Position numbers and translations under genes: made by a program. The notes under the pieces are model-generated. The model made no database searches, was not told the DNA's origin, and saw nothing but the letters and a program-made list of their open reading frames with translations. A DNA stretch of 34,184 nt from Erysipelatoclostridium sp. An173 (lineage in GTDB: Bacteria > Bacillota_I > Bacilli_A > Erysipelotrichales > Coprobacillaceae), in contig NZ_NFKR01000028.1 in assembly GCF_002160495.1 (NCBI RefSeq), positions 1 to 34,184 on the forward strand, read 5' to 3'. Positions 1 through 34,184 of this stretch are shown piece after piece. Position 1 is the first letter of the stretch; every line of letters starts with the position of its first letter.

Positions 1-1
1 A

Positions 2-1699
2 AAACACAAAACAAGCGGAACATATAATATCCATGCATATGTCTATACAAATGGTAAAATGATCAAGCTTAGCGAAACAACAGTAGAAGTAAGTAAACCA
101 GAAGTGATAATGACAACAACAGATATCTCGACAGGAGTATTCAGAATAGATGCAGAGATAACGAATATACCAAACGGGTTAAAGAAGGTACAGATACCAG
201 TATGGAGCAATGAAGATCAAAGCGACATTATCTGGTATACAGCAACTGAAAATGATGAAAATCATTACAGTGTAACAGTCAATATAAGCAATCATTCAGG
301 GAATTTTGGAAATTATTATTACAGCTGCTATACAACGACCAATACTGGAATTTTTACAGGATGTAATAATAAGTCAGTTATGATAGAAATATCTGGATTG
401 GATTTGGCTGTAAATGTAAATGAGAGTGAAACTAGTGCTAACGTTACACTAAGCGGGATTAATCTTGATGCGTTAAATGGCAGTGTTAGGTTTGCAATAT
501 GGTCAGAAGAAAACGGACAAGACGATTTAATATGGTATGATACAAATAGATTAGCAAATAACTATGTAATTAATTTTGATATTAAAAATCATAAAACATT
601 TGGTAAATATTTCGTACATGCATATGCGATAATTAATAATCGTGCTCTTAAATTAAGTGAAACAGAATTTAGTATTAGTAAAACTGCAACAACTAGCGCT
701 TCTATTAGTAGTGAAGTGCGAAATGCTGGTAAGTTTGTTATATCAATTCAAACATCAGCTTTGTCAGGAATAGATAAAGTTGAGGTTCCTGTATGGTGTG
801 ATGATAATCAAAATGATATTTTTTGGTATACCGCACAAAAAACTTCTGAAAATAATTATCAAGTAACGGTTGATATAACTAATCATAAATATCATTATGG
901 TGATTTTAAATATCACATTTATACTACTATGGGAAATGGTATTAGAACAAACACGTATCAAGCAAATTATAATTTTATTGTTGAAAATTATATTAGTGTA
1001 AGTAGAATAGGTCAGGGAAGATACCAAGTAGCTTTACATAATCCAATTGGTGATAATATCTCAAGTGTTTTAATACCGACATGGAGTAAAACTAATGATC
1101 AAGATGATTTGGTTTGGTATACTGCAAATAATATTGGAAATAATGTTTGGGCAACTGAAATATCAACAAGAAACCATAAGGATAGTGGTGAATTCATCTC
1201 ACATGCATATATTGTTATAAATGGAGTACAAACTAATGTTGCTCAAAAAACTTATACAATTCCACAATCAGATTTTTTAACCGGAATGGATTTGAAGGCA
1301 CAGGGTTATACTAGTAAAACTAATTATCTTATTTTAGTTGACAGAAGTACTCATACTGTAGGTGTTTATCATGGGTCATACGGTAATTGGAATAAGGTTC
1401 ATGAGTATCTATGTACTGTAGGTGCTCCATCAACTCCAACAGTAGTTGGTGATTTTGCAATATATAGAAAAGGGCGTTATTTTGATTCTGGCGCATCTAG
1501 ATGTTTCTATTATTCAGCTTTCTATGGTGGTTATTATTTCCATTCAGTATTATATTATAAGGATAATGAACCATTAAGAATTATGGATGGTAGATTAGGA
1601 ATGAATTTATCACATGGATGTATTAGACTTCAGGTAGATAACGCAAAATGGATATATGATAATTGTCCAATTGGAACAAGGGTAATAATTTATAATTAA
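2..1699 (+). CDS. L,D-transpeptidase (YkuD) with GBS-Bsp-like repeats, 5' partial
   Basis: Secreted cell-wall protein that probably forms 3-3 cross-links in peptidoglycan or attaches to it. The frame is open from base 2 with no stop, and the residues before the first ATG (position 59) already match the end of a repeat unit (NHKxxG...HAY-type), so the gene begins left of the window and 59 is not its start. At least four repeats of roughly 95 residues are visible, each with a W-S/C-x(3-4)-Q-x-D-hydrophobic-W-Y core and an NHK/NHS-x-x-G-F/Y segment, the hallmark of GBS-Bsp-like repeats. The last ~140 residues are a YkuD catalytic domain with the SHGCIRL signature; the catalytic Cys codon is at 1619-1621. 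The missing part should hold the signal peptide and more repeats. Ile codons shift from mainly ATA in the first visible repeat to mainly ATT further on. Family assignment is firm; the substrate is inferred from the family. Confidence 0.9.
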   Translation, partial: KHKTSGTYNIHAYVYTNGKMIKLSETTVEVSKPEVIMTTTDISTGVFRIDAEITNIPNGLKKVQIPVWSNEDQSDIIWYTATENDENHYSVTVNISNHSGNFGNYYYSCYTTTNTGIFTGCNNKSVMIEISGLDLAVNVNESETSANVTLSGINLDALNGSVRFAIWSEENGQDDLIWYDTNRLANNYVINFDIKNHKTFGKYFVHAYAIINNRALKLSETEFSISKTATTSASISSEVRNAGKFVISIQTSALSGIDKVEVPVWCDDNQNDIFWYTAQKTSENNYQVTVDITNHKYHYGDFKYHIYTTMGNGIRTNTYQANYNFIVENYISVSRIGQGRYQVALHNPIGDNISSVLIPTWSKTNDQDDLVWYTANNIGNNVWATEISTRNHKDSGEFISHAYIVINGVQTNVAQKTYTIPQSDFLTGMDLKAQGYTSKTNYLILVDRSTHTVGVYHGSYGNWNKVHEYLCTVGAPSTPTVVGDFAIYRKGRYFDSGASRCFYYSAFYGGYYFHSVLYYKDNEPLRIMDGRLGMNLSHGCIRLQVDNAKWIYDNCPIGTRVIIYN

Positions 1700-1728
1700 A
1701 AGGGGCTTAAAATGAAATAAGCCCTTTT
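1698..1728. terminator. Hairpin shared by two convergent genes
   Basis: The stem AAAGGGGCTTA (1699-1709) pairs with TAAGCCCTTTT (1718-1728), with one G-T wobble and the loop AAATGAAA. A-rich and T-rich flanks on the two sides let it act in both directions, for the transpeptidase gene and for the PAP2 gene that converges on it. Confidence 0.8.
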
Positions 1729-1750
1729 AAATTGATTTATTAGTCAATTA

Positions 1751-2227
1751 TTAAATTATATTTATTACAAAAGCAATTATAATACTAGCAGCGACATCAG
1801 TAATGTAATGAACACCAGATAATAATCTAACGATAGTAATTGTTCCGGCTAATGTTGAAAGCAGAAGCCCCATATTAGGACCGTAATGTAATACAGCTAA
1901 AGCAATGGAAACAGATAATGCAACATGGATGCTTGGAAAAGAGCGTCCTTTTTTTCTGCTGCCATCGATTGGGGTTAAATCATATTTTTCTGAAGGACGT
2001 TTTCTATCAATAATAATTCTTAATATGACAGTAATGATAAGAACAGCTATCGGTTCTGAAGTTAATACTAACATGCTTCCGGATTTATTAAGAAAAATTT
2101 TTAGTAAAAATAGCGAGTAGAATATCGCTACTACGTAAGGACAGAATTTTGATGCAAAATGAACACATGATTTTATAAAAGAGTGGTTCCACATAAATTT
2201 ATTTATACTAGTATAAAAGAATTTCAT
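1751..2227 (-). CDS. PAP2-family membrane phosphatase
   Basis: Integral membrane phosphatase of the type-2 phosphatidic acid phosphatase family, 158 residues. The three PAP2 motifs are present: R70-x6-R77-P78 (Arg where Lys is usual in motif 1), P98-S-I-H101, and R134-x5-H140-x3-D144. Hydrophobic stretches near residues 30-46, 58-74, 103-135 and 145-158 suggest four to five membrane spans. The start is set by GGAGGT four bases before the ATG at 2227; a TTG four codons upstream would begin inside that ribosome site and is rejected. Members of this family recycle undecaprenyl pyrophosphate or dephosphorylate phosphatidic acid or phosphatidylglycerol phosphate. Next to a polysaccharide locus that uses undecaprenyl carriers, carrier recycling is plausible, but the substrate cannot be read from the sequence. 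Confidence 0.88.
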   Translation of the reverse strand: MKFFYTSINKFMWNHSFIKSCVHFASKFCPYVVAIFYSLFLLKIFLNKSGSMLVLTSEPIAVLIITVILRIIIDRKRPSEKYDLTPIDGSRKKGRSFPSIHVALSVSIALAVLHYGPNMGLLLSTLAGTITIVRLLSGVHYITDVAASIIIAFVINII

Positions 2228-2231
2228 AAAT

Positions 2232-2237
2232 ACCTCC
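2232..2237 (-). promoter_or_regulatory. Ribosome site deciding the PAP2 start
   Basis: GGAGGT on the minus strand lies four bases before ATG 2227-2225. It overlaps the codons after the upstream TTG, so it can only serve the ATG. Confidence 0.8.
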
Positions 2238-2312
2238 AATGAGATTTATATGTATATTATACAATATTTATTGATATAAACAATCTAAATGAGGGTTTAA
2301 ACTGATAAAAGA

Positions 2313-2341
2313 TAGAAATAATAAGTGTATTAAGGTATAAT
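2313..2341 (+). promoter_or_regulatory. Candidate promoter of polysaccharide unit A
   Basis: TAGAAA (2313-2318, 4 of 6 to the -35 consensus), 17 bases, then a perfect TATAAT (2336-2341). The first gene starts at 2368 behind GAGGTGG (2357-2363), so the leader would be only about 20 bases. Confidence 0.55.
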
Positions 2342-2367
2342 TAGGCTAGAATTGTCGAGGTGGAATA

Positions 2368-3732
2368 ATGAATCGAAAATTAATGCCAATTATGTTATTT
2401 GTAATTGAAGTAGTAATGTACTATTTTATTTGTTTATATTTTGCAATGGACATAGAGCTGATTGTAGGATCAGGTATTTTATATTTTTTATTTATGTTTA
2501 TATATGGACATTATTCTTTAAAAACATGTTTGATATGGAATGAAATAAGACAACTAGCTAAATCAAGTTTTTGTTTTTATATTGCTTTATTAGTATTAGT
2601 TCCTAGATCAACTGGTTATGAAAGAAGAATGCATTTAACTATTATGGTTATTTCTATGTTTTTTATCAGTTTATTGGCATCTAGATTTTTAAGAATAGCT
2701 TTTAGAGAACAGTTTGCAAGAAAAACATTAGTAATTGGGACAGGATATGAAGCTGCACGATTAGGTAAGATTTCCAATAATAACCGTTTTGCATTAACAG
2801 AAGTAAAAGGTTATGTTGATATTAATTATACTGATCAGTTATATGGTTTTAAACAGGAAAATCTAATAAAAAAGAGTCCTGTTTATGGTTATTGTGATAT
2901 GGATAAAGCTATAGATGCTTTAAATATTGAACAAATTATTATTGCTATTCCTGAAGCTGATCAGCAGGTAATAGATAAAGTTATGAGTGATATTCATGGA
3001 AAAGTTGAATCTGTAAAATATTTACCTGATGTAAATGGTACAATGACTTTTTCATCTGAAGTTCAAGATTTTGACGGTCAATTATTAATTGCAACATCTA
3101 ATGATAAGATGAGTGTGTTTGATCGTGCTTTTAAACGTATAATAGATATTATGGCAGGATTAGCAGGAGTTATTACATTAATCCCTTTAACAATATTTGT
3201 AAAATATAAATATGTAAAAAGTGGCGATCATGATAGTATCTTTTTTTCTCAAGAAAGAATAGGAAAAGATGGGAAATTAATAAAGATTTATAAATTTAGA
3301 TCAATGGTTCCTAATGCAGAAGAAGTGCTTGAACGCTTAATGGAAGAAGATCCAGCGATAAAAGAGGAATATTTGACCAATAAAAAATTAAAACATGATC
3401 CTAGAATTACACCAGTAGGAGATTTTTTAAGAAAAACATCATTAGATGAATGGCCACAGTTTTATAATGTATTAAAAGGTGAGATGAGTTTTATTGGTCC
3501 AAGACCATATTTACCTCGAGAAAAGGAAGATATGGGGCAGTTTTATGATTCTATTATTAAACTAAAACCCGGAGTAACTGGTATGTGGCAAGCTAACGGG
3601 AGAAGTGATGTTGAGTTTAGTTATCGTTGTAAATTAGATGATTACTATTATCATAATTGGTCAATTTGGCTAGATTTTACAATTATGTATAAAACTGTTA
3701 AAAGTGTAGTTTATGGAAAAGGTTCATTATAA
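2368..3732 (+). CDS. Undecaprenyl-phosphate sugar-1-phosphate transferase (polyprenyl initiating enzyme)
   Basis: Starts the repeat unit or primer by moving a sugar-1-phosphate from a UDP-sugar to undecaprenyl phosphate at the inner membrane face. At 454 residues it has the two-part build of WbaP/CpsE-like enzymes: N-terminal hydrophobic helices (about residues 5-110), a Rossmann-like middle (about 118-245), one more hydrophobic segment (about 257-275), and a C-terminal bacterial sugar transferase domain from about residue 252. Catalytic landmarks are K309-F-R-S-M, the Asp-Glu pair D360-E361 followed by W-P-Q-F-x-N-V-L-K-G, and the SFIGPRP segment. It is the first gene of the locus, with ugd 15 bases downstream. 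The sugar (Gal, Glc or a modified GlcNAc) cannot be told from motifs alone. Confidence 0.92.
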   Translation: MNRKLMPIMLFVIEVVMYYFICLYFAMDIELIVGSGILYFLFMFIYGHYSLKTCLIWNEIRQLAKSSFCFYIALLVLVPRSTGYERRMHLTIMVISMFFISLLASRFLRIAFREQFARKTLVIGTGYEAARLGKISNNNRFALTEVKGYVDINYTDQLYGFKQENLIKKSPVYGYCDMDKAIDALNIEQIIIAIPEADQQVIDKVMSDIHGKVESVKYLPDVNGTMTFSSEVQDFDGQLLIATSNDKMSVFDRAFKRIIDIMAGLAGVITLIPLTIFVKYKYVKSGDHDSIFFSQERIGKDGKLIKIYKFRSMVPNAEEVLERLMEEDPAIKEEYLTNKKLKHDPRITPVGDFLRKTSLDEWPQFYNVLKGEMSFIGPRPYLPREKEDMGQFYDSIIKLKPGVTGMWQANGRSDVEFSYRCKLDDYYYHNWSIWLDFTIMYKTVKSVVYGKGSL

Positions 3733-3747
3733 AGGATAGGTGAAAAG

Positions 3748-4914
3748 ATGAAAATTGCAGTAGCAGGAACAGGTTATGTTGGTTTAAGTATTGCAGTCTT
3801 ATTAGCACAACATCATGAAGTTGTAGCATTAGATATAATTAAAGAAAAAGTAGATATGATTAATAATCGTATTTCTCCGATTAAAGATAATGAGATAGAA
3901 GAGTATTTAAAAAATAAAAACTTAAATTTAAAAGCTACATTAGATAAAAGTGAAGCATTTGAAAATTCTGATTTTATAGTTATTAGTACACCTACTAATT
4001 ATGATCCAGATAAAAGCTATTTTGATACTTCTAGTGTTGAAGATATTATTCAATCGGTAAAAGATATGAATTTAAAAACAACGATGGTTGTTAAATCAAC
4101 TGTACCGGTTGGTTTTATTGAAGATATGAAAAAGAAGTATGGTATAAATAATATTATGTTTTCACCTGAATTTTTAAGAGAAGGAAAAGCTCTGTATGAT
4201 AATTTATATCCCTCAAGAATTATTGTGGGTGAAAAAAGTGAAAGAGCAAAAAGGTTTGCTTTATTATTGCAAGAAGGAGCGATTAAGGAAGATATACCAG
4301 TATTATTTACCGGAAGTACTGAAGCTGAAGCAATTAAACTATTTGCTAATACATATTTAGCCATGAGAGTATCTTATTTCAATGAATTAGATACATATGC
4401 AGAAATAAGAGGATTAAATACTAAAGATATTATTGAAGGTGTAGGATTAGACCCTAGAATAGGTAATCATTATAATAATCCGTCATTTGGTTATGGCGGA
4501 TATTGTTTACCTAAAGATACTAAGCAATTGAAGGCTAATTATAAAGATGTACCAGAAAATTTAATTAGTGCAATAGTTGAAAGTAATCGAACTAGAAAAG
4601 ATCATATAGCAAAGATGATAATGGATAAAAATCCTAATGTTGTTGGAATTTATCGCTTAACAATGAAAACAGGAAGTGATAATTTTAGAGCTTCTTCTAT
4701 ACAAGGAATTATGAAAAGAATCAAAGCTAACGGGATAGAAGTTGTGGTATATGAACCAACATTAAATGAAGAGAGTTTTTTCAATAGTAGAGTAATTAAT
4801 AATTTAGATGAATTTAAATCAATAAGCGATGTTATTGTAGTAAATCGCATGAATGATGAGTTAAATGATGTGAAAGATAAAGTTTATACACGTGATTTGT
4901 ATAATAAGGATTAA
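3748..4914 (+). CDS. ugd: UDP-glucose 6-dehydrogenase
   Basis: Oxidises UDP-glucose to UDP-glucuronate with two NAD+ in the cytoplasm, supplying an acidic sugar donor. The 388-residue length is typical of the short bacterial Ugd class. The N-terminus has the NAD-binding GTGYVGLS motif (residues 7-14), the middle has STVPVG and the SPEFLREG segment, and the catalytic Cys is C253 in the [10 protein letters not shown] motif. The [14 protein letters not shown] stretch is the usual substrate/dimer helix. GDP-mannose dehydrogenase is a close relative, but the SPEFLREG and length pattern favours UDP-glucose. It is co-directional and tightly packed behind the initiating transferase, so glucuronate (or a product such as galacturonate) is probably in the polymer. 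Confidence 0.92.
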
Positions 4915-4932
4915 AATGAAAGAGGGAAAAGA

Positions 4933-6108
4933 ATGCCAAGAGTAAGTATAGTTATGCCTAATTATAATGGTGCACAATATATAAAAGAATCAATAGATAG
5001 TGTATTAAATCAAACTTATAAAGATTATGAATTAATAATTATTGATGACTGTTCTACAGATAATTCAAAGGAGATTATTAATTCATTTTCTGATAGTCGA
5101 ATTATAAAAATTTTTAGTGAAAAAAATAGACATGTTGCATATACAGCTAATTTAGGGTTTAAATCTGCTAAAGGCGAATATATTGCAAGGATTGATAGTG
5201 ATGATGTATGGGAGAATGATAAATTAGAAAAACAAGTTAAATACATGGATGAAAATCCTGAATGTGGAGCTTGTTTTACAAGAGTAAATATAATTGATGA
5301 AAACAGTAAAAAAGCAAACGAAAAATACCCCGATATTGATTTCTTGTTTAATCATGAGGAAAATAAATCTTCTAAAGAATGGATACATTATTTTTTTGAA
5401 AAAGGAAATTGTTTATGCAATCCCTCAGCATTGATAAGAACAAATATTTTAGATAAAGTAGGCAGAAATTATAATGTTGCTTGCGTTCCGGCACAAGATT
5501 TTGATATGTGGGTTAGACTGGTTATAAAAGCACCTATTTATATATTGGAAGAACGGCTTACAAATTATAGATGGACAAATTCAGAGGACAAAATTAGTGG
5601 AAATGATGCAAGTAGTGAAATAGCTTTTTATAATATTCATACGTTAATAAGAAAGAATATATTTGATTATATGACTGATCAAGAATTTAAAGAATATTTT
5701 AGCGATTTTTTTAAAAATTCTAATTCATCATCTAAAATTGAATTAGAGATTGAAAAGGCACTTATATTACTTAGATTTTCGGATATATCAAGTATGCGAT
5801 GGTTAGCGTTAGAAAAATTTGAAAAGCTTTTGAAATATCCTGAGTGTGTTGAGGTTTTAGAAACTAAATATAATTTTAATTTAAAAGAATTTTATAAATT
5901 ATATCGTGTAAGCAGTTTTAATGATATTGCAGTTTTAAAGACTAGCAGTATGTTAAAAGAAGAAAATATGTGTTTAAAAAATGATATAGAAAATTATAAA
6001 TTAAAATTAAATGAGTATAGTGAGGAACTAACAAAAATCGTTAATTCTACTTCATGGAAATTGACTAAGCCGCTAAGAAAAGTTATGAGCATTTTATCAC
6101 ATAAGTAA
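4933..6108 (+). CDS. GT2 glycosyltransferase with C-terminal coiled tail
   Basis: Cytoplasmic GT-A fold glycosyltransferase of family 2, 391 residues. It opens with VSIVMPNYNGAQYIKESIDS, continues with IIDDCSTDNS, and has the metal/nucleotide motif D88-S-D-D91. The acceptor half contains QDFDMW (a QDxDxW/ED-type catalytic base region). The last ~50 residues are lysine/glutamate-rich with heptad-like leucines and end in STSWKLTKPLR, a tail often seen on polysaccharide GT2 proteins and thought to mediate membrane or partner contact. It lies 18 bases after ugd; the next gene has its own promoter. Donor and linkage are not predictable. Confidence 0.88.
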   Translation: MPRVSIVMPNYNGAQYIKESIDSVLNQTYKDYELIIIDDCSTDNSKEIINSFSDSRIIKIFSEKNRHVAYTANLGFKSAKGEYIARIDSDDVWENDKLEKQVKYMDENPECGACFTRVNIIDENSKKANEKYPDIDFLFNHEENKSSKEWIHYFFEKGNCLCNPSALIRTNILDKVGRNYNVACVPAQDFDMWVRLVIKAPIYILEERLTNYRWTNSEDKISGNDASSEIAFYNIHTLIRKNIFDYMTDQEFKEYFSDFFKNSNSSSKIELEIEKALILLRFSDISSMRWLALEKFEKLLKYPECVEVLETKYNFNLKEFYKLYRVSSFNDIAVLKTSSMLKEENMCLKNDIENYKLKLNEYSEELTKIVNSTSWKLTKPLRKVMSILSHK

Positions 6109-6169
6109 ACAAGATAATATGTTGTTATTTAATAAACGATGACTGGTATATTTGATGTTTGGTAAAAAT

Positions 6170-6199
6170 TTGACATTTATATAAAAAATGAAGTAAAAT
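6170..6199 (+). promoter_or_regulatory. Internal promoter ahead of the ABC exporter
   Basis: A perfect TTGACA (6170-6175), 18 bases, then TAAAAT (6194-6199), about 50 bases before the ATP-binding gene and inside the 143-base gap after the preceding glycosyltransferase. It would let the exporter be expressed apart from the first three genes. Confidence 0.65.
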
Positions 6200-6251
6200 G
6201 CAATAGATTATTGTATATGTAGAAATATCATTAATAGCAAAGGAGACTACT

Positions 6252-7376
6252 ATGGAAAACAATCAGAATGCTATTGAAGTTAGAAATATGAGTAAAGATT
6301 TTAAATTAGTTTTTGATAAACCAACAACACTAAAAGAAAGACTAGTTTTTTGGAATAGAGAGAAACCACAATGGCATCATGTTTTAAAGAATATAAATTT
6401 GGATATAAAAAAAGGTGATACTGTTGCTTTGGTTGGAACAAATGGAAGTGGAAAATCTACTTTATTGAAGTTAATGACTAAAATTTTATATCCAACAAAA
6501 GGAACTTTAGAAACTCAGGGAAAATTAACATCATTATTAGAGTTAGGAGCAGGATTTCATCCTGATTTTACAGGGCGTGAAAATATATATTTTAATGCTT
6601 CGATATTTGGTTTAACAAGAGCTGAAATAGATAAAAGAATAGATCAAATTATTGAGTTTTCAGAGTTAGGAAGTTTTATAGATAATCCTGTAAGAACCTA
6701 TTCATCAGGAATGTATATGCGATTAGCTTTTTCAGTTGCAATAAATGTTGATGCTGAAATTTTATTAATTGATGAAATACTTGCAGTAGGTGATCAGCAT
6801 TTTCAGGAAAAATGTTTTGCAAAATTAAGAGAATTACGAGATAGTGATAAAACTATTGTTATTGTTTCACATAGTTTAGATATGATAAGAAAACTTTGTA
6901 CTCGTGCTGTATGGATTTATAAGGGTGAGATTAAGGCAGATGGAGCGCCTAATGAAGTAATCGATATGTATTTGGATCAGGTTATTAAAGATCATGCTAG
7001 TGAGCATAAAGATTATAAAGCTGAAGATGTAAATTGTATTTTAACTATTGAGACACCTGTTGAAGGAGAAATAAAAAAAACAAGGGATACATTAAAAGTA
7101 TCAGGTTGGGAAGTGAGCAATACATATAATAGTAAGGTAGATATTTATTTTGATAATAAATATATAGATCAAGCTAAAAGAACAAAAAGAAACGATGTAT
7201 TAATGCATTACCAAGAGGCAAATGGTGGCGCTAGTATGAATGTTAATGCTGGCTGGGAATTAGAAATTCCTACTGAAGGATTAAAGGGTGAACATAAAAT
7301 ATTTGTTAAAGTAAGTGATGGTAATACTATTATCGCTGAAAAAGAAGTTAAAATAAATATTGAGGACAAAGAGTAG
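6252..7376 (+). CDS. Polysaccharide ABC exporter ATP-binding protein (Wzt/TagH type) with Ig-like tail
   Basis: Cytoplasmic ATPase that drives export of an undecaprenyl-linked glycan with the next gene's permease. Motifs are Walker A G62-TNGSGKST70, signature Y150-SSGM154, Walker B ILLI-D174-E175 and switch His207 in IVSH. The LLELGAGFHPDFTGREN and RTYSSGMYMRLAF segments are typical of the Wzt/TagH/RfbE subfamily. After the ATPase (to about residue 240) there is an extra beta-rich domain (about 262-370) with an SGW motif and a VDIYFDNK strand. That pattern is like the Ig-like 'GW' modules of secreted Gram-positive amidases, and it does not look like the usual Wzt C-terminal sequence. Wzt-type C-terminal domains can bind the finished polymer, so a recognition role is plausible. 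Start ATG follows AAAGGAGAC. Confidence 0.92.
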   Translation: MENNQNAIEVRNMSKDFKLVFDKPTTLKERLVFWNREKPQWHHVLKNINLDIKKGDTVALVGTNGSGKSTLLKLMTKILYPTKGTLETQGKLTSLLELGAGFHPDFTGRENIYFNASIFGLTRAEIDKRIDQIIEFSELGSFIDNPVRTYSSGMYMRLAFSVAINVDAEILLIDEILAVGDQHFQEKCFAKLRELRDSDKTIVIVSHSLDMIRKLCTRAVWIYKGEIKADGAPNEVIDMYLDQVIKDHASEHKDYKAEDVNCILTIETPVEGEIKKTRDTLKVSGWEVSNTYNSKVDIYFDNKYIDQAKRTKRNDVLMHYQEANGGASMNVNAGWELEIPTEGLKGEHKIFVKVSDGNTIIAEKEVKINIEDKE

Positions 7377-7385
7377 GTAAAGCAT

Positions 7386-8168
7386 ATGAAATTAATAAAA
7401 AATTTATATCAATATCGTGAATTACTTAAATCGAATATAAAGAAAGAAATACGTGGTAAATATAAAGGGTCTATTTTAGGAGTTTTGTGGTCTTTTCTTA
7501 ATCCTTTGTTAATGGTAATGGTTTATTTTTTAGTATTTCCATTTTTATTTAGAAATACAGTTGATAATTATTTGGTTTATCTGGTAATAGGTGTTATCCC
7601 TTGGAACTTCTTTACTACTACAATGAACCAGGGAATAATGACTATAAGAGTTAATGAAGGAATAATAAAAAAAGTATATTTTCCTAGAGAAATTTTACCA
7701 ATTTCAGTTGCGACAAGCGGATTAGTAAATTTCTTTATCTCATCAATTATCATGGTTCTATTTTGTTTATTTGGTGGTGTTGGATTATCATGGCATATCT
7801 TATTATTCCCAATTTTTGCATTAGTGCAATATTTTATTACTTTAGGATTAGTGCTAGGGTTAAGTGCAATAAATGTATATATTAAAGATACAGAATATAT
7901 CGTTCAATTTTTTGTTAATATGTTATTTTATGGTACACCAATTCTTTATGATATAAGCACATTTGATACTTTTCCAGCAATGTTAATGAATATAATTAAT
8001 TTGAATCCATTTAAACATTTAATGGTAATTTATCGTGATTTATTTATGTATCATAATTTACCTGATTTAGGTGCTGTTTTGTATGTATTTATTATTGCAA
8101 TAATTTGTTTTTTATGCGGATTAGCTATTTTTAGAAAGCTTGAAAAAGGTTTTGCAGAGGAGGTATAA
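7386..8168 (+). CDS. Polysaccharide ABC exporter permease (Wzm/TagG type)
   Basis: ABC-2 type membrane subunit, 260 residues with about six hydrophobic spans (near 35-55, 64-80, 108-130, 140-165, 172-192 and 230-250). The N-terminal KSNIKKEIRGKYKGSILGVLWSFLNP is the characteristic amphipathic start of Wzm/TagG permeases, and IVQFFVNMLFYGTPILY is a conserved mid segment. It sits nine bases after its ATPase. Two such subunits plus two ATPases would form the exporter channel for the lipid-linked glycan. Its stop is one base before the start of the next gene, which implies translational coupling. Confidence 0.92.
   Translation: MKLIKNLYQYRELLKSNIKKEIRGKYKGSILGVLWSFLNPLLMVMVYFLVFPFLFRNTVDNYLVYLVIGVIPWNFFTTTMNQGIMTIRVNEGIIKKVYFPREILPISVATSGLVNFFISSIIMVLFCLFGGVGLSWHILLFPIFALVQYFITLGLVLGLSAINVYIKDTEYIVQFFVNMLFYGTPILYDISTFDTFPAMLMNIINLNPFKHLMVIYRDLFMYHNLPDLGAVLYVFIIAIICFLCGLAIFRKLEKGFAEEV
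8156..8164 (+). promoter_or_regulatory. Ribosome site deciding the start of the first double-GT2 gene
   Basis: AGAGGAGGT lies five bases before ATG 8170, inside the last codons of the permease gene. The longer frame from TTG at 8140 has no comparable site and would overlap the permease by 29 bases. Confidence 0.8.
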
Positions 8169-8169
8169 A

Positions 8170-10344
8170 ATGGCAAAGACCAATTTAAACAGTTCTGATG
8201 CAAATAAAATTTCATTTATAAAAGAAGAGATAACCGGTATAAAAGTTCAATATTTGAAAATTGTTTTAAGTGGAACTTTGGAAACTGATGAATTTTTTGT
8301 TTATAGCAATGATGAGGAAATTGATTTTAATAAAAAATTGATTTCAGATGATGGTGATTGCCAAATAGAGCTAGCTATTCCTCAGGATAGTAAAAATATT
8401 GTTGTTAAATATAAACGTAATAATGAAATAAATGATATATATAAGTTAAAAATAACACTATTTTTTAAGATAAAAAAATTTTTTAGAAAATTATTATCAA
8501 TTATCAAACGTTCAATAATTGTATTTTGTCGTGGAATGCGTTTTTTATGGCGTGAACATCATATGATTATACCGCCTGCACTATGGAAAAAATATATTTT
8601 AAAATTTTTTAGTAGAATTAAAGAACGTGGAGAAATATTGTGGAATCCTTTTATTCAGGATGATTATCATAAATGGATTCAAATATTTGAGTCTGATAAT
8701 GAAGATGTAAAGGATTTAGAGTATAATCCGCTAATGTCAATTTTGATACCAGTATACAATGTAAGCAGGAAATATTTGAAAGAATGTTTAGATTCTATTT
8801 TAAAACAGACATATCAAAATTTTGAAATTTGTATTGTAGATGATTGTTCAACAAATGAAGAAACAATCGCAACATTAGAAGAATATGTAAAAAAAGATAG
8901 TCGTATTAAAGTTAAAAGACGAGATGAAAATGGTCATATTTCAAAGGCGACAAATGATGCATTAGATATGGCAAAAGGTGAATTTATCTGTTTAGTTGAT
9001 AATGATGATACATTGGCTATTAATGCTTTATATGAAAATGTTCTTCTATTAAATCAGCATAAGGATGCAGATTTTATTTATAGCGATGAGGATAAATTAG
9101 ATATTCATGGTTCTCGTTGTGAACCACATTTTAAATCTGATTTTGCTCCAGATACACTACTTGGTATTAATTATATTTGCCACTTTTCGGTTTTACGAAC
9201 AGAATTAGTACGTGAAGTAGGTGGATTTACAGTAGGTTTAGAAGGAGTTCAAGATCACGATTTATTTTTGAGAGTAACTGAAAAAACTAATAAGATATAT
9301 CATATTCCAAAAATACTGTATCATTGGCGAATGATAGAAGGTTCAACAGCTAGTGCAATCGAAGCCAAGGGATATGCAATAGAAAAAGGAATTCAAGCTA
9401 TAAAAAATGCATTGGCAAGAAGAAATCAAACGGCAAATGTTAGTAGCGTTGACAATAGTACAGTATATAAAGTTGAGTATACTTATGAAAAAGAGCCAAG
9501 TGTATCTATTATCATACCAACAAGAGATTTAGCTGATATAACGGATAATTGTTTAAAATCAATTTATGAATTAACTGATTATACTAATTTTGAAATTGTT
9601 ATTATAGACAATAACAGTAAAGAAGAAAAAACTTTTGAAATGTTTCAAAAATATGAAAAACAATATTCGAATTTTAGAGTTGTAAAAGCAGATATGGAGT
9701 TTAACTATTCTGCAATTAATAATTTAGGTGTTGATACATGTAATAGTGACGTTATTGTTTTACTAAATAATGATACAGAAGTGATAACGCCTTCATGGCT
9801 TAAAATAATGGTAGGATATGCAATTCAAGAACATATAGGGGCAGTTGGACCAAAATTATTATATCCAGATATGACTATTCAACATGGTGGTGTTTTATTA
9901 GGATTAGGTAATGCTGTTGCTGCTCATGCATTTATAAGTCATCCTCGTGAAGATGAAGGAGTATATGGTAGATTAAAAATACCATATAATTATTCTGCAG
10001 TTACTGCGGCTTGTTTGGCTGTGGAGCGAAAGAAATTTTTGCAAGTTGGTGGATTAGAAGAAAATTTAAAAGTAGCATATAATGATATTGATTTTAATCT
10101 TAAGTTATTATCAAAAGGATATTATAACTTATTTGTTCCTCAGGTAGAATTAATTCATTATGAATCAAAGAGTAGAGGATTGGATACAACAAGCGAAAAA
10201 TATCGTCTATTTATTCAAGAAAATAATTTTATGTATGAAAAATGGAGTACATATATCGAAAATGATCCATATTATAATAAAAATTTTAGTAGAATGGGAA
10301 TATATATGCTTGATCGACAAAAAAATAATGAGGTGAAAAAATGA
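8170..10344 (+). CDS. Double-domain GT2 glycosyltransferase
   Basis: Cytoplasmic protein of 724 residues carrying two complete family-2 GT domains, so it may add two sugars in turn or polymerise an alternating chain. N-terminal residues 15-100 are beta-rich without a recognised catalytic motif. A basic, aromatic linker (about 100-180) looks membrane-associated. GT domain 1 starts near P187 (ILIPVYN) and has D277-N-D-D280 and an HDLFLR segment. GT domain 2 starts near P443 (IIIPTRD) with NN-D535-TEV and the late H663-Y-E-S motif. The RBS-supported ATG is 8170, one base after the permease stop, and the gene overlaps the next by four bases (ATGA). Its first GT domain is very close to that of the neighbour, pointing to a tandem duplication. 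Domain architecture resembles O-antigen double GT2 proteins; sugars are unknown. Confidence 0.9.
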   Translation: MAKTNLNSSDANKISFIKEEITGIKVQYLKIVLSGTLETDEFFVYSNDEEIDFNKKLISDDGDCQIELAIPQDSKNIVVKYKRNNEINDIYKLKITLFFKIKKFFRKLLSIIKRSIIVFCRGMRFLWREHHMIIPPALWKKYILKFFSRIKERGEILWNPFIQDDYHKWIQIFESDNEDVKDLEYNPLMSILIPVYNVSRKYLKECLDSILKQTYQNFEICIVDDCSTNEETIATLEEYVKKDSRIKVKRRDENGHISKATNDALDMAKGEFICLVDNDDTLAINALYENVLLLNQHKDADFIYSDEDKLDIHGSRCEPHFKSDFAPDTLLGINYICHFSVLRTELVREVGGFTVGLEGVQDHDLFLRVTEKTNKIYHIPKILYHWRMIEGSTASAIEAKGYAIEKGIQAIKNALARRNQTANVSSVDNSTVYKVEYTYEKEPSVSIIIPTRDLADITDNCLKSIYELTDYTNFEIVIIDNNSKEEKTFEMFQKYEKQYSNFRVVKADMEFNYSAINNLGVDTCNSDVIVLLNNDTEVITPSWLKIMVGYAIQEHIGAVGPKLLYPDMTIQHGGVLLGLGNAVAAHAFISHPREDEGVYGRLKIPYNYSAVTAACLAVERKKFLQVGGLEENLKVAYNDIDFNLKLLSKGYYNLFVPQVELIHYESKSRGLDTTSEKYRLFIQENNFMYEKWSTYIENDPYYNKNFSRMGIYMLDRQKNNEVKK

Positions 10345-12263
10345 AATATCTAATAGATGAGGCAGTAATTTGTGGTATAAAAAATCCATCATTGATAATT
10401 AGAGGCTGGGTAGAAAATAGTGCAGAATACTTAGTTGTAAAAAAGGGTAACACAGTCATTAAAAAACAAGAGATAAAAAAGACAAGATCAAGAGTATCAA
10501 CTTTCCATTACTCAATAGATTTAAAAGGTCATACTAATGTAGATATATATTTTGAAGGAAATGGTAAATTAGAAAAAGTTACTAATATAAGTGCTACGTT
10601 ATCTCAAAGAATTATAAAAAAATATAAGCCTAAAGGAATTTTAATCAATAACTTAAATAATAAGTTATCAAATAAAAATAGTTCGCTAAAAAAAGAATTG
10701 GCAGAAATTAATGATGGTTTAATCGATATGAAAAATTCTGAAGAGTATAGTGCATGGTTAGCAAAACATGAAGAATTTGAACCGACAAAAGAATATTCAT
10801 ATCAACCTAAAATATCTATTGTAATGCCTGTTTATAATGTACCAGGGGAATATTTAGGATATTGTTTAGATTCTATTTTAAATCAAACATACCAAAATTT
10901 TGAAATATGTATTGCAGATGATTGTTCAACAAATGAAGATACTATTGAAACATTAAAAAAATATATGAGTAGAGATAGTAGAATTAAAGTAGTTTTTAGA
11001 GAAAAAAATGGACATATTTCTAGGGCTACTAATTCAGCTTTAGAATTAGCTACGGGTGAATTTGTTGGTTTAATGGATAATGATGATAAATTGGAAATCC
11101 ACGCTTTAAATGAAGTTGTAAATGTGCTAAATAAAAATCCAGATATTGATTTTATTTATACAGATGAAGATAAGATAGATATGGAAGAAAATAGAAGTGA
11201 TCCACATTTTAAATCAGACTTTGCATTAGACACATTATATGGTGGAAATTACATATGCCATTTTTCAGTTATTAGAAAAAGTATCATCGATAAAATAGGT
11301 GGGTTTAGAACAGGGTATGAAGGTGCTCAAGATTTTGATTTATTTTTAAGAATTACAAATGAAACAAATAAGATATATCACATACCTAAAGTTTTATATC
11401 ATTGGAGAATGATTCCTGGTTCTACTGCTGTAGGTGGAGATGGGGCTAAAAATTATGCCGCATTAGCTGGTAAAAAAGCATTAGAAGATTATTTTGAAAA
11501 AAAAGGAATACCTGTTAATATTGATAATTTTATTAGTACACATTATTTTGTAGAATACTTATTAGAAAAAGAACCTGCTGTCGATATAATTATTTATAAT
11601 TATAAAGAAAATAGCAAAATTTTAAAATCAATAAAGAGTATGACGGTATATAGTAATTATAATATTATTTGTATAAGTAGTGACGATGTAAATACTGTCA
11701 ATGAGACTGTAAAAAAATCTAATAGTGATTATATAGTATTTGTAGATGGTAATACTGAGTTTCTAACTGTTGATTGGCTTGATATTTTAATTGGATATGC
11801 AAGTCAGGATAAGATAGGAGTAGTTGGTGGAAAAGTATTAGATGAAAATATGCTAGTAAGGGAAGCAGGTTTAATTATTACAGATAAGCCTGGATTAATT
11901 CCTTCTACTGTTCTAACTTATCGTGGTGATTATGGATATAATGGTCGACTTTTAGTACCATTTAATTACTCTATTATTGAATGTAAATTATTTGCAATAA
12001 AGAAAGATAATTTTATATCTCTAGATACTAAATTTAATTTGGAGTATGCTTTTTATGATCTAAATCTTGCACTTTTAGATAAAGGTTATCGAAATGTTTT
12101 TGTACCACAAGTAGAAATAATGAATTTGAATGCTAGTTCTAAGGTGAATGATGAAATAATTGAACTTTTATTTGAAAAGAATGTATCATATACAAAGAAA
12201 AACGATTTTTACTATAATAAAAATTTTTCGAAAGAAAAAGCATTTAAAATAAACGGAGTGTAG
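10341..12263 (+). CDS. Double-domain GT2 glycosyltransferase, second domain degenerate
   Basis: Paralogue of the preceding protein, 640 residues, overlapping it by ATGA. The N-terminus (about 1-90) is a small beta-rich module with an IRGWVEN motif reminiscent of the Ig-like tail on the exporter ATPase. GT domain 1 (from about residue 155) is intact, with MPVYN, D246-N-D-D249 and a QDFDLFLR segment. The second GT2 fold is recognisable from the VDWLDILIGYAS and VPFNYSI segments, but its metal motif reads D469-G-N-T-E where the neighbour has NNDTE, and the neighbour's HYES has become NLNAS. The second half is therefore probably non-catalytic and may serve in acceptor binding or in pairing with the neighbour. 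Specificity is unknown. Confidence 0.88.
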   Translation: MKYLIDEAVICGIKNPSLIIRGWVENSAEYLVVKKGNTVIKKQEIKKTRSRVSTFHYSIDLKGHTNVDIYFEGNGKLEKVTNISATLSQRIIKKYKPKGILINNLNNKLSNKNSSLKKELAEINDGLIDMKNSEEYSAWLAKHEEFEPTKEYSYQPKISIVMPVYNVPGEYLGYCLDSILNQTYQNFEICIADDCSTNEDTIETLKKYMSRDSRIKVVFREKNGHISRATNSALELATGEFVGLMDNDDKLEIHALNEVVNVLNKNPDIDFIYTDEDKIDMEENRSDPHFKSDFALDTLYGGNYICHFSVIRKSIIDKIGGFRTGYEGAQDFDLFLRITNETNKIYHIPKVLYHWRMIPGSTAVGGDGAKNYAALAGKKALEDYFEKKGIPVNIDNFISTHYFVEYLLEKEPAVDIIIYNYKENSKILKSIKSMTVYSNYNIICISSDDVNTVNETVKKSNSDYIVFVDGNTEFLTVDWLDILIGYASQDKIGVVGGKVLDENMLVREAGLIITDKPGLIPSTVLTYRGDYGYNGRLLVPFNYSIIECKLFAIKKDNFISLDTKFNLEYAFYDLNLALLDKGYRNVFVPQVEIMNLNASSKVNDEIIELLFEKNVSYTKKNDFYYNKNFSKEKAFKINGV

Positions 12264-12267
12264 TCAA

Positions 12268-12918
12268 ATGAATAATAGAATAGAAAATCTTAAAAAAATT
12301 ATAAATAAAGATAAATTGATTTCTTGGATTATTATTATTTCTATGTGTTGTTGTGCTATTCTTGCTATTTATTGGACTATAAATCCACGATACGATTCTG
12401 CAAGTGTTGGATACAATATTTCACAAGATGATATTGAGAATCGTGAATACTATAATATTTATGATGATAATAGTTTAGTGTTAGAGTTGAAATTACCGGT
12501 AGATAATTTATTTAGCTTAGGAACATATGTTTCACGTGATAGTAATTCAAATGCAAACGGAAATATTGTTGTTGAAGTGTTGGACGAACAGAATAATATT
12601 TTGTCAAGTGTAACTTATGATTATGCCAATATTGAAGAGTTTACATTTCTTTCAATAATAGTAAATGATCTTAATAAGCATAAGGATGAGTGTATTAAGT
12701 TAAAAATATCTACAAATAATATTTTAGATGTAAATGCGTTAAAGGTTTATAAGTTTAATGGAAATAATGAAGGTATTGTTTATTATAATGATTACCAAGT
12801 AGACGATATTGGATATGTAATAAATGGTGAAAATAAAACAAGATTGTATGTTTGGTATCCGTTAATGATTTTAGCAGTTCTATTTTCTTTTTCAACTATT
12901 CATAAATTTAGAAATTGA
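12268..12918 (+). CDS. Small membrane protein with an extracytoplasmic beta-rich domain
   Basis: Not recognised as a named family. The 216 residues show one membrane span near 17-37, a polar beta-rich stretch of about 150 residues with many Asn and Asp, and a second span near 193-211. That predicts a hairpin protein with a domain outside the cell. The following DUF2142 protein begins with the same plan: a span, a beta-rich ~110-residue domain, then another span. This protein may be a free-standing version of that module, for example one that holds the glycan or the lipid-linked donor. It is four bases after the double GT2 gene and is clearly part of the operon. No catalytic motif is visible. 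Confidence 0.75.
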   Translation: MNNRIENLKKIINKDKLISWIIIISMCCCAILAIYWTINPRYDSASVGYNISQDDIENREYYNIYDDNSLVLELKLPVDNLFSLGTYVSRDSNSNANGNIVVEVLDEQNNILSSVTYDYANIEEFTFLSIIVNDLNKHKDECIKLKISTNNILDVNALKVYKFNGNNEGIVYYNDYQVDDIGYVINGENKTRLYVWYPLMILAVLFSFSTIHKFRN

Positions 12919-12945
12919 TTATAAGGAGGGACGAAAACAATTATC

Positions 12946-14769
12946 ATGAAGCTCAAAGCAATAAAAAAATATTGTATACCTATTATCTTAATTGTTATAG
13001 CATTAATAATAGAGATGTTTTTAAGTAATTATAAATTAATAGGTTTAGATAAAGCAGAAATAGGTAAAAATTCTATAGATTACTATATAGAGGATAATAA
13101 CTTAATAATAGATAAAATTGATTCATATATAAAAAAATTAGAGATACATTATGAAGCTGATGAAGATGCTATAGTAACATTAAATTATGTATATTTGAAT
13201 GAATTTGAAAAAGGTAATGCTGGTAGTTGTAAAATAGAATTATATGAGCCATTAAATAGCTATATTTTGAATATTGGAAAAAATATAGAAAATATAGAAA
13301 TAGCAGATGCAGAGAATGTTAAAATAACAGATATTTATATAAATAATGAGTATACATTTTCATTTATAAGAGCTTTTGGAATCTCTGTATTATTTTTATT
13401 GCTATATTATGTATTTTATAATAGAAAACATATTTGTAAGAGACTAGATGTTTTAGGGTTAATGATTATTTTGGGAATTGGCTCAATAATGATTGTAAGT
13501 GTCCCTTCTTTAGCGAATATGGCACCAGATGAACAAATACATGTATATAACTCTTATTATAATAGTTCATTAAGTCATTCGGAGTTTAGTGAAGCCTTCT
13601 ATTTTGTTTCTGAATCACCTGGGCATTCTTTACCATTAAGTATTGAAACAAATTTGGATTTAAATGAGCATTTAAATTCTAAAGAAATGACAGAAGCCGA
13701 AGCATCACCTAAATCAAAATTTGTAACTTATGATCAAGCACCATATTTAATTGCAGGGTTAGGAATAAAATTTGCTGATATTTTAAACTTTCCATTTACA
13801 ATTGGATTTTATTTTGGAAAGTTTACAAATTTGATTTTTTATGCAATACTAAGTTTTTTCTCTATAAGAAAATCAAAAATTGGTAAAAAAATAGTATTTG
13901 CAATATCAATTTTACCAACGTCAATCTTTTTAGCAAGTCATTATTCATTAGATGGAATCATGATTGCTACTCTCACTTTTGCAACAGTAATGTTTTTAAA
14001 TATGTATAGTGATAAAAACACTAAAATTACTAAAAAGGATCTAGCTTTGTTTATTTTTCCAGTTATATTAGCTAGTTTTGCTAAAGCCATATATGCAATA
14101 ATGATTTTATTACTATTATTATTGCCAAAGGATAAGTTTTCTAGTATTAAACAAAGACGACTATTCAAAACTAGTATTATTTTAATATTACTTTTATTGA
14201 GTTTTACTTATGTTGTACCAATGATGACAGGAGGTATTGCAGGTGATAGTAGGGGAGGAGATACAAGTTTTGCAGGACAAGTAACAAGTATAGTAACTCA
14301 TCCTCTTGGTTTTATTCAAATGTGTGCAAATAACATTTATATTGGGGTTTACAAATATTTGTTTAACCCTGAAAATTATAATTTCTTTGGATATTTATCA
14401 GCACCTGATAGTACAATGCGTTTATTATTGTTTGTATTATTAATATATATATCTTTGACTTCTGGACATGAATTTAAAATAATTAAAGGTAAAACTAGAG
14501 GTATTATTATTTTCATTGTTTTATTAATATCGGCAATGATATATGGTGCAATGTATTTGACTTTTACAGAAGTAGGTAATTCTTTAGTTGCTGGGGTACA
14601 AAGTAGGTATTTTTTACCTATATTACTGCTGATTTTAATATCAATATTACCAAGAAATAAATATATAGCAAATAATGAAAATTTAGAATATTCTATTATA
14701 TCTGTTTTCTATATAATAATATTGTTTATTTCTGTTTATTCAACAATGATAGTACTCTATGCAATCTAA
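12946..14769 (+). CDS. DUF2142 multi-pass membrane protein (probable GT-C-type transferase)
   Basis: Membrane protein of 607 residues with about a dozen spans after an N-terminal span and an extracytoplasmic beta-rich domain (about 28-140). The family signature is the acidic loop P194-D-E-Q-I-H199 and, late, the QSRYFLPILL segment, both standard for DUF2142. In GT-C enzymes an acidic motif in the first large outer loop is catalytic, and by analogy this protein could use a polyprenyl-phosphate sugar to decorate the glycan outside the membrane. The gene is followed by a strong terminator and, beyond a gene-free gap, by a donor-synthase-like GT2. The GGAGGG ribosome site (12923-12930) is 15 bases from the ATG, which is long; an ATT codon at 12940 has better spacing but is a rare start. 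Confidence 0.82.
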   Translation: MKLKAIKKYCIPIILIVIALIIEMFLSNYKLIGLDKAEIGKNSIDYYIEDNNLIIDKIDSYIKKLEIHYEADEDAIVTLNYVYLNEFEKGNAGSCKIELYEPLNSYILNIGKNIENIEIADAENVKITDIYINNEYTFSFIRAFGISVLFLLLYYVFYNRKHICKRLDVLGLMIILGIGSIMIVSVPSLANMAPDEQIHVYNSYYNSSLSHSEFSEAFYFVSESPGHSLPLSIETNLDLNEHLNSKEMTEAEASPKSKFVTYDQAPYLIAGLGIKFADILNFPFTIGFYFGKFTNLIFYAILSFFSIRKSKIGKKIVFAISILPTSIFLASHYSLDGIMIATLTFATVMFLNMYSDKNTKITKKDLALFIFPVILASFAKAIYAIMILLLLLLPKDKFSSIKQRRLFKTSIILILLLLSFTYVVPMMTGGIAGDSRGGDTSFAGQVTSIVTHPLGFIQMCANNIYIGVYKYLFNPENYNFFGYLSAPDSTMRLLLFVLLIYISLTSGHEFKIIKGKTRGIIIFIVLLISAMIYGAMYLTFTEVGNSLVAGVQSRYFLPILLLILISILPRNKYIANNENLEYSIISVFYIIILFISVYSTMIVLYAI

Positions 14770-14785
14770 GGAAACTAAAATATTT

Positions 14786-14811
14786 AGGGAGATGTTAAGC
14801 ATCTCCCTTTT
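14786..14811 (+). terminator. Strong intrinsic terminator closing unit A
   Basis: GGGAGATG (14787-14794) pairs perfectly with CATCTCCC (14800-14807) around a five-base loop, followed by TTTT. It is the most GC-rich hairpin of the locus and ends the unit that begins at 2368. Confidence 0.9.
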
Positions 14812-15352
14812 ATAATATAGTTGAAAATACTCTGTATTTAGAATTAATAATTTTATGAAGTTACTAATTCATTAAATATGCTTATATGCTTACAAAATTT
14901 ATATTGTGAGACAGTGAGAAAGAAATAGCAACTTATTGATAGTATAAAGATATAATAGTAAATTTTAGTATGGATTTAAAAATTTATAAAGTATTTGTTT
15001 TTTTACCTGTTTTAGTATCTAAAATCTATTTCGTTTGATAAAATATGGATGTGATGTATATATGTAGACTAATGTTTAATAGCTATAATAAAATTTTATT
15101 TATTATTATCTCTGTTATGTATTTTTACATACAATATCTTAATAAGTAATGATTTTTAGTTAGTTATAATCTTTATTTGTGATGGAATATTTTATTGTTT
15201 TTCTTCATCTATTACAAATTATTATATTGCTAATTGAGTAAGCAAAGTGTTATTACAGATTTACCTAAGGTTATTATACATATTTATATAATAACGTTAG
15301 AAAATAAAAATGATTATAAATGAAGTGGAAAAATGAACAATATTAGATGACA
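14812..15352. other. Gene-free AT-rich interval
   Basis: About 540 bases between the unit A terminator and the unit B promoter. All six frames are broken by frequent stops; the longest pieces lack ribosome sites. I see no tRNA, no clear hairpin with a T-run, no tandem repeat and no readable remnant of a glycosyltransferase. It could be the remains of a lost gene, or a long upstream control region. Confidence 0.6.
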
Positions 15353-15381
15353 TTTACACTTTTATTTAGATTTGGTATAAT
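15353..15381 (+). promoter_or_regulatory. Promoter of polysaccharide unit B
   Basis: TTTACA (15353-15358), 17 bases, then TATAAT (15376-15381) with an extended -10 TGG just before it. It lies 35 bases before the ATG at 15416. It also shows that a longer reading frame starting at 15347 cannot be the real gene start. Confidence 0.75.
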
Positions 15382-15403
15382 TCAAAAGAATTATATATTT
15401 TAT

Positions 15404-15410
15404 AAGGAGA
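15404..15410 (+). promoter_or_regulatory. Ribosome site deciding the start at 15416
   Basis: AAGGAGA lies five bases before ATG 15416, downstream of the unit B promoter. Confidence 0.75.
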
Positions 15411-15415
15411 TTATT

Positions 15416-16138
15416 ATGGATAATAAAGTGTTAATTATTATACCAGCATATAACGAGGAAAAAAGTATTGCCCAAGTTTATCAAAGTATTTGTAATTACA
15501 ATGAACAAAATGGTACTAATTACGATGTTATTGTAATAAATGATGGTTCAGTGGACAATACTAAAGAAATTTGCGAAAGAAAAAATATTCCAGTGATTAA
15601 TCTGGTACATAATTTAGGAATTGGAGGGGCTGTTCAAACCGGGTATAAATATGCTCGCGATAATAATTATATGTATGCGGTCCAGTTTGACGGTGATGGA
15701 CAACATGAAGTTTCATGCATTAAAGATATTTTACAACCAATATATGATAATGAAGCTGACTTTGTTATTGGATCTAGATTCATTGATAAAAATTCTAGTG
15801 AGTTTAAGTCTAGTTTTGCACGTCGAGTAGGAATAAGAATAATTTCTAATTTAATAAAAATAATGACGGGAAAAAGACTACATGATATTACTTCAGGTTT
15901 TAGAGCGGCAAATAGAAAAATAATTTTAGATTTTGCAATATCTTATCCCGTTGAATATCCTGAACCTATAACAAATACAGAATTATTGAAAAAAAATGTA
16001 AGAATTAAAGAAGTGCCTGTTCAAATGCACGAAAGAGAAGCCGGTATTTCTTCTATTAATTCTTGGAAAAATGTCTATTTTATGATTAATATAATTATTT
16101 CTGTTTTTATTGTAGGAATTAGGAGGTGGAAAAAATGA
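15416..16138 (+). CDS. GT2, polyprenyl-phosphate-sugar synthase-like (DPM1/GacI type)
   Basis: A 240-residue GT-A enzyme of the dolichol-phosphate-mannose-synthase-like branch of family 2. It probably makes an undecaprenyl-phosphate monosaccharide for use outside the membrane. Signatures are IIIPAYNEEKSI, VINDGSVDNT, HNLGIGGAVQTGY, the metal motif D92-G-D-G95-QH, the SRF and TSGFRA segments, and the VPVQMHER motif. The last ~20 residues are hydrophobic, giving a weak membrane contact; there are no full C-terminal spans, unlike GtrB. The next gene is a DUF2304 protein coupled by ATGA. GacI of the group A streptococcal carbohydrate locus works with a small membrane partner, GacJ, and this pair looks alike. 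The sugar is unknown. Confidence 0.87.
   Translation: MDNKVLIIIPAYNEEKSIAQVYQSICNYNEQNGTNYDVIVINDGSVDNTKEICERKNIPVINLVHNLGIGGAVQTGYKYARDNNYMYAVQFDGDGQHEVSCIKDILQPIYDNEADFVIGSRFIDKNSSEFKSSFARRVGIRIISNLIKIMTGKRLHDITSGFRAANRKIILDFAISYPVEYPEPITNTELLKKNVRIKEVPVQMHEREAGISSINSWKNVYFMINIIISVFIVGIRRWKK
16121..16128 (+). promoter_or_regulatory. Ribosome site deciding the DUF2304 start
   Basis: AGGAGGTG lies six bases before ATG 16135. A frame from GTG at 16126 would begin inside this site and is rejected. Confidence 0.8.
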
Positions 16139-16491
16139 GCTTAGGGACTAGTATACTAGTTTTAATTGTTGCATTTATAATTTTTTTATTGACACTTATT
16201 TTATTACGAAAAGGAAGAATTCCTGTAAAATTTTCAATTTTATGGTTTTTGGTTTCATTTATTCTATTTTTAGTGGGATTTTTTCCGGGGTTTATTTCAT
16301 TGATATCTAATTTAATGGGATTTCAAACAATGTCAAATATGTTGGTTGGAATTTTGATATTTATTCTATTTTTATTGACAATTGCTTTAACGGTTATTGT
16401 ATCTGGACAGACAACTAAAATAATAATATTAATACAAGAAGTATCAATGTTAAAAAAGAAAATTAACGACATGGAGAAGAAAAATGGATAA
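16135..16491 (+). CDS. DUF2304 small membrane protein, partner of the preceding GT2
   Basis: A 118-residue protein with three predicted spans (about 5-25, 33-58 and 66-92) and a charged C-terminus that looks like a short coiled coil (SMLKKKINDMEKK). The RKGRIPVKFSILWFLVS loop between spans 1 and 2 is the conserved DUF2304 core. Proteins of this family habitually sit beside dolichol-phosphate-mannose-synthase-like GT2s; GacJ, which stimulates GacI in Streptococcus pyogenes, has the same size and context. It overlaps the preceding gene (ATGA) and the following one by eight bases. The proposed role is a membrane anchor or activator of the polyprenyl-phosphate-sugar synthase. Family assignment is good; function is by analogy. 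Confidence 0.85.
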   Translation: MSLGTSILVLIVAFIIFLLTLILLRKGRIPVKFSILWFLVSFILFLVGFFPGFISLISNLMGFQTMSNMLVGILIFILFLLTIALTVIVSGQTTKIIILIQEVSMLKKKINDMEKKNG

Positions 16492-17446
16492 ATTAGTTAC
16501 GTTGATTATACCTGTTTATAATGCAGGAGAAAATATTGAACATTGTATTCAAAGTATTTTGAAACAAACAGTAAATTATTTTGAAGTATTGTTAATAAAT
16601 GATGGTTCAACAGATGACTCATTAGAAAGAATAAAAGAATACGAAAATAAATATCCTAATATTTTTAGAGTTTTATCTCATGAAAATATGGGAGTTGTAA
16701 AAACACGTCATCGTGGGATAAAGGAGTCAAAAACAAAATATATAATGTTTATAGATAATGATGATTTTATTGACCCAAATTACGTTGAAACAATGACCAA
16801 TTCAATTATGGATGGTGATTATGATATAGTTGTTTCTGGCTATCGAAGAGCTACATTGGATAAAGTAATGTTCACAGTTCCTTCATATCCTGACGAATGG
16901 TCAAAATATCGTATGACGGCTCCATGGGCTCGTATTTTTAAAAGAAGTTTAATTGTTGATAATGATGTTAGATTTTTAGAGACAGTTATTGGAGAAGATG
17001 CGTATTTTAATATGAGCGCTTATCTATATACTAATAAAATAAAGACAATAACATACGTGGGTTATAATTGGTATTACGAAGAAAATAGTGTATCTAATCA
17101 AAAACAAAAAGGTTTGAAAAAAGAATGCGATTTATTAGTTTTATTAAACGAAATTGATAAATTATACAAGGATAGAAAAGATGAATTAGTGCATTATTTT
17201 GTTGTAAAATTTATAGTATGGTATTTATTATTTTCTGGGCGCGATGCAACATCAAAAAGATTTATGGAAGAATATAGACGATTGTTTGCTTGGAAAAAAG
17301 AAAAGGGATATAAAATAACTATTCCTTTTTATTCGAATCGTATTAAAAGTGAGCCCCTTATAAATCGGATATACATATCAATATTTTTAATGTTAGATAA
17401 GCTGCATTTAGTAAGTGTTTTTTCTAAATTATATTGTAAAGGTTAA
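16484..17446 (+). CDS. GT2 glycosyltransferase (EpsH/CpsI-like)
   Basis: Cytoplasmic GT-A enzyme, 320 residues. The nucleotide-binding half has TLIIPVYNAGENIEHCIQS, LINDGSTDDS and the metal motif D91-N-D-D94. The acceptor half has APWARIFKRSLI and GEDAYFNM, the ED-type catalytic base region found in exopolysaccharide GT2 enzymes. The C-terminal ~100 residues are aromatic and basic, suggesting attachment to the inner membrane surface. It overlaps the DUF2304 gene by eight bases and is followed after 26 bases by another GT2. The donor cannot be named. Confidence 0.87.
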   Translation: MDKLVTLIIPVYNAGENIEHCIQSILKQTVNYFEVLLINDGSTDDSLERIKEYENKYPNIFRVLSHENMGVVKTRHRGIKESKTKYIMFIDNDDFIDPNYVETMTNSIMDGDYDIVVSGYRRATLDKVMFTVPSYPDEWSKYRMTAPWARIFKRSLIVDNDVRFLETVIGEDAYFNMSAYLYTNKIKTITYVGYNWYYEENSVSNQKQKGLKKECDLLVLLNEIDKLYKDRKDELVHYFVVKFIVWYLLFSGRDATSKRFMEEYRRLFAWKKEKGYKITIPFYSNRIKSEPLINRIYISIFLMLDKLHLVSVFSKLYCKG

Positions 17447-17472
17447 ATTTGGAATAATAGGGAGAAAATATT

Positions 17473-18279
17473 ATGAGTATTAAGTTATCGGATTTATATG
17501 TGATAATGGTTACATATAATACTTCTTGTCAAGATTCGTTGACATATAAGAATCTTAAAACTATTAATGGATTAAATTTAATAGTTTGTGATAATAGTAC
17601 AAATGTAGCAATAAAAAAAGAAAATGAGCAATTATCACAAAGTGATAATTTTAAATATATTGATATGGGTGGAAATAAGGGACTATCAAAAGCTTATAAT
17701 AAAGCAATTGGTTATATAGAAAAATCACCAGATAAATTTATATGTTTGTTTGATGATGATACGTCAATTAATGAAGAATATTTTAATAAATTATTGAATA
17801 ATTTAAATAAAAATCATGCGGATATATATTTGCCAATAGTGTTATCTTTAGAAAGAATTATGTCGCCATGTTTATTAAAAAAAGATAGATGTATTGAGGT
17901 TAAGTCACTTGATCAATTAAAAGGCACTTTGTCTGGAATTAATAGTGGCATGGTAATAAATGCAAGTGTATATCAAGATTACAAATATAATGAAAACCTG
18001 TTTCTTGATTATATAGATCATGATTTTATGCGTTCAATGAATGAAAAAAAGAAAAAAGTTTTTGTAATGTACGATATTGTTATTCATCAAAATTTTTCTA
18101 TGGAATCTAATGATGTGGATTCTTCATATAAGAGAATGATGATTTTAAAACATGATTTTAAAGAGTTTTATAAAGATAATAAATTGATGTATTTTTATAT
18201 TTTAACAATGTATAAGTATGTTATGATAAAAAAATATAAGAAATTAAAATTTCTTTTTATTAAGAACATTAAACTTTAA
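17473..18279 (+). CDS. GT2 glycosyltransferase (rhamnosyltransferase-like)
   Basis: Cytoplasmic GT2 of 268 residues. It begins with VIMVTYNTS, then IVCDNST, the GGNKGLSKAYNKAI segment (the N-x-G-x-x-x-A-x-N motif of the rhamnosyl/galactofuranosyl branch), the metal motif F-D94-D-D96, a GINSGMVIN segment and NENLFLDYIDHDF, the acidic base region. The order resembles WbbL/RfbN-type rhamnosyltransferases, and rfbD lies in the same unit, but this is only suggestive. The C-terminus is rich in Lys and Tyr. A 70-base AT-rich gap without a clear promoter follows. Confidence 0.83.
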   Translation: MSIKLSDLYVIMVTYNTSCQDSLTYKNLKTINGLNLIVCDNSTNVAIKKENEQLSQSDNFKYIDMGGNKGLSKAYNKAIGYIEKSPDKFICLFDDDTSINEEYFNKLLNNLNKNHADIYLPIVLSLERIMSPCLLKKDRCIEVKSLDQLKGTLSGINSGMVINASVYQDYKYNENLFLDYIDHDFMRSMNEKKKKVFVMYDIVIHQNFSMESNDVDSSYKRMMILKHDFKEFYKDNKLMYFYILTMYKYVMIKKYKKLKFLFIKNIKL

Positions 18280-18349
18280 TATTAGTTATTTAGTATTTAT
18301 TACAAATTAGAAAATTAAATGAATAATAGGAAGGAATATTAGATATATT

Positions 18350-19279
18350 ATGGATAAGATGCGATTTGCAGTTGTTATAGTGACATATAATAGATTAAAG
18401 TTATTAAAAGAATGTATAAGTAATGTTCTAGAGCAAACAATTCCTTTTGATAATATTATTATTGTTAATAATTGTAGCACAGATGGTACCGATAGCTATT
18501 TGGAACAACTAAAACGAGAAAATATTAATAATGATAATATTAATATAATTAATATGGATGAAAATATAGGTGGTTCCGGTGGATTCTATTATGGTTTGAA
18601 AAAAAGTGTAGAATTGAATAATGATTGGACACTATTAATAGATGATGATGCAATTATTTCTACTGATTATAATGAATTAATTTCAACATTTATAAATGAA
18701 AATTCTTCTGGTAAATTTAGTGCTGTTTCTGGAACTGTTTGTGTAGGAAAAGAAATTGATACAAATCATAGATCTAATTCTATATCAAATTTTAGATTAA
18801 AAGTTTCACATATTGATAAAAAAGAGTACGATAAAGAGTTTTTTGATTATGATTTTACATCGTTTTGTGGGGTATACATTTCAAATAAAGTTATTGGTGA
18901 AATAGGATATCCATGTAAAGAATATTTTATTTGGCATGATGATACTGAATATTCTATCCGTCTTAGAAAGTCTGGTAAAATAAGAAACATTAATGCTGCA
19001 AAATTAGATCACAGAGTCAATTTTAATACTAAGGGAGTTGATAATCAACTTAATTGGAAGACTTATTATGGGATAAGAAATATGACAGATTTAACAAAAC
19101 GACATTATTCAGTAATGGGACAAATTTATACATATTTTTTACATAGTTTAAGTTTATATAAATTTAAATTTAAAATACATAAAAGTGATGTTGATAAGAA
19201 AAATATCCAATTATATAAAGATGCATTATATGATGGGAAAAATTCTATTTTAGGAAAAAATAAAAAGTATTTACCTTAG
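18350..19279 (+). CDS. GT2 glycosyltransferase, galactofuranosyltransferase-like
   Basis: A 309-residue GT2 with FAVVIVTYNRLKLL, VNNCSTDGT, the glycine-rich NIGGSGGFYYGL segment, D98-D-D100 and W-H196-D-D-TEYS. The NxGGxGGFxxG plus WHDDxE combination is typical of GlfT/WbbI-like galactofuranosyltransferases. The next gene makes UDP-galactofuranose, so transfer of Galf is the leading guess. Start: ATG 18350 lies 15 bases after AGGAAGG, a long spacing; ATG 18359 three codons in is no better placed. No promoter is evident in the gaps before or after. Confidence 0.83.
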   Translation: MDKMRFAVVIVTYNRLKLLKECISNVLEQTIPFDNIIIVNNCSTDGTDSYLEQLKRENINNDNINIINMDENIGGSGGFYYGLKKSVELNNDWTLLIDDDAIISTDYNELISTFINENSSGKFSAVSGTVCVGKEIDTNHRSNSISNFRLKVSHIDKKEYDKEFFDYDFTSFCGVYISNKVIGEIGYPCKEYFIWHDDTEYSIRLRKSGKIRNINAAKLDHRVNFNTKGVDNQLNWKTYYGIRNMTDLTKRHYSVMGQIYTYFLHSLSLYKFKFKIHKSDVDKKNIQLYKDALYDGKNSILGKNKKYLP

Positions 19280-19343
19280 TTATAAAAAATTATACTTAAT
19301 AAGTATTTAGTATTGCAAAATATTTTATGTAAGGAGTGATAAA

Positions 19344-20450
19344 ATGGATTGCTATGATTATTTAATAGTAGGAACAGGTCTTTTTGGATCTATATTTGCA
19401 TACGAGGCAAATAAAAGAGGGAAAAAATGTTTGATTATTGATAAAAGAAGTCATATTGGAGGAAATGTTTATACTGAAGAAGTAGAAGAAATTAATGTGC
19501 ATAAATATGGTGCGCATATATTTCATACATCTGATAAAATGATTTGGGATTATATACAGCAGTTTGCTGATTTTAATCGATATACAAATAGCCCAATAGC
19601 TATATATAAAGATGAAGTTTATAATATGCCATTCAATATGAATACTTTTTCTAGATTGTGGAATATTAAAACGCCAAAAGAAGCTAAAGAAATCATTGAA
19701 AAACAAAAAGAAGAATCAGGAATAACTGAACCAAAAAATTTAGAAGAGCAAGCTATTTCAATGGTAGGAAAAGATATCTATGAAAAATTAGTCAAAGGTT
19801 ATACAGGTAAACAATGGGGGAGACCATGTACTGAATTACCATCATTTATTATTAAAAGATTACCTGTTCGTTTTACATACGATAATAATTATTTTAATGA
19901 TTTATATCAGGGAATTCCTATTGGTGGTTATACTAAAATAATAGAAAAAATGTTAACGGGTATTGATACAAAACTTAATTATGATTATTTTGAACATCGA
20001 GATGAATTAAATCAAATTGCTGATAAAATTGTTTTCACTGGAATGATAGATCAATTTTATGATTATAAATTTGGAACATTAGAATATAGAAGTTTAAGAT
20101 TTGAAACAGAAGTATTAGATGAAGAAAATTATCAAGGAAATGCAGTAGTAAACTATACAGAGTATGATATTCCTTATACACGTATTATTGAACATAAACA
20201 TTTTGAATTTGGAAATCAACCAAAAACGGTTATTACTAAAGAATACCCATCTAAATGGGAAAAAGGTGACGAACCTTATTATCCAATGAATGATGAAAAA
20301 AATAATACTTTATATGCAAAATATAAGGAATTAGCTGATCAAGAAAATAATGTTATTTTTGGTGGACGTTTGGGACAATATAAATATTATGATATGCATA
20401 ATGTGATTGCTGAAGCTTTAAAGTGTGTAGATAAAGAGTTAGGTGATTAA
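19344..20450 (+). CDS. glf: UDP-galactopyranose mutase
   Basis: FAD enzyme that interconverts UDP-galactopyranose and UDP-galactofuranose in the cytoplasm. The 368-residue length is standard. The N-terminal dinucleotide motif is VG10-T-G12-LFGS, followed by IIDKRSHIGGNVYTE and the HKYGAHIFHT segment that shapes the active site. The GYTGKQWG motif and the late FGGRLGQYKYYDM motif, which contacts FAD and substrate, are intact. The ribosome site is AAGGAGTG. The flippase gene starts directly after its stop. With the galactofuranosyltransferase-like gene upstream it implies galactofuranose in the glycan. Confidence 0.95.
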   Translation: MDCYDYLIVGTGLFGSIFAYEANKRGKKCLIIDKRSHIGGNVYTEEVEEINVHKYGAHIFHTSDKMIWDYIQQFADFNRYTNSPIAIYKDEVYNMPFNMNTFSRLWNIKTPKEAKEIIEKQKEESGITEPKNLEEQAISMVGKDIYEKLVKGYTGKQWGRPCTELPSFIIKRLPVRFTYDNNYFNDLYQGIPIGGYTKIIEKMLTGIDTKLNYDYFEHRDELNQIADKIVFTGMIDQFYDYKFGTLEYRSLRFETEVLDEENYQGNAVVNYTEYDIPYTRIIEHKHFEFGNQPKTVITKEYPSKWEKGDEPYYPMNDEKNNTLYAKYKELADQENNVIFGGRLGQYKYYDMHNVIAEALKCVDKELGD

Positions 20451-21884
20451 ATGAATAAAGTTATCAAGAACTATTTATACAACGCCAGTTATCAATTATT
20501 ATTAATTATTTTACCTATAATTACAACTCCATATGTATCTAGAGTCTTAGGTGCAGATGGGGTTGGAACGTACAGCTATACTAATTCTATAACGCAATAT
20601 TTTATTTTATTTGGATGTATAGGTTTAAATTTATATGGACAAAGGGAAATAGCCTATTATCAAAATGATGTAAGAAAAAGAAATAGAACTTTTTTTGAAT
20701 TAGTTTTTTTAAGGGCCATAACAATTTCAATAAGTTTAATTATCTTTTATTTAACAATGGTGCAATTTTCTAAGTATTCTAGTATTTTTTTGATACAAAC
20801 ATTAGATATTATTGCTTCAATATTTGATATTTCATGGTTTTTTCAAGGAATTGAGGATTTTAAACGCACAGTCTTAAGAAATTTTTTAGTTAGACTTTTA
20901 TGTGTAACATTGATATTTATTTTTGTAAAATCGCCTGCAGATTTGCCATTATATGTATTGTGTTATTCTGGTACACTATTTTTAGGAAATATTTCATTAT
21001 GGCTATATATGCCTAAGTATGTCAATAAAAATGATATAAACGGTCTAAATATAAAAAAACATATTAGACCAGCTGTAATGTTATTTTTACCACAAATTGC
21101 AACATCATTGTATACATATTTAGATAAGACAATGATCGGATATATAACTGATAATACAGCTGAAGTTGCTTATTATGAACAGTCTCAGACAATTGTTAAA
21201 ACTGTAATGACAGTCATTACTTCGTTAGGTACGGCAATGATGCCAAGAATTGCTAATTTGTTCAAAACTAATCAGTATGAAGAAATAAAAAAATATATGA
21301 ATGCTTCAATTAAGTTTGTATTGCTTTTGGCAATACCGTTTACATTTGGGATAATGGGTATTGCTAAAGGATTTGTTCCTTGGTTCTTTGGAGAAGGTTA
21401 TGAAAAAGTGGTTCCTAATATGATGTTAATAGCACCAATTATTATTTTTATTGGAATGAGTACTATTACCGGTACACAGTATCTTTTACCATTAGGAAGA
21501 CAAAAAGAATATACTTTATCAGTAATAGCAGGTGCTGTGATAAACTTTATTCTTAATATTATATTTATCTCCATTTTTGGTTCGATTGGTGCTGCAATAG
21601 GGACATTGATTGCTGAATTTGCTGTTATGGGATTCCAGCTGTATTTTATTAGAAAAGAGTTTAGTTTATTGGGTATTTTTAAGCAAGCGATAAAATATAC
21701 GTTATTTGGACTGATAATGTTTATTGTAGTAATTTTATTAAGCAATATTTTAAGTGTTTCTATAGTAAGTACTTTTGTAGAAATATTTGTTGGAGCAATT
21801 GTTTATGGTCTTTTACTACTTATTTCAAAAGATTCAATTTTTGATATTTTAAAAGCAAAGATTGCTGAAAGGAGAGCGAGATAG
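20451..21884 (+). CDS. Wzx-type polysaccharide flippase (MOP superfamily)
   Basis: Polytopic membrane protein of 477 residues with 12-14 predicted spans, of the polysaccharide transport family that flips undecaprenyl-diphosphate-linked oligosaccharides. The N-terminus KNYLYNASYQLLLIILPIITTPYVSR and the ADGVGTYSYTNS segment are strong family markers, as is WFFQGIEDFK. It starts at the base after the glf stop and ends one base before rfbD. Its presence beside a complete ABC exporter is unusual: either two glycans, or one glycan plus a separately flipped decoration. No Wzy polymerase is recognisable in the window. Confidence 0.92.
   Translation: MNKVIKNYLYNASYQLLLIILPIITTPYVSRVLGADGVGTYSYTNSITQYFILFGCIGLNLYGQREIAYYQNDVRKRNRTFFELVFLRAITISISLIIFYLTMVQFSKYSSIFLIQTLDIIASIFDISWFFQGIEDFKRTVLRNFLVRLLCVTLIFIFVKSPADLPLYVLCYSGTLFLGNISLWLYMPKYVNKNDINGLNIKKHIRPAVMLFLPQIATSLYTYLDKTMIGYITDNTAEVAYYEQSQTIVKTVMTVITSLGTAMMPRIANLFKTNQYEEIKKYMNASIKFVLLLAIPFTFGIMGIAKGFVPWFFGEGYEKVVPNMMLIAPIIIFIGMSTITGTQYLLPLGRQKEYTLSVIAGAVINFILNIIFISIFGSIGAAIGTLIAEFAVMGFQLYFIRKEFSLLGIFKQAIKYTLFGLIMFIVVILLSNILSVSIVSTFVEIFVGAIVYGLLLLISKDSIFDILKAKIAERRAR
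21867..21876 (+). promoter_or_regulatory. Ribosome site deciding the rfbD start
   Basis: GAAAGGAGAG lies nine bases before ATG 21886, within the end of the flippase gene. The upstream TTG (21862) precedes this site and lacks one of its own. Confidence 0.7.
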
Positions 21885-21885
21885 T

Positions 21886-22728
21886 ATGAAATTATTAGTC
21901 ACAGGTGTTAAAGGTCAATTAGGTTATGATATTGTAAACGAATGTAAAAAAAGAAATATTGAAGCAGTTGGTGTTGATGTTGAAGAAATGGATATCACTG
22001 ACGCTAAAAAAGTAGAAGAAGTAATAAAAGAAGGAAATTATGATGCTGTAGTACATTGCGCAGCTTGGACTGCAGTTGATAAAGCAGAAGATGAAGTAGA
22101 AGCATGTACTAAAGTAAATGTAGATGGAACAAAAAACATCGCTAATGTTTGTAAAGAATTAGATATTCCAATGATGTATTTTTCTACAGATTATGTATTT
22201 GATGGTCAAGGCGAAGAACCATGGCACGAATATGATGAAAGACATCCTTTAAATGTTTATGGACAAACTAAATATGAAGGTGAATTAGCAGTTGAAGCGC
22301 TAGATAAATTTTTTATTGTAAGAATTGCTTGGGTATTTGGTGTTAATGGAAACAACTTTATTAAGACAATGCTTCGTTTAGGGAAAGAACGTGGAGCTGT
22401 TAGTGTTGTAAACGATCAAATTGGATCACCAACATATACATATGATTTATCTAAATTAGTTGTTGATATGATTCAAACTGATAAATATGGAATTTATCAT
22501 GCAACAAATGAAGGTCTATGTTCATGGTATGAATTTGCTTGCGAAATCTTTAAACAAGCAGGTATGGATGTTGAAGTAACACCAGTTGATTCAAATGCAT
22601 TCCCAGCTAAAGCTAAACGACCAAATAATAGTAGAATGTCTAAAGAAATGTTAGATAAAAATGGTTTTGATCGTTTACCTACATGGCAAGATGCTTTAGG
22701 AAGATATTTAAAAGAAATTGAATATTAA
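21886..22728 (+). CDS. rfbD: dTDP-4-dehydrorhamnose reductase
   Basis: Last enzyme of dTDP-L-rhamnose synthesis; reduces the 4-keto group with NAD(P)H. It has 280 residues, the usual length. The cofactor motif is TGVKGQLG (6-13), then HCAAWTAVDKAE, S100-T101-D102-YVF (catalytic Thr), and the Y125-G-Q-T-K129 catalytic pair. NDQIGSPTYTYDL and RPNNSRMSKEML are RmlD hallmarks. The ATG at 21886 is chosen for its ribosome site. No rfbA, rfbB or rfbC is present here, so the rest of the pathway must be elsewhere in the genome. Codons look slightly more GC-rich and regular than in the neighbouring GT genes, as in a well-expressed core enzyme. Confidence 0.95.
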   Translation: MKLLVTGVKGQLGYDIVNECKKRNIEAVGVDVEEMDITDAKKVEEVIKEGNYDAVVHCAAWTAVDKAEDEVEACTKVNVDGTKNIANVCKELDIPMMYFSTDYVFDGQGEEPWHEYDERHPLNVYGQTKYEGELAVEALDKFFIVRIAWVFGVNGNNFIKTMLRLGKERGAVSVVNDQIGSPTYTYDLSKLVVDMIQTDKYGIYHATNEGLCSWYEFACEIFKQAGMDVEVTPVDSNAFPAKAKRPNNSRMSKEMLDKNGFDRLPTWQDALGRYLKEIEY

Positions 22729-22761
22729 ATGGTGATGGTAAGCTAAATAGGGAGGGAAAAC

Positions 22762-24888
22762 ATGCTTTCGTTTGTAACAAAGTTTATCAATAATGAGAAA
22801 ATGAATAATATACTTTTTTCATTTCTCATTATTATAACAACTTTCTTGTTATATAGATTATATGATGATTCTAATCTAATATTATTAGTCGGCGGAGTTT
22901 GCTTGATTATTAACTGTTTAAATTTAAAATTTAAACAAGAAATTAATTGTCTATTTGATAAAATTATTAAATATCGTTATATAGTAGCACTAGTTATTTT
23001 TGTTGTATGCTTGATTTTTAAATTACATGGTTCTTCAATAAATGTTTTCAGTTCTATATTTACTGATAAAATTGATGATAATGTAAGTAGTGTTATAATT
23101 GGTAATGGTCGTAATCTAAGAAGTGACGAATTCAATGTACAGTTGCCATATTATTTTTCACAATACTATAACGATTACGAACTAACAAGTTATCAAATGA
23201 GTATAGCTGGTCAAGACATGATACTTGGCTATAATGCACCAGTTAAGGACATAACAATGATAGCTAAGCCGTTTACAATAGGGTATATTTTATTTGGTAA
23301 TGAAATAGGATTATCATGGTATTGGTGTTCAAAATTAATACTATTTATACTTGTTATGTATGAGGCAGTTTACATTTTAACGCAAGGAAATAAAAAGTTA
23401 TCTGTATTAGGATCTTTTCTAACAGTTTTTTCTCCCGCAATGCAATGGTGGTTTTCGCCCCATATGTATGACGTGTTTTTTTGGGCAATGACGTTATTTG
23501 TATTAGGATATTATTTTTTTGTAGCACAAAAGAAATGGCTGAAATGGTTAGTCACAATATTAGCGATATGTTCAATTACAGGTTTTGTGTTAGCATTATT
23601 TCCATCATTACAAGTTGCCCTTGGGTTATTAGCACTAGCACTTCTAATAATTGTATTAATTAGAGATAGGGAGAAAATCAATTTTAAAAAGTTAGATATT
23701 TTTAGAATTGTCATCGTAGTTCTATGTGTTATTGGTTTATTAGGCTGGTTTTTATATAATTCATGGGATCAATTGCAATTATTATATGGAACAGTGTATC
23801 CAGGGGCTAGAGTTAGTCTTGGAGGAGATAGAAAATTATCCTCCTTATTTACAGATTTAAGTAATATCATTTCTCCTTATAGAGATGTTACATATTTAAA
23901 TAATTGCGAAATTAGTGAATTTTACCATTTAGGTGTATTATATATATTATATTTTCCTTATATAATTTATAAATGGAAATACAATAAGGAGAGCAATTAT
24001 AACATTTATGTAGGGATAATGTTATTTATAGCATTGTTAATTGAAATTATTTTTATGATAATTGGTTTCCCTGAATGGCTTGCAAAAATAACACTATTTT
24101 CATATATTAATCGTATGAATTTGGTTTATTCATTTACTGCACTATTATTTACTATATGGTCTTTTGATATAATATATAGAAATAAAGAGTTACGAAATCT
24201 AAAATACGGATTGATATGCATTGTTTTATTTGTGATTATGTATTGTATGTCAATCGATTCAGATATGTTAAATTACATTTTTAGTATAAAAAATAATATG
24301 CAGTTTGCAAAATTATATTATTTTGGAATAATTATTATATTTGCCATAGTAGGTGTATTGATTTTTATTAAAAATATTAAAATACCGGCATATATTTTAA
24401 TTGCATTAAGTGTGTTCTCTACTTTTTCAATTAATCCAGTTGTATCCGGAATATCTGATTTAACAAATCATCCTATTTATGAAGTTACTCAAAAGATTAT
24501 AAAAGAAGATGATAGCAGATGGATTGCTTTGGATAGTTCAATAGAGCAGAATTATTTACTTGCTTCTGGTGTTAAATGTATAAATGCAGTTAATTTTTAT
24601 CCTGATTATGGGAAATGGGATGCAATTGAAGACAGAGAAAATGATGATATTTATAATCGTTATGCACATATTAGATTATCTTTGGTAGAAGAAAATACCT
24701 CATATAATTTAATAACACCTGATAGCATTCAAGTGAACTTAAATATTAATGATTTAAAAATATGGAATGTGAAATATGTCTTTTCTAAAAATGACCTTGA
24801 GCCAATGTTTGAAAACAATTTAATTGATTTTGAAGTTAAATATCATAGTCCACAAGAGGGATATTATATATATAAATTAACTTACTAA
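22762..24888 (+). CDS. Large GT-C-like multi-pass membrane protein
   Basis: A 708-residue membrane protein with about 12-14 spans and a soluble C-terminal domain of roughly 150 residues (from about 560). After the third span comes an outer loop with RNLRS-D122-E123-FNVQ. This placement of an acidic pair in the first large loop, together with FSPAMQWWFSP and a YRDVTYL segment later, fits large Gram-positive polysaccharide membrane proteins with a GT-C layout. The next two genes encode a GtrB-like synthase and GtrA, so this protein could be the final transferase of a Gtr-type decoration system. YfhO was considered because of size and topology. The exact family name is uncertain. Confidence 0.75.
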   Translation: MLSFVTKFINNEKMNNILFSFLIIITTFLLYRLYDDSNLILLVGGVCLIINCLNLKFKQEINCLFDKIIKYRYIVALVIFVVCLIFKLHGSSINVFSSIFTDKIDDNVSSVIIGNGRNLRSDEFNVQLPYYFSQYYNDYELTSYQMSIAGQDMILGYNAPVKDITMIAKPFTIGYILFGNEIGLSWYWCSKLILFILVMYEAVYILTQGNKKLSVLGSFLTVFSPAMQWWFSPHMYDVFFWAMTLFVLGYYFFVAQKKWLKWLVTILAICSITGFVLALFPSLQVALGLLALALLIIVLIRDREKINFKKLDIFRIVIVVLCVIGLLGWFLYNSWDQLQLLYGTVYPGARVSLGGDRKLSSLFTDLSNIISPYRDVTYLNNCEISEFYHLGVLYILYFPYIIYKWKYNKESNYNIYVGIMLFIALLIEIIFMIIGFPEWLAKITLFSYINRMNLVYSFTALLFTIWSFDIIYRNKELRNLKYGLICIVLFVIMYCMSIDSDMLNYIFSIKNNMQFAKLYYFGIIIIFAIVGVLIFIKNIKIPAYILIALSVFSTFSINPVVSGISDLTNHPIYEVTQKIIKEDDSRWIALDSSIEQNYLLASGVKCINAVNFYPDYGKWDAIEDRENDDIYNRYAHIRLSLVEENTSYNLITPDSIQVNLNINDLKIWNVKYVFSKNDLEPMFENNLIDFEVKYHSPQEGYYIYKLTY

Positions 24889-24902
24889 GAGGGGAATATC
24901 GT

Positions 24903-25865
24903 ATGATAAATAAGAAGATAGCATTTTTAATACCTTGCTATAATGAAGCACAGACAATTGGGAAAGTAGTAGCTGATTGTAAAAAAGCTATACCAGAAGC
25001 CGATGTTTATGTTTATGATAATAATTCAAGTGATGGAACTGATGAAATTGCTAGAAAAGCTGGTGCAATTGTAAGATATGAGTATCAGCAAGGAAAAGGT
25101 AATGTAATAAGAAGAATGTTCAGAGAAATTAATGCTGATTGTTATATTATGTTAGATGGCGATGATACTAATCCTCCTGAATTTGCACCTCAAATGGCAG
25201 AATTAGTATTGACTAAAAATGTTGATATGGTAGTTGGAGATAGATTATCATCGACATACTTTGAAGAAAATAAAAGACCATTTCATAACTTTGGAAATTC
25301 AATTGTAAAAAAATTGATAAATTTGCTTTTTAAAAGTGATATAAAAGATATAATGACAGGATATAGGGCGTTTAGTTACCAATTTGTAAAAACTTTTCCA
25401 GTTATATCGAAGGGATTTGAGATTGAAACTGAGATGACAATACATTCTGTAGCCCAAAATCTTAATGTAGAAAATGTAGTTACTGATTATCGGGATCGTC
25501 CGGATGGAAGTGAATCAAAACTAAATACATATTCAGATGGGTTAAAAGTATTAAAAACAATATTTAGATTATTTAAAAATTATCGTCCGTTACTGTTTTT
25601 TATGATAGTTTCAATTATACTTGCTTTAATATCAATAATTTTGTTTATACCGATATTATCTAAATTTTTAAAGACAGGATTAGTACCTAATTTTCCAACA
25701 CTAATTGTTAGTGGCTTTATATTCATGGCTGCTTTAATTTCGTTATTTGCAGGGATAATTTTAGATGTTCAAGTTGAAAAAGGTAGACAAGACTTTGAAT
25801 ATAGATTACAAGAAGTTAATTTTCAGAAAAACATAATGGAGAAAATAAATGAAAAAACTAATTAA
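24903..25865 (+). CDS. GtrB-like polyprenyl-phosphate-sugar synthase
   Basis: GT2 enzyme of 320 residues that likely transfers a sugar from a nucleotide donor to undecaprenyl phosphate. The catalytic part has AFLIPCYNEAQTIGKV, VYDNNSSDGT, GKGNVIRRMF, D85-G-D-D88, GDRLSS and TGYRAFS. Two C-terminal spans (about 226-248 and 262-288) and a basic end give the GtrB/DPM-like membrane form, different from the span-less synthase at 15416. It overlaps the gtrA-like gene by 17 bases. Together with the preceding GT-C-like protein it forms a classical three-part glycan decoration set. The sugar is unknown. Confidence 0.88.
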   Translation: MINKKIAFLIPCYNEAQTIGKVVADCKKAIPEADVYVYDNNSSDGTDEIARKAGAIVRYEYQQGKGNVIRRMFREINADCYIMLDGDDTNPPEFAPQMAELVLTKNVDMVVGDRLSSTYFEENKRPFHNFGNSIVKKLINLLFKSDIKDIMTGYRAFSYQFVKTFPVISKGFEIETEMTIHSVAQNLNVENVVTDYRDRPDGSESKLNTYSDGLKVLKTIFRLFKNYRPLLFFMIVSIILALISIILFIPILSKFLKTGLVPNFPTLIVSGFIFMAALISLFAGIILDVQVEKGRQDFEYRLQEVNFQKNIMEKINEKTN

Positions 25866-26229
25866 TCAACTAATTAAATTTGGTATTGTTGGTGGTATCG
25901 CATTTGTAATTGATTATGGATTGTTATATATTTGTACAGAGTGGTTTGGAATTTATTATTTTATTTCTGCAATAATTTCATTTAGCGTATCTGTAATATT
26001 TAACTATATTGCAAGTATTTTATGGGTATTTGATGTAGATAAAAATAAAAGTAAAACAACAAATTTTATAGTTTTTATTGCTTTAAGTATTGTAGGACTT
26101 GGTATTAACCAAATTATCATGTGGTATGGTGTAGAAATATTACATATATATTATATGATTGTAAAATTAGTTGCTACAGTTATAGTAATGATATTTAATT
26201 TTATTACACGTAAAATCTTTTTAGAATAA
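25849..26229 (+). CDS. GtrA-family membrane protein
   Basis: A 126-residue protein with four spans (about 8-28, 35-57, 72-92 and 98-118). The IKFGIVGGIAFVIDYGLLY start and SFSVSVIFNYIASILWVF segment are characteristic of GtrA, proposed to flip undecaprenyl-phosphate-linked sugars to the outer membrane face. It overlaps the GtrB-like gene by 17 bases, so translation is coupled. A hairpin with a T-run follows about 45 bases after its stop. Confidence 0.9.
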   Translation: MKKLINQLIKFGIVGGIAFVIDYGLLYICTEWFGIYYFISAIISFSVSVIFNYIASILWVFDVDKNKSKTTNFIVFIALSIVGLGINQIIMWYGVEILHIYYMIVKLVATVIVMIFNFITRKIFLE

Positions 26230-26232
26230 TGA

Positions 26233-26271
26233 TTATGATTTGTATTTTAAAAAATTGAATATTAATCATAA
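26233..26271 (+). repeat. Inverted repeat ahead of the unit B hairpin
   Basis: TTATGATT (26233-26240) and AATCATAA (26264-26271) are perfect reverse complements with 23 bases between. In DNA this AT-rich an 8-base match can arise by chance, but it directly abuts a terminator-like hairpin. Confidence 0.35.
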
Positions 26272-26275
26272 AAAT

Positions 26276-26309
26276 GCTAGTATTAATATTATCTAATACT
26301 AGCTTTTTT
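26276..26309 (+). terminator. Terminator or attenuator before the second DUF2142 gene
   Basis: GCTAGTATTA (26276-26285) pairs perfectly with TAATACTAGC (26294-26303), loop ATATTATC, followed by six T. The ribosome site AAAGGAG of the next gene begins at the very next base and its ATG is at 26324, so no promoter fits between the hairpin and that gene. Confidence 0.85.
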
Positions 26310-26323
26310 AAAGGAGAAAAACA

Positions 26324-27904
26324 ATGCGACATAGTAAGGTTGAAATTGTTGAAAATATAAATGTTGGCGATCGAAAAATACTGAAATATATTTCTATAAT
26401 AGGTGCTATTTTAGTTATTTTATTATTTTATTTTAACCAACATAATATTTTAGTAGACAAGGTAAACTCTATTAAAAATGTTCATAGCATTATTTATGGG
26501 TTATTTGCAGTAATTGCAATTATATTGATCATATCAATTTTAAAAAATAATTATAAAATAGAACGCTTATTTTTATTGATAATTATTCCAATTGGTTTAA
26601 TTTATACGCTATTAATTCCACCAGGTATTGTCCCAGATGAATGGACACATATGCATAATACATTGACTTTATCTAGTCAACTAATGCAAAAAGAAAGTGA
26701 CGATAAAATTATGATGCGAAGCGATGAGTTGGAACTATATTCAAAGCAAGCAACAGCCCCTAACAATGATTATTATGATTATGTTTATAACAATATTTTT
26801 AGTTTAAGTGATAATAATTATGTAGTAACAGATAGTGGAGCAATCAGTTTAGAACAACTTTTTTCTTATTTTCCAGCCGTGTTAGGTGTGACAATGGGAA
26901 GGATATTACATTTAGGTGCTGTTACAACAATCTATTTAGGGAGATTATTTAATTTTCTTTTTTATACTGTACTGGGATTTTTAGCGTTAAAAAGAATGCC
27001 CTTTGGAAAGTTGTTATTGTTTGCAGTTATAATGTTACCAATGGCCTGTCAGCAAATGTTTTCACTATCATATGATGCAGTGATAAATGCAGCTTCTTTT
27101 TTCTGTATAGCTTATGGTATGTCATTTGTTTATCAATCGGATAAAGTTGAGAAAAAGGATATTGTATTATATGCTTTGGCAGGATTACTCCTTCTAACTA
27201 TTAAAGGATCAGCGTATGCTTTTATATTAGTTATTCCAATATTAGCTAAATATTTTAATCCTAACGGTTATGAGATTGCTAAAAGAACGAAGATAATAAT
27301 TTTTATAATTGTGATTACGTGTATTGTATTATTGAATTTTAGATCATTTATTAGTACTGGTACTACTTCTTCATTAGGAACGGTTTCTGGTGAAAATTTA
27401 GTTCCTTGGTCAGGAACTCCTTCATATACATTATCGTCATTGTTGACGGATATACCGGGAACGATAATGTTATTTATTAATACGTTTATTGAAAAAGGAG
27501 TTTGGTATATAAATACTGCTATCGGGAGTGAGCTAGGATGGCTAAATATATTAATGCCAACGTGGACAATTAATGTTTGGATTGGATTATTAATTATTAG
27601 TTCTTTTAGTGAAAAATCAAACAACGAAGTTTTTACTTATGAACATAAATTACTATATTTTTTAATTGCAGCAGCAGTTATATTAGTTGTTATGTTGGCG
27701 ATGGCATTAGCTTGGACACCAGCTGGATATCAGTGGATAGAAGGAGTTCAAGGTAGATATTATATCCCAATAATTTATTTATTATTGATTTGGTTACAAA
27801 ATACTAAAATTTATTTACATGATAAAATAGTAAAAATTGTCACAATAATTATTCCAATTATGGCAATGATTTCTATTTATAATTTAATACCATTAGTTTT
27901 ATAA
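26324..27904 (+). CDS. DUF2142 multi-pass membrane protein, second copy
   Basis: A 526-residue protein with about 12 spans. It shares the acidic outer-loop motif P104-D-E-W-T-H109 and the late QGRYYIPIIYLLL segment with the DUF2142 protein at 12946, but lacks that protein's N-terminal beta-rich domain. By analogy to GT-C enzymes it may transfer a sugar from a polyprenyl carrier outside the membrane. Start ATG follows AAAGGAG with seven bases spacing. It stands alone between two intrinsic terminators, so its level would depend on read-through of the upstream hairpin or on a promoter inside the upstream gap that I cannot identify. Confidence 0.84.
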   Translation: MRHSKVEIVENINVGDRKILKYISIIGAILVILLFYFNQHNILVDKVNSIKNVHSIIYGLFAVIAIILIISILKNNYKIERLFLLIIIPIGLIYTLLIPPGIVPDEWTHMHNTLTLSSQLMQKESDDKIMMRSDELELYSKQATAPNNDYYDYVYNNIFSLSDNNYVVTDSGAISLEQLFSYFPAVLGVTMGRILHLGAVTTIYLGRLFNFLFYTVLGFLALKRMPFGKLLLFAVIMLPMACQQMFSLSYDAVINAASFFCIAYGMSFVYQSDKVEKKDIVLYALAGLLLLTIKGSAYAFILVIPILAKYFNPNGYEIAKRTKIIIFIIVITCIVLLNFRSFISTGTTSSLGTVSGENLVPWSGTPSYTLSSLLTDIPGTIMLFINTFIEKGVWYINTAIGSELGWLNILMPTWTINVWIGLLIISSFSEKSNNEVFTYEHKLLYFLIAAAVILVVMLAMALAWTPAGYQWIEGVQGRYYIPIIYLLLIWLQNTKIYLHDKIVKIVTIIIPIMAMISIYNLIPLVL

Positions 27905-27941
27905 GAATGAAATAGTCTTGATTATTTCATTCTTTTCTTTT
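27903..27941 (+). terminator. Terminator after the second DUF2142 gene
   Basis: AAGAATGAAATA (27903-27914) pairs with TATTTCATTCTT (27923-27934), followed by a TTCTTTT run. It overlaps the stop codon of the gene. Confidence 0.8.
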
Positions 27942-27942
27942 G

Positions 27943-27971
27943 TTTAATATTTGTTAATTATATGGTAGAAT
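27943..27971 (+). promoter_or_regulatory. Candidate promoter of unit D
   Basis: A weak -35 (TTTAAT, 27943-27948), 17 bases, and TAGAAT (27966-27971) preceded by the extended -10 TGG. It lies directly after the previous terminator and about 30 bases before the next gene. Confidence 0.5.
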
Positions 27972-27998
27972 AGTAAGGAATTTGGATTAAGAGGAATA

Positions 27999-29498
27999 AT
28001 GATGATAGAGAAATTAAAAAAATTAGAAAAAAAATACATTATAGGAACAATATTGGTTTTTATTAGTGTGTTAATAATAACTTCTGTTATTTGGGGAAAT
28101 CGAACATTTTCTGTGAAAACATTAAATCAGATTATTTTCCATTTAAAAGTGTCAATGGATGGTACTGATAGTGGAGTATATCTTGATTGGTTTTTATTTT
28201 CAGTACCGATTAGTTTATTAATAGTAGTTATTTTTAATTTAGTACTTTTTGGTATTCAAAAAATATTAAAGCGAAATAATAAAAATATCAGTAATTTTAT
28301 AAAAAGAAATTTTGTTAAGTGGGGTATCTGTTGTCTTGTTTGTTCTTTGATTTTTACAGTTTATAACTATAATATCTATGGATATATAAGTAACTCATTA
28401 AAAAAAACAGATTTATATGAAAATTATTATGTTGATCCAAGCAGTGCTAATATCAGTTTTGATGGTAAAAAAAGAAACTTAATTCATTTATATTTAGAAT
28501 CAGTTGAAAATACATATGCCGATAGTGCTAATGGTGGCGGTCAAGATATCAACTATATCCCGGAATTAAGCAATTTAGCTAAGGAAAATATTAATTTTTC
28601 AAATAATGATAGTATTGGTGGAAGCCTAACTATCGATGGAACACAATGGACAATTGCTTCACAGGTTTCTCAAGATATGGGAATTCCTTTATCATTGCCT
28701 ATTACAAGTAGTAAATATGATACTTCTACTGCATTTTTACCAGGAGGATATTCATTAGGAGAAGTATTAGAAGATAATGGATATGTTAATGAGTTTATTT
28801 GTGGTTCTGATGCTGATTTTGGAGGTACCTCTAATTTTTATAAACAGCATGGTAATTATATAATTCGTGATTATAAAAGTTTTGTTGAAAGCGGAGAGAT
28901 TCCAAAAGACTATTTTGTATTTTGGGGAATTGAAGATGCAAAATTATTTGAGTTTGCTAAAAAAGATATAACCAATTTAGCTAATGGAAGTCAGCCGTTT
29001 AATATTTCTATTACCACAATTGACACTCATACTCCTGATGGTTATTTATGTAGTCAATGTCAAAAGAATCATAAAAATCAATACGCTAATGTAATTGAAT
29101 GTCAATCACGGCAAGTTAATAATTTCATTAACTGGTGTAAACAACAACCATGGTATGATAATACGACAATTGTAATTACTGGAGATCATAAAAGTATGTC
29201 AGAAAAATTTTTTGATAATATTGATAGTAACTATGTAAGAACACCATATAACTGTATTATCAATAGCGCAGTAGAAGCAAAAAATAATAAAAATAGATCA
29301 TTTAGTACAATGGATATGTATCCAACAATTTTAGCGGCAATGGGTGCTAAAATTGAAGGAGATCGTTTAGGATTAGGAACAAATTTGTTTTCAGATAAAC
29401 AAACGCTTATGGAAGAGTTAGGATTTAAAACATTAGATAACGAATTACAAAAAACATCTAATTATTATAATCAAAAAATACTTGAAGAGAAGGACTAG
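27999..29498 (+). CDS. MdoB/LtaS-like phosphoglycerol transferase
   Basis: Membrane-anchored enzyme of the sulfatase/alkaline phosphatase fold, likely to move glycerol phosphate from phosphatidylglycerol onto the glycan outside the cell. Three N-terminal spans (about 14-33, 63-87 and 106-124) precede the catalytic domain. Landmarks are E167 in LYLESVEN (metal), T215 in the DGTQWTIAS segment (expected nucleophile), D342-T-H344-TPDGY, and T394-GDH397. The DTHxPDGY and GTQ-TIAS pattern is nearer to MdoB/OpgB than to true LtaS. GacH, which adds glycerol phosphate to the group A streptococcal carbohydrate, is a known precedent. The AGAGGA site favours either this ATG or the one at 28002; the choice changes one residue. 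It is the first gene of unit D. Confidence 0.88.
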   Translation: MMIEKLKKLEKKYIIGTILVFISVLIITSVIWGNRTFSVKTLNQIIFHLKVSMDGTDSGVYLDWFLFSVPISLLIVVIFNLVLFGIQKILKRNNKNISNFIKRNFVKWGICCLVCSLIFTVYNYNIYGYISNSLKKTDLYENYYVDPSSANISFDGKKRNLIHLYLESVENTYADSANGGGQDINYIPELSNLAKENINFSNNDSIGGSLTIDGTQWTIASQVSQDMGIPLSLPITSSKYDTSTAFLPGGYSLGEVLEDNGYVNEFICGSDADFGGTSNFYKQHGNYIIRDYKSFVESGEIPKDYFVFWGIEDAKLFEFAKKDITNLANGSQPFNISITTIDTHTPDGYLCSQCQKNHKNQYANVIECQSRQVNNFINWCKQQPWYDNTTIVITGDHKSMSEKFFDNIDSNYVRTPYNCIINSAVEAKNNKNRSFSTMDMYPTILAAMGAKIEGDRLGLGTNLFSDKQTLMEELGFKTLDNELQKTSNYYNQKILEEKD

Positions 29499-29512
29499 GT
29501 TAGGAGGTAAAA

Positions 29513-31978
29513 ATGAAAACAGGAATAGTTGTCTTGAATTATAATGACGCTAAAGAGACGGTAGATTTTGTTAATCAGATAAAAAATTTCAAAATAATTG
29601 ATGAGATATGCGTTGTTGATAATGGATCAAACGATAATTCATTAGAATTATTACAAACTTTATCAGATGTTAAATTAATACCCCTAACAGAAAATCGAGG
29701 GTATGCTGCAGGAAATAATGCAGGGTTAAAGTATTTATATGAACAAGAATTTGATAATTATATTATTGCTAATCCCGATATTATAGTTGATCAACATAAT
29801 TTGTTGGATTTTATCGCACATATGAATTCTGAAAATAATTATCAAATTTTTGGACCTACAATTGAAGAACATGGAACAATTAATCGTGGTTGGAAAGAAA
29901 GAACGATTAAATATGATATCCATGATAACTATCCAATAATTAATCGATTGTTTAAAAAAAGTAATAAATATTCAAAATTTCATTACCATGGACCAGTTAG
30001 TCCGGTTGATTGTATTTCTGGGTGCTTTTTTGGTATGAAAAAAGAAGTTATTGATAAGATTGGCTTTTTAGATGAAGGAACATTTCTTTTCTATGAAGAA
30101 GATATTTTATGCACTAAAGCTAGACAAGCAGGTTTGCATGTATGTGTTTTAAACAATGTTAATGTTATTCATAATCATTCAGTAACAATTAATAAAAATA
30201 TTAATCATTATCGTAAATTAAGAATTTTAAAAGAGTCGCAATTACATTATCATTTAACATGTTTTGATCATAAAGAAAAACATATTAAACGCTTAAAACG
30301 TACAGCATTATGGGCATGTAAGTTTGCATATTTAAGAACTAATAAAAAAATTGTAAACACTAATAATAATCGTAAAAAGAAAAAAGTAACAATATTATCA
30401 TTGCATCTTCGTGTTGGTGGGATTGAAAAAGCTATTTGCTCTTTAGCTAATATGTTAGTTGATGATTTTGATGTTGAAATTGTAAATGTATATAAGTTGT
30501 GTGAGCCATCATTTTATATTGATCCTAGAGTAAAAGTTACTTACTTATCGACAAATCTTAAACCTAATAAAGAAGAGTTTAAATTTGCATTAAAAAATAA
30601 AAAAATATTTAGTATTTTTACTGAAGGAATAAAAGCAGTTAGGGTATTAATAAAAAAGCATCAATTAATAAAACTATGTGCTAAAGATAACGATGGTGAT
30701 ATTATTGTCTCTTCAACACTAGCTTTTGATAAATTATTTGCTAAGTATCAAAAAAATAAACTATTAATTGCTTGGGAACATTGTCATCCAGAATGTGCAA
30801 AGAATTATCCAAAAAAAGTATATCGGGCAGTAAAAAAATTCGACTTATTTATACCAGCTTCAAAATCAATATATGAATTTTATAAAGAATATTTAACAGG
30901 ACCACAATGTTTATATTTACCATTATGTATTGATAGTATGCCTGAACAAAAAGCAAATCTTAATACAAAACAAATTACTGTAATGGGAAGATTATCAAAA
31001 GAAAAAGCATATGATGATATGTTAAAGGTATTTAAAAAAGTTTTAAAACAAGAGCCAAAAGCCAAGTTAAAAATATTAGGTGATGGTGAGGAAAGAGCAA
31101 ATTTAAGTTTATTAGCTGATCAATTAGAAGTTAGTAAATCAGTAGATTTCCATGGTAATACAGTGGGTAAAGAAAAAGAACAGATTTTATTAGACACATC
31201 AGTTTTTGTTACAACATCACACTATGAAAGTTTTGGCTTAGTTTTATTAGAAGCGATGAGTTATGGAATACCATGTATTTCATTTGATAGTGCCAAAGGA
31301 TCATTAGATATTATTGATGATGGAAAAGATGGCTATATTATAAAAAATCGCGATTTAGATAAAATGGCTGATAAAATTGTAGAAATCTTGAATACTCCAC
31401 AAGATGAATTATCTAAAAATGCTATTGCTAAAGCTCAAATGTATTCATATCAAAATGTAAAAAAACAATGGTTAGATGCTTTTAAAAATTTTAATATACA
31501 TGATCTAAAAACACGAGTAATTTTTACATCATCGGCTGGTGGACATTATAGTGAGTTATGCGAGTTAAAGGAATTAATGGAGCGTTATAATTCATTTTTA
31601 ATTACCGAAGATCACGAAATGATGCAAGAGTATAAAAAAGTAAATAAATCAAGAAGCTGGTATATGCCGGCTGGAACTAAAGAACATTTATTTAAGTTTC
31701 TATGCAATTTTCCAGTCAATATTTTTAAAAGCTTTAAAGCATTTTTAAAAGTACGACCTGATGTTGTTATTGCAACTGGAGCTCATACAACAGTACCAAT
31801 TTGCTACATAGCTAAGTTATTTGGCAAAAAAGTTATTTTTATAGAAACGTTTGCAAATATTACTACTAAAACATTGTCTGGTAAATTAGTATACCCAATT
31901 GCTGACTTATTTTTAGTACAATGGGAAGATATGCTTAAATTATATCCTAAAGCAAAATATCGAGGAGGACTAAAATAA
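29513..31978 (+). CDS. Three-module glycosyltransferase: GT2 + GT4 + Alg14-like
   Basis: An 821-residue cytoplasmic protein with three glycosyltransferase-related modules in one continuous frame. Residues 1-265 are a GT2 domain of the rhamnosyltransferase branch (GIVVLNYND, VDNGS, NRGYAAGNNAG, N87-P-D89, FFGMKK, FFYEED-like FLFYEED). A basic linker (about 266-290) leads to a GT4, GT-B fold domain (about 291-660) with LHLRVGGIEKA, VMGRLSKEKAYD, LKILGDGEE and the E572-x7-E580 motif. Residues 667-821 match the Alg14/EpsE/PssD family, with SSAGGH678 and the ATGAHTTVPICYIAK and FIETFANI segments. The next gene, overlapping by one base, is the Alg13-like partner that normally supplies the donor site. 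The modules are usually separate genes; no frameshift or stop is seen at the junctions. The fusion could channel a growing chain through three additions. Confidence 0.9.
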   Translation: MKTGIVVLNYNDAKETVDFVNQIKNFKIIDEICVVDNGSNDNSLELLQTLSDVKLIPLTENRGYAAGNNAGLKYLYEQEFDNYIIANPDIIVDQHNLLDFIAHMNSENNYQIFGPTIEEHGTINRGWKERTIKYDIHDNYPIINRLFKKSNKYSKFHYHGPVSPVDCISGCFFGMKKEVIDKIGFLDEGTFLFYEEDILCTKARQAGLHVCVLNNVNVIHNHSVTINKNINHYRKLRILKESQLHYHLTCFDHKEKHIKRLKRTALWACKFAYLRTNKKIVNTNNNRKKKKVTILSLHLRVGGIEKAICSLANMLVDDFDVEIVNVYKLCEPSFYIDPRVKVTYLSTNLKPNKEEFKFALKNKKIFSIFTEGIKAVRVLIKKHQLIKLCAKDNDGDIIVSSTLAFDKLFAKYQKNKLLIAWEHCHPECAKNYPKKVYRAVKKFDLFIPASKSIYEFYKEYLTGPQCLYLPLCIDSMPEQKANLNTKQITVMGRLSKEKAYDDMLKVFKKVLKQEPKAKLKILGDGEERANLSLLADQLEVSKSVDFHGNTVGKEKEQILLDTSVFVTTSHYESFGLVLLEAMSYGIPCISFDSAKGSLDIIDDGKDGYIIKNRDLDKMADKIVEILNTPQDELSKNAIAKAQMYSYQNVKKQWLDAFKNFNIHDLKTRVIFTSSAGGHYSELCELKELMERYNSFLITEDHEMMQEYKKVNKSRSWYMPAGTKEHLFKFLCNFPVNIFKSFKAFLKVRPDVVIATGAHTTVPICYIAKLFGKKVIFIETFANITTKTLSGKLVYPIADLFLVQWEDMLKLYPKAKYRGGLK

Positions 31979-32454
31979 TGAGAATTTTTGTTATGTTTGG
32001 AACTCAAGATAAGCGATTTGATCGTTTATTAAATGCAATTTTAGATTCAAAATTTGTAAATGAAAATGACGTTTATGTTCAGTTAGGATATACAAAAGGA
32101 ACTTATGATAAAATTCATTGTCAAGAATATTACAGCGAAGAAGAATTATTGCATCAAATCGAAATCGCTGATTTGATAATTACACATGCTGGTGTTGCCG
32201 CTATTGTTTCAGCACTAAAGTTAAAAAAGAGAACAATAGTAGTACCGCGTTTGGGAAAGTATAAAGAGCAAAATAATGATCATCAAGTTCAGATCATGGA
32301 AAGATTTGTCAAAAAAGATTATATTATCCCATGTACTGATTTATCTAAACTTGATGAGTTAGTGGAAAATGCTCATAATTTTGAACCCAAAGATTATAAA
32401 AGTGAAAAGCAAGGAATTATTGATGAAATAACTAATTTTATCAATAATTTATAG
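31978..32454 (+). CDS. Alg13-like glycosyltransferase subunit (EpsF/PssE/Cps14G type)
   Basis: A 158-residue protein matching the C-terminal half of GT28-type enzymes. It has MFGTQDKRFDRLL at the start, YVQLGYTKG, the nucleotide-sugar-binding THAGVAAIVSALKLKK and the VPRLGKYKEQNNDHQ loop. Alg13-type subunits bind the UDP-sugar and act only with a membrane-bound Alg14 partner; here that partner is fused to the end of the preceding protein. TAATG overlap (stop and start share one base) couples their translation, consistent with a 1:1 complex. Bacterial pairs of this kind often add glucose or galactose; which one is not decidable here. Confidence 0.9.
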   Translation: MRIFVMFGTQDKRFDRLLNAILDSKFVNENDVYVQLGYTKGTYDKIHCQEYYSEEELLHQIEIADLIITHAGVAAIVSALKLKKRTIVVPRLGKYKEQNNDHQVQIMERFVKKDYIIPCTDLSKLDELVENAHNFEPKDYKSEKQGIIDEITNFINNL

Positions 32455-32462
32455 GAGGTATT

Positions 32463-33245
32463 ATGCATACATATGTTGTTTTAGCATATAAAGAGTCTTC
32501 ATATTTAGAAGAATGTATTAAATCAGTTTTAAATCAAAAATATCCTAGTAAAGTAGTTATCGCTACTTCAACTCCTAATGACTATATTCAAAATATGGCT
32601 GATAAATACTCATTAGAAGTAATGATAAATCCTAATCCAGGTAAAGGAATTGGGTATGATTTTGATTTTGCAGTATCTTGTGGAAAAACAAAATTGACTA
32701 CTATTGCTCATCAAGATGATATCTATGATTATGATTATTCAGATAAAATCGTTAAAGCATATCAAAAATATCCGGATTCATTAATTGTATTTAGTGATTA
32801 TTATGAAATAAGAGATACAGGTAAAGTGCATAGTAATACTAATTTAAAAATAAAGCGAATATTATTGTTACCGATGAGAATAAAAAGTCTTGCTAAAACA
32901 AAGTTTGGGAAACGCTTATCATTACGATTTGGTAATGCTATTAGTTGTCCAGCCGTAACTTTTGTAAAAGACAATATTAAAACTGATGATATTTTTAAAT
33001 GTGATTTTGTTTGTGATGTAGACTGGTATGCTTGGGAAAAATTATCTTTAAAAAAAGGACGGTTTACTTTTGTAAAAGATTTGTTAATGGGACATCGTGT
33101 TCATGAAGAATCAACCACAACTGAAATCATTAATGAACGTGTAAGAACTAAAGAAGATTTTGTAATGTTTCAAAAATTTTGGCCAAAATCAATTTCAAAA
33201 TTTATCAATAAATTTTATGTTAAAGCTGAAGATAGTAATAATTAA
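32463..33245 (+). CDS. GT2 glycosyltransferase, short form
   Basis: A 260-residue GT2 with THIS order of features: TYVVLAYKESSYLEECIKSVL at the start, a shortened Rossmann region, H83-Q-D86-D-type metal motif (residues 83-86), FSDYYEI, and CDVDWYAW, the acidic catalytic region. It lacks the usual DGSTD segment, having ATSTPNDY in its place, as in GT2 enzymes of several lactic and gut Gram-positive capsule loci. It lies eight bases after the Alg13-like gene behind AGGAGGT and closes unit D; I see no terminator after it. Donor unknown. Confidence 0.82.
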   Translation: MHTYVVLAYKESSYLEECIKSVLNQKYPSKVVIATSTPNDYIQNMADKYSLEVMINPNPGKGIGYDFDFAVSCGKTKLTTIAHQDDIYDYDYSDKIVKAYQKYPDSLIVFSDYYEIRDTGKVHSNTNLKIKRILLLPMRIKSLAKTKFGKRLSLRFGNAISCPAVTFVKDNIKTDDIFKCDFVCDVDWYAWEKLSLKKGRFTFVKDLLMGHRVHEESTTTEIINERVRTKEDFVMFQKFWPKSISKFINKFYVKAEDSNN

Positions 33246-33266
33246 GTACAAATTTCAGTAAAAATG

Positions 33267-33295
33267 TAGATAAAATCCTAAAAATTAATTATAAT
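33267..33295 (+). promoter_or_regulatory. Candidate promoter of the lipoprotein gene
   Basis: TAGATA (33267-33272), 17 bases, TATAAT (33290-33295), about 33 bases before the ATG. The same -35 variant form (TAGAxA) precedes unit A at 2313. Confidence 0.55.
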
Positions 33296-33328
33296 GTTTT
33301 TTGGATAACAAAAAAAAGGAGAAATACT

Positions 33329-34030
33329 ATGTTAAAAAAATTATTAACAATAGGGTTATCATTAATGATGGTAATTACTCTTACAGCATGTGGTGGTGAT
33401 GATTCAAATAGTGGTAGTTCATCATCTGGTGGATCAGATAATAATACTACTGAAGAAAGACCATTTACTGAATCAAAAGGATTAATTAAGTATTTTACTA
33501 TTGAAGGAGAAAATGTTTGTTTACCAGAAACAGTTGGTGAATATGTTAGATATTTAGAAAAAATTGGTACGAAAGTAGAACTTGGTGATACAGGAAATAC
33601 AGTAGATGAAGCTGGTGAATTAGATGCAGGTGGAGTATCATCAATGGTAGCGTTTTTGAAGGTTTATATCGACGGTGCTAGTGATGAATGGCAATGGTTT
33701 GGTATTCGTTATGAAAATGATACTGACGAAAGTTTACCAATTGCAGATTGTAAAGTTACTCAAATTACTTTAGATTATGATACAATTACTGAAGAAACTA
33801 ATCATCATTGCTTAGATTCATTTGTATTTATTACACAAGATGATCAAGAAATCGCTATGGATGGAGATACTACTAGTTCAGATTTATTAGATTATATCGG
33901 TGACCCTTATCAAAATACTGATGGTCATTGGCATTATTCAGATGATCAAGGATATGAATACGAAATGGTTACAGAAAATAAAAAAGGAATTTTAACAAGA
34001 GTAGTAATTACTTATCCTGAAAGCAATTAA
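33329..34030 (+). CDS. Lipoprotein of unknown function
   Basis: A 233-residue exported lipoprotein. The signal peptide KK-LLTIGLSLMMVITLTA ends in a lipobox LTAC with the modified Cys at residue 21, followed by a Gly/Ser/Asn/Asp-rich linker (about 22-45). The mature domain (about 46-233) is acidic, rich in Asp, Glu and Tyr, and has WQWFGIRYEN and HWHYSDDQGYEYEMV segments. It has no motif I can tie to an enzyme. The late IGDPYQNTDGHWHYSDD piece resembles the repeat-like ends of small secreted Gram-positive lipoproteins. It has its own promoter and terminator, so it may not belong to the polysaccharide system. Confidence 0.85.
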   Translation: MLKKLLTIGLSLMMVITLTACGGDDSNSGSSSSGGSDNNTTEERPFTESKGLIKYFTIEGENVCLPETVGEYVRYLEKIGTKVELGDTGNTVDEAGELDAGGVSSMVAFLKVYIDGASDEWQWFGIRYENDTDESLPIADCKVTQITLDYDTITEETNHHCLDSFVFITQDDQEIAMDGDTTSSDLLDYIGDPYQNTDGHWHYSDDQGYEYEMVTENKKGILTRVVITYPESN

Positions 34031-34040
34031 TTTTAGAAAT

Positions 34041-34074
34041 AAAGAGATATCAAAATGAAATGATATCTCTTTTT
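34041..34074 (+). terminator. Terminator after the lipoprotein gene
   Basis: AAAGAGATATCA (34041-34052) pairs perfectly with TGATATCTCTTT (34061-34072), loop AAATGAAA, with the T-run ending at 34074. The loop is the same eight bases as in the hairpin at 1710-1717. Confidence 0.85.
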
Positions 34075-34075
34075 A

Positions 34076-34184
34076 GTATGCCGGGCATGGCATATATCTA
34101 GGTGGTGAAAGTCCACTGTGGGGGTGATGTCGCAACTGCCAACCACTAGCCAATATCAAGGGTGTCCACCGTGAGGTGGAATCT
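34076..34184 (+). mobile_element. Group II intron, 5' domain I, cut by the window edge
   Basis: Starting with GTATGCCGGGCATGG, then a GGTGGTGAAAGTCCACTGTG block and CAAGGGTGTCC...GGAATCT, the order matches the 5' end of bacterial group II introns that carry a reverse transcriptase/maturase. The first bases are one change from the GTGYG consensus. CCACC (34166-34170) and GGTGG (34175-34179) form a hairpin with the GNRA-type loop GTGA, as expected in domain I. Local GC content is far above the surrounding DNA. The intron-encoded protein and 3' end lie beyond the window. It begins one base after the terminator T-run. The class cannot be assigned from 109 bases. Confidence 0.82.

Follow-up and report, generated by a model that had tools for sequence, protein, structure and literature searches.

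In MurG and in glycosyltransferases of the Alg14/Alg13 type, the active site is split between two halves of the enzyme. The closest described bacterial systems to the one reported here are EpsE/EpsF, PssD/PssE, and Cps14F/Cps14G, which are encoded by adjoining, overlapping genes and in which the MurG-like half carrying a GGH motif is normally a free protein of about 155 amino acids (PMC8993221, PMC4973528). Characterised EpsE/EpsF enzymes join Gal or Glc in β-1,4 linkage to lipid-linked glucose, and the GGH histidine is required for catalysis in Agl24 and MurG (PMC8993221). Re-fusions of Alg14 with Alg13 are known (PMC8993221, PMC4973528), and the Alg14-like half lies within a larger polypeptide in the fused Alg14-Alg13 or MurG-like proteins of kinetoplastids, in Entamoeba, where the order is reversed, and in Agl24 (PMC8993221). 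Elsewhere in surface-glycan synthesis, several catalytic modules of one pathway can share a chain: WbbB comprises three glycosyltransferase modules, other Klebsiella O-antigen enzymes are multi-module too (PMC11231755), and WsaE is trifunctional, with two glycosyltransferases and a methyltransferase (PMC2943079). More generally, enzymes that build surface glycans are thought to form loose membrane complexes, with which two-hybrid and pull-down data agree (PMC9961541).

The locus that we analyzed in the gut bacterium Erysipelatoclostridium sp. An173 contains a novel arrangement of these familiar parts. Within the window (the whole 34,184-nucleotide stretch of DNA examined), positions 29513–31978 (+) form a single open frame of 821 codons plus stop, encoding a GT2 module (amino acids [aa] 1–265), a GT4 module (aa 289–660), and an EpsE/PssD/Alg14-like half-enzyme (aa 667–821; hereafter PssD). 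Matches to Pfam and NCBIfam families over their cut-offs bear out the original prediction that three modules occupy one uninterrupted frame, and the coordinates given for it were right. The stop codon is TAA at 31976–31978, and the ATG of the next gene, encoding a 158-aa PssE/EpsF/Alg13-like donor-binding subunit (31978–32454, +; hereafter PssE), lies at 31978–31980; this one-base overlap (TAATG) is the coupling that had been anticipated for an Alg13-like gene. An AGGAGG ribosome-binding-like site for PssE is located within the 3′ end of the fusion gene (31963–31968, +). That GT4 or PssD has a start of its own within the frame was considered and rejected, as neither module border in the fusion gene has a start codon with a ribosome site. 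The sole inner candidate with such a site, codon 689, falls after the GGH motif, and its product would be without it.

In its family matches, its overlap with PssE, its MurG-like fold, and its GGH motif, the PssD module resembles the described pairs; it differs in forming the C terminus of an 821-aa chain with two other glycosyltransferases. Known Alg14-Alg13 fusions join the Alg14-like half to its own Alg13-like partner, whereas in this fusion its companions are unrelated GT2 and GT4 modules, and the Alg13-like half remains separate. Judged by sequence, the fusion has at least two catalytic glycosyltransferase modules in one chain, as do enzymes of the WbbB and WsaE kind, and like them it shares its locus with a Wzm/Wzt-type exporter. 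Unlike WbbB and WsaE, it has no terminator module that we could recognize, and one of its modules is a GT28-type half-enzyme that depends on another polypeptide. The literature searched contained no report of a GT2-GT4-EpsE fusion with a separate EpsF, an absence that is not proof.

The N-terminal module (29513–30307, +) matches Pfam GT2 family PF00535 at aa 5–183 (57 bits; cut-off, 23.3) and carries the acidic motifs expected of CAZy GT2 enzymes, N87-P-D89 and E195-E-D197, which are invariant across six orthologous GT2 rows. The label "rhamnosyltransferase-like" proved too strong for this module, which scores 53.8 bits against the TIGR01556 cut-off of 200.55. It is followed by a Lys/Asn-rich linker (linker 1, aa 266–288; 30308–30376, +), the least conserved stretch of the protein. 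The GT4 module (30377–31492, +) matches PF00534 at aa 478–641 (139.6 bits; cut-off, 26.4) and combines the GT-B fold with the E-x7-E motif by which membership of CAZy GT4 is judged. In a fold search, the model of this module was closest to PglH (6eji; Z 36.9, root-mean-square deviation [rmsd] 2.5, 348 aligned residues) and also resembled BshA and TarM. The intact E572-x7-E580 motif that had been noted is present, and both glutamates are invariant in 13 of 13 aligned GT4 rows, fused or stand-alone.

At the C terminus, the PssD/EpsE/Alg14-like module (31511–31975, +) matches PF08660 (Alg14) at aa 722–818 (67.5 bits; cut-off, 27) and belongs by score to the PssD family NF041549 (168.4 bits at aa 670–820; cut-off, 110). 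Comparing the PssD sequence with those of solved structures produced nothing convincing, unlike the fold search, in which PssD modeled alone (pLDDT 86.6) matched the N-terminal half of MurG (3s2u; Z 17.3, rmsd 2.1, 139 aligned residues). The GGH motif is invariant in an alignment of 30 PssD sequences, so that the module has both the MurG N-terminal fold and the motif that characterize the PssD/Cps14F/EpsE group (NF041549). Its partner exceeds the cut-off of the PssE family NF041548 (135.2 bits against 120) and retains the family-invariant GTQ, H70, G72, and NDHQ residues. Given these motifs and the MurG-like, GGH-bearing tail of the fusion, the third active site should lie between that tail and PssE. 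Since the catalytic motifs are intact throughout, three active sites, the third common to PssD and PssE, are plausible. A stand-alone backup was also sought; elsewhere in the genome there is no other match to NF041549 and no other over-cut-off match to NF041548. The fused PssD and PssE are therefore the only over-cut-off pair in this genome, and the only partner of PssE is most likely the fused PssD module.

The idea that the Alg14-like part serves as a membrane scaffold found no support. The fusion protein has no transmembrane stretch (highest 19-residue Kyte-Doolittle mean, 1.41) and lacks the N-terminal membrane anchor of eukaryotic-type Alg14, a segment also missing from MurG and archaeal relatives (PMC8993221). 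The MurG-like N-terminal fold and GGH motif instead identify this part as half an enzyme. Since transmembrane hydrophobicity is absent, any membrane contact would be peripheral, and a peripheral position of the fusion protein at the membrane is likely. PssD helix 723–747 is cationic and amphipathic, with a moment that 1.1% of shuffled sequences attain; for the terminal helix of the GT2 module (aa 255–276), which is cationic and not clearly amphipathic, the figure is 22%. The rhizobial GT2 enzymes PssG and PssI, which belong to a glycosyltransferase interaction network, are membrane bound via C-terminal amphipathic helices (PMC9961541). An AlphaFold2 model of the whole fusion (mean pLDDT, 79.8) renders GT4 and PssD well and GT2 and linker 1 poorly (pLDDT below 50 at aa 271–286), and with a pTM of 0.60 the relative placement of its modules is not reliable. 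The fold search with the whole model was dominated by GT4 matches and gave little information on GT2.

The fusion is conserved beyond this strain. Of two concerns raised with the original prediction, the first, that the fusion might be found only in this assembly, was dispelled by the same unbroken frame in four other species at 77–78% identity (G005, G003, G002, and G030), including one from another genus (G030). An assembly artefact is ruled out by the intact frame in these five genomes, one of which (G005) is a single contig. The second concern, a frameshift between modules, applies to one relative and not to the other four, which are intact. In Clostridiales bacterium VE202-01 (G007), the GT2 module is in a different frame from GT4-PssD because a poly-A run in linker 1 is one base shorter than in its relatives (L026/L045). 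This difference may be either a real mutation or a homopolymer sequencing error; if the base is real, covalent linkage of GT2 may be dispensable. A further genome (G008) contains the 3′ part of the fusion, the remainder being cut by a contig end. Comparisons among the five unbroken orthologues give pN/pS values of 0.30 for GT2, 0.36 for linker 1, 0.23 for GT4, 0.08 for PssD, and 0.18 for PssE; these are rough, with synonymous sites near saturation. Every module is under purifying selection, and PssD is the most constrained. A phage or plasmid origin was rejected, as viral contigs gave no match and no plasmid record covered 80% of the query.

We next consider how often PssD is fused. A search across the entire order recovered PssD in 113 of 316 genomes; with samples of the phylum and class added, the union is 149 PssD-positive genomes, all from one class. 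The PssD frames in these genomes are nearly always 150–190 codons long, in keeping with the original statement that such modules are usually separate genes. The triple fusion is present in 5 of the 149. Three genomes encode a GT4-PssD fusion (G643, G721, and G686), three place PssD behind an O-antigen-ligase/Wzy-like or similar membrane protein in one chain (G053, G301, and G756), and VE202-01 has a long PssD frame of two modules. Both the GT4-PssD fusions (L044, L052, and L053) and the membrane protein-PssD fusions (L043, L054, and L042) share with the triple fusion a C-terminal PssD directly followed by PssE. They differ from it in their separate places in the PssD tree, the former also in having two modules and the latter in their polymerase-like membrane partner. 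Triple fusions form one group (support 100/97 in the PssD tree and 97/96 in the GT4 tree), apart from the GT4-PssD fusions, which make up their own group on one side of a branch in both trees; the Wzy-PssD sequences sit in various places on long branches. A single origin of all PssD fusions is therefore unlikely, and the separate groups indicate that joining probably happened more than once, a claim limited by the long branches. In unfused relatives (L048, L030, L032, and L061), GT4, PssD, and PssE are adjacent in that order; a GT2 and ABC exporter genes come next in L048, and likewise in L044, where GT4 and PssD are fused.

The fusion gene is situated in a polysaccharide locus. At the 5′ end is a polyprenyl glycosylphosphotransferase, the likely initiating enzyme (2368–3732, +; TIGR03025, 321.8 bits; cut-off, 295.55), which is 84–86% identical in G005, G007, and G002. 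Subsequent genes include those for a UDP-sugar dehydrogenase, for the Wzt-like ATPase and the Wzm-like permease of an ABC exporter (6252–8168, +; PF00005 and PF01061), which also occur in other genomes' fusion loci, and for multi-GT2 proteins, UDP-galactopyranose mutase, a Wzx-like flippase, and RmlD. Directly 5′ of the fusion is a sulfatase-fold, phosphoglycerol transferase-like membrane protein (27999–29498, +; PF00884, with a PRK12363 match below cut-off), kept in same-genus loci at 73% identity, and after PssE comes a GT2 gene (32463–33245, +; PF00535), kept with the fusion in these loci at 83–90% identity. Same-genus loci have a constant 5′ end, the phosphoglycosyltransferase, and a constant 3′ end, consisting of RmlD, DUF2142, the sulfatase-fold protein, the fusion, PssE, and GT2; several middle genes are absent or far less similar. 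This combination of constant ends with a variable middle suggests that what the fusion makes, for instance a core or linkage oligosaccharide, is shared by several glycans. The neighbor genes differ in G030, and the phosphoglycosyltransferase was not seen in the stretch read.

Other features of the locus deserve mention. A protein with two GT2 modules (8140–10344), overlapped by a second large GT2 protein (10341–12263), lies directly behind the ABC exporter, and this pair is the probable backbone polymerase. The ABC-2 polysaccharide exporter (6252–8168) and a Wzx/MurJ-like flippase (20451–21884) occur in one locus, together with GtrA/GtrB-like and DUF2142/DUF7657 membrane proteins, suggesting that the backbone leaves via the ABC exporter and that side groups are flipped separately. 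Near the 3′ end, a predicted lipoprotein-like protein of 233 aa (33329–34030) adjoins the PssE/GT2 end in six of six relatives read, including G030.

We propose, with somewhat more conviction than doubt, that the fusion and PssE constitute a peripheral unit with three active sites, in which PssD-PssE, GT4, and GT2 extend an undecaprenyl diphosphate (Und-PP)-linked sugar into a core or linkage oligosaccharide. The locus phosphoglycosyltransferase would load a sugar phosphate onto undecaprenyl phosphate. A split site of the MurG/EpsEF type, with the GGH-bearing PssD module as acceptor half and PssE as nucleotide-sugar half, would most likely add the second sugar. Those that follow would come from the GT4 and GT2 modules, the unit making up to three additions in all. 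If EpsE/EpsF chemistry holds here, PssD-PssE would come first after the phosphoglycosyltransferase, and the chain would work from its C to its N terminus. The product, a short oligosaccharide, would serve the surface polysaccharide of the locus as a core or linkage unit. The split site and the acceptor type are suggested by analogy with the known families; the order of action, the role in a linkage unit, and any benefit of joining we can only infer, and sequence alone does not fix the order or the acceptors. Given the Wzx-like flippase in the locus, a role for the fusion in repeat-unit synthesis is possible.

Whether the covalent connection itself confers a benefit is a separate matter. Stop codons could simply have been lost between co-translated neighbors, leaving independent enzymes with no gain beyond fixed stoichiometry, which can be compatible with the chemistry proposed above. 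We regard such neutral joining as a serious, if tentative, possibility: GT4, PssD, and PssE are already neighbors in that order in unfused relatives, PssD is attached to whatever lies upstream, be it GT4 or a Wzy-like protein, and VE202-01 apparently lives with GT2 split off. Against it, the triple fusion has been maintained across two genera at 77–78% identity and is unbroken in four relatives. At the other extreme, the fusion and PssE might act as a covalent assembly line that adds three consecutive sugars, from the C- to the N-terminal module, with the undecaprenyl intermediate never released; this we consider doubtful. If it were true, the repeated attachment of PssD to GT4 and Wzy-like polymerases would show that docking onto later enzymes in the pathway is a general property of the EpsEF step.

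It is also conceivable that the fusion is a polymerase rather than a core builder, its three modules acting repeatedly to make the repeat of an ABC-exported polymer in the manner of WbbB or WsaE. Multi-module polymerases are known from ABC systems (PMC11231755, PMC2943079), and an ABC exporter is encoded both in this locus and beside related GT4-PssD-PssE-GT2 sets. However, the multi-GT2 pair directly behind the exporter genes (8140–12263) is a better candidate, the fusion is constant where the middle genes vary, and characterised EpsE/EpsF enzymes work on a lipid-linked first sugar (PMC8993221), all of which make this reading unlikely. Least probable by far is that one module lacks catalytic activity and serves, for example, in docking or regulation. 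GT2, the fastest evolving, would be the obvious choice, since its pN/pS (0.30) exceeds that of the other two modules and its model is the weakest, but that ratio is far below 1, and its NPD and EED motifs are as invariant in six rows as are E-x7-E in GT4 and GGH in PssD.

The proposed core-building unit adds modestly to what is known, as its parts come from known families and multi-module glycosyltransferases have been described. Nonetheless, a natural covalent fusion of three such enzymes, kept in several species, tells which steps are neighbors and offers a ready-made protein for studying substrate hand-over. The further PssD fusions, whether the partner is GT4 or a polymerase-like protein, act as "Rosetta stone" links.

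Several proteins in the related loci attach cytoplasmic glycosyltransferases to polymerase-like membrane proteins. PF13425 O-antigen-ligase-like proteins are fused to PssD in L043 (4166–6028, +) and L054 (6005–7702, −) and to GT4 in L031 (2922–5390, +). In L042 (6368–9253, −), PssD ends a 961-aa protein whose membrane-protein front, Wzy-like by resemblance to its neighbors, holds four Big_2 Ig-like repeats; the Ig domains would presumably be extracellular and the PssD half-enzyme cytoplasmic. Finally, PssE carries a C-terminal GtrA/DPMS-like transmembrane domain in L059 (4632–5516, +; over the family cut-off) and in L060 (2889–3755, −; under it), a tail that may represent an alternative means of holding the PssD-PssE pair at the membrane.
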